Of a DNA stretch of 64,000 bases, positions 1-64,000 are shown piece after piece. Origin of the DNA: Streptomyces deccanensis (GTDB lineage: Bacteria; Actinomycetota; Actinomycetes; Streptomycetales; Streptomycetaceae). The stretch is taken from the NCBI RefSeq assembly GCF_022385335.1, contig NZ_CP092431.1:5270001-5334000 (forward strand), read 5' to 3'. Positions within the stretch are counted from its first letter, which is position 1. Each line of letters begins with the position of its first letter. The position numbers and the translations under genes were made by a program. Under the pieces are notes generated by a model. The model saw only the letters and a list, made by a program, of their open reading frames with translations, searched no databases and had not been told where the DNA came from.

Positions 1-914
1 GGCTCGGCCTCGGCCACCGGCTCCGGCGCGGCTTCGGCGACCGGCGTGGCGGGCTTCTCGTCGGCGGGGGCCTTCGCGTCGGCCTCAGCTGGCACCTCGG
101 CCTCAGCGGCAGCGGTGGGTTCCGCCTCGGCCTCAGCGGCAGCGGTGGGCTCAGGGTCGGCGACCGGCGCGGGCTCGACGACTGTCTCCGGCTCGGCCTC
201 GGCCACCGGCGCAGCAGCCTCCACCTCATCGGCAGCCTCGACGGCCGCCGTCGCCTCGGCCTTGTCGGCGGCCCCAACCGCGGCCTCGGCGGGCGCCTCG
301 GTCTCAGCGACCGGCTCGGCCTGGCCCACCGGCGTCTCCGCCTTGGTCTCCACCTCGGCTTTGGCCTCGGCCTCGGCCTCGGCGGGGGCCTCGGTCTCGG
401 CGATGGGCGACTTAGCCTCGTCCTCGGCCACGGGCGTCTCAGCCTCAGCCTCGGCGACCGGCGTCTCGACCTTCGCCTCGGTTTCGGCGACTGACGTCTC
501 CGCCTTGACCTCGGTCTTCTCCTCGGCAGCCGCTGCCGGCTCCGCCGCCGGAGCCTCCTCCTTCGGCCTGCCCTCAGCTTCAGCCTCAGCCCCATCCCCA
601 GCCTCAGCTTCAGCCTTCGGCTCGGTCGTCGGCTCCGGCGTTCTCTCGGGGGTCTCGCTGGGGCGCGGTTTCGGGACCGTCACGTTGTCGAAGGCCGCCG
701 AGACGAGCTCGTCGGCGACGGAGGAGGTCGCGGGCTCCGTCGCCGGGGCCGGGACCCTCGGCTCGGCGGCGACCGGCTGCGGCGCGGCCCCCTCGGCCGC
801 CGCCGCGGAGGTGTCCTCCGGGGCGGAATCCCGCTCCGCCTCCTGCGAAGGAACCGTGTCGCGCCCCTTGCGTGAGCGGCTGAACGCATTCCGCAGGAGA
901 GAGAGAATGCCCAT
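1..914 (-). CDS. Probable VWA-domain protein, N-terminal part (truncated by window edge)
   Basis: About 304 codons of this gene lie in the window; it runs off the left edge without a stop. The ATG is at 912-914, with GAAGGG about 8 bases upstream. The protein opens MGILSLLRNAFSRSRKG, has a short conserved-looking block LVSAAFDNVTVPKP at residues 70-83, and is then a long Ala/Glu/Pro/Val-rich stretch with irregular PVAEAE-type repeats. From memory, this head followed by an acidic repeat belongs to Streptomyces proteins that end in a von Willebrand A domain related to TerF of tellurite-resistance clusters. The VWA part is outside the window, so that call is inference. The opposite strand is also open (Ala/Ser-rich), but it has no recognisable start or product. 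Confidence 0.65.
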   Translation of the reverse strand, partial: MGILSLLRNAFSRSRKGRDTVPSQEAERDSAPEDTSAAAAEGAAPQPVAAEPRVPAPATEPATSSVADELVSAAFDNVTVPKPRPSETPERTPEPTTEPKAEAEAGDGAEAEAEGRPKEEAPAAEPAAAAEEKTEVKAETSVAETEAKVETPVAEAEAETPVAEDEAKSPIAETEAPAEAEAEAKAEVETKAETPVGQAEPVAETEAPAEAAVGAADKAEATAAVEAADEVEAAAPVAEAEPETVVEPAPVADPEPTAAAEAEAEPTAAAEAEVPAEADAKAPADEKPATPVAEAAPEPVAEAE

Positions 915-1067
915 GTGCGCAACCCTTCGGGTGAGTTGTAGCCCGTCAATCCCTGGCCAGGACGGACACGTAAGGTTAGCGGCCGGGCGTGGCGATCTTG
1001 GGGTGGGGCGGGGGCCTTTCACTAACCCCGCCGCCCCGCGCTGTCAACACCGCCTCAACTGCCGCAG

Positions 1068-1100
1068 GTTCACTCCCTGTTCACCTTCCGTCCCCGTTCT
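1068..1100 (+). promoter_or_regulatory. PHO box (PhoP operator) upstream of the PhoX-type phosphatase gene
   Basis: There are three head-to-tail 11-base units: GTTCACTCCCT (1068-1078), GTTCACCTTCC (1079-1089) and the weaker GTCCCCGTTCT (1090-1100). The first two match the Streptomyces PhoP direct-repeat unit consensus (GTTCACC-like, 11-bp spacing). The array lies 68-100 bases before the GTG of the phosphatase gene, where a PhoP-activated promoter would sit. Induction under phosphate limitation is inferred from the motif and the gene product together. Confidence 0.75.
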
Positions 1101-1167
1101 CGAACACACGCCCCCCTAGCGTCGCGCTCACACCAAAAAGGCACATAAGAGCATCGAGGAGCGCGCT

Positions 1168-3249
1168 GTGCGCAAGCTGCTGCCCATGATCGGCTCGCAT
1201 CCCGGCGGCCGTTCCGCCCTGACCTGTCGCTTCCGCTGTGGCGACGCCTGCTTCCACGAGGTGCCGAACACCAGCACCAACGAGTACGTGGGCGACGTCA
1301 TCGCGAGCGCGCTCAGCCGTCGCTCGGTGATGCGGGCCGCCGCGGTCGTCTCCGTGGCGGGCGCGGCCGCTTCGGCCGTCTCGCTCGGCACCGCCCGGCC
1401 CGCCGCCGCGGCCACGTCGGCGGACGCCGCGGGGTCGGCCGGAGCCGCCGGGTCCAAGACCCGGCCCAAGGCCGCCCGCGGTCTGCGCTACACGTCCGTC
1501 GCGCCGAACACCGCCGACGCCGTGACCGTCCCCGACGGGTACAAGCAGAACGTCGTCATCCGCTGGGGCGAGCCCATCCTGCGCGGCGCCCCCGCCTTCG
1601 ACCCGGAGAAGCAGACGGCCAAGGCCCAGGCCGGCCAGTTCGGGTACAACTGCGACTTCCTCGCCCTGCTCCCCCTCCCGGGTGAGCGCGGCCGACAGCT
1701 GCTCGTCGCGAACCACGAGTACACCGACGAGGTGCTCATGTTCCGCGGCTACGACGCCGCCAACCCGACCCGCGACCAGGTCGAGGTCGCCTGGGCCGCG
1801 CACGGGCTGTCCGCCGTCGTGGTCGAGGAGGACCGGCGCACCGGCAAGCTCACCGCCGTGCCCCGCCACCACCTCAACCGCCGGGTCACGGCGACGAGCG
1901 AGTTCCGGCTCACCGGCCCCGCCGCCGGTTCCGACCTGCTCAAGACCTCCGCCGACCCGACCGGCCGCAAGGTCTTCGGCACGCTCAACAACTGCTCCGG
2001 CGGCACCACCCCCTGGGGCACCACGCTGCACGGCGAGGAGAACTTCAACCAGTACTTCGCCAACAGCAGCCGGCCCACCGACAAGCGGTACGGCATCGGC
2101 ACCGGCGCCACCGAGCGCAAGTGGGAGCGGTTCGACAAGCGGTTCGACGTGGCCCAGGAGCCGAACGAGCCGCACCGCTTCGGGTACGTCGTGGAGTTCG
2201 ACCCGTACGACCCGACCTCCACCCCGCGCAAGCACACCGCCCTCGGCCGCTTCAAGCACGAGGCCGCGACCATCCGGCTCACCGCCGACGGCCGTCCCGT
2301 CGTCTACTCCGGTGACGACGAGCGCTTCGACTACTTCTACAAGTTCGTCAGCAGCAAGCGGATGAAGAAGGGGTCGAGCCGCGCCGTCCGCGAGCACAAC
2401 CTCTCGCTCCTCGACGAGGGCACCCTCTACGTCGCCAAGCTCACCGGCGACTCCCCCGCCATCGAGATCGACGGCACGGGCAAGCTGCCGGCCGACGGTG
2501 AGTTCGACGGCAGCGGTGAGTGGATCCCGCTGGCCACCGCCACCGCCAAGGGCGCCGTCTCCCACGTGGACGGCATGACCGCCGACGAGGTCTTCGTCTT
2601 CACCCGGCTCGCCGGTGACAAGGTCGGCGCCACCAAGATGGACCGGCCCGAGGACATCGAGCCCAACCCGGTCACCGGCAAGGTCTACGTCGCCCTCACC
2701 AACAACTCCAACCGCGGTGTCGGCTCCAACCCCAAGGCGGACGAGGCCAACCCGCGCAACGCCAACAAGCACGGCCAGGTCCTCGAGCTCACCGAGCGCT
2801 GGAACCGGCCCGAGAGCACCAAGTTCGCCTGGCTGCTCTTCCTCGTCGCGGGCGACCCGAACGACCCGGCGACCTACTTCGCCGGCTTCCCGAAGGACGA
2901 CGTCTCCCCGATCTCCTGCCCGGACAACGTCGCCTTCGACCGGTACGGCAACCTGTGGATCTCCACCGACGGCGCCCAGCTCGGCTCGCACGACGGACTG
3001 TTCGGCGTGGCGACCAAGGGGGACCGCCGTGGTGAGCTGAAGCAGTTCCTCACCGTCCCGAGCGGTGCCGAGACCTGCGGCCCGATCATCCAGGACCGCC
3101 GTGTCCTGGTCGCCGTCCAGCACCCGGGCGAGCTCGACGGCGCGACCGTCGAGAACCCGAAGAGCACCTGGCCCGACGGACCGGGCACGTACGTCCGCCC
3201 GGCGGTCGTCGCGGTCTGGCGCGCGGACGGCTGCGACATCGGCGTCTGA
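1168..3249 (+). CDS. PhoX-family (DUF839) secreted alkaline phosphatase
   Basis: A 693-residue protein of the DUF839/PhoX family: calcium/iron-dependent phosphomonoesterases exported by the Tat system that release phosphate outside the cell. The GTG at 1168 has GAGGAG 7-12 bases upstream. The N-terminus carries the family lead-in (RSALTCRFRCGDACFHEVPN, residues 15-34) and a twin-arginine signal at residues 51-52 (SRRSVMRAA) followed by a hydrophobic Ala-rich stretch. The body has blocks typical of PhoX, including TPWGTTLHGEENFNQYF near residue 280 and KFKHEAATI-like segments, and a late MDRPEDIEPN motif. Length is normal for the family. It stands alone, preceded by a PHO box and followed by a strong terminator, which fits control by PhoR-PhoP. 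Confidence 0.92.
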   Translation: MRKLLPMIGSHPGGRSALTCRFRCGDACFHEVPNTSTNEYVGDVIASALSRRSVMRAAAVVSVAGAAASAVSLGTARPAAAATSADAAGSAGAAGSKTRPKAARGLRYTSVAPNTADAVTVPDGYKQNVVIRWGEPILRGAPAFDPEKQTAKAQAGQFGYNCDFLALLPLPGERGRQLLVANHEYTDEVLMFRGYDAANPTRDQVEVAWAAHGLSAVVVEEDRRTGKLTAVPRHHLNRRVTATSEFRLTGPAAGSDLLKTSADPTGRKVFGTLNNCSGGTTPWGTTLHGEENFNQYFANSSRPTDKRYGIGTGATERKWERFDKRFDVAQEPNEPHRFGYVVEFDPYDPTSTPRKHTALGRFKHEAATIRLTADGRPVVYSGDDERFDYFYKFVSSKRMKKGSSRAVREHNLSLLDEGTLYVAKLTGDSPAIEIDGTGKLPADGEFDGSGEWIPLATATAKGAVSHVDGMTADEVFVFTRLAGDKVGATKMDRPEDIEPNPVTGKVYVALTNNSNRGVGSNPKADEANPRNANKHGQVLELTERWNRPESTKFAWLLFLVAGDPNDPATYFAGFPKDDVSPISCPDNVAFDRYGNLWISTDGAQLGSHDGLFGVATKGDRRGELKQFLTVPSGAETCGPIIQDRRVLVAVQHPGELDGATVENPKSTWPDGPGTYVRPAVVAVWRADGCDIGV

Positions 3250-3283
3250 ACCGACGGGTGATCATCCGTCCGGGCACATGAAT

Positions 3284-3317
3284 GCGGGCCGCCCTCCTGT
3301 CGGGGAGGGCGGCCCGC
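3284..3317 (+). terminator. Strong intrinsic terminator between convergent genes
   Basis: A perfect 14-bp stem (GCGGGCCGCCCTCC at 3284-3297 with its complement at 3304-3317) closes a 6-base loop 34 bases after the phosphatase stop. It lies between two converging genes and can serve both strands. There is no T-run, as is usual in Streptomyces. Confidence 0.85.
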
Positions 3318-3340
3318 ACGTTTCCGCGCCGGGGCGTTAC

Positions 3341-3559
3341 TCAGGGGGCGAGGCAGCTCACGGCCGGGGCGCCGGCCGGGTCGAGCAGCGCGGCGGGGTC
3401 GACGAGGGCGGTCGGGTCGGCTGCCAGCTCCGTCACGGCGGCGGGCGTCTCGGCGAGACACGTGACGGTCCCGACCGGGTCCGGGACCGCGTGGGCGGCC
3501 GGGGCAAGGGCACCGGCGAGGGCGAGGGTTCCGAGCAGGACGGTCGCGGTGCGACGCAT
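3341..3559 (-). CDS. Small secreted protein, function unknown
   Basis: A 72-residue protein. The ATG at 3557-3559 is preceded by AAGGGG. The first 25 residues are a clear Sec signal peptide (MRRT, a hydrophobic LLGTLALAGALAPA core, then AHA before the cleavage point). The mature part is about 47 residues, Ala/Pro/Leu-rich, with two cysteines (TCLAETP and the C-terminal SCLAP) that could form a disulphide. Small exported proteins of this shape are common in Streptomyces. It resembles chaplins in size only and lacks their hydrophobic repeat, so no function is assigned. Confidence 0.75.
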   Translation of the reverse strand: MRRTATVLLGTLALAGALAPAAHAVPDPVGTVTCLAETPAAVTELAADPTALVDPAALLDPAGAPAVSCLAP

Positions 3560-3700
3560 GAAAAATCCCCTTATAGGTAGGGCGGTTGAACAGGATTGAT
3601 CATGTCTGCTTTTCGGCTGCGAATTCGCCCTCAGTCACCCGTGCGGGGATGACGTAACGATTCGGCGCCCTGCGCCGGGTTGACCTGAGGAACTCGTGGC

Positions 3701-5671
3701 TCAGCGGGCAGAGGTGATCGTCCGGGCCGCCGCCACCTCCTGGCGGAGCGGTTCCAGCACGCTGCCCGGCGGCCCGCTGAGGTCGGTGCGGACCTCGTAG
3801 AGGGTCTCGGTCTTCCGTAGCCCGTCCGCCAACTCCCGTAGCTGTAGGGCGACTTGGTCGACCTCGGCGGCGGACGGCGGTTCCGCGCCCTGCTTGATCC
3901 GGACGCGGGCGGCCGTCGTCGCGTCCACGATCCGCTCGACCGCCACGACCAGGGGCCACCAGGCGGCGGCGCGGCGGCCGACGGGCGGCGGTTCGGTCAG
4001 GGCCCGCTGGAACTCCGTACGGATGGTGGAGAGGTCGCGGTAGAGGCGGCGGCGGGTCCGGGCCCGGTCGGCGGGGTCCGCCGGGTTCGCCCCGAAGGCG
4101 CGTTCGACGTACGCGGCCGTGTCGGCGACGGCGTCCGCGAGCCGGTCGCCGACCCGGGCGTGCCAGCTCTCCGGCCAGAGCAGATAGCCCGCGACCAGGG
4201 CGATCGCGCAGCCCATGAGGGAGTCGACGAGACGGGGGACGAGCAGATCGGCGCCCTGGTGGTTGAGGGTGTCCGAGAGCAGCAGGATCACCGGGGTGAT
4301 GGCGGCCGTCTGATAGCCGTAGCCCCGGGGCGTGAAGACGGGGATGAGCGGGGCGAGGAGCAGCATCACCGGTACGTCCCACCAGCCGCGCGGCACCTCC
4401 GTGAGGATCGCGGCCGCGACCACCAGCCCCACGACCGTGCCGAGCGCCCGCAGCAGCGCCCGCGAGAACACCGACCCGAAGTCCGGCTTCAGGACGAAGG
4501 TGATGGTCAGCGCCACCCAGTACGAGCGCGGCACCGGCACGAGCGACACCAGGGCCTGCGCGATGCCGATGCACAGCGCGAGGCGCAGACCGTAGCGCCA
4601 GGAGGTGCCGGAGAGGGCCACGTTCCGGGCGACCCGGAGGGCGCGTACGCCCAGCGGCGCGGGGCGGCCCGCCCGGTCGCCGGCCTTCTTCAGCGCGTCC
4701 GGCGACTTCTCGCCGGCGACGTCGGCGGCGTGCCGCAGCGCCTGGTCGACCGCCCGCCCGATCTCGCTCCCGGGCTCCGGCAGCCGCAGCCCCAGCGGCC
4801 CCGAGTACCCCGTCTCCACGGCCTCCGCGAGATGCCGTACGGCCACCGGGATCTCCGCGGGCAGCGGCCGGCCGGACAGCCGTACCGCCGGGGCGGCCTC
4901 CACCAGCGGGGTGACCGCGTTCAACTGGGCCAGCAGGCGTACGAGTTCGGGGCTGCGGCCGTGGTGGCGGGCGCGGCGGGCGAGGACCAGGTCGTAGGAC
5001 TGGTTGAGGGACTGGGTGACGAGCCGCCGGGCTTCGTCGTACGTGTCCGTGGCGCCGGCCGGGGTGTCCAGGGCGTCCCCGGTCGTCGTCGCGAGGAGGT
5101 CCGCGACCTTGCGGTAGGTGTCGGCGACCGCGGCCCGTTCCGGCACGCCCGCCCGCAGCGGCCACGCGAGCAGGGCCAGGACGAGGACGAGGAAGCCGCC
5201 GCCGGTCATCAGCAGCGGGGCCAGCCACCACGGGCCCGGCATCGGCAGCCCCGCGCCGATGACCGAGTTGAGCAGCAGGAGGAGCCCCGATACGGAGGCC
5301 ACGGCGCCGATCGACGAGATCATCCCGGAGACCAGCGCGACCCCGGTGAGGGCCCCGACGGTGACCCAGCCCTGCCCGTACACCAGCGAACCGAGGGTGA
5401 TGCCCACGGCGGCGAACAGCTGGGGGATCGCGATGTTCAGCAGCCGCATCCGGTACGCGGCCGCCGTGTCGCTGATGACGCCCGAGAGGGCGCCCATGGA
5501 GGCGAGGGCGCCGTACTCGGGCCGGCCGGCGGCGAGGCCGAGCACGAGCGGCAGCGTCAGCGCGATCGCCGCGCGCGCCACGGCCGGCCGGTTGAGCGGC
5601 GCGGGCTGCGGCCGGAGGTTCCGCACCAGCCAGTCGGGCGGGGCGAGGCCGATGGGGAGCGTGCGGGGCAT
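3701..5671 (-). CDS. FUSC-family membrane protein (fusaric-acid-resistance-like)
   Basis: A 656-residue integral membrane protein with two membrane bundles separated by a soluble region. The first five or six helices span residues 30-175 (for example ALTLPLVLGLAAG, LLLLLNSVIGAGLPMPG). A cytoplasmic helical segment covers about 180-330. The second bundle is at 345-480, where residues such as RSYWVALTITFVLKPDFGSVFSRALLRALGT match the FUSC_2 core. A basic helical tail ends at TARVRIKQG and beyond. The family includes aromatic-acid and fusaric-acid efflux proteins and aluminium-activated transporters; the substrate cannot be told here. Start ATG at 5669-5671; the ribosome binding site is weak. 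It lies downstream of the exo/endonuclease-phosphatase gene on the same strand. Confidence 0.85.
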   Translation of the reverse strand: MPRTLPIGLAPPDWLVRNLRPQPAPLNRPAVARAAIALTLPLVLGLAAGRPEYGALASMGALSGVISDTAAAYRMRLLNIAIPQLFAAVGITLGSLVYGQGWVTVGALTGVALVSGMISSIGAVASVSGLLLLLNSVIGAGLPMPGPWWLAPLLMTGGGFLVLVLALLAWPLRAGVPERAAVADTYRKVADLLATTTGDALDTPAGATDTYDEARRLVTQSLNQSYDLVLARRARHHGRSPELVRLLAQLNAVTPLVEAAPAVRLSGRPLPAEIPVAVRHLAEAVETGYSGPLGLRLPEPGSEIGRAVDQALRHAADVAGEKSPDALKKAGDRAGRPAPLGVRALRVARNVALSGTSWRYGLRLALCIGIAQALVSLVPVPRSYWVALTITFVLKPDFGSVFSRALLRALGTVVGLVVAAAILTEVPRGWWDVPVMLLLAPLIPVFTPRGYGYQTAAITPVILLLSDTLNHQGADLLVPRLVDSLMGCAIALVAGYLLWPESWHARVGDRLADAVADTAAYVERAFGANPADPADRARTRRRLYRDLSTIRTEFQRALTEPPPVGRRAAAWWPLVVAVERIVDATTAARVRIKQGAEPPSAAEVDQVALQLRELADGLRKTETLYEVRTDLSGPPGSVLEPLRQEVAAARTITSAR

Positions 5672-5724
5672 GCGCCCATTATGGCCGGGGGTGATCGGGG
5701 GTTCCGGGGGGTGTTTGTGCCCCT

Positions 5725-5796
5725 TTCGCCAGGACCTTCGCCAGGACCTTCGTCAGGACTTTCGCCAGGACCTTCGTCAGGACTTTCGCCAGGACC
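5725..5796. repeat. Six tandem copies of a 12-bp repeat
   Basis: The unit TTCGCCAGGACC is repeated six times without gaps. Copies 3 and 5 read TTCGTCAGGACT, so two variants alternate. The array ends two bases before the stop codon of the upstream minus-strand gene and fills most of the gap before the FUSC gene. Read on the minus strand it stays open (SPGE/SPDE/GPGE), but no gene model uses that frame. Confidence 0.9.
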
Positions 5797-5798
5797 GC

Positions 5799-6836
5799 TC
5801 ACCCGCGCCGGTGCAGCGCGAGGTCCACGGTGACGGCGTTGTGGTCGGTGCCGGACAGCGCCCGGAAGCGGACCTCGCGGGCGGAGAAGTCCTTCTCGGA
5901 GACGAGGACGTGGTCGATCTGGACGCCGAACCTCGGGGTCGTCCGGGAGGGCCAGGTCGGCCTGCGGTCCTGTCCGGTCAGCCGGGCGGCGTCGCTCATC
6001 CCGGCGTCGAGGATGGCGCGGAAGACCGCGTGGTCCTGGGTGGCGTTGAAGTCCCCGGCCAGGATGGTGGGCGTCTCGGTGTCCTTCGCCGCGTACGCGC
6101 GCAGCGCGCCGAGCTCCCGCCGCCAGGTGTCCAGCTGGCCCGGCAGCGGCGGCATCGGGTGCGCCAGCTGGAGGCGTACGGGGTGGCCCTCGACGTCGGC
6201 GACGGCGCCCGGCATGCCCATCGAGCCGGGGATCGGGTCGGTGGACTTCAGGGGGTACCGGCTGAGGATGACGGAGCCGGTGGAGCCGTAGCCCTCGACG
6301 GACCGGCGGTGGGGGTAGTCCGGGGTCCGGCCGCTCAGGTCGCCCAGCGTGTCGCGGAGCTTGGCCGAGCAGGTGAGTTCGCACTCCTCGACGAAGACGA
6401 TGTCGGGGCGCTCCCGGCGTACGGCCTTGACGAGGGCGTCGGTGCCGTGGCCGAACTGCACGTTCGACGTCATCACCCGCACCTCGGCGAGGACCGGCCC
6501 GGTCGGCTGGCTCGCCTTGCCGTACGGCTCGATGTACCAGGCGAGCGCGCCGAGGAGCACCACGCCCCAGGTCAGGGCGATCCAGCGGCGGGAGAGGAGC
6601 GCGAGGAGGAGGGCGAGGGCGGTGGGGGCGAGCAGCCAGGGCAGGAACGCGAGGAGCTGGGGGACCGGGGTGAAGGCGTCGATGCCGACGGCCCGGGAGC
6701 CGGCGACGAGGGTGACGCCGAGGAGGAGCAGGACGGCGAGGAAGGCCTTGCCGCCGTGCCGTTTGCGCGGGCGGGGCCCGGCTGCCGGTGCGGGGTCCGG
6801 GACGGGGTCCGGCCGCTCGATGGTCGCGCTCTCCAC
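5799..6836 (-). CDS. Endonuclease/exonuclease/phosphatase-family protein, membrane-anchored
   Basis: A 345-residue protein. The N-terminal 105 residues hold three hydrophobic helices (AFLAVLLLLGVTLVAG, LLAFLPWLLAPTALALLLALL, ALTWGVVLLGALAWYI). The rest is an EEP (DNase I-like) domain, probably outside the membrane. Visible family motifs, in order, are TSNVQFG (first Asn), DIVFVEE (metal-binding Glu), ILAGDFNAT (catalytic Asp-x-Asn), QIDHVLVS and the final GTDHNAV (Asp-His). All catalytic positions are present, so it should be active. The substrate could be DNA, a phospholipid or a phosphoester. The start is a GTG at 6834-6836. Confidence 0.87.
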   Translation of the reverse strand: MESATIERPDPVPDPAPAAGPRPRKRHGGKAFLAVLLLLGVTLVAGSRAVGIDAFTPVPQLLAFLPWLLAPTALALLLALLSRRWIALTWGVVLLGALAWYIEPYGKASQPTGPVLAEVRVMTSNVQFGHGTDALVKAVRRERPDIVFVEECELTCSAKLRDTLGDLSGRTPDYPHRRSVEGYGSTGSVILSRYPLKSTDPIPGSMGMPGAVADVEGHPVRLQLAHPMPPLPGQLDTWRRELGALRAYAAKDTETPTILAGDFNATQDHAVFRAILDAGMSDAARLTGQDRRPTWPSRTTPRFGVQIDHVLVSEKDFSAREVRFRALSGTDHNAVTVDLALHRRG

Positions 6837-6954
6837 GGCCGGTGCCTTTCGCTGCTGTTTGCGGGTCCTTCTAAGGACGGGCGGGGTGGGGGGAAGGTTG
6901 CGCCGGGGGTGGGATCGGGGAGGGGTGTGTGGGCGGGTGCGGGTCCGGTGGGGG

Positions 6955-7018
6955 CTGGTCGCGCAGTTCCCCGCGCCCCTGAAGAGCGAAGCCGGGGCTG
7001 CGCCCGGCTTCGCTCTTC
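6955..7018. repeat. Likely dispersed Streptomyces intergenic repeat with terminator-like hairpin
   Basis: The stretch begins CTGGTCGCGCAGTTCCCC and continues GCGCCCCTGAAGAGCGAAGCC, a module I recognise from memory as recurring between genes in many Streptomyces genomes. It contains a perfect 16-bp stem (6980-6995 with 7002-7017, loop GCTGCG). It sits between two minus-strand genes, so the hairpin can end transcription from the DUF7144 gene. The dispersed-repeat claim is from memory; only one copy is in this window. Confidence 0.6.
6980..7017 (-). terminator. 16-bp perfect stem terminator
   Basis: The arms GAAGAGCGAAGCCGGG (6980-6995) and their exact complement (7002-7017) enclose a 6-base loop. 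It lies 34 bases past the stop codon of the small membrane-protein gene at 7051. Confidence 0.8.
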
Positions 7019-7050
7019 GGCCCGTAGGGGCGTCGTCGTTCGGCGTACGC

Positions 7051-7500
7051 CTACGGCGTGGGGTCCGGGGACGTCGCCAGGGACCAGACCACGAAGACCG
7101 CGATGCCGATGCAGATGACCGACCAGACGGGCGCGTACGGCAGGAACATGAAGTACTCGATGGCGAACAGCGAGGTCAGGGCGATTCCCACCGCGCGGGC
7201 CCAGGTCTGGCCCTGGATGACGCCCCACCCGGTGGCCAGGACGCAGAGTCCGATCACCAGGTGGATCCAGCCCCAGGTGGTGAGGCTGAACTCGAAGACG
7301 TAGCTGCCGATGTTCGTGTACACGTCGTCCGTGGCGATCCCGGCGATGCCGTTGAGGATGCCCATGACGCCGATGACCATCATCAGGACACCGGCGAACA
7401 CCATCCCGCCGTGGGCCCACTCCGAGCGGGCGCCCCGGTGGGACATCGGCGTCTCCTGCGACGTGGTGTTCGAGCGTGGTGCGGTGCTGTGCTGGGCCAT
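7051..7500 (-). CDS. DUF7144-type small membrane protein
   Basis: A 149-residue protein with four transmembrane helices: roughly residues 29-53 (GMVFAGVLMMVIGVMGILNGI), 71-93 (TTWGWIHLVIGLCVLATGWGV), 100-120 and 122-142 (PVWSVICIGIAVFVVWSL). The tryptophan-rich second helix and spacing match the DUF7144 family, abundant in Streptomyces, whose function is unknown. The ATG at 7498-7500 is directly preceded by GGAGGAGG. A second ATG (MSHRG) 18 codons in is possible but has a poorer ribosome binding site. It is a single gene. Confidence 0.82.
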   Translation of the reverse strand: MAQHSTAPRSNTTSQETPMSHRGARSEWAHGGMVFAGVLMMVIGVMGILNGIAGIATDDVYTNIGSYVFEFSLTTWGWIHLVIGLCVLATGWGVIQGQTWARAVGIALTSLFAIEYFMFLPYAPVWSVICIGIAVFVVWSLATSPDPTP

Positions 7501-7650
7501 GAGGGCCTCCTCCGAGGGATGGACAGCTCACCCGCATGCTCACGCGGCGGGAGGAGGGCCGCATGTGGTGTAGGCCGAATGGGTGAAATCGGGAGGAGGG
7601 GGGCGTGGGAGGGCCGGGACGGGGTACCGGGACGCGCCCCGTGCTCGGCG

Positions 7651-7724
7651 CTCAGCGCAGGCCGGGCGCGACCCCGTGCTCAGTGCTCAGCGCAGGCCGG
7701 GCGTGGCTCAGCGCAGGCCGGGCG
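7651..7724. repeat. Three copies of the 3' end of the hydrolase gene, stop codon included
   Basis: The 18-mer CTCAGCGCAGGCCGGGCG occurs at 7651-7668, 7686-7703 and 7707-7724. The last copy contains the stop codon (TCA on this strand) and the final codons PGLR of the alpha/beta hydrolase. The other two lie just downstream. They look like local tandem duplications of the gene end. Confidence 0.85.
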
Positions 7725-8523
7725 TGGCTTCGTCCAGGCGGGTCAGGAAGGCACCCAGCGCCTTGTTGAACTCCTCCGGGCGTTCCAGGTTCGGCAGGTG
7801 GGCGGCGTCGTCGACGACGTGGAGGGTGGAGTCGGGGAGGGCGGTGTGCATGGCCTCGGCGTCGGAGACCGGGGTGTACTCGTCGTCGGCGCCCACGACG
7901 ACCAGCGCCGGGACGGTGACGCGGGTGAGCAGCTCGCGGTAGTCGGGGCGCTCGGCCCGCCCGCGCAGGGCCGCCGCGGCGCCCTCCGGGTCGGTGGCCG
8001 TCATCATGCGGCGCACATGGGCCGCGACGTCCGCGTCGGCGTACGGCGCGACCATCTTGAACAGCACCTCGTCGGCGTACCCCGCCATGCCCTCGCGCAG
8101 CAGCCGGTCGGCCATGGCGTTCCGGGCCCGCCGGCCCTCCCCGGTCTCGGCGGCCGGGAAGGTGTCGGCGAGGAGGAGGCCCCGGACGCGGTGCGGGAAC
8201 AGGCGGTAGCACTCCATCGCGATCTGGCCGCCCATGGAGAGCCCTCCGAGGACGAACTCCGGGACCCCCAGGTCGTCCAGCAGTGCCGCGATGTCCTCGG
8301 CGAAGGTGGACAGCGGGGTGACGCCCGGGACGACGGGGGACCGGCCGTAGCCGCGCAGGTCGGGCGCGACGACGCGGCGGGAGGCGGAGAACTCGGCGAT
8401 CTGCGGGGACCACATCGTGCGGTCGAAGGGGTGGCCGTGGACGAGGACGAGGGGGACGCGGGCGACGGGTCGGCCCGCGGAATCGTGTTCCCCTTTGTCC
8501 TCGTATGCGAGGAAGGTGGTCAT
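7708..8523 (-). CDS. Alpha/beta hydrolase
   Basis: A 271-residue single-domain alpha/beta hydrolase. The catalytic triad is visible: nucleophile Ser96 in GGLSMGGQ, Asp in VVGADDEYTP (about residue 217) and His in DDAAHLPNLE (about residue 245). The oxyanion-hole motif LVHGHPFDRTMW starts at residue 27. Its closest-looking families are 3-oxoadipate enol-lactonase-like and related esterases; the substrate is not deducible. The chosen start (ATG 8521-8523) gives the usual short N-terminus before the first strand. It is divergent from a MocR-type regulator, with direct-repeat operators between them, so it is the likely target of that regulator. Confidence 0.88.
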   Translation of the reverse strand: MTTFLAYEDKGEHDSAGRPVARVPLVLVHGHPFDRTMWSPQIAEFSASRRVVAPDLRGYGRSPVVPGVTPLSTFAEDIAALLDDLGVPEFVLGGLSMGGQIAMECYRLFPHRVRGLLLADTFPAAETGEGRRARNAMADRLLREGMAGYADEVLFKMVAPYADADVAAHVRRMMTATDPEGAAAALRGRAERPDYRELLTRVTVPALVVVGADDEYTPVSDAEAMHTALPDSTLHVVDDAAHLPNLERPEEFNKALGAFLTRLDEATPGLR

Positions 8524-8550
8524 GGAATCGACCCTAGGGCGCCCCAACTC

Positions 8551-8584
8551 CTCGGTGCAATAAGATCTTTGCCCTCGGTGCAAT
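8551..8584 (+). promoter_or_regulatory. Direct-repeat operator for the MocR-type regulator
   Basis: Two exact copies of CTCGGTGCAAT (8551-8561 and 8574-8584) lie in the 74-base gap between the divergent hydrolase and MocR genes, spaced 23 bases start to start (about two helical turns). Direct repeats in a divergent promoter are typical binding sites of MocR/PdxR/GabR dimers. The second copy is only 14 bases before the GTG start, so binding would probably repress the regulator itself. Confidence 0.6.
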
Positions 8585-8597
8585 GAGGAGGAAGGCC

Positions 8598-10052
8598 GTG
8601 GCCGACTACCGGCGTATCGCCGATCGCGTCGCGGACGACATCGCGTCCGGGCGGCTGAAGCCCGGTGACCGGCTGCCGCCGCAGCGGCTGTTCGCACGGC
8701 GGCGGGGGATCGCCGGGTCGACCGCAGGGCGCGTGTACGCGGAGCTGGTGCGGCGCGGGCTGGTGGTGGGGGAGGTCGGGCGCGGGACGTTCGTCCGGGC
8801 GGCGCCGACGGCGGCGTCGGCGGGGCGGGCGCTGGCCGAGCCGGCGGGCCCGGCGCCGGTGAACCTGGAGCTCAACTACCCCTCCGCGCCGGGCCAGTCG
8901 GAGCTGCTGGCCACCGGGCTGGCGCCGTTGCTGCGGCCGGACGTGCTGACGGACGCGCTGCGTACGGCGCCCGCGACCGGTACGGCCGCCGCGCGCGAGG
9001 CGGCGGCCGGGTTGCTGGCCACGGCCGGCTGGCGCCCTGACCCGGAACGCTTCCTCTTCGCCGGGAACGCCCGCCAGGCCATCGCCGCGGCCCTCGCCCA
9101 CCTCGTACGGCCCGGGGGCCGCGTCGGCGTCGAGTCCCTCACGTATCCCCTGGTCAAGGAGATCGCCGGACGGCTGGGGGTGACCCTGGTGCCGCTCGCG
9201 ACGGACGGGGAGGGGCTCCGGCCGGAGGCCGTGGCCGCCGCGCACCGGGCCGCGCCGCTGTCGGCGGTGTACGCGCAGCCGACGCTGCACAATCCGACGT
9301 CCATGACGATGGGGGCGGGACGCCGGGCCGAACTCGCGCGAGTGCTCCGGGAGTTGGACCTTCCGGTGATCGAGGACCGGATCTGGTCGTTCCTGGCGGG
9401 CGGCGATACGGGCACGGGCGGCGATACGGGCACGGGCGGCGCTCGGCCCGAGAATGCGGGCGGAGGTGTCGGTGACGCGGCGGCGCTGCCGCCGTTGGCC
9501 GCGTACGCGCCCGAGCGGGTGTACGTCGTGGACGGGCTGTCCAAGCGGGTGGCGCCGGGGCTGACCGTCGGGTTCCTGGTGGTGCCGGAGGGACGGGTCG
9601 GGGGCGCGGCGGCCGCGTTGCGGTCGGGCGGCTGGGTGGCCGGGCGGTTCGCGTTGGAGGCGGGGGTGCGGTGGATCGGGGACGGCACGGTCGAGCGGCT
9701 GGTCGCGGCGAAACGGGCCGACGCGGCGGCACGGCAGCGGCTGGTCGCCGAGCACCTCGCGGGGTTCACCGTGCGGGGGGACGCACGGGCCTACTACGCG
9801 TGGTGGGAGCTGCCCGGGCCCTGGCGGGCGGACACGTTCCGCGCGGCGGCCGCCGAACGGGGCGTGGCGGTGACCCCGGGGCCGGCGTTCAGCGTCGCGG
9901 GGGCGGGGCGGGGGACGGCTCCGGGCGGTCCGGCGGCCGGCGCCGCGGCTTCCGCCGCCGACTGCGTCAGGCTCGGGCTCGCGTCGGTTCCTCCGCCGGT
10001 GCTGGCGGGGGCGCTGCGGACGCTCGGCGATGTCGTACGAGGTGGCCCGTGA
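8598..10052 (+). CDS. MocR-subfamily GntR regulator (HTH plus aminotransferase-like domain)
   Basis: A 484-residue fusion of an N-terminal GntR winged helix (residues 1-72: ADDIASGRLKPGDRLPPQRLFARRRGIAGSTA with recognition helix) and a fold-type I aminotransferase-like domain. The PLP lysine is Lys316 in VVDGLSKRVAPG. Other PLP-site pieces are YAQPTLHNPTS and the VIEDR Asp. The GTG at 8598 is preferred over the ATG at 8583 because GAGGAGGAAGG (8585-8595) sits at the right distance. A short GGDTGTG tandem duplication near residue 270 is unusual for the family. MocR proteins sense PLP or amino-group ligands; the likely target is the divergent hydrolase. The 3' end overlaps a convergent gene by 86 bases. 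Confidence 0.88.
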   Translation: MADYRRIADRVADDIASGRLKPGDRLPPQRLFARRRGIAGSTAGRVYAELVRRGLVVGEVGRGTFVRAAPTAASAGRALAEPAGPAPVNLELNYPSAPGQSELLATGLAPLLRPDVLTDALRTAPATGTAAAREAAAGLLATAGWRPDPERFLFAGNARQAIAAALAHLVRPGGRVGVESLTYPLVKEIAGRLGVTLVPLATDGEGLRPEAVAAAHRAAPLSAVYAQPTLHNPTSMTMGAGRRAELARVLRELDLPVIEDRIWSFLAGGDTGTGGDTGTGGARPENAGGGVGDAAALPPLAAYAPERVYVVDGLSKRVAPGLTVGFLVVPEGRVGGAAAALRSGGWVAGRFALEAGVRWIGDGTVERLVAAKRADAAARQRLVAEHLAGFTVRGDARAYYAWWELPGPWRADTFRAAAAERGVAVTPGPAFSVAGAGRGTAPGGPAAGAAASAADCVRLGLASVPPPVLAGALRTLGDVVRGGP

Positions 10053-10905
10053 GCCAGGCGGTCGCGGCCACGGTCGTACCGAGGAGCAACAGCCCCCAGG
10101 TCACCGTGCGCAGGGTGGCCGTGAGGGCGTCGTAGACGGCACCCGCTGCCGCCGGGGAGACGTCCGGGGGCAGGTCGGCGAGGGTGAGGTGGCGGCCGAG
10201 GGCGACGGCGACGCCGAGCAGCGCACCGCCGAGCGCCGCGCCGAGACCTGTCGCGCAGACCGCCCGACGACGCTGCGTCGCGACGAGTACGCCCCCGGCG
10301 GCCAGTGCGAGCGCACCGACCGGAAGCCAGAACGCGGCGATTTCGAGCACGCGATACCCCTTTCGAAGCTGGACCAGTTCCGTGGCCGACAACACCTCGA
10401 CCTCGGTGCGCGCGACCGGGATGCGGTGGGCGAACGGCACGTGGTCGCGCACGAGTTGCCGTTTGACGCGCTCGGCGACCGGTGCGAGGTCGAGCGCCAC
10501 CCCCCGCGCCCCGCCGACGCCGGGCCCGCCCGCGCCGCCGCTGTCGGTGTCGTCCGCGCGCACCGCCGTCAGCACCGCGTCGTGCGCCGCCCGGTTCACC
10601 ATGTGCCACGCCGTGCGGAACGCCTCGGTCTGGGTGAAGGAGCGCGCCGCCTCGTGCGTGAACTCCCGTACCGGGCCCCGCAGTGGCGGCCCCACCCGGA
10701 CCTCGCGCAGGACCCCGGCGGCGACCGCGTCCGCGAGCGCCTCCCGTACGGCCGGGTCGGTGGCCAGCGGCGCCATGACCGCCTCGTACCGCGTCCGGTC
10801 CGCGAGTTCGTACGTCGCCCACGCGGCCAGCGCGCCCACCGGCGTCAGCAGGCAGGCGAGCGCGGTCAGTACGGCCGACAGGGCGCCGCGGGCACGGTGG
10901 GACAC
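9967..10905 (-). CDS. Integral membrane protein, function unknown
   Basis: About 312 residues: one N-terminal transmembrane helix (ALSAVLTALACLLTPVGALAAW), a long exterior region (about residues 30-215) with YELADRTRYEAVMAPLATDPAVREAL, then three helices near the C-terminus (FWLPVGALALAAGGVL, GLGAALGGALLGVAVALG, VTWGLLLLGTTVAATAWL). This layout with the WATYELADxxRY motif recurs in Streptomyces membrane proteins of unknown role. The GTG at 10903-10905 gives the usual N-terminus VSHRARGAL, but GGAGGG directly abuts it. An upstream GTG at 11029-11031 would add 42 residues that look non-coding. It overlaps the MocR gene tail by 86 bases, convergently. Confidence 0.65.
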   Translation of the reverse strand: MSHRARGALSAVLTALACLLTPVGALAAWATYELADRTRYEAVMAPLATDPAVREALADAVAAGVLREVRVGPPLRGPVREFTHEAARSFTQTEAFRTAWHMVNRAAHDAVLTAVRADDTDSGGAGGPGVGGARGVALDLAPVAERVKRQLVRDHVPFAHRIPVARTEVEVLSATELVQLRKGYRVLEIAAFWLPVGALALAAGGVLVATQRRRAVCATGLGAALGGALLGVAVALGRHLTLADLPPDVSPAAAGAVYDALTATLRTVTWGLLLLGTTVAATAWLTGHLVRHRRASAAPPPAPAEEPTRARA

Positions 10906-11096
10906 CCCTCCAGGCAAGACCCCCGCCCACGACGTCGCGAGCGCTCCGGACCCACGTGACTGCGAATGGCCCCACAGGACAAGCCGAACGGGGAGGGGCG
11001 GCGGCGGAGTCCGCTCCGGTGGAGCACTCACTCGAACGGGTGTTACCTGGAGGAAGAGTGACAGGGGTGGCGAAGGGGGTGCCGAGGAGGCAAGGC

Positions 11097-11594
11097 ATGC
11101 GTAGTGACCCGCGTACTCCGAGTTCTTCCCTCTCCCCGAGTTCTCCGCCCACTTCTGCCCTGCGGGCCCTCGTCGCGGCCGGGATCACCGGTGGTGTGCT
11201 CGCGGTGTCGGCGCTCGGCACCACGGCGGCGGGCGCCTCCGACGGCTCCGTCCGGGGCACGGTCGTCTCCGGCGGCGACCTCAACCTCCGCGCACAGCCG
11301 ACCACGGACTCCCGCGTCGTCGGCTCCCTCGCGCCCGGCAGCCGGGCCGTCGTCGACTGCGAGGTCCGGGGCCAGAAGGTGTTCGGCGACCCGCACTGGT
11401 ACTGGCTCGGTGACGTCCGAGGCTGGGCGAGCGCGGTGTACGTCGACACGCACGGGCGCTCGGTGCCGAACTGCACGGACCCGTGCCCGAACTGGAAGGA
11501 CTGCGATCCCTGCCAGGACGGGCACGGTTCCGGGTCTGTCTCGTTCACGTGGACCTTCACGGCCTCCGGCACCTGGGAGTGGGAGGAGGAGTGA
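11097..11594 (+). CDS. Secreted SH3-domain protein with Cys-rich tail
   Basis: A 165-residue exported protein. Start ATG 11097 has GAGGAGG at 11084-11090. The signal peptide spans about residues 1-46 (ALRALVAAGITGGVLAVSALGTTAAGAS). A bacterial SH3 (SH3_3-like) domain follows at residues 52-118: GGDLNLRAQPTTDSRVVGSL is the characteristic opening, and WYWLGDVRGWASAVYV the closing strand. The tail has four Cys in CTDPCPNWKDCDPC and a C-terminal TWTFTASGTWEWEEE rich in Trp and Glu. Such domains bind cell-wall peptides in many exported proteins. The role is unassigned. Confidence 0.83.
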   Translation: MRSDPRTPSSSLSPSSPPTSALRALVAAGITGGVLAVSALGTTAAGASDGSVRGTVVSGGDLNLRAQPTTDSRVVGSLAPGSRAVVDCEVRGQKVFGDPHWYWLGDVRGWASAVYVDTHGRSVPNCTDPCPNWKDCDPCQDGHGSGSVSFTWTFTASGTWEWEEE

Positions 11595-11597
11595 GAG

Positions 11598-12074
11598 TCA
11601 GCGCAGGCGGTGGCCCGTCGCGTCCTCGTGGGTGTAGTAGCGGTAGAACGCGACCGCGAACACCGCCGCCGCGACGGCGAGGGACATGAGCGTCGCGCGC
11701 ACCACGGTGTGCTGGGGGGCCTGGCTGTAGAGGAAGCCGAAGGCGCAGCCGGCGAAGGCGGCCCAGAGGACGGCGTGCGGTTCGCGGCGGAGGAGGGGTG
11801 CGACGGTCTGTACGGCGATGAAGAGCGCCGCGAACACGAACGCGGTCACGAAGCCGAAGAGGAGGTTCCAGCCGGTGATGGGGCCGGCGTCACGGTTCAT
11901 GGCCGCGGCCCAGTAGCCGTAGACGAGGCCGAGGACCACCGGCAGGATCAGCTTCGTGAGCCGGTGGGTGCGCTCACTGAAGACGTCGGGCGTGGCCGGC
12001 CCCGCCGACCTGCCCGGGACCGAGGGCCGACCCGGGATCACGGGCCGCCCCGGAGTGGGTGCCGATTGAGCCAT
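11598..12074 (-). CDS. Small membrane protein, function unknown
   Basis: 158 residues. A Pro/Gly-rich N-terminal 35 residues contains two PGRPxxPGR repeats. Four hydrophobic helices follow (LTKLILPVVLGLVYGYWAAAM, GWNLLFGFVTAFVFAALFIAV, AVLWAAFAGCAFGFLYSQ, ATLMSLAVAAAVFAVAFYRYY). The start ATG at 12072-12074 has GAGGAG just upstream. The stop lies 3 bases from the stop of the convergent SH3 gene, so the two genes share essentially no spacer. No family name is recognised. Confidence 0.75.
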   Translation of the reverse strand: MAQSAPTPGRPVIPGRPSVPGRSAGPATPDVFSERTHRLTKLILPVVLGLVYGYWAAAMNRDAGPITGWNLLFGFVTAFVFAALFIAVQTVAPLLRREPHAVLWAAFAGCAFGFLYSQAPQHTVVRATLMSLAVAAAVFAVAFYRYYTHEDATGHRLR

Positions 12075-12221
12075 GGGAGCACTCCTCTCTTCCCTCCCCC
12101 GCCACTCTCCGCCCCGTCTACCAGACCACACCTGGGGAGGGCCCCTGGCAAGTCGGGGGACGGGGGTGGTGACGGGGGTGGGCGGATGCGGGGGGCGCGG
12201 GGCCGTGTTTCGCTGGTGGGC

Positions 12222-13448
12222 ATGCGGATGCGGATGCCGGTGCCGCTCGGGCGCCGGGAGCCGGACCCCGTCGCGCGGCAGCAGCCGCTGCGTATCCGCG
12301 GGCGGAACGTCGCCTGGCTGCCGCCGCTCGTCGTGCTGCTCGCCGTACCGGTGGTCGACTGGATGACCGGCGGCGACTTCCGGGTCATCTCCTGGCTGGT
12401 CCTGGTCCCGGGCACCGCCGCCGCGGTCTGCCGGGTGTGGACGACGGCGCTGTTCGCGGCGCTCGCGATGTTCATGTACATCCTCGGCGACAACTCCTGG
12501 CCCCACCAGGAACGCACCGGCCTCCCCGACTTCGTCCTCGTCGCCCTCGGCGGCATCCTCTCCGTGCTGGCCTGCGCGGTACGGCTGCGCGGCCAGGAGC
12601 GCATGCTGCACATGCGGGCCGTCGTCGACACCACCCGCCGTATCCTGCTCCGCCAGCTCCCGCCGGACGTCGGCGGCCTGGACCACGCCGAGATCTACCT
12701 CGCCGCCGACAGCGAGGCCCGCGTCGGCGGTGACTTCTACGACATCCAGCCCAGCCCCCACGGCACCCGCGTCGTCATCGGCGACGTCCAGGGCAAGGGG
12801 CTCGCGGCGGTCGAGGCGGCCTCCGTGCTGCTCGGCACGTTCCGCGAGGCCGCCTACCACGAGGCCGACCCGGCCACCGTGGCCGAGCGGTTGGAGACCC
12901 GTATGGTCCGCCACGTGCGCTACTGCGCGCACGTCGGCCGCGACGACGCCGAACGCTTCGCCACCGCCGTCCTCCTCGACTTCCCCGAACTGCGCAGCGC
13001 GCGCACCGACTGGGGCCCGGACCTCACGGGGCTCGACGCGCTCACCGTGGACGTCGTCAACTTCGGCCACGAACCCCCGCTGCTGCTCTCCCCCCTCGGG
13101 GTGCGCTTCCTCCCGATGGAGGACGGACTGCCGCTGGGGCTCGGTGAGTTGGCGCCGCGCGACACCCGGACGGCCACCGTGCGGCTCGCCGCCGACGAGA
13201 CGTTGCTGCTGGTCACGGACGGGGTGACGGAGGCGCGTGACGGGCGCGGGGTGTTCTTCCCGCTCCGCGAGTACCTCGCCCGCGCCCTCGCCGCCGGGGC
13301 GCCCGTCCTCGACCCCGAGTGCCTGGTCGGCCTCGTCCGTGACGGCGTCCTCGCCCACACCGGCGGCGGCCTCGACGACGACACGACGATCTTCGCGGTG
13401 CGCCGGGCGACGGAGCCGCTGCGCCGGGCTCCGGGCGCCCCGCGGTGA
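12222..13448 (+). CDS. Membrane-bound PP2C/SpoIIE-type Ser/Thr phosphatase
   Basis: A 408-residue protein. Three transmembrane helices lie in residues 30-110 (VAWLPPLVVLLAVPVVDW, VISWLVLVPGTAAAV, FVLVALGGILSVLACAV), followed by a PP2C_SIG (SpoIIE-like) phosphatase domain from about residue 150. Metal-binding motifs are present: EARVGGDFYDI, IGDVQGKG, VTDGVTEARDG and DDDTTIFAV. Such proteins dephosphorylate anti-anti-sigma factors in partner-switching cascades. No anti-sigma partner is adjacent. The start is one of three closely spaced ATGs (12222, 12228, 12234). Confidence 0.87.
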   Translation: MRMRMPVPLGRREPDPVARQQPLRIRGRNVAWLPPLVVLLAVPVVDWMTGGDFRVISWLVLVPGTAAAVCRVWTTALFAALAMFMYILGDNSWPHQERTGLPDFVLVALGGILSVLACAVRLRGQERMLHMRAVVDTTRRILLRQLPPDVGGLDHAEIYLAADSEARVGGDFYDIQPSPHGTRVVIGDVQGKGLAAVEAASVLLGTFREAAYHEADPATVAERLETRMVRHVRYCAHVGRDDAERFATAVLLDFPELRSARTDWGPDLTGLDALTVDVVNFGHEPPLLLSPLGVRFLPMEDGLPLGLGELAPRDTRTATVRLAADETLLLVTDGVTEARDGRGVFFPLREYLARALAAGAPVLDPECLVGLVRDGVLAHTGGGLDDDTTIFAVRRATEPLRRAPGAPR

Positions 13449-13543
13449 GCGCTCGCGCCCTGCTCCTGCCCTGCTCCTTTCCCCCTTCGCACGTGCAGCG
13501 GTTACCGTGCTGGCTGGTGCAGGTGATCGACGGGGAGGGAACG

Positions 13544-14809
13544 ATGCCCGGAACGGTGCTGCTGATCGCGGCCTCTCCCATGGGCAAGGGGTGCCTGGTG
13601 GACGCGGCCTCCGTGCTCCCCGTACTGGCGGCCGTCACGCCCGAGGTGCTGTCCGGCACGGGGACGGCCAACGTCGTGGAGCTGGCCGATCCGCTGGAGC
13701 CGCAGGCCGTCCTGACGCGGTTGCGTGCGGCGGCCACCGCGCCCGGACCGCTCACCGTGTACCTCGCCGGGCAGCTGCAACTCGACCGCAAGCAGCGGCT
13801 CGTGCATCTGGCGCTGGCGCGTACGACACCGGCGACCGTGCGGTACACCGCGTTCCCCTGGCACTGGATCGTGGAGGAGCTGAGGCTGCGTACGCCCGGG
13901 ACGACGACGTTGTTCGTCGATCTGCACGCCGACGCGGAGGTGTGGCAGCAACTGGCCGGACAGCCGTTGACGCTCGGGCCGGGGGTGAGCGTGTACGGGC
14001 GGGTCGCGCCGCCGGTTGCGGGGGTGCGGCGGAGCGTGGCCGTGCCGGGGTACATGAAGGCGCTGGCGACCATACTGCGGAGTGGACAGCGGCCGGAGCC
14101 GGCGGTGCTGCACGAGCAGGTGCTCGCCCGCACGGGAGGCTACGGCGACCTGGTCCTCTCCTACGACGCCACGGGCGGGGTGCGGGGTGCCGTGCCGCGG
14201 GCCACGCCGGGTGCCGTGCCGGGTGCGGTGCGGGGTGCCATGCCCGGAGGTCTCACCCCCGCCGCCCCCACCCCTCCCCGTCCGCAGGGTGCCGCGCCCC
14301 AGGCGTCCCGAAGCCGTCCTCCGGCCCTGCCCGCGCCTCCGGCGAACCCCCCGTCCACGCCCCCGGCGAACGACGCGGCCGTGGTCGACCCGCACGCCGC
14401 CATCAGTGCGGCCGTCGGGGCCGGGCTGCATGCCGAGGCCGACGCCCTTGCCGCTCGGTGCGAGCAGGGGGCCCTGCGGGAGTTCGGGGACGGGTCGGAG
14501 GAGGTCCTGCACTGGCGGGAGGTGCGGGCGGACCTGGCCATGTTCGCGGGCGACCCGGCGGGCAGCTGCGCGGCCTGGATGGGGGTCGCCCGGGCGCGGC
14601 TCGCGGCGGGACGGTCGGCCCAGGACCCGGCGGTCGAGGCCGCGGTCGACCGGGCGCACCACCAGTGGGGGTTGATCACGGACACCGCGCGCGCCCATGA
14701 ACTCGGCGTGGAATTCGTGGAGTTGCGGGACCGGGTGCCGGGACGACGCGCCGGCGCACTGGAGCACGCCCGGCAGCACCTGGCCGAACTGCGGCGGCAG
14801 CCCGCGTAG
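13544..14809 (+). CDS. Conserved Streptomyces protein of unknown function
   Basis: 421 residues. Start ATG 13544 is chosen because GGGGAGGGA ends four bases before it; a GTG overlapping the previous stop (13445) would add a poor leader. The N-terminal domain (residues 1-205) starts MPGTVLLIAASPMGKGCLVDAASVLPVL and has PGPLTVYLAGQLQLDRKQRL and FPWHWIVEELRLR. I remember similar proteins only as hypotheticals in Streptomyces. A Pro/Ala-rich linker with GAVPGAVRGAMPGG repeats (about 215-290) leads to a helical C-terminal domain (305-421) with TPR-like character (ADALAARCEQGALREFGDGSEEVL). Co-transcription with the upstream PP2C gene is likely. Confidence 0.7.
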   Translation: MPGTVLLIAASPMGKGCLVDAASVLPVLAAVTPEVLSGTGTANVVELADPLEPQAVLTRLRAAATAPGPLTVYLAGQLQLDRKQRLVHLALARTTPATVRYTAFPWHWIVEELRLRTPGTTTLFVDLHADAEVWQQLAGQPLTLGPGVSVYGRVAPPVAGVRRSVAVPGYMKALATILRSGQRPEPAVLHEQVLARTGGYGDLVLSYDATGGVRGAVPRATPGAVPGAVRGAMPGGLTPAAPTPPRPQGAAPQASRSRPPALPAPPANPPSTPPANDAAVVDPHAAISAAVGAGLHAEADALAARCEQGALREFGDGSEEVLHWREVRADLAMFAGDPAGSCAAWMGVARARLAAGRSAQDPAVEAAVDRAHHQWGLITDTARAHELGVEFVELRDRVPGRRAGALEHARQHLAELRRQPA

Positions 14810-14834
14810 ATGCTCCGGCGGCAGCCCGCGTAGA
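14792..14834. repeat. Tandem duplication of a gene 3' end including its stop codon
   Basis: CGGCGGCAGCCCGCGTAGA occurs at 14792-14810 (where TAG ends the preceding gene) and again at 14816-14834, a 24-base period. This mirrors the arrangement after the hydrolase at 7708. Confidence 0.85.
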
Positions 14835-15143
14835 CGCTGCGGCGGCGGCTGGATGAGGGATGAGGTCGGTCCGGCACGTACCCGGTAGGCCGAGCCGGTC
14901 GATGAGCCGTCGTTCCGTTCGTCATAGATCGATGAGCCGTCGATCAGGGCGAATGCCGGGCCGACCTCGGAGGGGGAGTTGTACGAGGTCACCCTGTGCG
15001 TACACAGGGTGGACACCGCACGTTGATCACTTAAGCGGTCGTCGCTCCGGAACGGATCGGAGCCGCATCAGAGATCGCTCAGAAACTCCCCAGCCGTGGG
15101 TAAAGTCCACATCGGGTCACCACCCATGGGTTATGCGGGCGGT
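14810..15143. other. Convergent intergenic region with direct and inverted repeats
   Basis: 334 bases separate the end of the unknown gene from the end of the sensor kinase gene. Besides the duplicated stop region it holds a 14-base direct repeat, TCGATGAGCCGTCG, at 14899-14912 and 14929-14942 (30-base period), and a 9-bp inverted repeat at 14990-15011. I see no convincing coding sequence in it. Confidence 0.6.
14990..15011. terminator. Inverted repeat, probable bidirectional terminator
   Basis: CACCCTGTG (14990-14998) and CACAGGGTG (15003-15011) form a perfect 9-bp stem with loop CGTA, located between converging genes. Confidence 0.5.
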
Positions 15144-16484
15144 TCAGGAGGGCGCCGGGATGCGCACCCTGAACCAGGCTCCTCGGCGCGAGGGTTCGGA
15201 CGGTTCCAGGGTGACCACGCCCCCGTGGGCCGTCGCGATCGCCGCCACGATGCTGAGGCCGAGCCCGCTGCCGGCGGCCCGCGTCTCCGCGCCGCGTACG
15301 AAGGGGTCGAAGAGCCGGGCGCGGAGTTCGGCGGGGATCCCCGGGCCGTCGTCCAGCACCTCGATCACCCGGTGGCCGTCCTCCGTACCGAGCCCGAGCG
15401 TGGTCGTCGTCCCCGGTGGCGTGTGGACGCGGGCGTTGGCCAGCAGGTTGGCGACGAGCTGGTGCAGCCGCAACGGGTCACCGGTGACCGTGTGGTCGCC
15501 GGGTGCCAGCAGCAGCCGTACGGGACGGTCGGGGTGGCAGGCACGGGCGGCGGAGACCGCGTCGCGGCACAGCTGGGCCAGGTCCACGCAGGTCAGTTGG
15601 AGGGGCTGGCCGAAGTCCAGGCGGGTCAGCAGCACCAACTCGTCGATGAGCGCGCCCATCCGGCCGACCTCGGTGGTGATCCGGTCGAGCGCCTCCCGCC
15701 GCATCGGTTCGTGGGCGGGGTCGTCGACCCGGGCGAGTTCGGTGTAACCGGAGATCGTGGTCAGCGGGTTGCGCAGCTCGTGCCCGGCGGCAGCCATGAA
15801 CTCGCGCAGCCGCCGCTCGGTGTCCTGCCGTTCCCTGACCTCTCGGCGGCCGAGGCGGCGGGCGCCGATCAGGACGGTGGCCAGGAGGGGGAGCGCGGCG
15901 GCCGTCTCGACCTGGAGCAGGTGCGCGACGGCCCGCCGGTCGTCGGCGGTGGACCGGGCGGTGACGACGTAACCGGCCTGGTGATCCCGGCCAGCGTCCG
16001 TCGTGCGCACCACCTTCGCGCGGTAGCTTTTCCCGAACGCCGAGGGTTCCGACCGGGCCGCGTACGCCTTCAGCCGGGCGGACGTCAGTGCCGGGAACGC
16101 GGGCAGGCCCGCCGACCCCGGGTGACGCTCGACGACCCTGCCCCGGTCGTCGAGGACGAGGACGAGACCGTTCTCGCCGAGGGGCGGGGCCGGGGGGACC
16201 GAAGCGGAGGGGGCGCCGCTGGCTCGCGTGATCTCCTGGTCGGTGCGGGCGGTGAGGTGGTGGGCGAGGGTGTGGGCGGAGAGGGCGGCGACGGCGCCCA
16301 GGGTCGCGATCATGGCGATCAGCCAGAAGCAGACGGTGCGTTGACCCGTGCGGTGGGGGCGGATCGGACGCTCGACCGGGGGCAGGGGGCGGCCGGGAAG
16401 GGGCCGCGGGCTCGTGTCGTCCGGGGCGAGCAGCCCGACGGCCCGGATGTTCTCCCCCAGCCCGGCGAACCCACTCACCGCCAC
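15144..16484 (-). CDS. Two-component sensor histidine kinase
   Basis: 446 residues. The first transmembrane helix is at residues 50-70 (VCFWLIAMIATLGAVAALSA), the extracytoplasmic sensor region at about 75-190, the second helix at 194-207 (AAALPLLATVLIGA), and a short HAMP-like linker follows. The HisKA domain carries phospho-acceptor His235 in AAAGHELRNPLTTISGYTEL. The HATPase domain has an N-box (LVANLLANARVHTP), G1 box (EVLDDGPGIP), F box (LFDPFVRG) and G2 box (GSGLGLSIV). All catalytic boxes are intact. It lies 52 bases downstream of the response regulator on the same strand, forming an operon. The signal is unknown. Confidence 0.93.
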   Translation of the reverse strand: MAVSGFAGLGENIRAVGLLAPDDTSPRPLPGRPLPPVERPIRPHRTGQRTVCFWLIAMIATLGAVAALSAHTLAHHLTARTDQEITRASGAPSASVPPAPPLGENGLVLVLDDRGRVVERHPGSAGLPAFPALTSARLKAYAARSEPSAFGKSYRAKVVRTTDAGRDHQAGYVVTARSTADDRRAVAHLLQVETAAALPLLATVLIGARRLGRREVRERQDTERRLREFMAAAGHELRNPLTTISGYTELARVDDPAHEPMRREALDRITTEVGRMGALIDELVLLTRLDFGQPLQLTCVDLAQLCRDAVSAARACHPDRPVRLLLAPGDHTVTGDPLRLHQLVANLLANARVHTPPGTTTTLGLGTEDGHRVIEVLDDGPGIPAELRARLFDPFVRGAETRAAGSGLGLSIVAAIATAHGGVVTLEPSEPSRRGAWFRVRIPAPS

Positions 16485-16536
16485 GACCCACCCGGCCGAC
16501 GGGGCAGGTCGGCGATGGGCCCGGAACGGGCCCCGT

Positions 16537-17268
16537 TCAGCTCGCGCACAGTTGGTAGCCCACTCCTCTGACCGTTCGTATGAGGGACTGGCCCGGCTCG
16601 CCCAGTTTGCGGCGCAGATAGTAGATGTACGTGTCGACGACGCCCGAGCCCTCGTCGCGGTGGTTCCAGACGCGTTCCTGGATCTGGCGCCGGGACAGCA
16701 CCCGGCCGGGGTTCTCCATCAGGTAGCGCAGGAGGGCGAATTCGGTGGTGGTGAGCTCGACGGGGCGGCCGTCGGCCCAGACCTGGTGGGCGTCGATGTC
16801 GAGCTGGACCGCGCCGGCGCTGAGGCGGTTGCGGTCGGGCGCGGAGTGTCCGCCGCCGGCCCGGCGCAGCAGGGCGCGCACGCGGGCGGCGATCTCCTTC
16901 AGCTCGAAGGGCTTGACGACGAAGTCGTCGCCGCCCATGTCCAGCCCGCGGACCCGGTCGTCGACGCCGCCGAGCCCGGTGAGGAACAGCACCGGGACCG
17001 TGTTGCCCCGGTCGCGCAGCGTCCGGCACACCTCGAAGCCGCTCAGGTCGGGGAGGTTGACGTCGAGGAGGATCAGATCGGGGTCGTACCGGGTGACGGC
17101 CTGGAGGGCCTGGCGGCCGGTGGCCGCGGCGGTCACCTGGTGGCCGAGGAACTCCAGCGCCATCGTCAGCATGGAGCGGATCCCCTCCTCGTCGTCCACG
17201 ACGAGGAGGCGCCCCGGCGAACCGGCGGGCGGGACTGTTGAAGAGGCGGAGGGCACAGGCGTGGTCAT
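16537..17268 (-). CDS. OmpR/PhoB-family response regulator
   Basis: 243 residues. The receiver domain (20-135) has acidic Asp25/Asp26 (LLVVDDEEG), phospho-acceptor Asp69 (LILLDVNLPDLSG), Thr in VLFLTGLGG and Lys in DFVVKPFE. The winged-helix domain (about 150-243) has LTTTEFALLRYLMENPGRVLSRRQI, the recognition helix GSGVVDTYIYYLRRKLG and a final wing IRTVRGVGYQL. ATG 17266-17268 is preceded by AAGGAACAGG. A TTG at 17310 would extend into the near-palindrome CCTCAGATTGAGG at 17291-17303, which looks regulatory instead. It is first gene of the operon with the sensor kinase. Confidence 0.93.
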   Translation of the reverse strand: MTTPVPSASSTVPPAGSPGRLLVVDDEEGIRSMLTMALEFLGHQVTAAATGRQALQAVTRYDPDLILLDVNLPDLSGFEVCRTLRDRGNTVPVLFLTGLGGVDDRVRGLDMGGDDFVVKPFELKEIAARVRALLRRAGGGHSAPDRNRLSAGAVQLDIDAHQVWADGRPVELTTTEFALLRYLMENPGRVLSRRQIQERVWNHRDEGSGVVDTYIYYLRRKLGEPGQSLIRTVRGVGYQLCAS

Positions 17269-17707
17269 GTCCTGTTCCTTTGCGACCGTGGCCTCAGATT
17301 GAGGTCTCAAGTTTCGAACAGGGCCGTATCGTCACACGTACCGGCAGGTAAGGGAGACCGCTTCCGGCATCATTCGGAATCCCCCGTTCCCCGCAACTCG
17401 CCCGCGGCGCCCTCCCGGCTCACCGCGCACCCCTGGGGGCGCTGAGCAAGGATGTCGACCTCGGGCCCCTCTCCGTTCACCTGTCATCACGTCATGGCCA
17501 CATATTGCTCCCGTGAACCCCTAGGCATGTTCAGGCCATTCTTGGTTGCCTGCTGCTCAGGTGAGTGTCCGGGGCATGTCTTTCACCTCGGCTGCCCCCT
17601 CCCCGCCATCGCTTTCCGGCCATACCGGCGGGTAGCAAGTTAAGTCGCGCACGTCTTGATCCAGTAATCCCCCGGCACTCCGTTCACTGCCGTCACACAG
17701 GGGATGC
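17269..17707. other. Divergent intergenic region between the two-component operon and the RHS gene
   Basis: About 440 bases. Near the regulator start lies CCTCAGATTGAGG (17291-17303), a possible autoregulatory site. The remainder is less GC-rich than the flanking genes and should hold the RHS promoter. A 63-codon open stretch at 17452-17643 (plus) lacks a ribosome binding site and is not called. No transposon ends or tRNA are seen. Confidence 0.5.
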
Positions 17708-20700
17708 ATGATGCGCACGCGGATACGAAGACTCGTCATCTCGGTTCTGGCCCTGGCCCTGATCGTCATCACGGGAGCGGTTCCGTCAACCGCCCTGTCC
17801 ACGACCGCCACCGCCGACAACACCGCCGCGGCCACCCGGACCGCGCCCGCCGCCAGAACCGCGGCGGACCTCCCGAAACCACCCAAGGCCATGACCCTGG
17901 CCGAGCGGCGCAAGCAGGTGAAGCAGTCCCGGGACGAGCTGTCGCCGATGCGCGGGTACGCCGACTCACCCGGCAGGAAACCCAAGGGCAAGCCTCACCC
18001 CCGCCCCGACGGAACCGACATGAAGCACGGCCCCGCCGCCGACGAGTCTGAGAACGGAACCGCCGGCAAGACCCTCACCCCCCAGGCTGCCGCCGCGACC
18101 TCCGACCCGGCGTGGGTGTCCGCCTGGGCCGTCGCCTGGCCGGGCGAGTTGTCCATCGGCGGACAGGTGAAGTTCTCCTCCGGTACGGGGGCCAACTATT
18201 CCGGGCTGTGGATGTACGTCCTCGACGAGGCCGGGACCATCGTCTACGACCAGGAGATCAACCGGGCCACGGACGACCCGGTCAACAAGGACCTGGATAA
18301 CGGGGCCTGGTGCTACGGCTGGTGGGCCGGCAACGGCGGCTCCCACCCCGCCGACCAGTGCTTCTGGTGGACCGGCAACAAGCTGGGCGGGCACCTGGAG
18401 GACGGCAAGGAGTACTACGCCTGGATCTTCCTCAAGGGCTCCGACGGGACCTGGAGCCCGAACGGGACGACGTCCCCGCTGGTGGAGGCCTTCTACACCC
18501 CGGAGATCCCCGGCGCGCAGGCCGGTATCTGCTCCTGCTACGCCCAGGCCCACCGCGCCGACCCGATCAACACGGCCACCGGCATGTTCTTCGAGCAGCT
18601 CACCGACGCACGCCTGGTCGGTGTCGGTGAGCAGGTGTCCCTGGAGCGCACGTATCGCTCGAACTCCGCCAAGTCCGGGCTGCTGGGACGCGGTTGGGCG
18701 ACACCCTTCGACGTCAGGCTGACCGTCGCCACGGACAAGGCGACGTACCAGGCCGACGACGGCGCCGAGTTCGTCTTCACGCAGGCGAGCGACGGGACGT
18801 ACACGGCTCCGGCGGGGTCGGCGGCCAAGCTCGTCAAGGGCGGCGCCACCTACACCGTCACCACGCCCGATCACACCAGGCGGACGTTCAGCGGCACCGG
18901 GCAACTGACGTCCGTCGTGGACGGGTCCGGACAGGGGCTCACGCTGACGTACGCCTCCGGCAGGCTGTCCTCGGTCAAGGACGCGGCGGGCCGTACGACC
19001 GACTTCACGCTGAACGCCGACGGCCAGGTCACGAAGGTGGGTCTGCCGGACGCCACCTCGGTGTCGTACGCCTACACGGACGGTCTGCTGACCTCCGTCA
19101 CCGACCCGGCGGGCAAGGTCTCCTCGTACGCCTACGGCACCGACAAGCGGCTGTCCTCGTTCACCGATCCGGCGGGCGGCAAGGTCGCCAACACCTATGA
19201 CGCCGACGGTCGGGTCAGCACCCAGACGGACCCCAACGGCAAGAGGACCACCCTCACCTGGGACGGCGAGAGCGAGTCGCACACCACCGCGCCGGACGGG
19301 GGCGTGTGGACCGACATCTACGCCGGCAACGTACTGATGGAGAGCATCGACCCCTACGGCGAGCGCGTCTCCTACAGCTACGACCGCTATCTCCGGCCGG
19401 TCGAGATCACCGACCAGCGCGGCAACAGCACGGAGATGACGTACGACAGCGCCGGGCGCATGCTCACGCGTGGTGCGCCGTCGTCGCTGGGCTACTCGGA
19501 GAGTTGGACCTACGACAGCGCGGGCAATGTCCTCAGCCACACGGACGGGCGCGGCAACAAGACGACGTACACCTACGACACGAGCAACCGGCTGACCTCC
19601 GGCACCGACCCGGCGGGCGGGAAGACGTCGTACACGTACACCGCGCTGGGTGCCCTGGCGACCGTGACGAGCCCGCGCGGGAAGACGACGACGTACGGGT
19701 ACGACGCGAAGGGGAACCGGACCTCGGTCACCACCCCGCTGGGTGAGAAGTCGACGTTCACGTACGACGACGCGGGGCGGATCACCTCCAAGACCGACCC
19801 CCGGGGCAATGTGGCGGGCGCGGACCCGGCCGACCACACGACCACGTACGCCTATGACGGGCGTGGTCTGCTCAAGTCCGCCACCGATCCGCTGGACCGC
19901 ACCACCACCTACGGCTACAACGGTGCCGAGCAGCTGACCTCGGTGAAGGACCCGGCCGGGAACACCACCACGTACGGGTACGACGACGCCGGCAACCTGA
20001 TCCGGACCACCGACGCGGCCGGCAAGTCGGTCACCCGCACCTTCGACTACGGTGCCCGCCTCACCTCCGAGACGGACCCGCTGGGCAACCGGACCACCTA
20101 CACGTACGACAAGGTGGGCCGGCTGATCGCCTCGGTCTCCGCGCGCGGCAACGTCTCCGGCGCCGACCCGGCCGCGTACACGACGACCTACGCCTACGAC
20201 GCCGCCGGCAACCGCACCTCGGTCACCGACCCGGCCGGCAACTCCGTCACCACCGAGTACGACGCCGTGAACCGGCCCGTCGAGGTGACCGACCCGCTGG
20301 GCAACGCGACGAGCTACACCTACGACGCCGTCGACAACGTCACCAAGGTCACCGACGCCCGCGGCTACGGCGTCTCCTCGGTCTACGACAAGAACGACCG
20401 GGTCAGCAGCACCACCAACCAGCTCTCGAAGACCACGGGCTACACCTACGACGCCGACGGCAATCTGCTCAGCCGCACCTCACCCCTGGGCTTCAAGGAG
20501 TCCTGGACCTACGACGCCGACGGCCGCCAGGCCACCTCGGTGGACCCACGCGGCAACATCTCCGGTGCCGACCCGGTCCAGTTCACCACCACCAACGGGT
20601 ACGACGCCGACGGCAACCTCGTCACCGTCACCGACCCTCTCGGCGGGGTGACGACCACCGCCTACGACGCGGTGGGCAACGTCACCAGGCGCACCGACGC

Positions 20701-23059
20701 CGACAAGCGCGCCACCTCGTACGCCTACGACGAGCTGGACCGGCTCACCACGGTCACCGCCCCCGACGGCGGCACGACCGCCTACGGCTACGACCTGGCG
20801 AGCAACGTCAGCAGGCGCACCGACGCCAACGACCACGTCACCACGTACGGCTACGACGCGGCCCGGAGGCTGACGTCGGTCACCGATCCGCTGGACCGGG
20901 TGACCTCCTACGCGTACGACGCCGAGGGCAACCGGACCAGGAAGACCACCCCGCGCGGCACCACGAACCACACCTATGACACCCGCGGGCTGCTCACCAA
21001 GGTCGACTACTCCGACTCCACACCCGACGTCACGTACGCCTACGACGACGCCGGCCGGATGACGACCCGCGCCAACGCGAAGATGTCCGAGGACTTCGGC
21101 TACGACGCGACTGGCAACCTCACCAAGACCCGGGCCTTCTCGTACACCTACGACGCGGCCGGGCAGATGCTCACCCGCAAGTACTCAGACGGCAACACCA
21201 TCGGCTACTCCTACGACAACGACGGCCGTACGTCGTCCATGACCGCCGACGGGGTCACCACCACCTACACCTGGGACGCGGCGGCCCGTCTGACCCGCTC
21301 CGCGCTGCCCAACACCGAGAACGAGGACCGCGTCTACGACCGGGCCGGCCGGCTGACCTCGGTCACCTCCGCCAAGTCCGGCGCCACGGTCACGAAGACG
21401 GCGCTCACCCTGTCCGCCGCCGGGCTGCCGACGCACGTCGACGTCACCCGGGCCGGGGTCGCCACCGGCGGCTGGGACCTCACCTACGACGCGGCGGGGC
21501 GCCTCACCTCCGGCTGCTTCCCGCAGCCCTGGGTCAGCGGCTGCGCCGCCGCCCGCACCACGTCCTACACGTACGACAAGGTCGGCAACCGGCTGACCTC
21601 CACCCTGGGCACGACCAGCACCGGTTACGCCTACGACGCGGCCGACCAGCTGACGTCCAGCACCACCGGCACCACGACCACCTCCTACGCGTACGACGCC
21701 GAGGGCAACCAGACCAAGGCGGGCGCCGACACCTTCACCTACGACCTGGCCGGGCAGATCTCGGCGGCCAACGTCGCGGGCAGCGCCTACACCTACGACC
21801 ACGACGCGAGCGGCAACCAGGTCACCACCGCCAAGGACGGCACGGTCACCAGCCGCACCCAGTGGGACCCGAACGGGCCGCTGCCTATCCTGGCCACCGA
21901 GTACGACGGTGCCTGGGCGATCAAGCAGTCATACCGCTACGACCCGCTGGGGCAGCCCACCGCCACCGAGACCGGCTCCGGCACGCTCTTCTACTACCAC
22001 CACGACACCCAGGGCTCCCCGGTCGACGTCACCGGCAGCACGGGGACCGTCCACCAGCGCTGGGCCTACGACCCGTTCGGTACCCGCGTCCTGAACACGG
22101 TCACCAGCGGCGCCCCCGCGAGCACCCCCTCCTACACGGGCGCCCGCTACGAGACGACCACGGGCAACCTGGACCTGCACGCCCGGCAGTACAACACCGG
22201 CACGGGCCGCTTCACCCGCCCGGACCCGGCCACGCGGAGCCTGATGACTCCGTATGTCTCGCCGTATGCCTACGCCGACAACACGCCCACGCGGTACACG
22301 GACCCGAGCGGCCTGACGCCCGATGATCCGAACAACGACCGTGTCGACAGCCTCGGTGAAGGCCTCAAGATCTTCGGCGACGCCTTCATCGATGTCTTCA
22401 AGGCGCCCTTCGAGTTCATGGGCGACGCCCGGGACGCCGTCACCGGCGAGAACGGCGGCGTCGGCGCCTTCACCGACAAGTACCTCCCCGTACGCCCGGC
22501 CTACCGCCTCTTCCGCGCCGAGTACCTCCTGCGCGAACAGGGCTGCGACGCCCTCGCCGACCTGTACGCGGACGCGGCGGACGAATTCGTTCAGCAGCTG
22601 GTCCTGACCGGAGTCGGCGGGCTCACCGGTTGGCGGCGACAGGCGTACGAGTCAGAGGTGTCGACCCTCAATTCGGGAGGTATAGCTCCGCGCGACTCGA
22701 AGGGGAAATACTCCAAGCGTGACGGTGAAGAGGGGCGGGACGGCTCGAACGATGAACTGACGACCTGGGAGAACCTCATTCTGGATGGCGCGACGGTGGT
22801 CGCCAGAGAGGTTTCGGTGAAAGCTCCCGGGTTCAAGGTTCGCAAATTCGACGGGCTCATCAACATAAGCGGTCACTGGTACGGGATCGAGACCAAGGGG
22901 GGAAGCGCCAAGCGTAATCCGGATCAGAAGAAGTTCGACGACTGGCTCAACCTCCCTGGAAACACGGTCACCACGAAGGACGGGCTCGTTCTCGAAGGTG
23001 TGTTCGACTCCTGGATACCGCCGGGTAGCATGAAGTCGCGCGAGCATCTGGACGATTGA
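17708..23059 (+). CDS. RHS/YD-repeat polymorphic toxin with PD-(D/E)XK-like C-terminal domain
   Basis: 1783 residues. A Sec-type signal ([20 protein letters not shown], then a hydrophobic core) is followed by a pre-toxin region (residues 30-270) and a DUF6531-like entry ([19 protein letters not shown], near 280; [11 protein letters not shown]). From about 340 to 1460 there are dozens of YD repeats (GYDAxGNLxxxTDPxGxxTTYxYD). The RHS core ends with [39 protein letters not shown] and DPSGLTP (about 1530). The last 240 residues are variable. Their end has a PD-(D/E)XK signature: Asp1715 in KFDGLI and Glu1728/Lys1730 in YGIETKGG, predicting a DNase. The 3' end uses more A/T-ending codons than the body. 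A probable immunity gene follows. Confidence 0.9.
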
Positions 23060-23090
23060 GTCGGACGAGACAATTCAGCGGAGGACGGCC

Positions 23091-23444
23091 GTGAGCTACG
23101 ATCTTGCGTTCTGGTACGAGGAAGACGCCGTCGACGCCGCGGCCGCCTACGCGAAATATGACGCCATGACGGACGGGGAGTCAGGGGTGGTCGCGCGGAA
23201 CCCGCGGGTTCTGGAATTCCATCGGGACGTCCTGCGGATTCATCCGGACCTCTCGGAAGACATGTCCGAGGAGGAAGCCGAGCGATCTCCCTGGACTTCT
23301 TCCGTCTATTGCAATGGCGAGTGCGTGCTGGTCAGCATCGCCTGGTCCCGGAAGAGCGAGATCGTCGCCGCTCTCGTCGACATGGCGCGCCGCCGAGGCC
23401 TTCTCACCTACGACCCGCAACGGGAGGCGGTCATCGAGGCGTGA
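23091..23444 (+). CDS. Probable immunity protein for the RHS toxin
   Basis: 117 residues, starting at GTG 23091 with GCGGAGGAC upstream, 31 bases after the toxin stop. It is acidic, with no signal peptide or membrane segment, as expected for a cytoplasmic antidote. It opens MSYDLAFWYEEDAVDAAAAYAKYDAM, a start shared (from memory) with a family of small Streptomyces proteins found in similar contexts, and has WTSSVYCNGECVLVSIAW in the middle. Codon use is visibly less GC-biased than the surrounding genome, like the toxin tip, suggesting toxin and immunity were acquired as one module. The immunity role is inferred from position, size and composition. Confidence 0.75.
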   Translation: MSYDLAFWYEEDAVDAAAAYAKYDAMTDGESGVVARNPRVLEFHRDVLRIHPDLSEDMSEEEAERSPWTSSVYCNGECVLVSIAWSRKSEIVAALVDMARRRGLLTYDPQREAVIEA

Positions 23445-23466
23445 TGATCTGATCCGGCCCCAAGGG

Positions 23467-23494
23467 GAGGGCGCCCCCGGTCGGGGGCGCCCTC
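23467..23494. terminator. 12-bp stem bidirectional terminator
   Basis: GAGGGCGCCCCC (23467-23478) pairs perfectly with 23483-23494 across a 4-base loop, between the convergent immunity gene and the secreted Ig-repeat protein gene. Confidence 0.85.
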
Positions 23495-23498
23495 TCTG

Positions 23499-25460
23499 TC
23501 AGCTGGTGTAGATGAAGTACTTCCACGGGCCGTACGTCGTGGTGTTGACGTTGTCGCCCGAGGTCGTGTCGTGGTACTCCGAGCGGAAGCGGAGGCGGAT
23601 GTTCGTGGTCGGGGTGCCGGTGAGGGTCACATCGGACCGGCCCGCGGTGCCGAGGGGGAAGTACTCGGAGCCCCCGTCGTGCCAGGCGCCGTTGTAGTGG
23701 AACTGCAGCTGCAGGCGCTGCTTGCGCTCCGGGTAGTACGACATCGTGGTCTTCAGGACCGGGTCCTTGGACTTGCGGATGTAGTGGTACTTCTGGCCCC
23801 ACGCCGACCGGGTCGTGTAGTGGCCCGAGATCGACGACGAGATGGCGACCTTGGTGTAGACGGTGTTGGTGACCGTCCTCGGCTTGTAGCGCGAGTCGCC
23901 CGCGAACTTCACCGAGAGCTTGGTGTCACGCTTGAGGTCCACGGTGACCGACAGGTTGCCGCTGGAGTTCACCGTCCCCGACTTCACCAGCTTGTTCGGC
24001 CGGTCCGAGCCGTACGGGTCGGCCCAGATCTCGACCTTGCGGTTCTTGTACGTCGTGCCGAGGTGCGCCGTGAACTTCACGTCCGCGCCGTACGCGTACG
24101 TCTTGCGGTTCTTGTCCAGCGTCAGCGTCGGCGTCGCCCGCGAGACCTCGACGGAGCGCGAGGCGGACGCGGCGGTGTGCTCCGCGTCGCCCGCGTACGA
24201 CACCTTGTAGGTGACCTTGCCGCCGGCCGGCGGGGTGTCCGTGAAGGAGAACTTGCCGCCCGTGCCCAGCGTCTTCGTGCCGAGGGACTTGCCCGTGGGG
24301 GACTCCAGGTCGGTCCGGGTGACCGTGAGCGGGGTGCCGGCGGGCAGGGCCAGGCCCGAGGTGAGCTTGCCGGAGACCGTGAGCGACTTGGCGCGGGTGG
24401 CGGTCGCCGGGGCGCTCACGGTGAGGGTGGCGGCGTACTTGCGAGGCGCGTCGAGGACGTGGAAGAGGCTGCCCTCGCCGCTCCCGGTCAGCACGAACAG
24501 CTTCTGGCCGTCGCCGGACCAGCCGATGGAGTGCCCGAAGAACGGCATCCAGTCGCGGGACAGGTTGCGGACGCTCGCGGGCTTGTCGGCGCCGACGGGG
24601 AAGACGTACGTGTCGCCGGCGTCGTCGGTGTCGATGACGGTCGCCGCGACCGTGCCGTCCGGGGCGACACTGACGTTCTGCGGATCGTCGGCAACCGGGT
24701 AGGTGCGCACCTCCGAGAGGTCGGAGAGCCGGTACTCGGTGAGCGCCCTGTTGCTGGGCCCCGCCACCACGACCGACTTGCCGTCCGGCATCAGGGCGGC
24801 GTCCTCGTAGTCGCCGCCCTTCTCGGCGGAGGCGTGGATCACAGGGGTGCCGGAGGAGATGTCGTAGACGACGATCGGGGCCGAGCTGATGCCGAAGTCG
24901 AGGGCCGTCAGGGTGCCCGGGTTGTCGGGATCGGCGAGCAGCACCGGCTGGCCGGACCAGTTGTAGCCGGCCGCGAGGTCCAGGTTCACCGTCGGGGTTT
25001 CGGCGGTGAGGTCGACCGCGCCGATCCCGGAGTCCCAGTTCTGGCCGTAGCCGAACCAGAGCTTGCCGTCGGCGTAGGCCACCCGGTGCGGGGCGGTCTT
25101 CTCGCCGGTCGGGTACTCCGCGCTCAGCGCGAGCGTCGCGGTGTCGACGGCGACGATCTTGTCGGCCTCCGGAGCCGTGGCGTACAGCGTGCCGGAGTCC
25201 GGGCTCAGCTCGAGGTCGTTGACGCCGGGCAGACCGGTGAGGGTCTTCACGACGTTGCCCGCGTAGTCGGCGACGATGACCTTGCCGCCGTCGGAGAGGA
25301 AGACCTGCTGGTGGACGCCGTCGACCACCGTGTCGTCCGCCCAGTCCGAGAGCGGGAACGGCTTGGCGCTGTCGGCCGACGCCGTGGGCGCGACCGCGAG
25401 GGCGGCCGAGCTGAAGAGGACTGCCAGCGCGGTGGCAGCCGGAAGAGTGCGCATACGCAC
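23499..25460 (-). CDS. Secreted beta-propeller protein with Ig-like repeats
   Basis: 653 residues. The signal peptide covers residues 1-30 (ALAVLFSSAALAVAPTASA). Residues 30-340 look like a lactonase/NHL-style propeller: DGGKVIVADYAGNVVKTLTG, VNDLELSPDSGTLYATAPEADKIVAVD, SVAPDGTVAATVIDTDDAGDTYVFPV. Residues 345-560 hold two Ig-like (Big_5/Ig-like repeat) domains, recognisable by the VSYAGDAEHTAASASRSVEV and VKFAGDSRYKPRTVTNTV endings. A last, unassigned, Tyr-rich beta domain (570-653) ends YGPWKYFIYTS. No catalytic residues or sortase signal are visible. The likely site is outside the cell, binding or structural. Start is GTG 25458-25460 or the ATG two codons on. Confidence 0.8.
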   Translation of the reverse strand: MRMRTLPAATALAVLFSSAALAVAPTASADSAKPFPLSDWADDTVVDGVHQQVFLSDGGKVIVADYAGNVVKTLTGLPGVNDLELSPDSGTLYATAPEADKIVAVDTATLALSAEYPTGEKTAPHRVAYADGKLWFGYGQNWDSGIGAVDLTAETPTVNLDLAAGYNWSGQPVLLADPDNPGTLTALDFGISSAPIVVYDISSGTPVIHASAEKGGDYEDAALMPDGKSVVVAGPSNRALTEYRLSDLSEVRTYPVADDPQNVSVAPDGTVAATVIDTDDAGDTYVFPVGADKPASVRNLSRDWMPFFGHSIGWSGDGQKLFVLTGSGEGSLFHVLDAPRKYAATLTVSAPATATRAKSLTVSGKLTSGLALPAGTPLTVTRTDLESPTGKSLGTKTLGTGGKFSFTDTPPAGGKVTYKVSYAGDAEHTAASASRSVEVSRATPTLTLDKNRKTYAYGADVKFTAHLGTTYKNRKVEIWADPYGSDRPNKLVKSGTVNSSGNLSVTVDLKRDTKLSVKFAGDSRYKPRTVTNTVYTKVAISSSISGHYTTRSAWGQKYHYIRKSKDPVLKTTMSYYPERKQRLQLQFHYNGAWHDGGSEYFPLGTAGRSDVTLTGTPTTNIRLRFRSEYHDTTSGDNVNTTTYGPWKYFIYTS

Positions 25461-25785
25461 AGGTTTCGAACCCCCCGGAACGAAAGAAATGGGCGCGTCG
25501 TCGGATGCCGTCGCGCGGGGCCGGTGTGTTCGACCTGTGCCGCGCGTGTGACACCTGTGACGCGTGAGCGAAGACTAGGTCATGCCTCTGACAAGAGGGT
25601 CACAGGGGGTGGTGGGGAACTCAACGTATTTACGGGACGCCCGTCCACTCCGGCGCACGCGCCCTCCACGCACCCCGCGCGCGGTCACCCGAACGGCCCT
25701 GAGGTGCGCCGTCACCCGGTCGGCCCACTGCTATCCACAAGGGGAGGGGACGTATCCGACGTACCCGCGAAGGGAAGAACCACCC
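25461..25785. other. Divergent intergenic region, no gene seen
   Basis: 325 bases between the secreted propeller gene and the channel-like gene. It must carry both promoters. I see TGTGAC written twice (TGTGACACCTGTGACGCG, around 25547-25564) but no clear palindrome. Short open frames here lack ribosome binding sites. Confidence 0.4.
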
Positions 25786-26571
25786 ATGGTCAGCCTGTCC
25801 GTCGACCTGCCCGTCGACTTCACCCAGGGCCTGAACGACGCCTGGTCCAAGGTCGCGCAGTTCGTACCGCAACTCGTCGCCTTCCTCGTCATCCTGGTCG
25901 TCGGCTGGTTCGTCGCGAAACTGGTCTCCCGCGTCGTCGACCGCGTCCTGCGCAAAATCGGCTCCGAGCGCCTCTCCGAACGTGCCGGAACGTCACGGCT
26001 GCTGCGGGACTCCTCGTACGACCTGACCGGCATCCTCCGCCGGATCGTGTACTACGCGCTGATGCTGATGACCCTGCAGTTCGCGCTGGGCGTCTTCGGC
26101 GCGAACCCCGTCAGCGCCCTGATCGACGACATCGTGGGCTGGCTGCCCCGCGCCGTCGTCGCCGTGGTCCTCGTGGTCGTCGCGATGGCCGTCGCGGGCG
26201 CGGTGCGCGGGATCGTCGGGGGCGCGCTCGCCTCCCTCTCCTACGGCCGCGCCCTCGCGACCGCCGTCTGGGCCTGCGTCGTCGGCCTCGGCGTCATCGC
26301 GGCGCTCGGCCAGGCCGGCATCGCCCGCGACGTCACCCGGCCCGTCCTCTACGCCGCGCTCGGCACGGTCGCCGGCATCCTCGTCGTCGGTGTCGGCGGC
26401 GGCCTGATCGGGCCGATGCGGCAGCGCTGGGAGCGGATGCTGACGACGGTGGAGCGGGAGACCGTGCAGGCGCGCGGGAGCGTGGCGGCGTACCGGGCGA
26501 GCCGCGAGGCGGCGATCGGCCACCAGGCCGGCTCCCGCGAGCGGGCGGACACGGCGAGCACCGAGAGCTGA
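25786..26571 (+). CDS. Mechanosensitive-channel-like membrane protein (conserved TM-helix family)
   Basis: 261 residues. A membrane helix at about 25-45 (FVPQLVAFLVILVVGWFVAKLVSRVVDRVLRKIG) shows the conserved TM-helix repeat seen in MscS-related proteins. Further helices lie at 90-110, 115-150 (GWLPRAVVAVVLVVVAMAVAGAVRGIVGGAL), 160-180 and 190-215. The Gly/Ala-packed pore-like helices are present, but a full MscS beta domain is missing, so it belongs to the shorter family (PF05552-type). It may gate in response to tension or act as an accessory; direct evidence is lacking. ATG 25786 is preceded by GAAGGGAAG. The basic C-terminal tail is cytoplasmic. Confidence 0.8.
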   Translation: MVSLSVDLPVDFTQGLNDAWSKVAQFVPQLVAFLVILVVGWFVAKLVSRVVDRVLRKIGSERLSERAGTSRLLRDSSYDLTGILRRIVYYALMLMTLQFALGVFGANPVSALIDDIVGWLPRAVVAVVLVVVAMAVAGAVRGIVGGALASLSYGRALATAVWACVVGLGVIAALGQAGIARDVTRPVLYAALGTVAGILVVGVGGGLIGPMRQRWERMLTTVERETVQARGSVAAYRASREAAIGHQAGSRERADTASTES

Positions 26572-26585
26572 CCGCCACGCACGAC

Positions 26586-26628
26586 GACGGCGGCGCCCGG
26601 CCTCGATGGAGAGCCGGGCGCCGCCGTC
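26586..26628. terminator. 16-bp stem bidirectional terminator
   Basis: GACGGCGGCGCCCGGC (26586-26601) pairs perfectly with 26613-26628 across an 11-base loop. It sits between two convergent genes. Confidence 0.88.
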
Positions 26629-26667
26629 ATGCGTGGTGTTCGTATCCGTCTGGTCCTCTTCGGACGG

Positions 26668-27501
26668 TCAGCCCGCGCCGTTCGGGTCGAAGGCGATGCC
26701 CGCGGGCTTGGCGCGGCTCAGCTCGGTGGCGAAGCGGCCGTCCTTCAGCGGGAAGTTGGCGTCGCCCCAGGTGGCGTTCTGCATCGTGCTCTGGAGGCTC
26801 GAGGTCCAGGTGTTGCTGGTGCCCGGGTAGCTGTTCCAGCTGACCAGGCCCGGGAAGTCCCAGCCGCCGTTGCCCCAGGCCTCCGCCGTCTCACCGGACT
26901 TGGCGAAGCGGAAGGCGTGGGTCAGCGCGCCGTCCTTGTGGTAGACGACCTTCAGCCGGACCCCGTCCTTCGGGACCGAGGCGAACGTGGTGGTGGAGTA
27001 GCCGCCGTGCGCGGAGACGGACACGTACTCCGGCGTGCTCGCGCCCTGCCGCACCCAGACCACCGCGGCCTCCCAGTCGTGCCGGTGCGAGGTGGCCGTG
27101 CAGTCGGCACAGCTCATGTCCTTCTCGAAGTACAGGGTGTAGACGATGGCGCACCACCCGTTGTTGCACTTCGCGCGCGAGTACGTGTTGGCCTTGCCGA
27201 GGTGGTCCGAGCGGCACTGCCCGGTGACCGGACCGCTGTCGTCGAGACCGCCGTTGAGGGCGCCGCTCGCGTTGATCGCCGCCGCCGGGAAGCAGCTGTC
27301 GGAGTCGTAGTCGAAGACCGGCTGGAACGTCTTCTGGAACGAGGTCGTGCTCTCGTTCAGCGGGGTCAGCACGCCCGCGTGCGCGCTGCCGGTGAACCCG
27401 ATGGTGAGGGCGACGGCGCTGCCCGCGACCGCCGCGGCCCTGCCGAGACGGGCGAGGCGCGAACGCACGGACTCCGTGGACCTGTTCGTGGCGTGGGACA
27501 T
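26668..27501 (-). CDS. NPP1/NLP-family secreted protein (necrosis- and ethylene-inducing-like)
   Basis: 277 residues. The Sec signal ends near residue 42 (VALTIGFTGSAHA). The NPP1 domain covers the rest. It contains the family core heptapeptide, here SHRHDWE at residues 138-144 (consensus GHRHDWE), which in known NLPs binds the metal and the plant sphingolipid head group. Surrounding conserved parts are FDYDSDSCFPAAAIN (63-77), YTLYFEKDM (121-129), the WEAAVVW strand and a C-terminal NATWGDANFPL. Cysteine pairs CADC and CNNGWC are present. The length matches bacterial NLPs. ATG 27499-27501 is used, although no strong Shine-Dalgarno is seen. Plant-cell activity is known for the family but not shown here. 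Confidence 0.9.
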   Translation of the reverse strand: MSHATNRSTESVRSRLARLGRAAAVAGSAVALTIGFTGSAHAGVLTPLNESTTSFQKTFQPVFDYDSDSCFPAAAINASGALNGGLDDSGPVTGQCRSDHLGKANTYSRAKCNNGWCAIVYTLYFEKDMSCADCTATSHRHDWEAAVVWVRQGASTPEYVSVSAHGGYSTTTFASVPKDGVRLKVVYHKDGALTHAFRFAKSGETAEAWGNGGWDFPGLVSWNSYPGTSNTWTSSLQSTMQNATWGDANFPLKDGRFATELSRAKPAGIAFDPNGAG

Positions 27502-27749
27502 CAGCGGTTTCTCCACTCGGCTCAGCGTGGGGGGCGCCGGTGATCCGGCTCTGCGGAACCGAGGCTGGCAAGCGGAAAGTTGATCGGCACCTCCTCCCAC
27601 CGGGGCAATCAACTCGGCGCCCCGCTTCCGAGTTGTTCGGCCCGGCGTACGACGGCTGTCATCAACACCACACTTCGCGCGCCCAGGGTTACGCGTGTCC
27701 ACCTGCGTACGTATGGTGAGCGCCGCCTGAACCGGAAGCGGGTGATCCT

Positions 27750-30700
27750 GTGGGGCGTCCCGAAAGACCGTTGGACCCGGCGGCGGGGCCCGTGCAGCGC
27801 CTCGCCCACGAACTGCGGGAGCTGCGCCGGGCGGCGGGCGGCCCGTCCTACCGGGCGATGGCCGAGGACGCCGGCTTCTCCGCGACGACCCTCTCCCAGG
27901 CGGCGGCCGGTGAACGGCTGCCCTCCCTCGCCGTCGTCCAGGGCTATGTCCGGGCCTGCGGCGGCGATCCGGCCGACTGGGAGCCGCGCTGGAAGGAGGC
28001 CGACGCCGCGGCCGGCGCGGCCGCCGTGGAGGACGGCGGCGACCACCCGGCGCCGTACCGGGGCCTCGCCCGCTTCGAACCCGACGACCACGCGCTGTTC
28101 TTCGGCCGCGACCGGCTGGTGGAGGAGCTGTGCGACCTGGTCGACGCCCACCGCTTCGCGGCTGTCTTCGGCGCCTCCGGCAGCGGCAAGTCGTCGTTGC
28201 TGCGCGCCGGTTTCCTGCCCCGGCTGCGCGAGCGGATCGCCCGGCAGGAGCGCGTGCCCGCGCTGCGGGTCCTCACCCCGGGCGCCCGCCCGGCCGAGAC
28301 GTACGGCCACCTGCTGACCGTGGCCGACGGCGAACCGGACAGCTGGGTCGTGGTCGACCAGTTCGAGGAGGTGTTCACCCTCTGCCGGGACGAGACCGAA
28401 CGGGCCCGCTTCCTCGACCTCCTCCTCACCGCCCGCGACCCCGGCTCCCGCCTCCGGGTCCTCATCGCCGTACGCGCCGACTTCCACGCCCGCTGCGCCG
28501 AACACCCCGGCCTCGCCGAGGTCCTGCGCCACGCCGGGCTGCCCGTCGGCCCGATGACCGCCGACGAACTGCGCGAGGCGGTGGTACGGCCCGCGCAGGC
28601 TGCCGGACTCCTGGTGGAACGGTCCCTCGCCGCCACGGTCGTCGAGGAGGTCCAGGGCCGCCCCGGCGCGCTGCCCATGCTGTCGCACGCCCTGCTGGAG
28701 ACCTGGCGCCGCCGCCGGGGCCGCATGCTCACGGCCGCCGCGTACGAGGCGGCCGGTGGTCTCAACGCCGCGATCGCGGCGAGCGCGGAGGCCGTCTACG
28801 GCGAACTGTCCGCGCCGCAGGCCGTCGCCGCCCGGCAGTTGCTGCTGCGGCTGGTCGAACCGGGACGGGGCACCGTCGACACCGGGCGCCCATTGACCCG
28901 GGACGAACTCTCCGAGTGCTCCCACCCCGACACCCCCGTGGTCGCGGAACGGCTCGCCCGCGCCCGGCTGCTGACCGTCGACGAGGAGGGCGTCCGCCTC
29001 GCCCACGAGTCGCTGATCGGCTGCTGGCCCCGGCTGCACGGCTGGATCGACCAGGACCGCGAACGGCTGCGCCACCACCGGCAGCTCACCGAGGCCACCC
29101 GCGCCTGGCTGGAGCACGACCGCGACCCCGGCACGCTCTACCGGGGCACCCGGCTGGCCCGGGCCGAGGAGGTGTTCCCCGGCCACGCCCGTGACCTCGC
29201 GCTCACCGAGGCCGAACGGGCCTTCCTCACCGCCGCGTTCGACGTCCGGGAGACCGAGCGGCGCGCCGCCGGCCGCGCCACGCGCCGCGCCCGGGCCCTG
29301 GTGGGCGCGCTCTCCGCGGTGCTCGCGGTGGCGCTCGTCGCCGGGCTCGCGGCCTGGCGGCAGCGCGATGACAACGTTCTCCAGCGCACGCAGAACACCG
29401 CGCGCCGGGTCGCCGCCGTCGCGGACGGCCTGCGCACCACCGATCCGCGCGCCGCGCTCCTCCTCGGCGTCGCCGCCTGGCGCATCGCCCCGCTCCCGGA
29501 GACCCGCCGCGCGCTCCTCGGCTCCCTCGCCCAGCCCGAGGTGGACGCCTTCAGCGACCCCGCCTCCGGCTACCGCTCCCAGCGGTTCCTCGCCGACTCC
29601 GGCCGCACCCTCCTCAGCGTCGACGACCGCACCTGGCAGACCTGGGACCTCGCCACCCGCCGCACCACCGCGTCCGGCCACCTCCCGCCCGGCGAGGTCC
29701 TGGCGGCGGGCCCCGACGCCCGCGTCCTCGCGATCTCGACGACGCGGGGGGCGGGGGACGGCGACGCGCACGGCGTGGTCCGGCTGTGGGACGTGCGCGC
29801 CGGCCGGTGGACCGGGGGAACGCCGCTGCGGCCGTCGGGCGGGGAGGGGACGGGGATCGCGTTCGGAGCGAGCGGGGGGAGTCATGTGGTGGGGGAGGGG
29901 GCGGGTGGTTCGGGGGCGGACGGGGCGGTCGGTGGGCGGGTGCGGGTACGGTCCGTCGTGGACGGGGCCGTGTTGTTCGAGGCGCGCGGGGTCACGCCGG
30001 CGAACGTGGCGCCCGACGGGGACGACCGGCGGGTGGTCGTGTGCCCGGCGGGGAAGGCGCCGCGCGTGCTGGAGGTCAACGGGGGGCGGGTGGTGCGCGG
30101 CTCCTGGGAACGGGAGCGCGGGGTCTGCGGCGCCGACTCGGCGGTGGTGTTCGGCACCGACGACCAGTTCGCGGTCGTGGCCGGTGGCGAGGTACGGGTG
30201 TGGGACGCCGGGACCGGCACCCGGGTGGCCGTCCTACGGGACCCCGGCGTGCGGTACGCCACCTTCAGCCTGGACGGCGGCTTCCTGGCGACCGCCGGTT
30301 CCGCCGACGAACTCCGGGTGTGGCGGCTGTCGTCACCGGCCGCCCCCGTCCTGCGGCACCCCCTCAACAACCAGCACCTGGACGGCGGCCTCGCCTGGGA
30401 CCCGGGAACGCCCGTCCTGCGGTACCTGGAGGGCGGCACGGCCCACACCCTCGACCTCACCACCACGGTCACCGAGGCCTGGCGCGACCGCCCCGTGGAC
30501 GGGGTCCTGCTGAGCCCGGACGGCCGCGTGTACGCGACGGCCACCAGGACGGGGCGGAGCCTGGCGCTCGGCACCGGCGGCGGCACCGGCGCGGACGAAG
30601 GCTCCGGATTCCGCTTCGAACTCCGCGACACCCGCGACGGCCGCCTGATCCGCACCCTGCCGTCCTCTCCCTCTCCCTCTCCCTCCCCCTCGCCCTCCCC

Positions 30701-31661
30701 CTCGCCCGCTCCCCCGGCTCCGGCCGCCGTCGCGTCTCCGGTCGGCTCCCCCCAGAGGCTCGCGCCGGCCGACACCGTCCCCAGGATGGCGTTCAGCCCC
30801 GACGGCGGCCGGTTCGTCTACGGCGTCACCGGCCCCGGTGCGCGGGGCGCGTCGCAGTGGTTCACCGTCTGGGACGTGGCCCGGGGCCGCGCACAGAGCG
30901 TGCTGGACCTGGGCCGTACCCGGTCCGGCACCGAGGTGACGGCGCTGGCCGTGACCCCCGACGGCCGCACCCTCTTCACCACCCGGACCCCGGTCGACGG
31001 CGAGCCGGGCAACGAGCAGTGGAACACCGAGACCCGCGGCCGCGTCGACACCCTCACCGGACCGGACCTGGGCGGCGCCCGTCTCGCGCTCAGCCCCCGC
31101 GACGAACTGGTCGTCGGCGACAACCGGGTGGCGCGCGGCGGCACCGGGGGGAGCGTCGCGCTGGACCTCGTCCAGGGCGACCACATCAGCGCGCTGGCGT
31201 TCAGCCCCGACGGGAGCCGGGTGGCCGCGGGCGACCGCACCGGCCGGGTCGCGTTGTGGGACGGGGATCTGCACCGCCGGGCCGGGGTCCTGCGCAACGT
31301 CTTCCCGGCCCCGCTCGGCGGCGGCACCCCGGAGGCCGTCAGCGCCCTGGCCCTCAGCCCTGACGGCCACACCCTCGCCGTGGGCGGCGACGCCGGCACC
31401 GTCCAGCTCTGGGACACCACCACCCAACAGCCCCTGGGCGGACCGCTCCCCTCCCCCGGCGAGCGCATCGCGTCACTCGCCTTCAGCCCCGACAACACGA
31501 CCCTCTACGCCGGCGGCGCCCACGTCCCCCTCCTCCGCCACACGGTCGCCCCGAGCCGCACCGTCGACCAGGTCTGCGCCCGCGCCGGGAACGAGGACCT
31601 GTCGAGGGGCGAGTGGGACACGTACGTACCGGACGCGCCGTACCGAAAGGTATGCGGCTGA
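27750..31661 (+). CDS. XRE-nSTAND1-WD40 signal-transduction ATPase
   Basis: 1303 residues. N-terminal helix-turn-helix of XRE type (residues 10-75: SYRAMAEDAGFSATTLSQAAAGERLPSL). An nSTAND1 NTPase starts at PYRGLARFEPDDHALFFGRDRLVEEL (about 100-125) with Walker A GASGSGKSS (about 140-148) and Walker B WVVVDQFEE (about 198-206); an LRVLIAVRADFHARC sensor segment follows. A transmembrane helix lies at about 515-537 (ALVGALSAVLAVALVAGLAAW). The C-terminal half is a WD40 propeller (LAFSPDGSRVAAGDRTGRVALWD; LALSPDGHTLAVGGDAGTVQLWD) interrupted by a pure Ser-Pro linker near 970-990. Such proteins oligomerise on ligand binding, and related ones act in programmed cell death or phage defence. Start GTG 27750. 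It is a single gene. Confidence 0.9.
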   Translation: MGRPERPLDPAAGPVQRLAHELRELRRAAGGPSYRAMAEDAGFSATTLSQAAAGERLPSLAVVQGYVRACGGDPADWEPRWKEADAAAGAAAVEDGGDHPAPYRGLARFEPDDHALFFGRDRLVEELCDLVDAHRFAAVFGASGSGKSSLLRAGFLPRLRERIARQERVPALRVLTPGARPAETYGHLLTVADGEPDSWVVVDQFEEVFTLCRDETERARFLDLLLTARDPGSRLRVLIAVRADFHARCAEHPGLAEVLRHAGLPVGPMTADELREAVVRPAQAAGLLVERSLAATVVEEVQGRPGALPMLSHALLETWRRRRGRMLTAAAYEAAGGLNAAIAASAEAVYGELSAPQAVAARQLLLRLVEPGRGTVDTGRPLTRDELSECSHPDTPVVAERLARARLLTVDEEGVRLAHESLIGCWPRLHGWIDQDRERLRHHRQLTEATRAWLEHDRDPGTLYRGTRLARAEEVFPGHARDLALTEAERAFLTAAFDVRETERRAAGRATRRARALVGALSAVLAVALVAGLAAWRQRDDNVLQRTQNTARRVAAVADGLRTTDPRAALLLGVAAWRIAPLPETRRALLGSLAQPEVDAFSDPASGYRSQRFLADSGRTLLSVDDRTWQTWDLATRRTTASGHLPPGEVLAAGPDARVLAISTTRGAGDGDAHGVVRLWDVRAGRWTGGTPLRPSGGEGTGIAFGASGGSHVVGEGAGGSGADGAVGGRVRVRSVVDGAVLFEARGVTPANVAPDGDDRRVVVCPAGKAPRVLEVNGGRVVRGSWERERGVCGADSAVVFGTDDQFAVVAGGEVRVWDAGTGTRVAVLRDPGVRYATFSLDGGFLATAGSADELRVWRLSSPAAPVLRHPLNNQHLDGGLAWDPGTPVLRYLEGGTAHTLDLTTTVTEAWRDRPVDGVLLSPDGRVYATATRTGRSLALGTGGGTGADEGSGFRFELRDTRDGRLIRTLPSSPSPSPSPSPSPSPAPPAPAAVASPVGSPQRLAPADTVPRMAFSPDGGRFVYGVTGPGARGASQWFTVWDVARGRAQSVLDLGRTRSGTEVTALAVTPDGRTLFTTRTPVDGEPGNEQWNTETRGRVDTLTGPDLGGARLALSPRDELVVGDNRVARGGTGGSVALDLVQGDHISALAFSPDGSRVAAGDRTGRVALWDGDLHRRAGVLRNVFPAPLGGGTPEAVSALALSPDGHTLAVGGDAGTVQLWDTTTQQPLGGPLPSPGERIASLAFSPDNTTLYAGGAHVPLLRHTVAPSRTVDQVCARAGNEDLSRGEWDTYVPDAPYRKVCG

Positions 31662-31808
31662 GGGGCACGGCCGCACGGCCCCCCGGCGATCGAGGACGAT
31701 CCTCGTCGTCTGGAACGACGCCGACCGCGAGGGCGATGATGATGACGAGTTCGAGGACGAGTGACCCGGTACGGCCGAGGGCGGCGGCCGGGGTGAGGGG
31801 GGAGCGAC

Positions 31809-32576
31809 ATGCGTGAGGCCGTGGTCACGGACGCCGGGGACCGGATCCGTTGGGTCGAGCTGCCGGGGGAGGAGCCCTGCCGGGTGTATGTGCACGGGCT
31901 CGGGGCCACGTCGTCCGCGTACTTCACGGAGGTCGCGGTCCACCCCCTCCTCGTGGGGCGCCGCTCGCTGCTCGTCGACATGCTCGGGCACGGTGTCAGC
32001 GACCGCCCGACGGACTTCGACTACAGCCTGGAGGCCCACGCGGACGCGCTCGCCCGGGCCCTGACGGCGGCGGACGTCACCGGCGCCGAGTTGGTCGCGC
32101 ACAGCATGGGCGGCTCGGTGGGGATCGTGCTGGCGTCCCGGCACCCGGGGCTCGTGCGGAAGCTGGTGATGGTCGACTCCAACCTCGATCCGCTGGTGCC
32201 CACGCACGGGGTGGTCGGGAGCAACGGCATCGCGGCGTACACGGAGGAGGAGTTCCTCGCGGGCGGACGTGAGGAGTTCGCGGAGCTGGCCGGGGCCCAA
32301 TGGTGGGCGACGATGCGTTTGGCCGGCCCGCAGGCCCTGTACCGCAGCGCCGCGCGACTGGCCCAGGGGACCCGCCCGACCATGCGCGAGCTGCTGCTCG
32401 ACCTGAAGATCCCCCGCACCTACCTCCACCCCGAAGCCGCCGGCCCCGTCCCGGGCACCACCACCCTCACCGAAGCCGGCGTGACCGTCGTCCCCATCCC
32501 GGCCTGTGGCCACAACATCATGCTCGACAACCCGGAAGCATTCGCCCAAGCGACGGCGGCCGCCCTGGCCGACTGA
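31809..32576 (+). CDS. Alpha/beta hydrolase
   Basis: 255 residues. The oxyanion loop is VYVHGLGATSSAYF (27-40), nucleophile Ser99 is in LVAHSMGGSVG, and the catalytic His in IPACGHNIMLDNPEAF (about 237). The acidic member is probably in the DLKIPRTYLHPE region. The motif order is that of small esterase/lipase-type hydrolases. ATG 31809 is preceded by GGGGGAGCGAC. It follows the STAND gene by 148 bases in the same direction but is not obviously linked in function. Confidence 0.87.
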   Translation: MREAVVTDAGDRIRWVELPGEEPCRVYVHGLGATSSAYFTEVAVHPLLVGRRSLLVDMLGHGVSDRPTDFDYSLEAHADALARALTAADVTGAELVAHSMGGSVGIVLASRHPGLVRKLVMVDSNLDPLVPTHGVVGSNGIAAYTEEEFLAGGREEFAELAGAQWWATMRLAGPQALYRSAARLAQGTRPTMRELLLDLKIPRTYLHPEAAGPVPGTTTLTEAGVTVVPIPACGHNIMLDNPEAFAQATAAALAD

Positions 32577-32583
32577 GAAGCCC

Positions 32584-32646
32584 GCCCGCACAGAAACGTA
32601 ACAGCACGCTCGTTCGAGTGAACGGCTCCGGATTCCCTGTGCGGGC
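32584..32646. repeat. Long-loop inverted repeat after the hydrolase gene
   Basis: GCCCGCACAG (32584-32593) and CTGTGCGGGC (32637-32646) are perfect complements separated by 43 bases. The right arm lies 48 bases before the Uma2 gene start. It could be a terminator/attenuator or a regulatory site. Confidence 0.45.
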
Positions 32647-32693
32647 TTCCGGTCTACGCTGAGATGGTCGCGCTGAGCGAACGGAGGTCTGTC

Positions 32694-33335
32694 ATGGCGA
32701 CGGCGGAGCCGATCATCATGCCGGGGTATCAGGGCGAGTACATTTGCGGTCCCTACGACGATCCTGACGGCGAGTACGAGAGGCCCGTGCCCATGGGCGG
32801 CGTAAGCGTGGAGCAGGCCTTCGATGTGTTCAGTGCGGCGGCCCCCGAGGGTTGGCGCGTGGAGCTGATCGAAGGGGAGATCTGCGTGACACCTCCGGCC
32901 AACGGGGAGCACGAGGAGTTCGTTTCAGAACTCAGCGGGCAGGTCCGCGACCACGACAAGGCGTTGGGACGCTACACGGGCATCGGCTTGAGCGTCCCCG
33001 GAGCATCCGGTACCGGCAACGTGATTCCCGACATGGTTGTGGCTCCGAAAGGCAGCTTCCACGACGAGCAGGAGTGGCACGATCCCTCTGCTGTCCTTCT
33101 CGTGGCCGAGGTCACCTCGACCAGCACCGGGGACCGTGATCGCGAGACGAAGATCCTCGGCTACGCCCGCGCCGGTATCCCCGTCTACCTCCTCATCGAC
33201 CGCGAGGAAGCCGAGGTCACGGTGTTCTCGGAGCCGTCCGCCGACAGGTACGCGAAGGCGGTGAAGTGCAAGCTGGGCATGGTGGTACCCCTGCCCAGCC
33301 CCCTCGGCTTCGACCTGGACACCGCCGAGTTCTGA
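32694..33335 (+). CDS. Uma2-family endonuclease (PD-(D/E)XK fold)
   Basis: 213 residues. The Uma2 domain spans about 35-205: GWRVELIEGEICVTPPANGEHEEFVSEL opens it. The catalytic set is Asp in NVIPDMVVAPK, Glu in LLVAEVTS, and Lys in RETKILGYARAGIPVYLLIDRE, the best-conserved Uma2 segment. The first 30 residues are a short Pro/Gly-rich lead. ATG 32694 is chosen over an in-frame upstream ATG because ACGGAGG sits 7 bases before it. Uma2 genes are highly multiplied in Streptomyces and other bacteria; a link to mobile elements or nucleic-acid conflict is suspected but unproven. Confidence 0.9.
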   Translation: MATAEPIIMPGYQGEYICGPYDDPDGEYERPVPMGGVSVEQAFDVFSAAAPEGWRVELIEGEICVTPPANGEHEEFVSELSGQVRDHDKALGRYTGIGLSVPGASGTGNVIPDMVVAPKGSFHDEQEWHDPSAVLLVAEVTSTSTGDRDRETKILGYARAGIPVYLLIDREEAEVTVFSEPSADRYAKAVKCKLGMVVPLPSPLGFDLDTAEF

Positions 33336-33359
33336 GCCGACGCGGGACGACTCGCCCCG

Positions 33360-33458
33360 TCAGCGCGGGAACGCGTTGGCCGCTGTCATCAGGGCGGTGA
33401 TCGCGAGGAGCGCGGCGGCGACTGAGCGGGTGTGGCGGGTGAGCAGGTCTCGGATCAC
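33360..33458 (-). CDS. Short hydrophobic peptide gene divergent from an XRE-TPR regulator (candidate signal pro-peptide)
   Basis: A 32-codon frame from GTG 33456-33458 to TGA 33360-33362, with GGGAGG placed 5 bases before the start. The peptide is basic at the N-terminus (MIRDLLTRHTRS), then hydrophobic (VAAALLAITALMTA), and ends ANAFPR, so it reads like a short export signal with an AxA-type site followed by a tiny C-terminal product. It is divergent from an XRE-TPR regulator and separated from it by inverted repeats. In RRNPP systems (PlcR, NprR, Rgg) such peptides are exported, trimmed and re-imported to bind the regulator's TPR domain; this role is inference. It could instead be a small membrane protein. 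Confidence 0.55.
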   Translation of the reverse strand: MIRDLLTRHTRSVAAALLAITALMTAANAFPR

Positions 33459-33534
33459 GGGGACCTCCCAGCGGCGGCGACGGCGGCGGCGATGCGACAG
33501 GGGCTACGAGGGTGACCGGGTGGCTGACTCGTGA

Positions 33535-33562
33535 GTTAAGCGTGCTTAACGTGTCGCTTAAC
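33535..33562. promoter_or_regulatory. Palindrome plus third half-site in the peptide/XRE-TPR divergent region
   Basis: GTTAAGC (33535-33541) and GCTTAAC (33544-33550) form a perfect 7-bp inverted repeat around GT. A further GCTTAAC follows at 33556-33562. It lies about 75 bases before the peptide start and 90 bases before the regulator start. The AT-rich motif stands out in this genome and is a good candidate operator for the XRE domain protein. Confidence 0.65.
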
Positions 33563-33621
33563 GTAAGGCTTTGGCCTACCAACGGCAAGAGTGCGGTGGG
33601 GAGTTGGGTAAAAGGGCCGAT

Positions 33622-33647
33622 GTAAGCGGGGTTACTGGCATGCTTAC
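33622..33647 (+). promoter_or_regulatory. Inverted repeat directly before the XRE-TPR start codon
   Basis: GTAAGC (33622-33627) and GCTTAC (33642-33647) are complementary and resemble the GTTAAGC/GCTTAAC half-sites upstream. They end three bases before the ATG, a position suited to autorepression. Confidence 0.45.
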
Positions 33648-33650
33648 GTC

Positions 33651-35003
33651 ATGGCAGGCATGGCCGAGCGTGACGACCCCGAGGTCATCGGGCGCAGAGT
33701 GCAGCAACTGCGGACGGAACGGGGCCTCACACAGCGGCAGTTGGCGGAACCGGCGTACACCCCGGCGTACATCTCGACCCTGGAGGCCGGCCGGGTGCGC
33801 GCCTCGGAACCCGCGCTGCGGCATATCGCCGAACGGCTCGGCGTCGGCTACGAGGAACTCGCCACCGGCCGCCCCGAGGGCTACGCCACCGAGCTGCGGC
33901 TCCGGCTGACCGGCGCCCAGCGCACCCTCGCCAGCGGTGCCGGCGAGGCCGCCGCCGAGGGGTTCACGGCCGTCCTCGCCGAGGCGGAGAAGTACGGCCT
34001 GGTCGCCGAACAGGCCGACGCACTGCTCGGCCTCGGCGAATGCGCCCTGGAGACCGGCGACCTGGAGACCGCCCAGCTGCGGTTCGAGCAGGTCGAGCAG
34101 CGGCTCGGCGACGCCCCGCTGCCGGCCCGGGTCCCCGCCCTGCGCGGCCGCGCGACCGCCCACTACCTCGCCGGTGAACTCCGCTACTCCTGCTACCTGT
34201 ACGAGTCCACGCTCGACGAGCTGAACCGCAACGGCATGCACGACCCCGACGCCCTGCTGCTCCTCTACACCGGCGTCATCGCCCCCTACATGGACATGGG
34301 CGCCCACGCCCGCGCCGCCCAGGCCGCCGAGCTGGCCCTCGCGCTCGCCCCGCGGTCCGGCGACCCGGCCCTCGTCGCCCGTATGCACCGTTCGGTCGCC
34401 CGGACGATGATCGCCGAGGGGCGGATCGCCGAGGCCGACGCGTCCCTCGCCAAGGCCTCCGAGCTCTACCGGCAGCTCCAGATCCGCACCGAGCTGGCCA
34501 ACTGCCACTGGATGCGCGGCTACCTCCACGCCCAGAACGGCGACTACGCCCGCGCCGAGGAGGAGCTGCGCGAGGCCCGCCGCATGCTCTCCGCCAAGCG
34601 TGCCGCGCTCTACACCAGCCAGGTCGCCGTCGAACTCGCCGACGTCCTGCACCGCCGGGGCAAGTCCGAGGAGGCCGCCGAACTGCTCCGCGAGGTGCTC
34701 AGCGACCTCAGCTCCGAACGCGGCGCCCTGCACTCCGCCGCCGCGCACCGCCTCCTCGGCATCATCGCCGAGGACCGGCGGGACACGGACGCCGCCGAGG
34801 AACACTACGTACGGGCGCTGAGTTTGCTGGAGCGGGCCGGCGCCGCCGGTGACCTGGCCGACCTGTGCCGGCTGCTGGGCGATCTGTACCGCCGCACCGG
34901 CCGCGTGGAGGCCGCCCTCGACGCCTACCGCACGGGCCTCGGCCACCGCACGGCCCCCGGCACCACCACCCTCGGCCCGGCCCCCGCACAGCCGCCTCTT
35001 TGA
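33651..35003 (+). CDS. XRE-family regulator with C-terminal TPR repeats (RRNPP-like architecture)
   Basis: 450 residues. An N-terminal XRE helix-turn-helix (about 10-70: VIGRRVQQLRTERGLTQRQLAEPAYTPAYISTLEAGRVRASEPALRHIAERLGV) is followed by an all-helical region with eight or more TPR motifs to about residue 430 (EQADALLGLGECALETGDLETAQLRFEQVEQRLGD; LLGIIAEDRRDTDAAEEHYVRALSLLERAG; LCRLLGDLYRRTGRVEAALDAYRTGLG). HTH plus TPR is the architecture of RRNPP peptide receptors. I recall close relatives throughout Streptomyces with no assigned function. No strong ribosome binding site precedes ATG 33651; initiation at the ATG at 33660 or from a leaderless transcript is possible. Divergent from a short peptide gene. 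Confidence 0.88.
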   Translation: MAGMAERDDPEVIGRRVQQLRTERGLTQRQLAEPAYTPAYISTLEAGRVRASEPALRHIAERLGVGYEELATGRPEGYATELRLRLTGAQRTLASGAGEAAAEGFTAVLAEAEKYGLVAEQADALLGLGECALETGDLETAQLRFEQVEQRLGDAPLPARVPALRGRATAHYLAGELRYSCYLYESTLDELNRNGMHDPDALLLLYTGVIAPYMDMGAHARAAQAAELALALAPRSGDPALVARMHRSVARTMIAEGRIAEADASLAKASELYRQLQIRTELANCHWMRGYLHAQNGDYARAEEELREARRMLSAKRAALYTSQVAVELADVLHRRGKSEEAAELLREVLSDLSSERGALHSAAAHRLLGIIAEDRRDTDAAEEHYVRALSLLERAGAAGDLADLCRLLGDLYRRTGRVEAALDAYRTGLGHRTAPGTTTLGPAPAQPPL

Positions 35004-35082
35004 CGATTCCGGCCCCGCACAGCCCCGCTCCCTACCTACCGTGCACGGAGTGGAGAGCCCGGCAAGAAGCGGTGACCGTGCC

Positions 35083-36030
35083 TCAGCCGAGGTCCAGCGA
35101 GGCGACCACGCCGCCGTCCTTGTCGTACACCGTGACCTTGCGGGTGATGCCCCGCATGTGTTCGCGGTTCGAGACGCTGTCCTCGACGCTCTCCTCGGCG
35201 TCCTCATCGACGTCCGCGAGCACGTACCAGCCGCCCCACTCCTCGTTGCCGGCGAGCCGGACGACCGTGCCGTCGAGCGTCCGGCCGTCGTACAGCTCGA
35301 TCCGCACACCCGCCGCCACGGTCCGGCCGCCGTAGTACAGGCCGGTGAGGAACGACTGTTCGGGGCCCCGCGCCGTCTCCTGCACCGAGGCGCCCGGCGT
35401 GCTCGTGTCGAGGTTGCCGTCGACCACGCTGCGGAACTCGGGCACGTCGGAGACGCCGGGCGTGTCCCCGTACTTGCCCTCCTCGGTCAGCCACATCCGC
35501 GTGCCGTCATCCATGTGCAGCTTCTCGCCCGGCTCGACGACCCGCACCTGTCCGGCCAAGGGGCTGGTGAGACGGGTGGGCGTCGACGAGGCACTGGCGC
35601 TCGCGCTCGGCCGCGGATCCGGCGGGGCCATGGGCCGCACCGTGGTGGTGGAACCGTCGGGGCGCAGGGCCAGCACCGTGACCAGCGGGAGCAGCAGCAG
35701 CCCGCAGCCCGTGCTCAGCACGGCGGCCCGGCGCAGCCGACGACGGCTGCGCCCCTCCCGTTCGATGGCCTCCAGAGGCACGGGCGGGGGCGTGAGCCCG
35801 TACGCGGCCTCGGTGAACGCCGCCCGCAGCCGCCGCCCGGTCTCGCCGTCGTCACCGATGTCAGCCATGCCGCTGACGCCGCCGGTGCCGCCGGTGTCCT
35901 CCCGGTCCGGAGCGAGGCGCGCGCCGGTGCGGGCCCGCGCGCCCGCGACTCCACCAACTCCCGCTTCTCCTGCTCCTGTTGCTGTCTGCGCCGCGGTGTC
36001 CGGGCCGGTCCCGGAGGTCGGGTGGTTCAT
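35083..36030 (-). CDS. Membrane-anchored protein co-encoded with a SigE-like sigma factor
   Basis: 315 residues. A Gly/Ala-rich N-terminus, a cytoplasmic segment (GRRLRAAFTEAAYGLTPPPVPLEAIEREGRSRRRLRRA, about 65-103) that could be an anti-sigma-type interaction region, a transmembrane helix (AVLSTGCGLLLLPLVTVLAL, about 104-123) and an exterior domain (150-315) with MWLTEEGKYG, PEFRSVVDGNLDTSTPGASVQE and LTGLYYGGR. The same exterior domain recurs in the secreted protein at 36809-37411. Its start (ATG 36028-36030) overlaps the sigma-factor stop by 4 bases, so the two are translationally coupled. An anti-sigma or sensor role is inferred from the layout; no zinc-binding HxxxCxxC motif is seen. 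Confidence 0.8.
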   Translation of the reverse strand: MNHPTSGTGPDTAAQTATGAGEAGVGGVAGARARTGARLAPDREDTGGTGGVSGMADIGDDGETGRRLRAAFTEAAYGLTPPPVPLEAIEREGRSRRRLRRAAVLSTGCGLLLLPLVTVLALRPDGSTTTVRPMAPPDPRPSASASASSTPTRLTSPLAGQVRVVEPGEKLHMDDGTRMWLTEEGKYGDTPGVSDVPEFRSVVDGNLDTSTPGASVQETARGPEQSFLTGLYYGGRTVAAGVRIELYDGRTLDGTVVRLAGNEEWGGWYVLADVDEDAEESVEDSVSNREHMRGITRKVTVYDKDGGVVASLDLG

Positions 36031-36629
36031 GGGCGGGCTCCGGGGACGGGTGAGGGTGGCGCCGGGACGAACGGGAGGGAGGGGACCGAGCCGTGGTCGC
36101 GGCGGTCCGCGTGCGCCGCGTCGGCGAACTCGGGGTGGGCGCGCAGGGCTTGCAGCCCCCGGCGTACATGGGTCTTGACCGTACCGAGCGAGCAGCCCAG
36201 CAGTTGGGCGATCTCGCTCTCGCTGAGGTCCTCCCAGAAGCGGAGCACCAGCACGGACCGCTGCCGGGCCGACAGCGCGGCCAACGCCTGCGTGACGGCG
36301 GCCCGTTGGGCGATCGACTCGGCGTGACCGGCGTGCCGCTCGTGCACCCGCTCGGGCAGGAACGGGGTCAGCAGGTGCGCCACGCGTCTCTTCCGTACGC
36401 GGCTGATGTTGTTGTTCACCAGCGAGCGCCGCACGTAGAAGTCGACGTCGTCGCGGGGTATGCGCCGCCAGCGGGCGTACACCTTCGCGAGGGTGGTCTG
36501 CACGAGGTCCTCGGCCTCGTGGAAGTCGCCGGTCAGCATGTGCGCGGTGCGCACCAGACGGGGCCAGGCGGCGGTGGCGTACGCGGCGAAGTCGCCGGCC
36601 TCCGGTGCTCCGGGTTTCTCCTGCGGCAC
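36027..36629 (-). CDS. SigE-family ECF RNA polymerase sigma factor
   Basis: 200 residues. Region 2 is at about 12-80 (FAAYATAAWPRLVRTAHMLTGDFHEAEDLVQTTLAKVYARWRRI) and region 4 at about 105-165 (LAALSARQRSVLVLRFWEDLSESEIAQLLGCSLGTVKTHVRRGLQAL). The short region 2 to 4 linker and RxDVDFYVRRSLVNNNIS match the Streptomyces SigE-family (TIGR02983-like) group, which often lacks a classical anti-sigma factor. It is the first gene of an operon with a membrane protein that probably modulates it. The C-terminal Pro-rich tail is dispensable-looking. Confidence 0.92.
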   Translation of the reverse strand: MPQEKPGAPEAGDFAAYATAAWPRLVRTAHMLTGDFHEAEDLVQTTLAKVYARWRRIPRDDVDFYVRRSLVNNNISRVRKRRVAHLLTPFLPERVHERHAGHAESIAQRAAVTQALAALSARQRSVLVLRFWEDLSESEIAQLLGCSLGTVKTHVRRGLQALRAHPEFADAAHADRRDHGSVPSLPFVPAPPSPVPGARP

Positions 36630-36808
36630 GGGCGACGGTCCTCGGGATCGGGAACAGGAACGGGTACGGATCGAGCGGAGCGGGACAGGACCGGGCGGGG
36701 CGGGGCGGGGCGGAGAAGCGTGCGGTGCGGGAGCGGGACGGTCACGCCCGCGCCGGCTCCCAGGCCCGCACCCACTCCCGCTCCCGCACCCGCTCCGCTC
36801 CGGTCAGG

Positions 36809-37411
36809 TCAGCTCAGGCGCAGCTGGGAGTACACGCCGCCCTTGGTGTCCAGGACGGTCACCCCGCGCAGGAACTCCTCCCCGTCGTCCGCCGCGGGCA
36901 GGTCGGCGATGGCGTACCAGACGCCCCAGCCCGGCTTGCCCGGCAGTTCGAGCAGCTTGCCGTGGACCGTGCCCGTGCTCGTCCGGACCGCCACGCGGGA
37001 GGCGGTGCCCTTGCCCCCGTAGTAGACGCCGGAGAGGTAGTAGCGCCCCTCGAAGGCGGACGCCTGGAGTGACACTCCCGGTCGGCTCCGGTCGATGTTG
37101 CCGTCGACGACGCTCCGGAACTGCGGGAAGTCGGGCAGGTCCGGCTCCATCCAGTGCTTGCCCTCCTCCGTCAGCCAGAACTCGAATCCCGGCGCGGCGA
37201 CGACGTGTTCACCGGGCTGGACGATGCGCGGGGTCGGCGCCTTCCTGGCCGCCGCCGCCTTCGCGGCGGCGGCCTCCGCCATCGCCACCGTCGTGCCGGC
37301 GCCGTGCGCCGCCTCCCCCCGCGAGGCGGCGTACGACGTCGTCGACGCCCCCGCCAGCAGCGTGGTCAGCGCTGCGACGGCGACGAGTGTGTGCATCCGT
37401 GTCACGGTCAT
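36809..37411 (-). CDS. Secreted paralogue of the sigma-linked membrane protein
   Basis: 200 residues. A Sec signal (MTVTRMHTLVAVAALTTLLAGASTTSYA) and an Ala-rich stretch are followed by the same domain found at the C-terminus of the 35083-36030 protein: FWLTEEGKHW against MWLTEEGKYG, PQFRSVVDGNIDRSRPGVSLQ against PEFRSVVDGNLDTSTPGASVQ, and LSGVYYGGK against LTGLYYGGR. It is an extracellular soluble form of that domain, encoded 179 bases upstream of the sigma factor on the same strand. Likely partner or ligand of the same signalling unit. No enzymatic motif is recognised. Confidence 0.82.
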   Translation of the reverse strand: MTVTRMHTLVAVAALTTLLAGASTTSYAASRGEAAHGAGTTVAMAEAAAAKAAAARKAPTPRIVQPGEHVVAAPGFEFWLTEEGKHWMEPDLPDFPQFRSVVDGNIDRSRPGVSLQASAFEGRYYLSGVYYGGKGTASRVAVRTSTGTVHGKLLELPGKPGWGVWYAIADLPAADDGEEFLRGVTVLDTKGGVYSQLRLS

Positions 37412-37554
37412 GAACGGACGACCCCCAAAGGTGTGTTGGTCCAGGTGCTTGGTCTGACACTCCTGAAACCCATGAGGCGTACGGGACGGATGACACCGGC
37501 GGAAGATTTTTTCTCCGTCCCCTCGCGGTGCCTTCGCGCGCCGACCGCTTCCTC

Positions 37555-38067
37555 CTATGCCGTCCGGCCGATGGTGAAATGCCGGGTGAGGCCCGCGCCG
37601 ACCTCGATGGTGACCTTCGTGCCGGGCCGCCAGGAGGTACGCGGGCGGAAGTCGACGCGCTGCCCGTCGGAGGGTCTCCGTTCCTCGACCCAGCCCCAGG
37701 AACCCTGCGAGCCGATGTCCGTGGTGACCTTCAACTGCCGTTCCACCGCCCCGCGTTCCGCCTTCGCCACCGGGCGGGCGAAGGTGACGGAGATCGGCGT
37801 GCCGACGCCCACGGTCTGACCCTCGGCGATGTTCACCCGCACACCGTCGAAGGCCGACGCCGGCGCCGGAGGGCTCTCCACGTGCACGTTCTCCGTGCCG
37901 GCCGCGTCCGCGCGGGCCTGGGCTCTCGGTATCTCGCTCGGCCCCTCGACCCGCACTCCCTCCCCGCTCCCCGCACACCCCGTCAGCGCGAGAGCGAGCG
38001 CGCACACGGCCGTCGCGACCCCGTTCCGCACGGTTTTGTTCCTCATGGCCCTGCTCCCCGTGGTCAT
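37555..38067 (-). CDS. Lipoprotein made of an L,D-transpeptidase-type Ig domain, no catalytic domain
   Basis: 170 residues. Lipobox LALTGCAG with Cys at about residue 31. The rest (about 75-165) is the Ig-like domain that normally precedes the YkuD domain of actinobacterial L,D-transpeptidases: GQTVGVGTPISVTFARPVA, VERQLKVTTD, GSWGWVEE, VDFRPRTSWRPGTKVTI. Full-length enzymes are about 400 residues with SHGC; here the protein stops after the Ig domain. The ATG at 38065-38067 follows GGGGGGAG; a second ATG (MRNK, 38046) is possible. Divergent from the ECF sigma factor at 38194. May bind peptidoglycan or compete with L,D-transpeptidases. Confidence 0.83.
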   Translation of the reverse strand: MTTGSRAMRNKTVRNGVATAVCALALALTGCAGSGEGVRVEGPSEIPRAQARADAAGTENVHVESPPAPASAFDGVRVNIAEGQTVGVGTPISVTFARPVAKAERGAVERQLKVTTDIGSQGSWGWVEERRPSDGQRVDFRPRTSWRPGTKVTIEVGAGLTRHFTIGRTA

Positions 38068-38193
38068 GGTCTCCCCCCAGTTGCTGTCGGCGATGTGTTT
38101 CGATGGGCTCGGGCGTACGTTCGGGACCTGTACGCACGACGGGGGCGACCGGGTTGCATGGCGATGCACGGGACTTCTGACGACGGCGGGGGC

Positions 38194-38697
38194 ATGACCG
38201 AGGAAGAGTTCGACGCGTTCTACGCCACCGCGTTCCCCCGACTGACCGGCCAGCTCTTCGCCTTCACCGGGGACCACGGCGAGGCACAGGACGTGGTGCA
38301 GGAGGCCTTCGTACGGGCCTGGGACCGGCGGCGGGACTTCCTCGCGGAGGGAGCGCCCGAGGCGTGGATCAGGACCGTGGCGATGCGGCTCGCGGTGAGC
38401 CGGTGGCGCCGGGCCCGCCGCTGGCTGGAGCTGGTGCGCCGCGATCCGCCCCCGGAGCACGCGCCGGGACCCGATCCCGAACGGGCGGTGCTGGTCGAGG
38501 CGTTGCGCAGGATTCCGGAGGCCCAGCGGATGGCAGTGGTTCTGCACCATCTGTGCGACTTGAGTGTCGAGGAGGTAGCCTCCGAGACCGGTGCCCCCGT
38601 GGGCACGGTCAAGGCCCGGCTGTCCCGTGGCCGGGCGGCGCTGGCGCGCGAACTGGCCCCCGGCAAGGGTGCGAAGGAGGACGGCCGTGTCCGATGA
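38194..38697 (+). CDS. ECF RNA polymerase sigma factor
   Basis: 167 residues. Region 2 (FDAFYATAFPRLTGQLFAFTGDHGEAQDVVQEAFVRAWDRR) and region 4 (ALRRIPEAQRMAVVLHHLCDLSVEEVASETGAPVGTVKARLSRGRAAL) are complete. ATG 38194 has a weak GGCGGGGG in front; ATGs at 38158 and 38164 would add 10-12 residues. The next gene overlaps by 11 bases and encodes a membrane protein, the usual place of an anti-sigma factor. Both this and the divergent lipoprotein carry L,D-transpeptidase-like folds nearby, suggesting a cell-wall stress role. Confidence 0.9.
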   Translation: MTEEEFDAFYATAFPRLTGQLFAFTGDHGEAQDVVQEAFVRAWDRRRDFLAEGAPEAWIRTVAMRLAVSRWRRARRWLELVRRDPPPEHAPGPDPERAVLVEALRRIPEAQRMAVVLHHLCDLSVEEVASETGAPVGTVKARLSRGRAALARELAPGKGAKEDGRVR

Positions 38698-39679
38698 ACT
38701 CACCGTCCGGCTGCGCGAGTTGGCCGAGTCCGCCGAGTCGGTGCCGCCCGGGTCCGGCGCCGAGGTCCGCGCCACCGCCGGACGCCGTCGTCGTCGGCGC
38801 CGGACGACCGCCGCGGTCGCGGGCGGCTGCGCGGCGGCGGGCCTGGCCGCCGTCCTCACCCTGAACGCCGTCTCGCACGGGACCGAGCAGCTCCCGGCCA
38901 CGACGGCGAGCATCCCGCCGAGCGCCACCGCCGACGCTCCCGACGCCACGGTCGACCTCTCCCGCCGTGTCCTCACCGTCGCCGGCCGCGAACTGCCCAT
39001 CTCGGCAGGCCGGGTGGAGACACCGACCCCGACCGGCCGGATGACCGTCACCGCCAAGGCCGACGTCAGACTAGTCCCCGGCACGACGCTCGGCTTCGAC
39101 GACGAGTACGACGCGAAGCTGACGTGGGTCCTGGAACTGACCCCGGTCGGGACGGACACCCCGGCCGCCACGGCCGCCACGGCTGTCCCGGACGCCACGG
39201 CCGCCCCGGGCGAGTCGGCCGGGGCCGAGGCGACCGACGGGGCCGCCGGGACCGACACGGACACCGGGACCGATACGAACACCGGAGGCGGCCTCTTCGA
39301 CCAGGCCGACCCTGACGCCGGGACCGACACGAACGGCGGAGCCGGCCCCGGAGGCGGCCTCTTCGACCGGGTCGACCCTGGCGCCGAAACCGAACCGGCC
39401 GACGGGACCGGCGCCGATGGGCGGGTGAGCCCGGTTCCGACGCTGACCCCGGGCGGCAGCGCGGTCTGGATCGCCGCCCTCCCCGGCAACGCGAAGGCCC
39501 CCGGCACCTTCGACATGACCTCCGGCTGGATCGGCCTGCGCACCACGGACGCCCGCTGGCTGTACGGCCGCCTGACCACGGGCGCGATCGTGGAGATCCG
39601 GGGCACCTCCCCCACCACGCCCACGACGGCCCCCACCCCCACCTTCACCCCCACCCCCTCTCGCACGCCCCCCGGATGA
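38687..39679 (+). CDS. Membrane protein with degenerate L,D-transpeptidase-like exterior domain, sigma-linked
   Basis: 330 residues. GTG 38687 has AAGGAGG 7 bases upstream and overlaps the ECF sigma stop. The cytoplasmic N-terminus (VSDELTVRLRELAESAESVPP) is followed by a basic Arg cluster and a membrane helix (about 41-60, AAVAGGCAAAGLAAVLTLN). The exterior part starts like a YkuD domain (VDLSRRVLTVAGRELPIS, PTPTGRMTVTAKAD, about 88-125) and ends with DMTSGWIGLRTTDARWLYGRLTTGAIVEI. The catalytic His and SHGC cysteine are absent. A 100-residue Asp/Thr/Gly insert with two GGGLFDxxDP units interrupts it. A regulator or anti-sigma of the ECF factor is inferred from coupling. Confidence 0.8.
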   Translation: MSDELTVRLRELAESAESVPPGSGAEVRATAGRRRRRRRTTAAVAGGCAAAGLAAVLTLNAVSHGTEQLPATTASIPPSATADAPDATVDLSRRVLTVAGRELPISAGRVETPTPTGRMTVTAKADVRLVPGTTLGFDDEYDAKLTWVLELTPVGTDTPAATAATAVPDATAAPGESAGAEATDGAAGTDTDTGTDTNTGGGLFDQADPDAGTDTNGGAGPGGGLFDRVDPGAETEPADGTGADGRVSPVPTLTPGGSAVWIAALPGNAKAPGTFDMTSGWIGLRTTDARWLYGRLTTGAIVEIRGTSPTTPTTAPTPTFTPTPSRTPPG

Positions 39680-39826
39680 CCGACGGGTGACCGACCCGCC
39701 ACCTCCCCGGGAAGCCCCGCCGCTGTCCGGGGGACCACCTCACCCGTACGCCCCTGTGCGCTGGTGGGCGGCCACGAGCGGTGTTGGCGTAGGAACGGCA
39801 ACGTCGTGCTCTCGGGAGGCTCCGCC

Positions 39827-40798
39827 ATGCGTCGTCCGTACCGTGTTCTCGCCCGGGTCATGGCCCTAGGGATGCTCGCGGGGGCGACGGCCTGCGTCGT
39901 GGACGACCCCGGGCACCCCCGCGGCTTCCCCGAGGCCGCCTCCGTCGAGGAGACCACGGCCTCCGCCTCGCCCAGCGCCCCGGCGACCCCCGCACTCACC
40001 GACGCCCGCGCCCGCAGCGCCCTGCTGCGCCAGGACGACCTCGGCGACGCGTGGTCCGGCACCCAGGGCGCCGCGACGTGGCGGGACGGCCTCCTCAAGG
40101 GCCGCACCGACCGCCCCGAGTGCCAGGCGCTCCTTGACGCGGTCTACGCCGAGGACGTCCTCGGCGAACCCAGAGGCGGCACGGCCGTCACCGGCTTCGA
40201 CGACTACGAGTACGGCGCCCAGCTGCGCTACCAGGTCGGCGCGTACGACAAGGCCGACGTCGACGCCCGCCTCCGCCGCCTCGGCCAACTCGTCGACACC
40301 TGCGGGGAGTTCACCATCACCGGCGTCCAGGGGCGGGAGTACGGCGCCGAGGTCACCCCCGTCGAACTGCCCGGCGACCTCGGCGACGCCCGCCAGGGCC
40401 TGCGGCTGGTCGTCAGCGGTGACCTGGAGGGCGAGGACAGCGCCCTCACCCTCGACCTCGCCACGGTACGCGTCGGCGACACCGCCGCCCTGCTCACCCA
40501 CGGCGGCCTCTACGGCATCGACGACACCGCCACCACCGAGGCGGCGAAGGCCGGCATCAAACGCCTCCAGGCTCTCCTGAAGGAACAGGCGGAGAAGAAG
40601 GGCAAGAAAAAGCAGCCGAAGAACGAACCCAAGAAGAGCCCCAAACCGCAGAAGAAGGACACGAAGGCACCGTCCGACGAGCAGTCCACGGACTCCGGCG
40701 ACGACGGGTCCTCGGACGAGGCCCTGGGGCGGCGCCCCACCACCCGCACCGGCGCCCTCGCCACCGCCGCTACCCCTCCTCCTCCAGCAACGGCGTGA
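39827..40798 (+). CDS. Lipoprotein with Lys-rich C-terminus, function unknown
   Basis: 323 residues. ATG 39827 follows GGGAGGC. Lipobox LAGATACVV puts the lipid-attached Cys near residue 23. After an Ala/Ser/Pro stalk, residues 45-240 form a domain (DDLGDAWSGTQG, TDRPECQALLDAVYAEDVLG, AYDKADVDARLRRLGQLVDTCGEFTI) reminiscent of the Streptomyces PknH-like/DUF-type sensor lipoproteins that share a conserved Cys pair. Residues 245-290 are highly charged (KKGKKKQPKNEPKKSPKPQK), unusual for a lipoprotein and possibly wall-binding. The 3' end overlaps the convergent thioredoxin-like gene by 29 bases. Confidence 0.75.
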   Translation: MRRPYRVLARVMALGMLAGATACVVDDPGHPRGFPEAASVEETTASASPSAPATPALTDARARSALLRQDDLGDAWSGTQGAATWRDGLLKGRTDRPECQALLDAVYAEDVLGEPRGGTAVTGFDDYEYGAQLRYQVGAYDKADVDARLRRLGQLVDTCGEFTITGVQGREYGAEVTPVELPGDLGDARQGLRLVVSGDLEGEDSALTLDLATVRVGDTAALLTHGGLYGIDDTATTEAAKAGIKRLQALLKEQAEKKGKKKQPKNEPKKSPKPQKKDTKAPSDEQSTDSGDDGSSDEALGRRPTTRTGALATAATPPPPATA

Positions 40799-41384
40799 CC
40801 ACGCTCCGCACGTCCTCCTCCGTCACCGTGCTCTGTACGGCCCCGGCGATCCGGCCCGCGCGGTCGACGAAGAGGGTGAAGGGCAGGATTTGCGGGTTCA
40901 CGAGTCCGCCCGGCAGCTTCAGGAACTGCTTGCCGCCAGGATCGTGCAGGCTCGGGTAGGACAGGTCGAGGTCCCGCTGGAAGGCGAGCGCGTTCGGCCG
41001 GGACGCGTCCGTGCTGACGCCCAGGACCTGTACGTCCCGCGCCTTCAACTCCCGTTGCGCACGGTCGAGATCGGGCGACTCGACGCGACAGGGACCGCAC
41101 GTGGAGGCCCAGGCGTTCACGACGACGACCTGACCCCGGTAGTCGGAGAGGCGGACGGATCCGCCGTCGACGGTGCTGCCGGCGAAGTCGGGCGCGGCGG
41201 GCCGCTCGCCCACGGGGATGCTCTTGAACAGCCCGCCCCGCGCACCCCGTTCACCCCGTCCGGCCTGCTCGCCCTGCTCGCCCTGTTCCACGTCCGTCGG
41301 CAACGGCTTCGGCGTGGCGCAGCCCGTCATCACGAGCCCGGCCACCACCACGCACAGGGCGGCCGCACGGGGGTTGGTTCTCAT
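40770..41384 (-). CDS. TlpA/ResA-like thioredoxin-fold lipoprotein
   Basis: 204 residues. Lipobox VMTGCATP with Cys22. A short Gly/Glu/Arg-rich linker follows. The thioredoxin-like domain (60-200) has the active-site motif Cys96-Gly-Pro-Cys99 in NAWASTCGPCRVES, and the cis-Pro loop in NPQILPFTLFVDRAGRI. The family reduces disulphides of exported proteins such as apocytochrome c or scavenges peroxide outside the membrane. No cytochrome-biogenesis genes are adjacent, so the substrate is open. ATG 41382-41384. Confidence 0.9.
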   Translation of the reverse strand: MRTNPRAAALCVVVAGLVMTGCATPKPLPTDVEQGEQGEQAGRGERGARGGLFKSIPVGERPAAPDFAGSTVDGGSVRLSDYRGQVVVVNAWASTCGPCRVESPDLDRAQRELKARDVQVLGVSTDASRPNALAFQRDLDLSYPSLHDPGGKQFLKLPGGLVNPQILPFTLFVDRAGRIAGAVQSTVTEEDVRSVVTPLLEEEG

Positions 41385-41504
41385 CGCCGTACAGCTTAGG
41401 CAACGCCCCTGCGGAGCCTGCCGATCGGCCCCGTGGAGGCGGCTGGGACACTGCTGTGGTCACCGGTTGACCGCCGGCGACGTACGGGGATGCGAGGAGC
41501 GCAG

Positions 41505-41936
41505 ATGATCACGCCTTGGCGCAGAGCGGTCGAGTACGCGGCCGTGGTGACCTTTCCCTCCTGGCTGTGGGGGGTGGCCGTACTGAACGTGGGCCCCGGA
41601 GAGGTGACGCCGACCGGCGGGTGGCTGCTCTTCCCGCTGGTGGCGGCGGCCGTGCTGACGGTGGTCCGCAAGGCGCTCCCCGCGTTGTCGCGCTGGCGCA
41701 CCGCGACCATCGACACATCGGTGTACGCGGTCCTGTATCTGCTGTCGCTGGTGGCCACCGGCCTGTGGGCGGGTGAGGGGCCGGCCGGCGCGGTGGACGG
41801 TGCCTTCATGATGATGACCTTCGCCCTGATCGACCTGCAGTTCCTGATGGCTCTGGGGCTGTGCGCCTGGCGTTACGACCGCCTCGTCCCGACGGCCCCC
41901 TCGGGCCGTCTGAGCGGTGGCCCCCGCGTGGTGTGA
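41505..41936 (+). CDS. Small four-helix membrane protein, function unknown
   Basis: 143 residues. Helices at about 12-32 (YAAVVTFPSWLWGVAVLNV), 42-60 (WLLFPLVAAAVLTVV), 75-95 (IDTSVYAVLYLLSLVATGLW) and 105-128 (AFMMMTFALIDLQFLMALGLCAW). ATG 41505 follows GAGGAG. No recognised family. Confidence 0.75.
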   Translation: MITPWRRAVEYAAVVTFPSWLWGVAVLNVGPGEVTPTGGWLLFPLVAAAVLTVVRKALPALSRWRTATIDTSVYAVLYLLSLVATGLWAGEGPAGAVDGAFMMMTFALIDLQFLMALGLCAWRYDRLVPTAPSGRLSGGPRVV

Positions 41937-41972
41937 CACGGCCTCGCCCCACGGCGGCCGCACCGGATCCCG

Positions 41973-42485
41973 TCAGCGCGGGGTGGCGTCGGCGGCGGAC
42001 ACGCACACGTCGTCCGGCGCCCGCTCGATCGGCCGCACCACGTCGCTGAGGTCCACCAGGACGCCGTCGATCGCCGTGACCCGGTCGTCGACGAAGGCCT
42101 GCACGGCGGGGGACCGGCCGTAGGTGACGAGGACGCGGTAGCCGGAGCCCGTGGAGCCGTCCTCCCGGAACACCCAGTCGACGCCGTCGACCTCGACGCA
42201 CGGGTCGGCGGTCTCGGCCGGCGGTTCCAGGCCGCAGCGCAGCACCACGCCACCGTTGCCCCAGGAGGCCACACCGGTGACGGAGACGGGGTCGCGGGAC
42301 TCGCCCGCGATCCGGTCGGGGTAGCGGTAGGCGATACGGGCGCAGGCCGGGTCCTCGGCGCGGGCGGCCGGCCGGAGGTCGAGGGCGGGTGAGGAGACCT
42401 CCCGGGCCACGAGCGGTACGGCGATCAGCACCGCTCCCACGGCTGTCCCGATCGCGATCCGGGCACGCCGGGAAGGCCGTCTCAT
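41973..42485 (-). CDS. DUF3515-family exported protein
   Basis: 170 residues. One N-terminal membrane anchor or signal (IAIGTAVGAVLIAVPLVA). The body has the DUF3515 pattern: PACARIAYRYPDRIAGE, TGVASWGNGGVVLRCGLEPPAETADPCVEVDGVDWVF and SGYRVLVTYGRSPAVQAFV, including the paired Cys expected to form disulphides. The family is widespread in Actinomycetota and has no known function. ATG 42483-42485. Confidence 0.88.
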   Translation of the reverse strand: MRRPSRRARIAIGTAVGAVLIAVPLVAREVSSPALDLRPAARAEDPACARIAYRYPDRIAGESRDPVSVTGVASWGNGGVVLRCGLEPPAETADPCVEVDGVDWVFREDGSTGSGYRVLVTYGRSPAVQAFVDDRVTAIDGVLVDLSDVVRPIERAPDDVCVSAADATPR

Positions 42486-42596
42486 CCGTCAACTCCTGCG
42501 GTGGGTCGTGGTGATGGCGCTACGTCGTGGTGACGCCGAGGGAGGGACCACTGCCGGGCCCCTCCGCTCAGGCCCATATGTTCGCATTCAGAAGGA

Positions 42597-43358
42597 TCAG
42601 CCACGGTCGGCCGGCGGGCTCATCGAGCGCCAGGTGCCCGGCTTGGCGCCCCAGATGTAGACCGCGTCGTCCTCGTGCATGACGCGCCACAGGCGTTCGG
42701 CGTCGGCGTAGCGGAGGTTCACGCAGCCGTGGGAGCCGCCCCTGAAGAGGTCGTCGAGGACGCCGTGGAAGGCCTGGCCGTCGTTGAAGAACTGGGCGAA
42801 GGGCATCGGCGCGTTGTTGTACAGGTCGGAGAAATGGTCGCGGTGCTTCCAGTAGACCGTGTGCCAGCCGGTGCGGGTCTCCTCGCCGTCCTTGCCGGTG
42901 CGCGCGGGCACCGGCGCGTAGATCACCTCCTTGCCCCGCTGCACCCACACGAGCTGCCGGTCCAGGTCCACGCACGTCACCTGGTACGTCCGCACCGGAC
43001 ATTTCCCGGCCGCGTTGGGGTTGGCGCGGGCCTGCACCACCAGCATCGTGCGGTAGGTGGCGAGGCCCGCGTAGCCGTCGGCGGGCTTCACGCCCGTCCG
43101 CTGCTGGAAGGCGCGGATGGCCACGCAGTCGGCGGTGGACTGCCGGCCGTCCGCCGGGAGCTTGAGATGACGTTCCAGGTCCCACTGGTAGGGGCCGGTC
43201 CGCGCGGTGCACTCCGGTGCGGGCGCCGCGGAGTCGGCGGGCGCCGTCGCGTCGGCGGGTGCCGCCGTCCACCCCAGCAGGGCGGACGACAGCACCGCGA
43301 CCACACGTATCCGGCTCCTCTGTGTCCTGCGGGCCTTCCGTGTCCTTCGTCTCGTCAA
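42597..43358 (-). CDS. L,D-transpeptidase with peptidoglycan-binding domain
   Basis: 253 residues. A basic start and signal (RIRVVAVLSSALLGWTAAPADA), then a PG_binding_1 domain (about 50-105: GPYQWDLERHLKLPADGRQSTADCVAIRAFQQRTG). The YkuD catalytic domain (about 120-245) has His198 in AFHGVLDD and catalytic Cys212 in GGSHGCVNL, so it should form 3-3 cross-links in peptidoglycan. The start is a TTG at 43356-43358, chosen because GGAGG sits 5 bases upstream and no better start exists; TTG is rare here. It stands alone among unrelated genes. Confidence 0.9.
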   Translation of the reverse strand: MTRRRTRKARRTQRSRIRVVAVLSSALLGWTAAPADATAPADSAAPAPECTARTGPYQWDLERHLKLPADGRQSTADCVAIRAFQQRTGVKPADGYAGLATYRTMLVVQARANPNAAGKCPVRTYQVTCVDLDRQLVWVQRGKEVIYAPVPARTGKDGEETRTGWHTVYWKHRDHFSDLYNNAPMPFAQFFNDGQAFHGVLDDLFRGGSHGCVNLRYADAERLWRVMHEDDAVYIWGAKPGTWRSMSPPADRG

Positions 43359-43465
43359 CGCGGCCTCCGGTACTCGCTCACTCGCCGAACCCCCTCTCAG
43401 AGATACGGCATGCCGCCCGCCCCGGAGACGTCCTGCTGGGCCGAACGGGCTCCGCCGTCAGGGCG

Positions 43466-46132
43466 TCAGCACTTCTTGCCCTTGCAGGCCTCGCCCCGCG
43501 CGTTGAAGAGCTTCACCAACAGCCCGTTGCCGTGGGAGGCGTTCCGCGGGGTGAGGACGTACGGCCCGGTGACCGGCTGCCTCGGCTTGAGGTAGCCCTC
43601 GGGGACGTCCGTCTCCACCAGGAAGTACGCGCCCGGCAGGAGCGAGCCGAAGGAGCAGCGGCCGGTGCGGGAGGTGGCGCAGTCGTTGACGAACCGGTCC
43701 TTGCGCAGACCGTGGCGCTGGAGGCCGCGGACGCCGTTGGTGTCCTGCCACAGCTCGAACACCGCGCCGGGCAACGGCCTGGCGCTCTTCTTGTCGAGCT
43801 TGACGAGCGTCAGCCGCACCGACTGGGTGAGACCGGCGTCGACCGTGTGGTTCACATGGCCGGCGTCGCCGACCCGGACCGTGGTCCGGCCGTGGGCGTC
43901 GACGTCGGAGTCGATGGCACGGTTCGAACCGGCGCCCTTGACCGTCCACTTGAGCGAGGCGCGGCTCGGACGGCCCGGCAGCGCGTTCGTGTCGACGCCA
44001 CTGTGGTCGAAGGAGACCTGGTAGGTGGTGTTCGGCCGCAGCCCGCCCTGGCCCTGGCTGCCGACGTAGTACTCGCCGTTCGCGTCGGTGTATGTGACGA
44101 GGTCGGGGCCGGACGACGACGTGGGGTCGAGCGTCACCTTCACGCCCTTGACGGGCGGCTCGGACGGGTCCTGGACGCCGTCGCCGTCGGTGTCGAACCA
44201 GACGCGGTTGCCGACCTGGACGGGCGCCCGGTCGCAGATCAGCTCCAGGTCGGCGAGGCCGTTGCCCTCGCCGAACAGCATGGCGCGCTGCGCGGCGTCG
44301 GCGCTCCAGGTCCGCTGGACCAGGAGGTTGCCCTCGGTCTTGCCCTTGGTGGCGTTCCAGCGGCGCACGCCCTGCTCCCAGGGGTGCCCGTCGAACGGCG
44401 AGTGGACCGTGCTCCACAGCTTGTCCCGGTACGGCTGGAGGGCCGTGCCGCCCTGGGTGACCTGGTCCATGTGGGCGTCCGTGATCCTGGTCGAGTCGGC
44501 GTAGAACTCGCCGTGGCCCGGGCCCTCGTCGTTGTGGGGGAGCGCGCCGTAGAGCGCGTCGCACCGGGCGTTGTTCTCCAGCGTGTACGTCGTCCGGGTC
44601 GTGCACACCCGCAGCACGTCACCGGCGGCGACGGCCCGGACCTTGGGGGCGTCGCGGTGGGCGTTGAAGGGGTACGTCGCCGTGCCCTGCATGTCGGCGA
44701 ACCGGTCGCGGAAGCCGAGGATCAGGTCGCCGTTGTCGGCGATCTCGATGTTGGACAGGATCGGCTGCGGCGCGGAGACGAAGGAGAGCCGGCCGGGGGT
44801 GGGGACGCGCTGGTTCCACGCCTCCCACATGGCGCTCAGCGGGCTGCCGACGGTGGAGGGCTTCGTGCAGCGGGGCGCGGTCGCGGGCGTGCCGGTGAAC
44901 CGGTAGGCGCAGCCGCGCGGGTAGTTCATCGCCGTCCTGAACAGGGGCCGGAACGAACCCCGGGTGAACTCGTAGACGTGCGAGGTGACCTGGGAGGGGT
45001 CGCCCCACGGCGCGCTCCTGGTGACGGTGTTCTCCGCGCCGCACACCCCGCCGACGAGGACCCGGCCGCCGCGCACCCCGATGCCGTACGGGTGCCAGTG
45101 ACCGGCGCACTCCTCCGGGCGGGGGATGACGTGCGAGCGGTAGGTGCCCGGGTAGACCCCGTCGCCGGTGCCGCGGATCGGCACGGAGTACAGGCGGGAG
45201 TCGTTGAGGCTGACCGCGTAGAGGGTCTTGCCGTCGCCGGAGACGTCGACGTCGCCGATGCCCTCCCGGCCGACCCTGCTGTAGACCGGGTTGTCGCGCA
45301 GCCAGTCCTCGGCCTCGTCGTGCTCGGTCAGCAGGCCCGGCAGGGTGACGAAGGTGCTCACCCCGGAGGCGCTGTTGCGGCGGTAGATCGTGTTGGTCGC
45401 GCCCGCCGGGCCGTACGCGGCGTGCCGCTTGACCAGTGTGCCCAGGTAGGTGTTGCCGGTCCGGTCGTTGCCGATGCCGAACACGGCCCCCTGCTGCTGG
45501 TTGTTGGTCAGTCGGGTGACCGTGCCGCCGGGGTGGGTGTCGGAGATGTTCCCCGCGAACCGCACCAGGCCGTTGTGGGTGTCGGGGGCGTCGCCCTTGG
45601 TGAGGTTGCAGGTCACCAGGTCCGGGTTCTCCTGGCAGTAGACCCCCGGCTCCCAGAAGCCGGTCGTGTACGTCGTGTGCCGGCCTCCGGAGACATCCAC
45701 GAAGCCGACGCTGCTGCGCATGACGCCCGGTCCGTCGCCGAGGCCCGCGACCGCCGGCTGGAGGGTGCGGGAGTCGGGGTTGTAGGCCTGGACGCGGTAC
45801 TTGCCGCCGCGCAGGGGGGTGGCCGACGGCTGGAACCAGGCGATGCCGTACGCGTTGGTGGTGCGGGTCTCCACGGTGCCGTGGTCGTCGGTGAGCGTGA
45901 CCCGCACACCGGCCCGGCCCTTCTCCTGGCCGTGGTCGTACTTCCCGTCGGCGTCCAACTCGTTGACGACCCGTACGGTCACGTTGCCGTCGCCGGGTGC
46001 CCTGCCGTCCGCGGTGCCACTGGCGCCGGGGGCGGCGGGGACGGCGGGGACCGCCTCGCCGGCCAGTCCGACCACGAGCGCAGCCGTGACGGCCAGGGCC
46101 AGGCCCACACCCCCCGGTGTTCTTCGCTTCAC
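43466..46132 (-). CDS. Large secreted protein with SdrD B-like and SpaA-type Ig domains
   Basis: 888 residues. The signal is near residues 1-25 (LALAVTAALVVGLAGEAVPA). An N-terminal SdrD_B-like domain (about 45-125: VTVRVVNELDADGKYDHGQEKGRAGVRVTL) is followed by a large central domain (150-640) with propeller-like repeats (IGDVDVSGDGKTLYAVSLNDSRLYSV; NIEIADNGDLILGFRDRF). A second SdrD B unit (VGNRVWFDTDGDGVQDPSEPPVKGVKVTL, about 655) and a C-terminal prealbumin-like SpaA fold (VRLTLVKLDKKSARPLPGAVFELW; PGAYFLVETDVPEGY) follow. It ends GEACKGKKC with no LPXTG-type sorting signal, so it is released or held by other means. Start GTG 46130-46132 with GAGGG upstream; a GTG codon one earlier is also possible. 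Confidence 0.85.
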   Translation of the reverse strand: MKRRTPGGVGLALAVTAALVVGLAGEAVPAVPAAPGASGTADGRAPGDGNVTVRVVNELDADGKYDHGQEKGRAGVRVTLTDDHGTVETRTTNAYGIAWFQPSATPLRGGKYRVQAYNPDSRTLQPAVAGLGDGPGVMRSSVGFVDVSGGRHTTYTTGFWEPGVYCQENPDLVTCNLTKGDAPDTHNGLVRFAGNISDTHPGGTVTRLTNNQQQGAVFGIGNDRTGNTYLGTLVKRHAAYGPAGATNTIYRRNSASGVSTFVTLPGLLTEHDEAEDWLRDNPVYSRVGREGIGDVDVSGDGKTLYAVSLNDSRLYSVPIRGTGDGVYPGTYRSHVIPRPEECAGHWHPYGIGVRGGRVLVGGVCGAENTVTRSAPWGDPSQVTSHVYEFTRGSFRPLFRTAMNYPRGCAYRFTGTPATAPRCTKPSTVGSPLSAMWEAWNQRVPTPGRLSFVSAPQPILSNIEIADNGDLILGFRDRFADMQGTATYPFNAHRDAPKVRAVAAGDVLRVCTTRTTYTLENNARCDALYGALPHNDEGPGHGEFYADSTRITDAHMDQVTQGGTALQPYRDKLWSTVHSPFDGHPWEQGVRRWNATKGKTEGNLLVQRTWSADAAQRAMLFGEGNGLADLELICDRAPVQVGNRVWFDTDGDGVQDPSEPPVKGVKVTLDPTSSSGPDLVTYTDANGEYYVGSQGQGGLRPNTTYQVSFDHSGVDTNALPGRPSRASLKWTVKGAGSNRAIDSDVDAHGRTTVRVGDAGHVNHTVDAGLTQSVRLTLVKLDKKSARPLPGAVFELWQDTNGVRGLQRHGLRKDRFVNDCATSRTGRCSFGSLLPGAYFLVETDVPEGYLKPRQPVTGPYVLTPRNASHGNGLLVKLFNARGEACKGKKC

Positions 46133-46418
46133 CACGTCCCTCTTCTCCCTGATGTCCTGCCGAGGCGACGGAGCCCGGTGCCCGAAGCCGACGCCTGCAT
46201 TCATATGAAGTGCCAACCGCCACTAATCAGGCTGAACGGGGCACGGGAGGGGAAGGGGAAGGCGGGCGGGATGCCGGAAATGTGGAGATTCGGGGGAGGC
46301 GGAGGGGTGCGGGAGGGGGACGGGAAGGCGGTACGGGACGCGGCCGGGCCCGGCGGGTTCATCCGCTCGGACCAGCGGAGGGGTCCCCGCATGGCGTACC
46401 CGGCGGATCGGCGGTAGG
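46133..46418. other. Intergenic region, no gene seen
   Basis: 286 bases between two minus-strand genes, purine-rich on the plus strand (several GGGAGG runs). A short weak hairpin is possible around 46364-46384. It should hold the promoter of the SdrD-like gene. No supported frame. Confidence 0.4.
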
Positions 46419-49400
46419 TCAGAACGAATGTTCCGTGAGGGCCTGCTCCGTCGGTGACTGTTCCGCGAGTGCCTGTTCCGCCCAGATCACCTTGCCCTCC
46501 GGGAGGAAGCGGGTGCCCCAGCGTTGGGTGAACTGGGAGATGAGGAACAGGCCGCGGCCGCCCTCGTCGGTGGTGCGCGGGTGGCGCAGGTGGGGCGCGG
46601 TGGCGCCGCCGTCGAACACCTCGCAGATCAGGGTGCGTTCGAGGACGAGCCGGAGCCGGATGGGCCCGGCGGCGTGCCGGATCGCGTTGGTGACCAGCTC
46701 GCTGACGATCAGCTCGGTGGTGAACGCCAGCTCGTCCAGCCCCCACGCGCCGAGCTGCCGCGAGGTGGTCTTGCGGGCCTCCGCGACCAGCGCCGGGTCG
46801 GCCGGCAGCTCCCAGGACGCCACCCGGTGCGCGGGCAGGCGCCGGGTGCGGGCCAGGAGGAGGGCGACGTCGTCGGTGGGGCGGGCCGGGGCGAGGGAGT
46901 CCAGGACGTGCTGGGCGTGCCGCTCGAGGGAGGGCTCGGGCCGGGCCAGCGCACGGCACAGCGCCTCCCGCGAGGTTCCGGCGAGCAGCCCGTCGGTGTG
47001 CAGCGCGATGACGGTGCCCTCGGGGAGGTCCAGCTCCAGCGCCTCGAAGGGCTGCTGGTCGACACCGAGCGCGGGCCCCTCGGGAAGCTCGGGGAAGGTG
47101 ACCGTGCCGTCCGGGGCGACCAGGGCCGGGGCGAACGGCCCGGCGGCGGCCATGGCGCAGCTGCCGGACACCGGGTCGTGGACGACGTACAGACAGCGCG
47201 CCCCGACCGTCTGGCGGCTGCCCCCGCCCGGCTCGGCACCCTCCTGCCGCGCCGACTTCGCCACCATGTCGTCGAGGTGGGCGAGCACCTCGTCCGGCGG
47301 CAGGTCGAGGTCGGCGAGGGTGCGTACGGCCGTACGGAGGCGGCCCATGGCGGCGGCGCCGTCGATGCCGTGGCCGGCCACCTCGCCGACGACGAGGGCG
47401 ACACGGGCGCCGGAGAGCGGGATGACGTCGTACCAGTCGCCGCCGAGGCCGGTCAGTTCGTCGGCGGGCCGGTAGCGGACGGCGACCTCGGCCGCGTCCT
47501 GCTCGGGCAGCCGGCGCGGCAGCAGGCTGCGCTGGAGGGCGAGGGCGGCGTCGCGCTCGCGCGTGTAGCGGCGGGCGTTGTCGACGCAGACGGCGGCCCG
47601 GCCGACCAGTTCCTCGGCGAGGCCCAGGTCGACCGCGTCGAAGGGGTCGAGACGGTCGCGCCGGAAGAACGTGGTGATGCCGAGCGTGATACCGCGCGCC
47701 CGCACCGGAACGATCATCGCACTGTGCAGTCCGAGTGCCTCCGCGGGCACCGCGCGGCCGCCCGGGACGGCTCTCGCCCACTCCGCCGACAGGGGGTCCA
47801 GCCGCGGCTCGGACCACGACCGGCCCTCGACGAGCGCGCGCACCGGGGGCGATCCGGCCGCGTAGGAGGCGACCGCGCCGATCTCCAGGACGGCCTCCGG
47901 CACCCCGTCGTGCACGGACTGCTGGGCGACCCGCCGCAGCGGGACGGAACCGTCGCCGAGGGGCCCCGGCTCGGCGCCGCGCAGCACCGAGTCCAGCAGG
48001 TCCACGGTCACGAAGTCGGCGAGCGCCGGTACGACCACGTCCGCCAGCTCCTGCGCGGTCCGCCGTACGTCGAGGGTGCGGCCGATGTGCTCACCGGCGC
48101 GGTCCAGCAGGGCGAGCCGGGTGCGGGCGCGGTGCCGCTCCGACACGTCGACCACCGTGTAGTACACGCCGATGGGCCGCCCGTGGTCGTCCTCCAGCCG
48201 GGTGAACGACATCGCGTGCGCGGTCTCGCGGTACGGCGCCGACCGCACCCGGCCCACGTGCTCGTAGTCCAGCACCGGGACGCCCGTCTCCAGCACCTTC
48301 CGGATCTGCGCCTCGATGCGCTCGGCGTCGAGCCCCGGCTGCACCTCCGCGAGCCGCAGCCCCACCCGCTCGTGCGCCCGGCCGCCGCCGAACCGCTCCA
48401 ACGCCGCGTTCGACCACACGAACCGCAGCTCCGTGTCCACGATCGCGATCCCGACCGGCGACCACGCGGTCATCCGCTCCAGCACGGTCCGGCTCATGTC
48501 CCACCCGGGCGCCTGAGTGGCATCGGACACGAGCGCGACCCAGTGGGCGGGCTTGAGGGGGTCGGGGGAGGGAGGGGGCGAGGCCGGGGACAGGGAGGGC
48601 GACGCGGGCGACGCGGCTGAAGGCGGAGACGGGGAGAGGGAGGCGGGGGCCGACGGTGAGGACGGGGAGAGCGGGGAGGGGGAGAAGGGCAGGCGGGCGG
48701 ACGGGGACGCGGTGGGGGGTGGGGAGTTGGGGGCGGGGGTGGTCTGCCGGGCGGTGGGGCCGCTGGAGTGCCGGGCGGCGGGCCAGGCGTCGTGCTCCCG
48801 TGCGGTGGACGCCGGCGGTCGGGCCGCTCCCTGCACCGCCGGTGGCGCGGTCTGGGGTGATGTGGTCCGTGGAGGGGCGGGCTTCGGCGGGTGAGGGCTC
48901 GGCTTGGGCGGGCTCCCGGCGTTTCCGCCGACCGGCCACGCGCCGGCCTCCCCCGCGGGGACGCGCCCCACCTCGGGCGAGACCGCGGCCCGGCCCGGGG
49001 ACGCGGGTGGCGTGTCGCCCCGGGACGCGTCGGGACCACCGGGGCGCGACGCGGGCCGCACTCCGGGGGCGGCCGCCGAGGCCCGTCCCCCGGCATCACG
49101 CCCGAAGCCACGGGCACCGGGCGAACCTGTACCGGGGACGCCGGGCGACCCGGAACTGGGTGCACCCGACGGATCGGTGCCGGGGGGACCGGCCGGACCG
49201 GTACCGGGGTCACCGGGCGAACCTGTACCGGGGACGCCGGCGGAGCCGGAACCGGGTGCACCCGCCGGCTCGGTACCGGGCGAACCGGCCGGACCGGTAC
49301 CGGCCGAACCGGTACCAGGAGCACCGGCTGTCAAAGGCGCGGCACCCGCAGACGGCGTTTCTGCCCCCGCCCGACCCGGCGCCGATGTCGGTGCCTCGCG

Positions 49401-49703
49401 GGTGGGGACGACGCGGACCATCACCTTGATGGGGTGGCCGTCGCGGTGGCGGGCGGTGAGGATGCCGGACCAGCCGCCGAGGACGCGATGGGTTTCGGCC
49501 AGTGCGCCGATGCGTTCGCCGTCCTCGTCGGCCAGGAGCGTACGGACGCTGCGGCCCAGGATCTCGGCCGCGGGATACCCGAAGAGCCGCTCCGCGTCCC
49601 GGGTCCAGCTCGTCACGAACCCGTCCGCGTCGATCAGCAACGGCGCGGCGTCGGCCACGTCGAAGCGCTGACGGGAAACGGCACTGTCCCTGCTGGTCCC
49701 CAC
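46419..49703 (-). CDS. PAS-PAS-GAF-SpoIIE phosphatase with C-terminal HATPase kinase domain
   Basis: About 1094 residues. PAS domain 1 (about 10-85: DVADAAPLLIDADGFVTSWTRDAERLFGYPAAEILGRS), a 270-residue Gly/Pro/Ser/Ala linker (about 105-380) with eight-residue repeats such as GVPGTGSP, PAS 2 (about 405-520), GAF (540-705), SpoIIE/PP2C (730-945: GLGGDWYDVIPL, VVGEVAGHGIDG, LHTDGLLAG, DDVALLLART) and HATPase_c (955-1080: ELIVSELVTNAIRHA, DEGGRGLFLIS). Such proteins regulate anti-sigma/anti-anti-sigma pairs, with phosphatase and kinase activity in one chain. GTG 49701-49703 has GAGAGGG spaced well; an ATG at 49742 would add 13 residues. Confidence 0.9.
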   Translation of the reverse strand: MGTSRDSAVSRQRFDVADAAPLLIDADGFVTSWTRDAERLFGYPAAEILGRSVRTLLADEDGERIGALAETHRVLGGWSGILTARHRDGHPIKVMVRVVPTREAPTSAPGRAGAETPSAGAAPLTAGAPGTGSAGTGPAGSPGTEPAGAPGSGSAGVPGTGSPGDPGTGPAGPPGTDPSGAPSSGSPGVPGTGSPGARGFGRDAGGRASAAAPGVRPASRPGGPDASRGDTPPASPGRAAVSPEVGRVPAGEAGAWPVGGNAGSPPKPSPHPPKPAPPRTTSPQTAPPAVQGAARPPASTAREHDAWPAARHSSGPTARQTTPAPNSPPPTASPSARLPFSPSPLSPSSPSAPASLSPSPPSAASPASPSLSPASPPPSPDPLKPAHWVALVSDATQAPGWDMSRTVLERMTAWSPVGIAIVDTELRFVWSNAALERFGGGRAHERVGLRLAEVQPGLDAERIEAQIRKVLETGVPVLDYEHVGRVRSAPYRETAHAMSFTRLEDDHGRPIGVYYTVVDVSERHRARTRLALLDRAGEHIGRTLDVRRTAQELADVVVPALADFVTVDLLDSVLRGAEPGPLGDGSVPLRRVAQQSVHDGVPEAVLEIGAVASYAAGSPPVRALVEGRSWSEPRLDPLSAEWARAVPGGRAVPAEALGLHSAMIVPVRARGITLGITTFFRRDRLDPFDAVDLGLAEELVGRAAVCVDNARRYTRERDAALALQRSLLPRRLPEQDAAEVAVRYRPADELTGLGGDWYDVIPLSGARVALVVGEVAGHGIDGAAAMGRLRTAVRTLADLDLPPDEVLAHLDDMVAKSARQEGAEPGGGSRQTVGARCLYVVHDPVSGSCAMAAAGPFAPALVAPDGTVTFPELPEGPALGVDQQPFEALELDLPEGTVIALHTDGLLAGTSREALCRALARPEPSLERHAQHVLDSLAPARPTDDVALLLARTRRLPAHRVASWELPADPALVAEARKTTSRQLGAWGLDELAFTTELIVSELVTNAIRHAAGPIRLRLVLERTLICEVFDGGATAPHLRHPRTTDEGGRGLFLISQFTQRWGTRFLPEGKVIWAEQALAEQSPTEQALTEHSF

Positions 49704-49742
49704 GGCGACCCTCTCTGTCGCTGAGACGCCCTCAGGCCCCAT

Positions 49743-50145
49743 TATTCACCTTGTGTGATCGCAGGTAGGCCAACTTGTGACGGCGCATATCGCACGATCG
49801 CACGCCACGGCGCACGGACCGGCACGCACCCGACCCCACAAGGCCCCGCCGAGCCCCTCACGGGCCCCGACCGCCCCGCCGAGCTCGCCAGAAGCGTTCA
49901 CGATCGGGCGGGACAGGGCGCGATAGTGCGCGATAGGGACGAAGCCGCCCACACGGCCTGCCCGGAGCCGCCCACGGAGCCGCCCCAGCCGCCGACCCCC
50001 GATGCAGCCGTACGCCGGTAACGCGCCCCCGTACGCCCCCCGAGCTCCCGCGTACGGAACGGACCGCCCCCTCCGCGAGAGGGGTGCGGAGGGGGCGGAG
50101 GGGGCGGAGGGTGGCCGATTTCGAACCGGTCGCCCCGGCCCGGCG
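49743..50145. other. Intergenic region with terminator; no supported gene
   Basis: About 400 bases between two minus-strand genes. It carries the promoter of the phosphatase gene on one side and the terminator at 50064-50098 on the other. An 88-codon open stretch at 49755-50021 (plus) is Pro/Arg-rich and lacks a good ribosome binding site, so it is not called. GCGATAGTGCGCGATAGGG at about 49920 contains a short direct repeat GCGATAG. Confidence 0.5.
50064..50098 (-). terminator. 13-bp stem terminator of the ATPase/SCO5389 operon
   Basis: CCGCCCCCTCCGC (50064-50076) pairs with 50086-50098 across a 9-base loop, 48 bases after the stop of the SCO5389-family gene. Confidence 0.8.
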
Positions 50146-50538
50146 TCAGCAGTCGCGGAACTCCGGTGACTGGTTGAGGATCTGCGACCGCAGTGACGTA
50201 AAGCGCACGTACGTCTCGCCGCCGCGGGCCTCCGGCGGGAAGACCGCCACCCGGTGGCAGTTCTGGAAGGCGAGCGCCACCCCGAAGTGCCGCTCCAGGC
50301 TCCCCCGGATCGCGTCGCTGGACAGCGCCCGCAGCAGCTGGCCCCGCTCCTTCTCCGACGGCGGCGGCGTCTGGTTGTCGGCGAACGGGGCGGCATCCGC
50401 CCGCAGTTCACCGACGAGCGAGGCGATGAGCTCGTAGGCGTACGGCAGCGACGTACGCACCGTTTCCACGAACTCCTCCTCCCGCACCTCGCCCTTCTCG
50501 GCATCGGCGAGCAACTGCGGGGAGACGTCGAGCGACAT
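50146..50538 (-). CDS. SCO5389-family protein, function unknown
   Basis: 130 residues. The sequence MSLDVSPQLLADAEKGEVREEEFVETVRTSLPYAYELI, DNQTPPPSEKERGQLLRALSSDAIRGSLERHFGV and FQNCHRVAVFPP matches, from memory, the small Streptomyces family named after SCO5389. No signal or membrane segment is visible. It is 28 bases downstream of a MinD/CooC-like ATPase gene, same strand, so they are likely one operon. Function is unknown; family name recalled, not searched. Confidence 0.85.
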   Translation of the reverse strand: MSLDVSPQLLADAEKGEVREEEFVETVRTSLPYAYELIASLVGELRADAAPFADNQTPPPSEKERGQLLRALSSDAIRGSLERHFGVALAFQNCHRVAVFPPEARGGETYVRFTSLRSQILNQSPEFRDC

Positions 50539-50566
50539 GGCTGTTCCTGTTCTGATCGGAAGGAGA

Positions 50567-51538
50567 CTAGGGAGCTATGGAGGGGGCGGCGGCCAACGCC
50601 TCCGGTCCGTGGCGGAACTCGGGGTCCACCTGGGCGGCCAGATCGTGCCCGGTGGCGTCGTTGGCCCAGGCGGCGGCGTTGCGGAGGTGGAACTCGACGG
50701 CGTGGCGCTGGAAGGTGGCCCAGTCCTTGGTGCGGGCGTCGACGGCGTCCTTCAGCCGGTTCAGCGCGTGCAGGTTGTGCGCCTCCAACTCGCCCTGCGG
50801 CCGACCCTGTTCCTGAGCGCGGACGTACGACGACTGCTCGCAGTACGCCAACAGGTCGTCGCCCACGTGCTCCTTGAGGAAGAGCAGGTCGTCCTCGCCG
50901 GTGATTTTGTTGCCGACGACCGCGATCGGGATGCCGAACTCGGCGGCGTGCTCCCGGTACTGCCGGTACACGGAGACGCTCTTCCGCGTCGGCTCCACGA
51001 CCAGGAAGGTCATGTCGAACCGGGTGAAGAGCCCGGAGGCGAACGCATCGGCGCCGGCGGTCATGTCGACGACGACGTACTCGCCGGGCCCGTCCACGAG
51101 ATGGTTGAGATACAGCTCCACCGCGCCGAGCTTGGAGTGGTAGCAGGCCACCCCGAGGTCGCTCTCGTCGAACGCGCCGGTGACCATGAGCGGCACGTCG
51201 CCCACGCGCTCGACGTGCCGGGTGTGCAGGTCGTCGTCGCCGAGGAGCCGCAGCAGGCGGGAACCGCGGCCCGGCGGGGTCGTCTTGACCATCGCCTCGC
51301 GGGAGACGATCCGCGGGTTGTCGCCGCGCAGCAGGTCCTTGATCTCGCCGGTGCGCGAACTCAGCGGCGGAGCGCCGAAGTTCGCGTCCTCGTCCAGACC
51401 GAGCGCGTGCGCGAGGTGCTGGTTGATGTCACCGTCGATCGCGACCAGCGGCGCGCCCGACCGGGCGAGGTGCCGGGCGAAGAGCGCGGAGAGCGTCGTC
51501 TTGCCGCTGCCGCCCTTGCCTACGAAGGCCACACGCAT
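50567..51538 (-). CDS. MinD/CooC-like P-loop ATPase
   Basis: 323 residues. Deviant Walker A (MRVAFVGKGGSGKTTLSALFARHL) with the signature Lys8, switch I/II-like Asp in AIDGDINQHLAHALG and VVVDMTAGADAF. The LVVEPTRKSVSVYRQ segment and NK in VVGNKITGEDD complete the nucleotide site. Layout fits CooC/ParA relatives that load metals or position complexes. It lacks the obvious CxC/CXXC metal motif of CooC, so the cargo is open. A Zur-like box lies 42-66 bases upstream of ATG 51536-51538. Operon with the SCO5389-family gene. Confidence 0.85.
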   Translation of the reverse strand: MRVAFVGKGGSGKTTLSALFARHLARSGAPLVAIDGDINQHLAHALGLDEDANFGAPPLSSRTGEIKDLLRGDNPRIVSREAMVKTTPPGRGSRLLRLLGDDDLHTRHVERVGDVPLMVTGAFDESDLGVACYHSKLGAVELYLNHLVDGPGEYVVVDMTAGADAFASGLFTRFDMTFLVVEPTRKSVSVYRQYREHAAEFGIPIAVVGNKITGEDDLLFLKEHVGDDLLAYCEQSSYVRAQEQGRPQGELEAHNLHALNRLKDAVDARTKDWATFQRHAVEFHLRNAAAWANDATGHDLAAQVDPEFRHGPEALAAAPSIAP

Positions 51539-51579
51539 GGACCGTCACCCCGCTCGTCCTCGGCGGCACCCTTGACGCC

Positions 51580-51604
51580 GATAATGAAAATGGATGTCAT
51601 GAAC
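51580..51604 (-). promoter_or_regulatory. Zur/Fur-like inverted repeat upstream of the ATPase gene
   Basis: GATAATGAAAAT (51580-51591) equals the strong half of actinobacterial Zur boxes (remembered core TGAAAATNATTTTCA-type, flanked by GATAA). The other half, ATGTCATGAAC (51594-51604), is degenerate but still has the reversed TCAT core. The AT-rich site is striking in this genome. Zinc control is a hypothesis. Confidence 0.45.
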
Positions 51605-51944
51605 GTAGATTCGGGAGCGGGGACGTGCTTGTCAAATCCGTCCCATATCAACTCACCTCGCCGACCGCCGAGTTGGTCAACCCTTTACGGTCGGGCGACT
51701 CGGCGTTGGGACGCTCATGAGGCCCTCATGGGCCACGGGCCCGACCGGCGTTTCCCGAGGTTGACAGCCCCTACCCCTTGGTAAACGATGTCCCCACCCT
51801 GTGGCTCAAGTGACCCCTGAGCCCGGTGTTTTCTTCGACCACTCAACCCCCGGCGCGGCCTCCGGCAGCCTCGTGCTGCCGTGCTGCCCCCGCGCCCAGG
51901 GGTCTCGTACGCACCGACGTTCCGAGTTCGAGAATGGGATCTGC
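51605..51944. other. Divergent intergenic region, short palindrome only
   Basis: About 340 bases between the Zur-like box and the LAETG protein gene. It contains CATGAGGCCCTCATG (51716-51730, 7-1-7 palindrome). No coding frame with a ribosome binding site is seen; promoters for the LAETG gene should lie here. Confidence 0.4.
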
Positions 51945-52913
51945 ATGTCCATAGTGAGACGTGTCATCGTGAGCCGCCTGGTGGGGACGGGCATCGCCGC
52001 TCTCGCGCTGAGCGCGGCGGTCTCGGCTCCGGCCTTCGCCACGGGCACACCCGGCGGCGACGGTTGGGGCAAGAAGAGCTACGCCCCCGGCCAGGGCGCG
52101 GGCACGCCCACCGAGACCGACCGCTGCGAGTTCTCGCTGGACGGCGTGACGTTCGCCGACTGGGTCAAGCTCGACGACCAGAACCTCAAGCCCACCGACG
52201 ACGGCAAGGTCCACATCAAGGTCCGCGCCGCCTCCGACGCCACGACCTGCACGGTCTCCCTCGCGTCGTACCTGGCCCACGGCCCGACCTTCGACACGTC
52301 GGGCGAGCAGGTCTTCGTCGACTTCGACACGGTCACGGTCAAGCCGGGCGCCACGGACTCCCTGGACATCGCGGTCCCCGACGCGGGTTGCTACGCCCAG
52401 ATCGACCTGTACCGGGGGAAGGTGAAGTTCGACGGCAAGCTGGACGCGGCCGACGGCTTCGAGCACGGCGACGTCCCCAAGGGCCCCGACCGCCCGGTCA
52501 TCAAGGACAAGCTGATCGCGGCCTGGAACGGCGGCACGAAGGACTGCACGGCCGACGAGCAGCCGCCGGCCGAGGAGAACCCGCCGGCGGAGGAGCAGCC
52601 CCCGGCGGGAGAGCAGCCGCCGGCCGAGGAGAACCCGCCCGCCGACGAGCAGCCGCCGGCCGACGAGAACCCCCCTGCGGACGAGAACCCGCCCGCCGAC
52701 GACACCCCGAAGACGGACTCCTCCCCCTCCCCGTCCCCCTCGGACTCCACCCCGGTCGCCCCGTCCCCCAACGGCGGTGAGCCCGGCGACCTCGCCGAGA
52801 CCGGCGGCGGCAACGCCATCCCGATCGCCATCGGCGCCGCGGCCCTGGTCGCCGCGGGCGGCGCGATCTTCGCCGTGACCCGCCGCCGCGGCCCGGGCCG
52901 CACGAGCGCGTAG
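51945..52913 (+). CDS. LAETG-anchored surface protein (sortase E-type substrate) with hexapeptide stalk
   Basis: 322 residues. Signal peptide 1-32 (VGTGIAALALSAAVSAPAFA). Folded part about 35-200 (CEFSLDGVTFADWVKLDDQNLKPTDDGKVHIKVRAASDATTC; CYAQIDLYRGKVKFDGKLDAADGF). Then eight PPAEEN/PPADEQ-type hexapeptides (about 205-253) form an acidic stalk, followed by a Ser/Pro stretch. The sorting signal is LAETG at about 282-286, then a hydrophobic helix (IPIAIGAAALVAAGGAIFAV) and TRRRGPGRTSA. LAxTG is the class E sortase motif of Streptomyces. No sortase is in the window. ATG 51945; ribosome binding site weak. Function: cell-surface display of the N-terminal domain, binding partner unknown. Confidence 0.88.
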   Translation: MSIVRRVIVSRLVGTGIAALALSAAVSAPAFATGTPGGDGWGKKSYAPGQGAGTPTETDRCEFSLDGVTFADWVKLDDQNLKPTDDGKVHIKVRAASDATTCTVSLASYLAHGPTFDTSGEQVFVDFDTVTVKPGATDSLDIAVPDAGCYAQIDLYRGKVKFDGKLDAADGFEHGDVPKGPDRPVIKDKLIAAWNGGTKDCTADEQPPAEENPPAEEQPPAGEQPPAEENPPADEQPPADENPPADENPPADDTPKTDSSPSPSPSDSTPVAPSPNGGEPGDLAETGGGNAIPIAIGAAALVAAGGAIFAVTRRRGPGRTSA

Positions 52914-52930
52914 CCCTTGCCTCGCCGATG

Positions 52931-52966
52931 CGGTGTCCCCCACCTCCACGGAGGCGGGGGACACCG
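52931..52966. terminator. 17-bp stem bidirectional terminator
   Basis: CGGTGTCCCCC plus CCTCC (52931-52947) pairs with 52950-52966, with one A.C mismatch, around a 2-base loop. It lies 18 bases after the LAETG protein stop and 20 bases after the end of the convergent gene. Confidence 0.8.
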
Positions 52967-52985
52967 CTCGGCGCCCCGTGCCCGG

Positions 52986-53372
52986 CTACCGGACCACCCC
53001 GCGGAAACGGACCAGGAGGGCCTGGGCCTGTTCGGTGTCGGCGTCGAAGAACTGCTTGGCCAGGGCGGGCGGCACGGCGGGCCCCTGCATCCGGACCTCG
53101 TCGCAGCTGAAGCAGAACGCGGCCTCGTACAACGGCAGGTCGAGGACGTCGTCGTACGCCCGCACGCCCCACCCCGGTGAGAACCCGCAGCGGTGCTGTG
53201 CGCTGCCGGGGAGGCTCGCGATCAGGGCCAGCACGTCGCCGACCTCGTCCCCGGCCCAGTGGGCGACGACGGCACCGGGGTACGGGGCGCCCCGCTTCCC
53301 CGGCAGCCCCGAAATCCTGACGACCTCGATCAGCGCGGTGGCCGCGACGACGGCCGGGGCGGGAAGCTGCAT
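52986..53372 (-). CDS. Conserved hypothetical protein
   Basis: 128 residues. Cytoplasmic-looking, with FSCDEVRMQGPAVPPALAKQFFDADTEQAQALLVRFRG at the C-terminus and a central GWGVRAYDDVLDLPLYEAAFCFSCDEVR. Cys pair CFSC may bind metal. It lies 19 bases downstream of the YciI-like gene on the same strand, so the two are likely co-transcribed. No family recognised. Confidence 0.68.
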   Translation of the reverse strand: MQLPAPAVVAATALIEVVRISGLPGKRGAPYPGAVVAHWAGDEVGDVLALIASLPGSAQHRCGFSPGWGVRAYDDVLDLPLYEAAFCFSCDEVRMQGPAVPPALAKQFFDADTEQAQALLVRFRGVVR

Positions 53373-53391
53373 GGCCGCACCGTCCCGCTGC

Positions 53392-53676
53392 TCAGGAAGG
53401 GTCGCGCTGCAGTCCGGTCAGGCCCACGACCGGCGCCCATTCGCGCACACCGACCACCTGGACACCAGGGGTGCGGTAGTACGGATCGGTGTCGAGTATG
53501 CGGTCCAGCTCTGCGCGGTCCGTGTCGAAGACGAGCAGCGCGCCGGTGTCGTCAGCGAACGGACCGGCGGCGACGAGATGTCCCTCCTCGTGGAGGCGAT
53601 TGAGGAGTGCGCGATGCGCCGGACGTGCCGCGAGGCGTTCAGGCGAAGCGGTCAAGGCAAGTTCGACGATCAACAT
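53392..53676 (-). CDS. YciI-like protein
   Basis: 94 residues, the full length of the YciI (DGPF-like) family. MLIVELALTASPERLAARPAHRALLNRLHEEGHLVAAGPFADDTGALLVFDTDRAEL includes the AGPFADDTGALLVF core with the family's conserved Asp in the D-P-Y-Y segment (LDTDPYYRTPGVQVV). The family is small dimeric proteins of mostly unknown enzymatic role; some are dehalogenase-like. ATG 53674-53676. Confidence 0.9.
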   Translation of the reverse strand: MLIVELALTASPERLAARPAHRALLNRLHEEGHLVAAGPFADDTGALLVFDTDRAELDRILDTDPYYRTPGVQVVGVREWAPVVGLTGLQRDPS

Positions 53677-53720
53677 GCGCCCGACCGTAGCAGCGCCGGC
53701 ATCTGGCTACGGGGCAAGTC

Positions 53721-54284
53721 CTACTTGCCTGTCAGTTCCACCTCGCAGTCCAGTGTCTGTGTGTACGCGCGACCGCCCTGCCGATAGCCGAACTCGCAGT
53801 AGCGGGCGCTCCGGGAGGGCAGGCTGGTGATCTTCAGCCGTACCAGGTAGTAGATATCGCTCGACGCGTGTGGAGCCACTTTGACGGGCTTGTCGGAGTA
53901 GTCGCGCAGCGCGGCGAACCGTGGTGACCATTTCTCGCCCTCCTTCGCCAGCAGAGCCAGTCCTTCGGTGTCTTCCAGGCTGTAGGCGCCGTATCCCAGG
54001 ACCTTCAACCCTTGGGGAACCTCAACGAGTGACACCCCGGTGATTTCGATCGGCTCGGCGGATTTGTTGGTGGGCACGGGGAGCGCGAACCACCAGGTGT
54101 CCCCGACCTTCACGTTCTCGCTCCCGACGGTTCCGCTTTCCTGGATTCCGCCTTCCAGCGCGGACCCTTGAGAAAGCTGCTGCTCCAGCGTGGAACACCC
54201 TGTGACGAGGAGCGCGGCCACGGCAGCGACAGCGAGGCGGGTGCGTAGACAACGTGCCGGGCTTGTCGATTCCGGGATCATCAT
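53721..54284 (-). CDS. Lipoprotein, function unknown
   Basis: About 187 residues. Lipobox ALLVTGCSTL. The exterior domain (about 45-187) has KVGDTWWFALPVPTNKSAEPIEITGVSLVEVPQGLKVLGYGAY, a beta-rich fold, and two Cys (YCEFGYRQ, LDCEVEL) near the end. Codon use is less GC-biased than most neighbours. Start uncertain: ATG at 54284 or 54281, or GTG at 54308. No family recognised. Confidence 0.72.
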   Translation of the reverse strand: MMIPESTSPARCLRTRLAVAAVAALLVTGCSTLEQQLSQGSALEGGIQESGTVGSENVKVGDTWWFALPVPTNKSAEPIEITGVSLVEVPQGLKVLGYGAYSLEDTEGLALLAKEGEKWSPRFAALRDYSDKPVKVAPHASSDIYYLVRLKITSLPSRSARYCEFGYRQGGRAYTQTLDCEVELTGK

Positions 54285-54520
54285 TTCCCCAAAAGAAGTG
54301 CCGGCCACGGGATTTGACCACGGCCTTGCGCGTCGCTTGTGCTCGCGGTCACGAAATCTACGCCGGGAATCCGCAGCGCAGCGTGCCGTTGAGCTACTTC
54401 TGAGGTGGGGATTCGGCCGTCGACGTCACCGTTTCGACCGGTGGTGAGCATCCGGCCGTGTCCCTACGTACCTCTTGGCGAGTGCACTCGGGTACGAAGA
54501 ACGCGAACGGAGATCCGGAC

Positions 54521-54955
54521 GTGATGAGGAAGCTGTCGCGGGGCGGTGTGGTGGCTGTGGGGCTGGCTGTCCTGCCTCTGGTGGCGGCCTGTAGCGGTGG
54601 CGGTGGGGACAAGGGCTCGGGCAAGGCGGGTGAGGAGTCCAGTCCGGTTGCCGCGGTCGTCGCGCCGGCCAAGGTCGAGGTGATCGCCGAGCTCACCGGG
54701 TGTGAGGTGAAGATCCGGACCGAGGCCGAGGAACTGCGCGAGGGCGTGTGTCAGACCGGCGCGGGGGACTACCTCATCACCACCTTCCCCAAGGACGAGC
54801 TGAAGGAAGTCTGGCTGGAGTCGGCCTCGATGTACGGCGGCAAGTACCTCGTCGGCCCCCGCTGGGCCATCTCCGCCAAGCCCGACGTGCTCAAGAAGCT
54901 GAAGGCCAAGGTGGGCGGCACGGTTCGCGACCTGAGTCAGCCGAGTGCGTCGTAG
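54521..54955 (+). CDS. Small lipoprotein, function unknown
   Basis: 144 residues. Start GTG 54521 (next codon ATG) with GGAG 8 bases upstream. Lipobox PLVAACSGG with Cys about residue 24, followed by a Gly/Lys/Ser stalk. Domain about 55-140 has two Cys (LTGCEVKI, REGVCQTGAGDYLITTFPKDEL), probably a disulphide. No known family. Its 3' end overlaps the convergent DUF6174 gene by 19 bases. Confidence 0.75.
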   Translation: MMRKLSRGGVVAVGLAVLPLVAACSGGGGDKGSGKAGEESSPVAAVVAPAKVEVIAELTGCEVKIRTEAEELREGVCQTGAGDYLITTFPKDELKEVWLESASMYGGKYLVGPRWAISAKPDVLKKLKAKVGGTVRDLSQPSAS

Positions 54956-55407
54956 GCGCTGAGTTCGTACGCCGCCTCGTCGTCGATCGCGTTCTCCTCC
55001 CAGTCGATGGCGAGGGTGACGGGGCGGCCGTCCGCCGCGTACGAGACGTCCACCTTGTCGGCACCCTCCTCGCGGGCCACCTCCGCCTCCTTCAACAGGT
55101 CCGCGATGGTGGGTATGTCGTGCAGTGTCCGCTCCACCACGCGCCGCCCGCTGTCATCGAGCCCGACGGCCTTCACGACCTTTCCGTCCCGCACCGTCAC
55201 CTCGAACGTCCCGATCAGCGCCCGCTCCCCCTCCGCCGACCTCAGCGTGTAGGTGTAGGACGCCGGTTCCTTCCAGGCGGGCGCCGAGGGCTTCGTCGTA
55301 GTCGCCGAGTCCTCTCCGCACCCTGAGATCGCCCACAGCAACGCCCCCGCCGTCGCGACGGCGGACAGCGCGCGGTGACGGAGTCGTACGGCAGTGGTCG
55401 TCGGCAT
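54937..55407 (-). CDS. DUF6174-family lipoprotein
   Basis: 156 residues. Start ATG 55405-55407 after AAGGGGG. Lipobox LWAISGCGEDS. Domain 45-150 has the DUF6174 pattern: SYTYTLRSAEGERALIGTFEVTVRDGKVVKAVGLDDSG, TIADLLKEAEVAREEGADKVDVSYAADGRPVTLAIDWEENAIDDEAAYELS. Function unknown. A (CGGTG)n tract lies 80-115 bases upstream. Confidence 0.85.
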   Translation of the reverse strand: MPTTTAVRLRHRALSAVATAGALLWAISGCGEDSATTTKPSAPAWKEPASYTYTLRSAEGERALIGTFEVTVRDGKVVKAVGLDDSGRRVVERTLHDIPTIADLLKEAEVAREEGADKVDVSYAADGRPVTLAIDWEENAIDDEAAYELSAYDALG

Positions 55408-55485
55408 GGCGGTGCCCCCTTCGAGAACGGTCACCCCTGGGACGCCGGCGGGGGTGAGAACGTTCAGCGGGCGGGGTCCGGTCTC

Positions 55486-55530
55486 CGGTGCGGTGCGGTG
55501 CGGTGCGGTGCGGTGCGGTGCGGAGCGGAG
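55486..55530. repeat. Pentanucleotide microsatellite (CGGTG)7(CGGAG)2
   Basis: Seven uninterrupted CGGTG units (55486-55520) are followed by two CGGAG. It lies between the DUF6174 lipoprotein start and the start of the nonapeptide-repeat protein gene, in the promoter zone of both divergent genes. Length change would alter promoter spacing without touching a reading frame. Confidence 0.92.
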
Positions 55531-55599
55531 CCGACACGGTTTCCGGCCGTCGTCGTCGGAAGGTCCCGTCCGGGAGGACGTCACGGGCAGGATGTCCCC

Positions 55600-56007
55600 A
55601 TGACGAAGCCGTCCGTGCAGTCCGTGCCGTCCATCCGGCGTTCCTCCTCCTCGCCTTCCGCGCCTTCCGCCTGTTCCTCCTCCGGTTCCTTGCTGTCGTT
55701 GTGGTCCCAGGACTCCGTGCTGTCGATCGGGTCCGTCGGGTCAGTGCTCTCCGTGGGGTCCGTCGGGTCGGTCCTGTCGATCGGTTCGATCGGGAGCGCC
55801 CTGTCCGCCGGCTCGATCGGATCCGCGCTGTCACTGATCTCGACCGGCTCATGGCTGAGCACGGGGTCCCTCTTGTCCGCGCACTCCCGCTGGTCGGTGC
55901 TGTCGTGGCGCTCCAACGGCGGGTTCATGGCCGCCGGAGCGGTGGGGGCGGCGGTGGTGGGGGTCGGGGGCGCCCTGTTGCTGGGGCGGCAGCGGCACAG
56001 GGCGTAG
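55600..56007 (+). CDS. Nonapeptide-repeat membrane protein, function unknown
   Basis: 135 residues. The centre has at least five repeats of nine residues, [VA]LSxGSxGS: VLSIGSVGS, VLSVGSVGS, VLSIGSIGS, ALSAGSIGS, ALSLISTGS, then WSVLSWRSNGG and one C-terminal membrane helix (AAGAVGAAVVGVGGALLLG) ending RQRHRA. I recall similar Ser/Gly/Leu repeat proteins as uncharacterised entries in Streptomyces. The repeat pattern suggests a small beta-solenoid or a Ser-rich amphipathic array facing the membrane. It has no signal other than the C-terminal helix. ATG 55600; ribosome binding site weak. A strong terminator follows. Confidence 0.75.
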   Translation: MTKPSVQSVPSIRRSSSSPSAPSACSSSGSLLSLWSQDSVLSIGSVGSVLSVGSVGSVLSIGSIGSALSAGSIGSALSLISTGSWLSTGSLLSAHSRWSVLSWRSNGGFMAAGAVGAAVVGVGGALLLGRQRHRA

Positions 56008-56048
56008 CCGGGGCGCCGCCACCATTTCTCGACGGGCGTGCAACGCAA

Positions 56049-56083
56049 TGAGCCCCGCTTCACGTGTTGTGAAGCGGGGCTCA
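56049..56083. terminator. 15-bp stem bidirectional terminator
   Basis: TGAGCCCCGCTTCAC (56049-56063) pairs perfectly with 56069-56083 around a 5-base loop. It ends both the nonapeptide-repeat gene (plus) and the tRNA (minus). Confidence 0.9.
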
Positions 56084-56088
56084 TTCTC

Positions 56089-56161
56089 TGGAGCGCCGGG
56101 CAGGCCTTGCACCTGCATTTCCCCGCAGGAAGCGGGGCGTCTTTCCTTGGACCACCAACGC
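56089..56161 (-). tRNA. Non-canonical tRNA-Gly(UCC)
   Basis: A 73-base tRNA with encoded CCA. Reading on the minus strand: acceptor GCGTTGG pairs with CCGGCGC (two G.U pairs), discriminator T, CCA; D stem GTC/GAC (3 bp) with loop CAAGGAAA; anticodon stem CCCCG/CGGGG and loop CTTCCTG, giving anticodon UCC (U33 present, position 37 is U); variable loop AAAT; T stem GCAGG/CCTGC with loop TGCAAGG. Position 55 is G instead of U, so no TpsiC, and the D stem is short. Staphylococcal tRNA-Gly species that feed the cell-wall bridge carry the same GUGC change. Folded by hand. Confidence 0.8.
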
Positions 56162-56205
56162 ATCGAGTGCTACCGGGAGTTCGTTTTCCGGTGAGCGGCT
56201 CGAGA

Positions 56206-56940
56206 TCAACTATAGCGGATCTTCGAGGGTGTTGCATCCTCGGTCGCGGCCGGTCCGGCCAAGTGCGCCTGCGGGGCGTACTCGACGCGGAGGTACTTGG
56301 CGTTCCGTTCGCCGTAGGCCTTGTGGAGGATCGGCTCGGCGGTCTCGGGGTCGTCGACGCCGACTTCGACGAAGCCGGTGCCGTCCAGGCCGACCTCGCG
56401 CAGGGCGAAGGTGCCGTCCCAGCGGCTCATGTCCTCGGTGACGCGGTCGAGGAGGGCGTTGAGGTCCTTCTCGTTGATGTCGCGGTCGTGGAGGCGTACG
56501 GTCACGCTCTTCTCGGCGGCGTCGCAGACGGCCGTGTCGAAGGGGGCGGAGGGGATGCGGTACACGTCCAGGGAGGTCGCGTCCTCGTCCAGGACCATGC
56601 CCGTGTAGATCGAGGCGTGGCGGCCGGTGACCAGTTCGTCCACGTAGCTCAGGGTGCGGTCGAGTGGGGTGTCCTCAGGGAAGCCGTCCCTCGCGTGACC
56701 TGCGAGGCTGCCCTGCGGCTGGGTGCCGTGGCAGATCCGCGTCGGGGTCGACACGACCTCCACGGTCTGGGCGTCGGCCGCCGAGCCCTGGATGCCGCCG
56801 AGTACGACGACGGAGCCCAGCACGGCCGCGGCGGCTCCGGTTCGGGAACGGACGCGGGCACCCGAGCCGCTCCAGGCATTGGCCCAGGCCCGGGTCAGGG
56901 TCCAGGTCCGGGTCCACCCGCGCTTGTCCGGCTCACCCAT
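56206..56940 (-). CDS. Membrane-anchored exterior protein, function unknown
   Basis: 244 residues. ATG 56938-56940 follows GGAGGG. A basic Trp/Arg-rich N-terminus, one membrane helix (about 37-55, AAAAVLGSVVVLGGIQGSA) and an exterior domain (65-244) with THDGFPEDTPLDRTLSYVDELV-like start, YTGMVLDEDATSLDVYRIPSAPFDTAVCDAAEKSVTVRLHDRDINEKDLNALLDRV and VEVGVDDPETAEPILHKAYGE. Two Cys (RICHGTQ, AVCDAA). No known family; not a hydrolase by any motif I know. It is 44 bases past the tRNA on the same strand. Confidence 0.75.
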   Translation of the reverse strand: MGEPDKRGWTRTWTLTRAWANAWSGSGARVRSRTGAAAAVLGSVVVLGGIQGSAADAQTVEVVSTPTRICHGTQPQGSLAGHARDGFPEDTPLDRTLSYVDELVTGRHASIYTGMVLDEDATSLDVYRIPSAPFDTAVCDAAEKSVTVRLHDRDINEKDLNALLDRVTEDMSRWDGTFALREVGLDGTGFVEVGVDDPETAEPILHKAYGERNAKYLRVEYAPQAHLAGPAATEDATPSKIRYS

Positions 56941-57116
56941 GACGCCCTCCGCGTTTCTGCTCGTACGACCGCACGATCGATACTGAGACGCGGGGGCCCG
57001 CCAGAACGTTCGATCCGCCCCGTCCGGTCCGCTGGCTTCGCCTTCTGCCCGGACGGGAGTTGAATCGGGCACGAGCCGACCGACGGCGACGGACGAGGAA
57101 CGAGGAGGGCCGGCCC

Positions 57117-57680
57117 ATGGGGCGACTGCGCTCGGTGCTGACCAAGCCGGTGGTGATCGCGATCCTGGTGGTGGGGGCCGTGGTGGCCGGCATCGGGCTG
57201 TACTGGTTCCAGCCGTGGAAGCTGTGGACGGACGAGACCGTGCGAGAGACCCTGCCGTCGGCCACGGCCACGGCCACGGCCACGGCGTCGGCGACGCCGG
57301 AGAAGTCCGCTGGGGATACGGACACCGTCGCCCGCGGGGAGTTCCTCAGCCACGAGCACGCGACCTCCGGGAACGTCCGGCTGCTGCGGCTCGCGGACGG
57401 GTCGTACGTCGTGCGGCTGGAGGACTTCGAGACCAGCAACGGGCCCGATCTGCGGGTGTGGCTGAGCGACGCGCCGGTGAAGGAGGGCGAGGACGGCTGG
57501 CATCTCTTCGACGACGACGCGTACGACCACGTCAGCCTCGGCGGGCTGAAGGGGAACAAGGGGGACCAGAACTACCGGGTGCCAGGTGACGTCGATCCCG
57601 GTGACTACGGCAGCGTCACCATCTGGTGCGACCGCTTCAACGTGTCGTTCGGCGCGGCCGAGCTGGCCCGGAGCCGCTGA
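57117..57680 (+). CDS. DM13-domain membrane protein
   Basis: 187 residues. ATG 57117 has GAGGAGGG upstream. One N-terminal membrane helix (VVIAILVVGAVVAGIGLYWF, about 12-31), a short Ala-Thr repeat (ATATATATASAT) and a DM13 domain (about 75-180): ARGEFLSHEHATSGNVRLLRLADGSYVVRLEDFETSNGPDLRVWLSDA and the end IWCDRFNVSFGAAEL with the conserved Cys. DM13 domains are proposed to form a redox-active cytochrome-like or electron-transfer module; the role is unproven. Confidence 0.88.
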   Translation: MGRLRSVLTKPVVIAILVVGAVVAGIGLYWFQPWKLWTDETVRETLPSATATATATASATPEKSAGDTDTVARGEFLSHEHATSGNVRLLRLADGSYVVRLEDFETSNGPDLRVWLSDAPVKEGEDGWHLFDDDAYDHVSLGGLKGNKGDQNYRVPGDVDPGDYGSVTIWCDRFNVSFGAAELARSR

Positions 57681-57714
57681 GGCTCCGGACCGGCTCGGGG
57701 GGCATGGGTGTGTG

Positions 57715-59139
57715 TCAGTAGCCCACCCGGAACGTCGCGTCCGCCCGCTCCGTCGCCGTCGAGATCGGGTCGATGCGGAGCAGGTAGTTGCTGTGCCGGA
57801 TGTAGCGGGTGGGGTTGTTGTACGAGCGGAACGAGGACCACGTGGAGTCGGCGAGGCCGGCGACGCGGGTGAACGTGGCGTCCGCGGCGAACGTCGACGT
57901 GCCGTCGTTCGCGTCCAGGCGGAGCGCGTAGTTGTAGTGGCGCAGGTAGCGGGTCGGGAAGTTCACCGACTGGAAGGAAATGGCCGAGGAGTCCGCCAGG
58001 CCCGGGACCAGCTTCCACTGGGAGTCGGTGAACGGATCGAAGGGGTACTCGTCGATACGGCCCACGTAGCTGCTGTGGCGGACGTAGCGGGACGGGAAGT
58101 TGTACGACTTCAGGCGGTTCCAGGCGGGGGCGCCCCACTTGGCCAGCAGGTTGGTGTACTCCGTCGACGTGATCGGGTGGATGCCGCAGTGCTTGGAGTT
58201 GAGCGGCTGGGTGTAGAGCTTCTGGTCGAGGGCCGTCCAGGTGCCGGAGGCGAGGTCGGTGGACTGCCAGACGTAGAACACGCCGTTGGGGGTGTACGTG
58301 TCTCCCCAGAGGTACCAGGCGTTGGACGTCAGGGACTTCACCACCGTGGGGGCCTCGGTGCCGCCGTGCGCGACAGGCGTGCTGAACGGTGTGAAGCTGC
58401 CCGGGGCGAGGGACGTCGACCGTGCGCCGACCAGTTGCTGGTTGCGCTTGTAGTAGAGGTAGTTGACGCCGTTGACGCCGATCGTGAGGTTGCCGTCGAT
58501 GATGTCGTAGCCGGGGTCGAAGAAGACCTGCGGGTTCGACGACGTGACGAAGTCGGTGGTGTAGCTGACCATGATCACGTTGTGGCCGCTGCTGTTCACC
58601 GAGGAGTAGAGGATGCCGTACTGGCCGCGTGAGGCATCCCAGTAGGCCTCCGGGGCCCAGCTGTGGGTGGTGGTCATGTCGTGGAGCTTCAGCCGCCGGT
58701 AGCCGGTGAAGGTCCGCAGGTCGGCGGAGTCCCAGACGTGGATGTACGTGCTGTTGTAGTTCCAGTCGGTGCCCTTGAGGTCCGTCGCCAGGACGACGAA
58801 CGTGCCGTCCTGCTTGCGCATCAGGAACGGGTCGCGCAGGCCGCCGGCGCCCTGGGTCGGGGTGACCAGGGGGGCGTTCTGGTTCAGCGGGGTCCAGTTC
58901 AGGCCGTCCTGGCTGACGGCCAGGTGCAGGCCGTAGTTGGCCTCCAGCATGGTGGTGGACTCGGTGAAGTAGACCATCGCGTACGCGGAGTCGGCCGCGT
59001 GGGCGGTGCCGGCGCCGAGGGTGAGCACACCGGTCGCGGCCAGCGGCACGGTTGCCGCCGTGCCGAGGAACATGCGGCGGGAGAGGCCGGGCCTGCCGGT
59101 CACGCCGCCCGCGGAGTTCACATCGCTCATGTCGCTCAT
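57715..59139 (-). CDS. GH43-like arabinanase/arabinofuranosidase with ABFB (CBM42) domain
   Basis: 474 residues. A Tat-type signal (SRRMFLGTAATVPLAATGVLTLGAGTAHA, about 21-49). A five-bladed propeller (about 50-335) has RDPFLMRKQDGTFVVLATD, THSWAPEAYWDASRG and HGGTEAPTVVK, segments of the GH43-type catalytic cleft. The C-terminal 130 residues carry three ABFB repeats (SYNFPSRYVRHSSYVGRID; SVNFPTRYLRHYNYALRLD; SYNNPTRYIRHSNYLLRID), an arabinose-binding beta-trefoil. Its ATG overlaps the upstream galactosidase stop as ATGA, so translation is coupled. Probable target: arabinose-bearing plant polysaccharide such as arabinogalactan. Confidence 0.87.
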   Translation of the reverse strand: MSDMSDVNSAGGVTGRPGLSRRMFLGTAATVPLAATGVLTLGAGTAHAADSAYAMVYFTESTTMLEANYGLHLAVSQDGLNWTPLNQNAPLVTPTQGAGGLRDPFLMRKQDGTFVVLATDLKGTDWNYNSTYIHVWDSADLRTFTGYRRLKLHDMTTTHSWAPEAYWDASRGQYGILYSSVNSSGHNVIMVSYTTDFVTSSNPQVFFDPGYDIIDGNLTIGVNGVNYLYYKRNQQLVGARSTSLAPGSFTPFSTPVAHGGTEAPTVVKSLTSNAWYLWGDTYTPNGVFYVWQSTDLASGTWTALDQKLYTQPLNSKHCGIHPITSTEYTNLLAKWGAPAWNRLKSYNFPSRYVRHSSYVGRIDEYPFDPFTDSQWKLVPGLADSSAISFQSVNFPTRYLRHYNYALRLDANDGTSTFAADATFTRVAGLADSTWSSFRSYNNPTRYIRHSNYLLRIDPISTATERADATFRVGY

Positions 59140-61145
59140 GTCAGGCTCCACTTCTGGTTGTTCTGGCCGTTGCAGGACCACAGCACGAGCTTCGTGCCGT
59201 TGGTGGTCGCGGCGTTGTAGGCGTCCAGGCAGAGGCCGGAGTTGACGTTGACGATCGTGCCGTCGGTGTTCACGTTCCACTGCTGGTTGGTGCCGCCGTG
59301 GCAGTCCCAGATGACGACGCGGGTGCCGTTGGAGGTGCCGCGGTCCCAGGCGTCCAGGCACTTGTTGCCGTACACGACGAGTTCCTTGCGGGAGGTGTAC
59401 TGCCAGACCTGGTTCCGGCCGCCGGAGCAGTCCCACAGCTGGGCGTCGGTGCCGTTGGTGATCGTGTTGTTGTTGATGTCGGCACAGCGGCCGGAGCCCG
59501 TGCCGGTGATCAAGGTGCCGTTGGTGCCCGGCAGCGGCCGTACGACGATGCCTTCGAGGGTCGGGGCGCCGGAGAAGGCGATCGTGTTGGCGCTGCCCTT
59601 GGTGAGCGACATGGCGACGGAGATGTTGCCGGGGGAGGAGCCGGTCGGCGGGAAGGAGACCTTGGTGGGGGTCTGGCCGTTGACCGTGAGGGTGGCGACC
59701 CGGGCGGCGGAGGTGTTGTTGGTGTAGGAGACGTCGACCGTCTTCAGGCCGGTGTTTCCGGCGACCACCCCGGAGAAGTTCGATGTGCCGTTGTAGGTGC
59801 TCGCCGACTGCTCGGTGCCGCCCTTGACGGTGAGCATGACCGAGGCGCCCGCCGGGACGCTGGTGGTGTAACTCGTGCCGGGCGTACCGACGTTGGTACG
59901 GGTCCACAGGTCACGGACGGTCGCCGCCGCGTTCGTCAGGCCGAGGTCGGACCAGCGGACGGTCATGTTCTGGGTGGTGGAGGTGCGGTTGAGCAGGACG
60001 ACCGCGCGGTTGCCGGGGCCGGAGAGGACCTTGCCGTACACCTGGAGGCCCGTGGTGTCCTCGGCGACCTTGACGCCCTGGAGGCCGCGGGGGTCCTGGT
60101 CGACCGCGATGACCTCGGGGTTCTTGAGGATGTTCGCCGTCTCCGTGGTCATGGTGGAGAGGTCGTTGCCGGCGAGCAGCGGGGCGCCGGAGATCGCCCA
60201 CAGGTTCATGTGGGTGCGGTCCTGGGCGGGGGTGAGGCCCATGCCGACCATCAGCATGTCGGGGTCGTTGACGTAGCCGGTGTGCTGGGCCGTGGGGTGC
60301 AGGTTCCGGTCGTGGGCCGTGAGCACATTGCCGTACGTGAAGGTCTGGCCGTGGTAGAAGATGTCCGTGTTCGTCCGCCACATCGGGCCCATGCCCGGTG
60401 CCCAGTTCCAGGGGTTGGAGTAGCCCCAGTTGCACAGGGAGAGGGCGAGGGGGCGGCCGGTGGTGGCGGTCGCGGTGGCGACGGCGTCGCTGATCGCCTG
60501 GTAGGTCGTCTTCGGGTCGAGGCCCTCGGCGTCGCCGCCGCACCAGTCGACCTTCACGAAGTCGAAGCCCCACTTCGAGAACTGCGTCATGTCCTGGACG
60601 TAGTGGCCCTCGCTGCCGCTGCCGGGCGCGGCCGGGCGGCCGGTGGGGAAGTAGTAGCCGCAGCCGTCCTTGCCGGCGTCGGTGTAGATGCCCGCCTTCA
60701 GGCCCTTGCTGTGGATGTAGTCGGCGATGGCCTTCATGCCGCCGGGCCACTCGGCCTCGTCGATGGTGATGTTGCCCGCGCTGTCGCGCGTGCCCTGCCA
60801 CCAGCCCTCGTCGATGTTGATGTATTCGTAGCCGGCCTCGAGCAGCCCGGCCGCGACGAACGCGTCGACCTGCTGCTTGATCACGTTGTAGTCGACCTTC
60901 GCGGCGAAGGCGTTCCAGGAGGCCCAGCCCATCGGGGCTTCGGGGACGGATATTTGACGGTCCGTCACGGCTACTGGTACGGCGTCGAGTTGGGTGACAG
61001 GGGTGTCGGTCGCCGTCGTCCCGGCCGTCGGCTGGACGAACAGCAGGGCGGCCGTCGCGGTCGTCGCGAGGGCGAGGGCGCGTACGGCGGCGGATCTGCA
61101 ACGGCGTCTGAGACTGCGGGAGTTGGCGCGGGGAGGGGGGTACAT
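59136..61145 (-). CDS. GH27 alpha-galactosidase/beta-L-arabinopyranosidase with CBM35-like and ricin-type domains
   Basis: 669 residues. Signal about 1-45. GH27 catalytic domain (about 65-450): MGWASWNAF, INIDEGWW, nucleophile Asp200 in FVKVDWCGG, acid/base Asp261 in WRTNTDI, NDPDMLMVG. A CBM35-like beta-sandwich (about 455-545: AGNTGLKTVDVSYTNNTSAARVATLTVNG) and a ricin B/CBM13 trefoil (about 550-669: GRCADINNNTITNGTDAQLWDCSGGRNQVWQ, QQW, QKW motifs) follow. Several GH27 proteins with this layout are beta-L-arabinopyranosidases, so either sugar is possible. ATG 61143-61145 has AGGAG upstream. First gene of a two-gene operon. Confidence 0.9.
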   Translation of the reverse strand: MYPPPRANSRSLRRRCRSAAVRALALATTATAALLFVQPTAGTTATDTPVTQLDAVPVAVTDRQISVPEAPMGWASWNAFAAKVDYNVIKQQVDAFVAAGLLEAGYEYINIDEGWWQGTRDSAGNITIDEAEWPGGMKAIADYIHSKGLKAGIYTDAGKDGCGYYFPTGRPAAPGSGSEGHYVQDMTQFSKWGFDFVKVDWCGGDAEGLDPKTTYQAISDAVATATATTGRPLALSLCNWGYSNPWNWAPGMGPMWRTNTDIFYHGQTFTYGNVLTAHDRNLHPTAQHTGYVNDPDMLMVGMGLTPAQDRTHMNLWAISGAPLLAGNDLSTMTTETANILKNPEVIAVDQDPRGLQGVKVAEDTTGLQVYGKVLSGPGNRAVVLLNRTSTTQNMTVRWSDLGLTNAAATVRDLWTRTNVGTPGTSYTTSVPAGASVMLTVKGGTEQSASTYNGTSNFSGVVAGNTGLKTVDVSYTNNTSAARVATLTVNGQTPTKVSFPPTGSSPGNISVAMSLTKGSANTIAFSGAPTLEGIVVRPLPGTNGTLITGTGSGRCADINNNTITNGTDAQLWDCSGGRNQVWQYTSRKELVVYGNKCLDAWDRGTSNGTRVVIWDCHGGTNQQWNVNTDGTIVNVNSGLCLDAYNAATTNGTKLVLWSCNGQNNQKWSLT

Positions 61146-61226
61146 GCGGCTCCTACGAGGGATATCCGGGGGATGCGGGGGACGCGGGGGCTCGATATCT
61201 CGAACAAGGATCGGCTCGCCGAACGC

Positions 61227-61240
61227 TTCGGCTGGCCGAA
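61227..61240 (-). promoter_or_regulatory. Palindrome upstream of the GH27/GH43 operon
   Basis: TTCGGCTGGCCGAA (6-bp arms around TG) lies about 82-95 bases before the GH27 start. A second, smaller GGATATCC palindrome at 61160-61167 lies nearer. Sugar operons in Streptomyces are usually repressed by LacI/ROK proteins binding such sites; no regulator gene is adjacent. Confidence 0.4.
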
Positions 61241-61401
61241 AGTAGAGCCGGGAGGAACGGAAGTCAACGGCTGTGACAGAGGTGGTTTTTGAACCGGTCA
61301 CAAAGCGAGGACGCCGGGCCGGGGAAGGGCTCGGCGTCGTGCTTCGGCGGTCCGGTTCTATGACGGGAACACAGACGCGCCGAGTCGGGGAAACGGCGAG
61401 G

Positions 61402-61730
61402 TCAGCTCTTGTGACCGGTCACCTTGGCGATCCACTGGATGAAATCGGCCGCGTTCTGGCTCGCGCCGTGGCCGCCGTCCCGGTCCATGGCGGCGTCGAG
61501 GTGGCCGCCGAGGTTCTCCAGCTTCGCGGCGAGGTTGCCGACGACGGTGGGTGAGGTGTCGCGGTCCTTGGTGCGCTGCCCTCTTGGCGGAGGCTGGAGG
61601 GAGTGAGGTGGCGGGCCTTGGTGGTGCCGCTGCCGACGGGGTTGTTCTCGCCGGGCGACAGGTCGAACGCGTCGAAGGCCGGGGCGTCCTTCATCCGGGC
61701 GCTCACGTGGGTGAGGAAGTCCGCCCACAT
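61402..61730 (-). pseudogene. Remnant of a tannase-like (subtype B) alpha/beta hydrolase
   Basis: Two frames hold consecutive pieces of one protein. In one frame 61730 downwards reads ADFLTHVSARMKDAPAFDAFDLSPGENN and TTKARHLT. After a gap and frame change, the other ends DRDTSPTVVGNLAAKLENLGG, MDRDGGHGASQNAADFIQWIAKVTGH and a stop at 61402-61404. From memory these match the C-terminal part of secreted subtype-B tannase/esterase-like proteins (for example WDGGHGAN). The N-terminal two thirds and the segment between the pieces are missing. Confidence 0.7.
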
Positions 61731-61739
61731 ACGCGGCGC

Positions 61740-62078
61740 CTACCGCGCCGCCCGCTCCCGGCCCCACGCGGCCAGCGGTTCGAGCGCGTCGTTGAGGCGT
61801 GTGCCGTCCTCGGTGAGTGAGTACTCGACGCGCGGCGGCACCTCGTCGTAGGAGACGCGGCGCACGACTCCGTCCGCCTCCATCTCGCGCAGATGGGAGG
61901 CCAACACCTTCTCGCTGACGCCCGGAAGCAGCCGGCGCAGCTCACCGAAGCGGCGAGAGGGCTGCTCGTGCAGGGCCCAGAGGATCAGGACCTTCCACCT
62001 GCCACCGATCACCTCCATCGCGGTGTCGATCCCGCAGATGTGGCCGTCCGGTGCGCCCGGCCGATTCAGCGTCGCCAT
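61740..62078 (-). CDS. HxlR-family winged-helix regulator
   Basis: 112 residues. ATG 62076-62078 after GGAGGGG. The HxlR domain is complete: CGIDTAMEVIGGRWKVLILWALHEQPSRRFGELRRLLPGVSEKVLASHLREMEADGVVRRVSYDEVPPRVEYSLTEDG. One conserved Cys near the N-terminus (HICGID) as in redox- or electrophile-sensing members. Divergent from the reductase gene at 62177 with a perfect palindrome between them, so that gene is the likely target. Confidence 0.93.
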   Translation of the reverse strand: MATLNRPGAPDGHICGIDTAMEVIGGRWKVLILWALHEQPSRRFGELRRLLPGVSEKVLASHLREMEADGVVRRVSYDEVPPRVEYSLTEDGTRLNDALEPLAAWGRERAAR

Positions 62079-62130
62079 GTCCCCCACCCCTCCGACGTGC
62101 TCGCTCACCTCAGGGTAACCACCCACTCCG

Positions 62131-62142
62131 AAGTACGTACTT
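62131..62142. promoter_or_regulatory. Probable HxlR operator
   Basis: AAGTACGTACTT is a perfect 12-bp palindrome in the 98-base gap between the divergent HxlR and reductase genes; the TACT/AGTA arms match known HxlR-type sites. It is 35 bases before the reductase ATG and 53 bases before the regulator ATG, so one dimer could control both. Confidence 0.7.
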
Positions 62143-62176
62143 GATCACTTTCGCGCCCGTGACCAGCCTGTTCGGC

Positions 62177-63058
62177 ATGACACAGAATCCTTCCGAGAAG
62201 ACCGCCGTCACCTTGCTGGGCCTCGGCGCGATGGGCACCGCGTTGGCCCGTGCGTGGCGGGCCGCAGGCCATCCGCTCACCGTCTGGAACCGCACACCGG
62301 CCCGCTCCGCGGTGCTCGCCGCCGAGGGCGCGCGGGTCGCGGACAGCGCCGCCGAGGCGGTCGCCGCGAACACCCTGGTCGTCGTCTGCCTGTTGGACGA
62401 CGCCTCCGTGGAGGAGGCACTGGCCGATGCCGACCTCACCGGCCGCGACCTGGTGAACCTGACCACGACGACCCCCGCCCAGGCCCGCGCCCGCGCCGAG
62501 TGGGCCGAGGCTCGGGGCGCCCGTTACCTGGACGGCGGCATCATGGCCGTCCCGCCGATGGTCGGCGTCCCCGAGGCCGGGGGCTACGTGTTCTACAGCG
62601 GCTCGCGGCAGCTGTTCGACCAGCACCGGGCCGCCCTGGCCGTCCCGGTCGGCACCACCTACGTCGGCGAGGACGCGGGCTTCGCGGCCCTGCACGACGT
62701 GGCCCTCCTCAGCGCGATGTACGGCATGTTCGCCGGCGCCGCGCACGCCTTCGCCCTGATCCGCAAGGAGGACATCGACCCGGCGTCCTTCGCCCCGCTG
62801 CTCGCGGACTGGCTCGCCGCGATGGCCCCGGCGGTGCACCAGACCGCCGAGCAACTGCGGAGCGGTGACTACACGCGAGGCGTCGTCTCCAACCTGGCCA
62901 TGCAGGTGGCCGGCACCCCGACCTTCCTCACCACCGCCGAGCAACAGGGCGTCAGCCCCGAACTCCTCACCCCCTACTTCGCGTTGATGCGTCGTCGCCT
63001 GGCCGAGGGCACCGCAGAGGAGGACCTGACGGGGGTGATCGACCTGCTGCTGCGCTGA
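62177..63058 (+). CDS. NAD(P)-dependent imine-reductase/6-PGDH-like oxidoreductase
   Basis: 293 residues. Rossmann motif VTLLGLGAMGTALARAW (GxGxxG) near residue 11 and WNRTPARS after strand 2 (Arg favours NADP). The helical C-terminal domain contains EDAGFAALHDVALLSAMYGMFAGAAHAFALI, the dimer-forming helix of imine reductases, and DYTRGVVSNLAMQ. Family members reduce cyclic imines or beta-hydroxyacids; the exact substrate cannot be told. ATG 62177 has no clear Shine-Dalgarno, so it may be leaderless. Controlled, presumably, by the HxlR protein. Confidence 0.9.
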   Translation: MTQNPSEKTAVTLLGLGAMGTALARAWRAAGHPLTVWNRTPARSAVLAAEGARVADSAAEAVAANTLVVVCLLDDASVEEALADADLTGRDLVNLTTTTPAQARARAEWAEARGARYLDGGIMAVPPMVGVPEAGGYVFYSGSRQLFDQHRAALAVPVGTTYVGEDAGFAALHDVALLSAMYGMFAGAAHAFALIRKEDIDPASFAPLLADWLAAMAPAVHQTAEQLRSGDYTRGVVSNLAMQVAGTPTFLTTAEQQGVSPELLTPYFALMRRRLAEGTAEEDLTGVIDLLLR

Positions 63059-63232
63059 CCGGCACCGGGTGTCCGCGGGCCGTCCGGCGCACCCCTCACC
63101 CGTGGCCGCTCCCCGGGTCGTGGGTGACGACGGCAACGAGCGACGCGCAACCTGAGAGTTTCCAGGTTCCCTCCCACCCCGAGTCCTCCAAGACTTGGCG
63201 CCGGACCTGCCATCACATTCCCAGGGGGAGCC

Positions 63233-63793
63233 ATGTCTTTTCGTCAGCGAGTGATCTCGGCCGTGATCGGTGCCGCCACGGTGGCCGTCCTGGGGTTGAG
63301 CGCCTCCCCGGCCTCCGCGAGCGTCTCGGACGGTTTTGTCAGCGGAGGCGGTGACTTCGACAACGACTGGGGGGACGAGGGCCCACTCTCCATGAACAGC
63401 AACACCCGATCCAACGCCACATGCCTGTGGCAGCAGATCCTCTGGGCGGAGGGGGCCAGCGAGCAGAACGGCACCGACTTCGACGCCTCCGACATCGACG
63501 GCGTCTTCGGGGAGAACACCCGGCACGCGACGATGGACCTGCAGCGACGCTGGAAGCTGGAGGACGTCGACGGCATCGTCGGGCCCGACACCTTCGGCTA
63601 CCTGGACGGCAGGCGGCTGGTGCACTACGACGGCAGCGAGTCAGGCACCCTGTGGATGCACTACAACGGGCCCACGCACCACTTCTACATCACCCGGTCC
63701 GGTGCCGGGAGGTACGGCTTCTGGGAGGGCTCGGACAACGACAACGGGACCCCGATCCGGTACGCCTCGTACACGTCCCGCAACTGCAGCTGA
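63233..63793 (+). CDS. Secreted peptidoglycan-binding-domain protein
   Basis: 186 residues. ATG 63233 after GGGGGAG. Signal peptide 1-30 (VISAVIGAATVAVLGLSASPASA). A PG_binding_1-like domain (about 60-125) with ATCLWQQILWAEGA, ASDIDGVFGENTRHATMDLQRRWKLEDVDGIVGPDTFGYL, where GVFGENTRHATMDLQ is the diagnostic stretch. The C-terminal 60 residues hold MHYNGPTHHFYITRSGAGRYGFWEGSDND, unique and Trp/Tyr-rich. No catalytic motif; likely targets another activity or itself to the wall. Confidence 0.88.
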   Translation: MSFRQRVISAVIGAATVAVLGLSASPASASVSDGFVSGGGDFDNDWGDEGPLSMNSNTRSNATCLWQQILWAEGASEQNGTDFDASDIDGVFGENTRHATMDLQRRWKLEDVDGIVGPDTFGYLDGRRLVHYDGSESGTLWMHYNGPTHHFYITRSGAGRYGFWEGSDNDNGTPIRYASYTSRNCS

Positions 63794-63915
63794 CACCGGC
63801 AGGGTGATGCCTACGGCCACGCGGTGGGCCTCGGCCTCGGTACGTCCCGGAGCACCCGGCTCCCGGGCCCCGCACCGAGCCCGAACCTGGTGAACCAGCC
63901 TGGTGACGGACAGTG

Positions 63916-63963
63916 AACGGCGCGACGCTCGGCCGGGGGAACCCGGTCGAGCGTCGCGCCGTT
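63916..63963 (-). terminator. 22-bp stem terminator at window end
   Basis: AACGGCGCGACGCTCG (63916-63931) pairs with 63948-63963, extended by GCCGGG/CCCGGT inside. Just beyond, a minus-strand stop codon (TGA, 63975-63977) closes a frame open to the window edge (last residues VPTRRPT), so this probably terminates a gene entering from the right. That gene is too short here to call. Confidence 0.75.
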
Positions 63964-64000
63964 GGCGGCGGTCCTCACGTCGGCCGCCGCGTGGGCACCC

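Follow-up and report, generated by a model that had tools for sequence, protein, structure and literature searches.

The receptors of the RRNPP(A) systems (PlcR-PapR, NprR-NprX, Rap-Phr, Rgg-SHP, PrgX and AimR) combine a HTH with TPRs and are encoded beside a short gene for a precursor with an export signal, an arrangement that the locus described here resembles with its putative precursor. The enterococcal pheromones cCF10 and cAD1 (PrgX-type receptors) derive from the hydrophobic region of a signal peptide, whereas the candidate peptide at our locus lies just behind the hydrophobic core and is encoded in a dedicated gene. In the RRNPPA layout, as given in the available text of the survey, the candidate peptide is found at the C-terminus of its precursor (PMC9765709). 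The accessible part of PMC10075063 presents intracellular peptide sensing by HTH-TPR receptors as a trait of Firmicutes, the signals of Actinobacteria being typically small molecules made by enzymes, and RRNPP_detector was run there on Firmicutes and viruses. The signals named for Streptomyces are gamma-butyrolactones (PMC13220807, in excerpt), and the available text of the RRNPPA survey (PMC9765709) nowhere contains the word stem 'actinobacter'. No report of an RRNPP-type system in Streptomyces was found in the literature searched, part of which was available as partial text, and no wider absence is claimed. Here an overlooked peptide gene and its likely receptor appear to recur in distant Actinobacteria, where such signalling is hardly expected.

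The window, a stretch of 64,000 nucleotides of the Streptomyces deccanensis genome, contains a short gene and a regulator gene which diverge from a common gap. The features are as follows.

33360..33458, minus strand: 32-codon gene for a putative peptide precursor, GTG start, TGA stop included, with basic head, hydrophobic core and TAANAFPR end
33363..33377, minus strand: candidate mature peptide NAFPR, codons 28-32, expected if signal peptidase cuts after TAA
33464..33469, minus strand: ribosome site GGGAGG, 5 bases ahead of the GTG of the short gene
33535..33550, no strand: perfect operator palindrome GTTAAGC-GT-GCTTAAC, widespread in relatives
33555..33562, no strand: third half-site CGCTTAAC, separated from the palindrome by a constant distance
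33622..33635, no strand: second, weaker inverted repeat GTAAGC-GG-GGTTAC, ahead of the regulator start
33651..35003, plus strand: regulator of 450 residues with XRE-type HTH and TPRs (HTH_31 at residues 13-71, several TPR families; Pfam)

Read from its GTG, the minus-strand frame gives MIRDLLTRHTRSVAAALLAITALMTAANAFPR, and its 32-residue translation is VIRDLLTRHTRSVAAALLAITALMTAANAFPR. Should the cut fall after ANA instead, the mature peptide would be FPR. The sequence-only reading had described the short frame with its GGGAGG, the divergent XRE-TPR protein and a gap with a perfect palindrome, a third half-site and a weaker inverted repeat; coordinates, translation and the HTH_31 and TPR matches agree with that description, and the three DNA elements were found at the positions listed. 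A gene of the Uma2 family (PF05685), at 32664-33335 of the window, converges on the short frame.

It can be seen that the regulator, with its TPRs, N-terminal HTH and 450 residues, falls within the range of RRNPP(A) receptors (about 250-500 residues), and that an adjacent precursor gene is present not only in the window but also at 72 of 80 loci, those of the top-ranking relatives among 432 of the regulator, and at 18 of 24 far loci. The differences from RRNPP(A) are that the host belongs to the Actinomycetota, that sequence kinship is clear only for the HTH and generic TPR parts, that the window genes diverge around a shared operator, and that the slot opposite the regulator is sometimes occupied by peptidase genes. 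With a probability of roughly 0.6, we consider that the pair forms an exported-peptide circuit of the RRNPP-like kind in Actinomycetota, which regulates itself through divergent promoters that overlap.

Conservation of the short frame was analyzed in the same sample of 80 relatives. The 72 homologous divergent frames, the one of the S. violaceoruber relative L065 among them, have a shared core and a ribosome site, which in relatives is usually GCGAGGT at the matching place. Frames were picked by an ORF pattern (basic head, hydrophobic run and AxA-like end) that favours precursor-like frames; those of L043 and L057 were missed by it and entered by hand, and the start of L044 was set to 117. The consensus is approximately M-[LFI]-R-R-x-x-A-R-[YH]-x-R-x-x-x-A-A-V-x-A-V-A-A-L-V-x-A-A-N-A-x-P. 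With the window included, Pro is invariant in 73 of 73 frames, as are an alanine where the core begins and a leucine, and Asn is kept in 65. In sequence, the frames show a basic head, a hydrophobic core, an AxA-like site and a short proline-bearing end. The tail amounts to one residue in the window and to several dozen in some relatives, being longer and unconstrained in most of the Streptomyces relatives.

Divergence of the core at the three codon positions was 0.245, 0.136 and 0.481, with the third position varying most, and core pN/pS was 0.43 in the frame against 1.60 and 2.29 in the two other frames. None of 200 column-permuted core controls reached the observed ratio. Over all pairs pN/pS was 0.94 in the head and 0.95 in the tail, and in 23 disjoint close pairs it was 0.53 in the head, 0.19 in the core and 0.81 in the tail. 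These regional values suggest that selection acts mainly on the export-signal-like part up to the proline, while the tail is nearly free. The 32-codon frame is a conserved gene whose core evolves as protein, and the codon conservation across streptomycetes that the sequence-only reading had proposed as a check was borne out. A chance frame, in DNA conserved for its operator only, is hardly credible. The gap is indeed short and carries a conserved operator, but the excess of third-position changes, the ratios above 1 in the other two frames and the permuted controls all argue against it, and frame and ribosome site persist while the distance from operator to frame ranges from 28 to 225 bases.

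The operator recurs in relatives as GTTAAGC-NN-GCTTAAC or ATTAAGC..GCTTAAT. A perfect 7-2-7 palindrome of any kind occurred in 148 of 5000 resampled gaps, and the exact operator consensus in 0 of 2000. Conservation of the palindrome, also proposed as a check by the sequence-only reading, held in part: at least 11 of 14 matches to the window operator consensus were found at 57 of the 73 frame-bearing loci, but the remaining 16 scored below 11 and none of the eight loci that lack the frame reached this score (Fisher 2.3e-5 for the association of operator with frame, the sequences being related and hence not independent). At L006, L008, L010 and L019 the operator is degenerate and the short frame is kept. 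Among 39 distinct operators, 36-39 are palindromic at the four TTAA pairs, 21 at the outer pair and 18 at the sixth, counts which rest on score-picked operators and lean towards palindromes; GTCAAGC..GCTTGAC in L003 is a symmetric change. The pattern TTAA..TTAA..TTAAC was present at 50 of the 73 frame-bearing loci, with a span of 27 bases each time, and GTAAG....CTTAC, a counterpart of the weaker repeat, was seen by eye in the gaps of some relatives.

In the whole 10.1-Mb genome, TTAANCNNGNTTAA was found at a single place. A genome-wide regulon search returned no second full-match operator and one site with two mismatches, and near-matches were not enriched (43 places with at most three mismatches, against 81 for the reversed control). 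Because of this single place and the lack of enrichment, the regulator seems dedicated to its own gap; with no second strong operator in the genome, the loop has no visible output besides itself. Weak −35 and −10 elements overlap the palindrome on both strands, as judged by eye, and divergent promoters that overlap within the operator are predicted here. A scan of the gap for the sigma-70 consensus gave no promoter, and a terminator scan gave nothing either.

At eight of the 80 loci (L004, L009, L026, L029, L030, L036, L038 and L040) the regulator is present, the short frame is missing altogether, and the operator is either lost or degenerate. Frameshifts or stops in the frame of close relatives that keep the regulator had been named at the outset as evidence against peptide signalling; this came true in part, with outright lack of the frame and in close relatives (L004 is S. 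stelliscabiei and L009 S. scabiei, both within the ten best orthologue matches). Since these eight loci retain the regulator, it can serve without the peptide, or it listens to others. In the six other than L004 and L009 the repeat at the regulator start remains, and in several of these six the gap seems partly filled by what resembles a DUF397-type gene. An M20 peptidase was considered as a partner and rejected; it lies in the flank of 23 of the 80 loci, at variable distance, and shares the strand of the peptide at 19, of which four are frameless, so that we take it for no more than local synteny. Viral copies of the pair were likewise dropped, the one pattern match being unconfirmed.

The best orthologues of the regulator are found in S. 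caniscabiei, Streptomyces sp. MNU76, S. europaeiscabiei and S. stelliscabiei. In a structure model of the 450 residues, the HTH is followed by repeated helix pairs forming a TPR superhelix. Fold matches of the model include PlcR, NprR and Rap, with generic TPR proteins ranking above the RRNPP receptors; the stretches of PlcR and ComR that align best with the regulator fall in the HTH, and RGG_Cterm gave a weak match, below the model cut-off, to one far relative. This HTH-TPR protein is likely to be the predicted peptide receptor. In 57 sequences the concave TPR positions 2, 5, 9, 12 and 13 were no more conserved than other helix-A positions (mean entropy 1.72 versus 1.46, p 0.95), and R251, R367, R407 and D411 stand out individually in conservation. 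Residues 436-448 (PGTTTLGPAPA tail) are near-invariant in the family and have low model confidence. The best-scoring named regulator family is NsdA (NF053720, E 4.4e-9), a generic TPR model scoring slightly better; the window protein obtains 36.4 bits and two far relatives 40.3 and 64.2, against a cut-off of 75. As controls, twelve XRE-TPR paralogues of the NsdA family in the window's genome were inspected, and no comparable divergent peptide frame was found beside them. Two other frames there passed the hydropathy cut, one at a regulator start and one 440 bases off, and neither was precursor-like by eye.

Far regulators from other families of the phylum are 31-41% identical to the window protein over most of their length, and more were found by searching with one of them. 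Opposite them lie short divergent frames such as MARKVRYVLQWAALVGGVILAGTANWPKH, MRAHWTVRARYLALTLGTLAAMIAAGSAGWPRH and MKRVVTALVSVLALAALALSGVAGYPWPK, of 28-35 codons, with basic head, hydrophobic core and [WFYL]P end (NWPKH, GWPRH, GYPWPK). Slots meeting these criteria were found at 15 of 20 far loci, whereas none of 1058 control windows taken at these loci qualified, and 2 of 2000 resampled slots did; nine Streptomycetaceae loci and L228 (without upstream DNA) were excluded from the 20, and the motif, the slot criteria and the half-site words below were all chosen after the sequences were seen. The frame of L212 was read by eye, and of four loci added later L238 and L246 have a frame and two do not, which brings the far total given above to 18 of 24, with some near-duplicates among them. 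At the other six the motif frame is absent (none at L210, L215, L222, L237 and L239; a precursor-like frame without the motif at L229). Codon ratios in the far frames were 0.20 and 0.32 in two close pairs with few changes, and 0.56 and 0.78 in wider groups, for which reason this test is weak. The words TTAAC, GTTAA, TGTAAC and GTTACA occur 37 times in the 16 frame-bearing far gaps used for this count, where 3.6 were expected (GTTAAC scoring twice in data and control alike), and at least once in 14 of them. Half-site words so far above expectation suggest that the DNA code is shared with the far relatives. In L207, L209, L211 and L238 the peptide frame is followed, on its own strand, by the gene of a similar small protein (FRVWxDR..G.WVWTPIPSGSI..NP), and by eye a LuxR-like HTH frame takes the place of this gene in L231 and L235; these are possible outputs of the circuit.

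An RRNPP-like loop is the most economical mechanism for the pair, which would work like RRNPP and may or may not belong to it. The precursor encoded by the short gene would be exported through its signal-peptide-like core, and trimming would leave a short C-terminal peptide with proline, NAFPR or FPR in the window strain and, in far relatives, sequences such as NWPKH, GWPRH and GYPWPK. The peptide may then re-enter through an oligopeptide permease (candidate oligopeptide-binding proteins are encoded in the window's genome) and bind the TPR superhelix of the neighbouring XRE regulator. Binding would alter how firmly the regulator holds the three TTAA half-sites, which would span the overlapping divergent promoters, and the genes of peptide and regulator would thereby be switched in concert. 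The corresponding target in related Streptomycetaceae is mostly a secreted peptidase. Export, cleavage, import and binding, as well as the promoter positions and the sign of regulation, are what we infer for this loop. The oligopeptide imported by BldK in S. coelicolor, described as a 655-Da peptide in the available text of PMC9640686, resembles the signal proposed here in being a Streptomyces peptide that enters through an oligopeptide permease; no link between it and the window locus was found in the accessible parts of the literature searched. Several fragments of these precursors come close to 655 Da by chance, and their identity with the BldK peptide was dismissed as coincidence. Found across Streptomyces and far Actinomycetota, such a pair would mean that the genus has a peptide language written in its genes. 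Whether peptides act as signals in Streptomyces development, a question of long standing, could then be tested directly, because the candidate peptides are short enough for synthesis and the operator is known.

Within the Streptomycetaceae, 99 of 200 sampled genomes and 10 of 17 genera contain the regulator with an E of 1e-40 or better. For a survey of partners, 40 more-distant loci were chosen and divergent partners of at least 230 residues were typed. The partner is Peptidase_M64 in 12 of them (in L161 behind an apparent S33 remnant), Neprosin in 11, an abhydrolase with S33 similarity in two, a mechanosensitive channel in one and a 332-residue frame without matches in another. Three loci have no partner of this size and one more, L190, has a short peptide; apart from this, no convincing hidden peptide gene was found beside the peptidase-paired regulators in a scan of the 40 loci. 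L189 and L190 align only from residue 80 or 92. Across L160-L189 and L083-L086, in related genera, two unrelated families of secreted peptidases (M64, Neprosin) and, at two loci, the S33-like hydrolase fill the same divergent slot. Operator-like TTAA half-sites precede many of these peptidase genes, as judged by eye. Of the signalling reading first proposed, a conserved, codon-selected and exported-looking gene linked to regulator and operator stands, but the slot can hold a peptidase gene, and therefore a peptide is not the target of the regulator in every case. A protease switch may have been the origin of the family, or else a later state of it. Neprosin and S33 enzymes perform proline-directed cleavage, which fits a proline-bearing ligand and proves nothing.

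The presence of a secreted peptidase, an effector, in the relatives' slot also bears on another reading, that the product of the short gene, a small peptide of the membrane or a secreted one, acts as the effector (for example as a membrane-active peptide), and that the TPR regulator senses something else and represses it. Selection does fall on the hydrophobic segment, and for a regulator without another visible target the peptide could be the output. We nevertheless regard this as unlikely, in that the short proline end behind an AxA-like site, which a membrane effector would not need, recurs in far families; its toxin-antitoxin form is disfavoured by the regulators that live on without the peptide.

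In the regulator tree, which has several long branches and leaves the order of the inner groups open, far lineages go mostly with peptides and other Streptomycetaceae mostly with peptidases; the peptide-bearing clade of Streptomyces is nested within these peptidase-paired Streptomycetaceae. This nesting would suit a further reading, in which the Streptomyces frame is what is left, as a remnant or in reduced form, of the signal-peptide end of a former M64 or Neprosin gene, and the family a peptidase regulator answering to extracellular protein or peptides. By eye, both kinds of partner share a signal-peptide-like start, and a search of the window's genome for M64 genes gave none. We think it quite improbable; a dead remnant is excluded by purifying selection and by retention of the frame in most relatives, far families, which lie beyond the peptidase-paired clade, have peptide frames too, and a signal peptide that was reduced yet functional would still be a signal.

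Returning to the exported-peptide circuit, the points that speak against it are the loci with a regulator and no frame, the degenerate operators beside retained frames, the peptidases in the slot, the want of a second strong operator, the higher rank of generic TPR folds, the unremarkable conservation of the TPR groove and the six far loci without the motif frame. The nested position means that the peptide of Streptomyces may be a new gain rather than inherited; either the peptide was ancestral and repeatedly replaced, or it was regained in Streptomyces. More broadly, the data could reflect a widespread pheromone family of Actinomycetota (divergent precursor with short aromatic-proline tail, HTH-TPR receptor and TTAAC-type half-sites) whose signal gene gave way, on repeated occasions in Streptomycetaceae, to the gene of a secreted peptidase (M64, Neprosin), a tentative view to which we give slightly less than even odds. 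If it is true, signal and public good alternate in one regulatory slot, and this alternation of peptide and peptidase is a natural experiment on a circuit gaining and losing a public good.

Eight of the 40 distant loci (L178-L182 and L195-L197), seven of them in one other genus, matched the TPR part only, with no HTH aligned, and were left uninterpreted; they are possibly TPR-only relatives. At L187, the second copy in genome G055 and the remaining locus of the 40, the gene of an OppC-type oligopeptide permease starts 472 bases upstream of the regulator, without a clear operator by eye, a possible link to peptide import. On plasmids of S. clavuligerus and Kitasatospora, an M64 peptidase is annotated beside the regulator.
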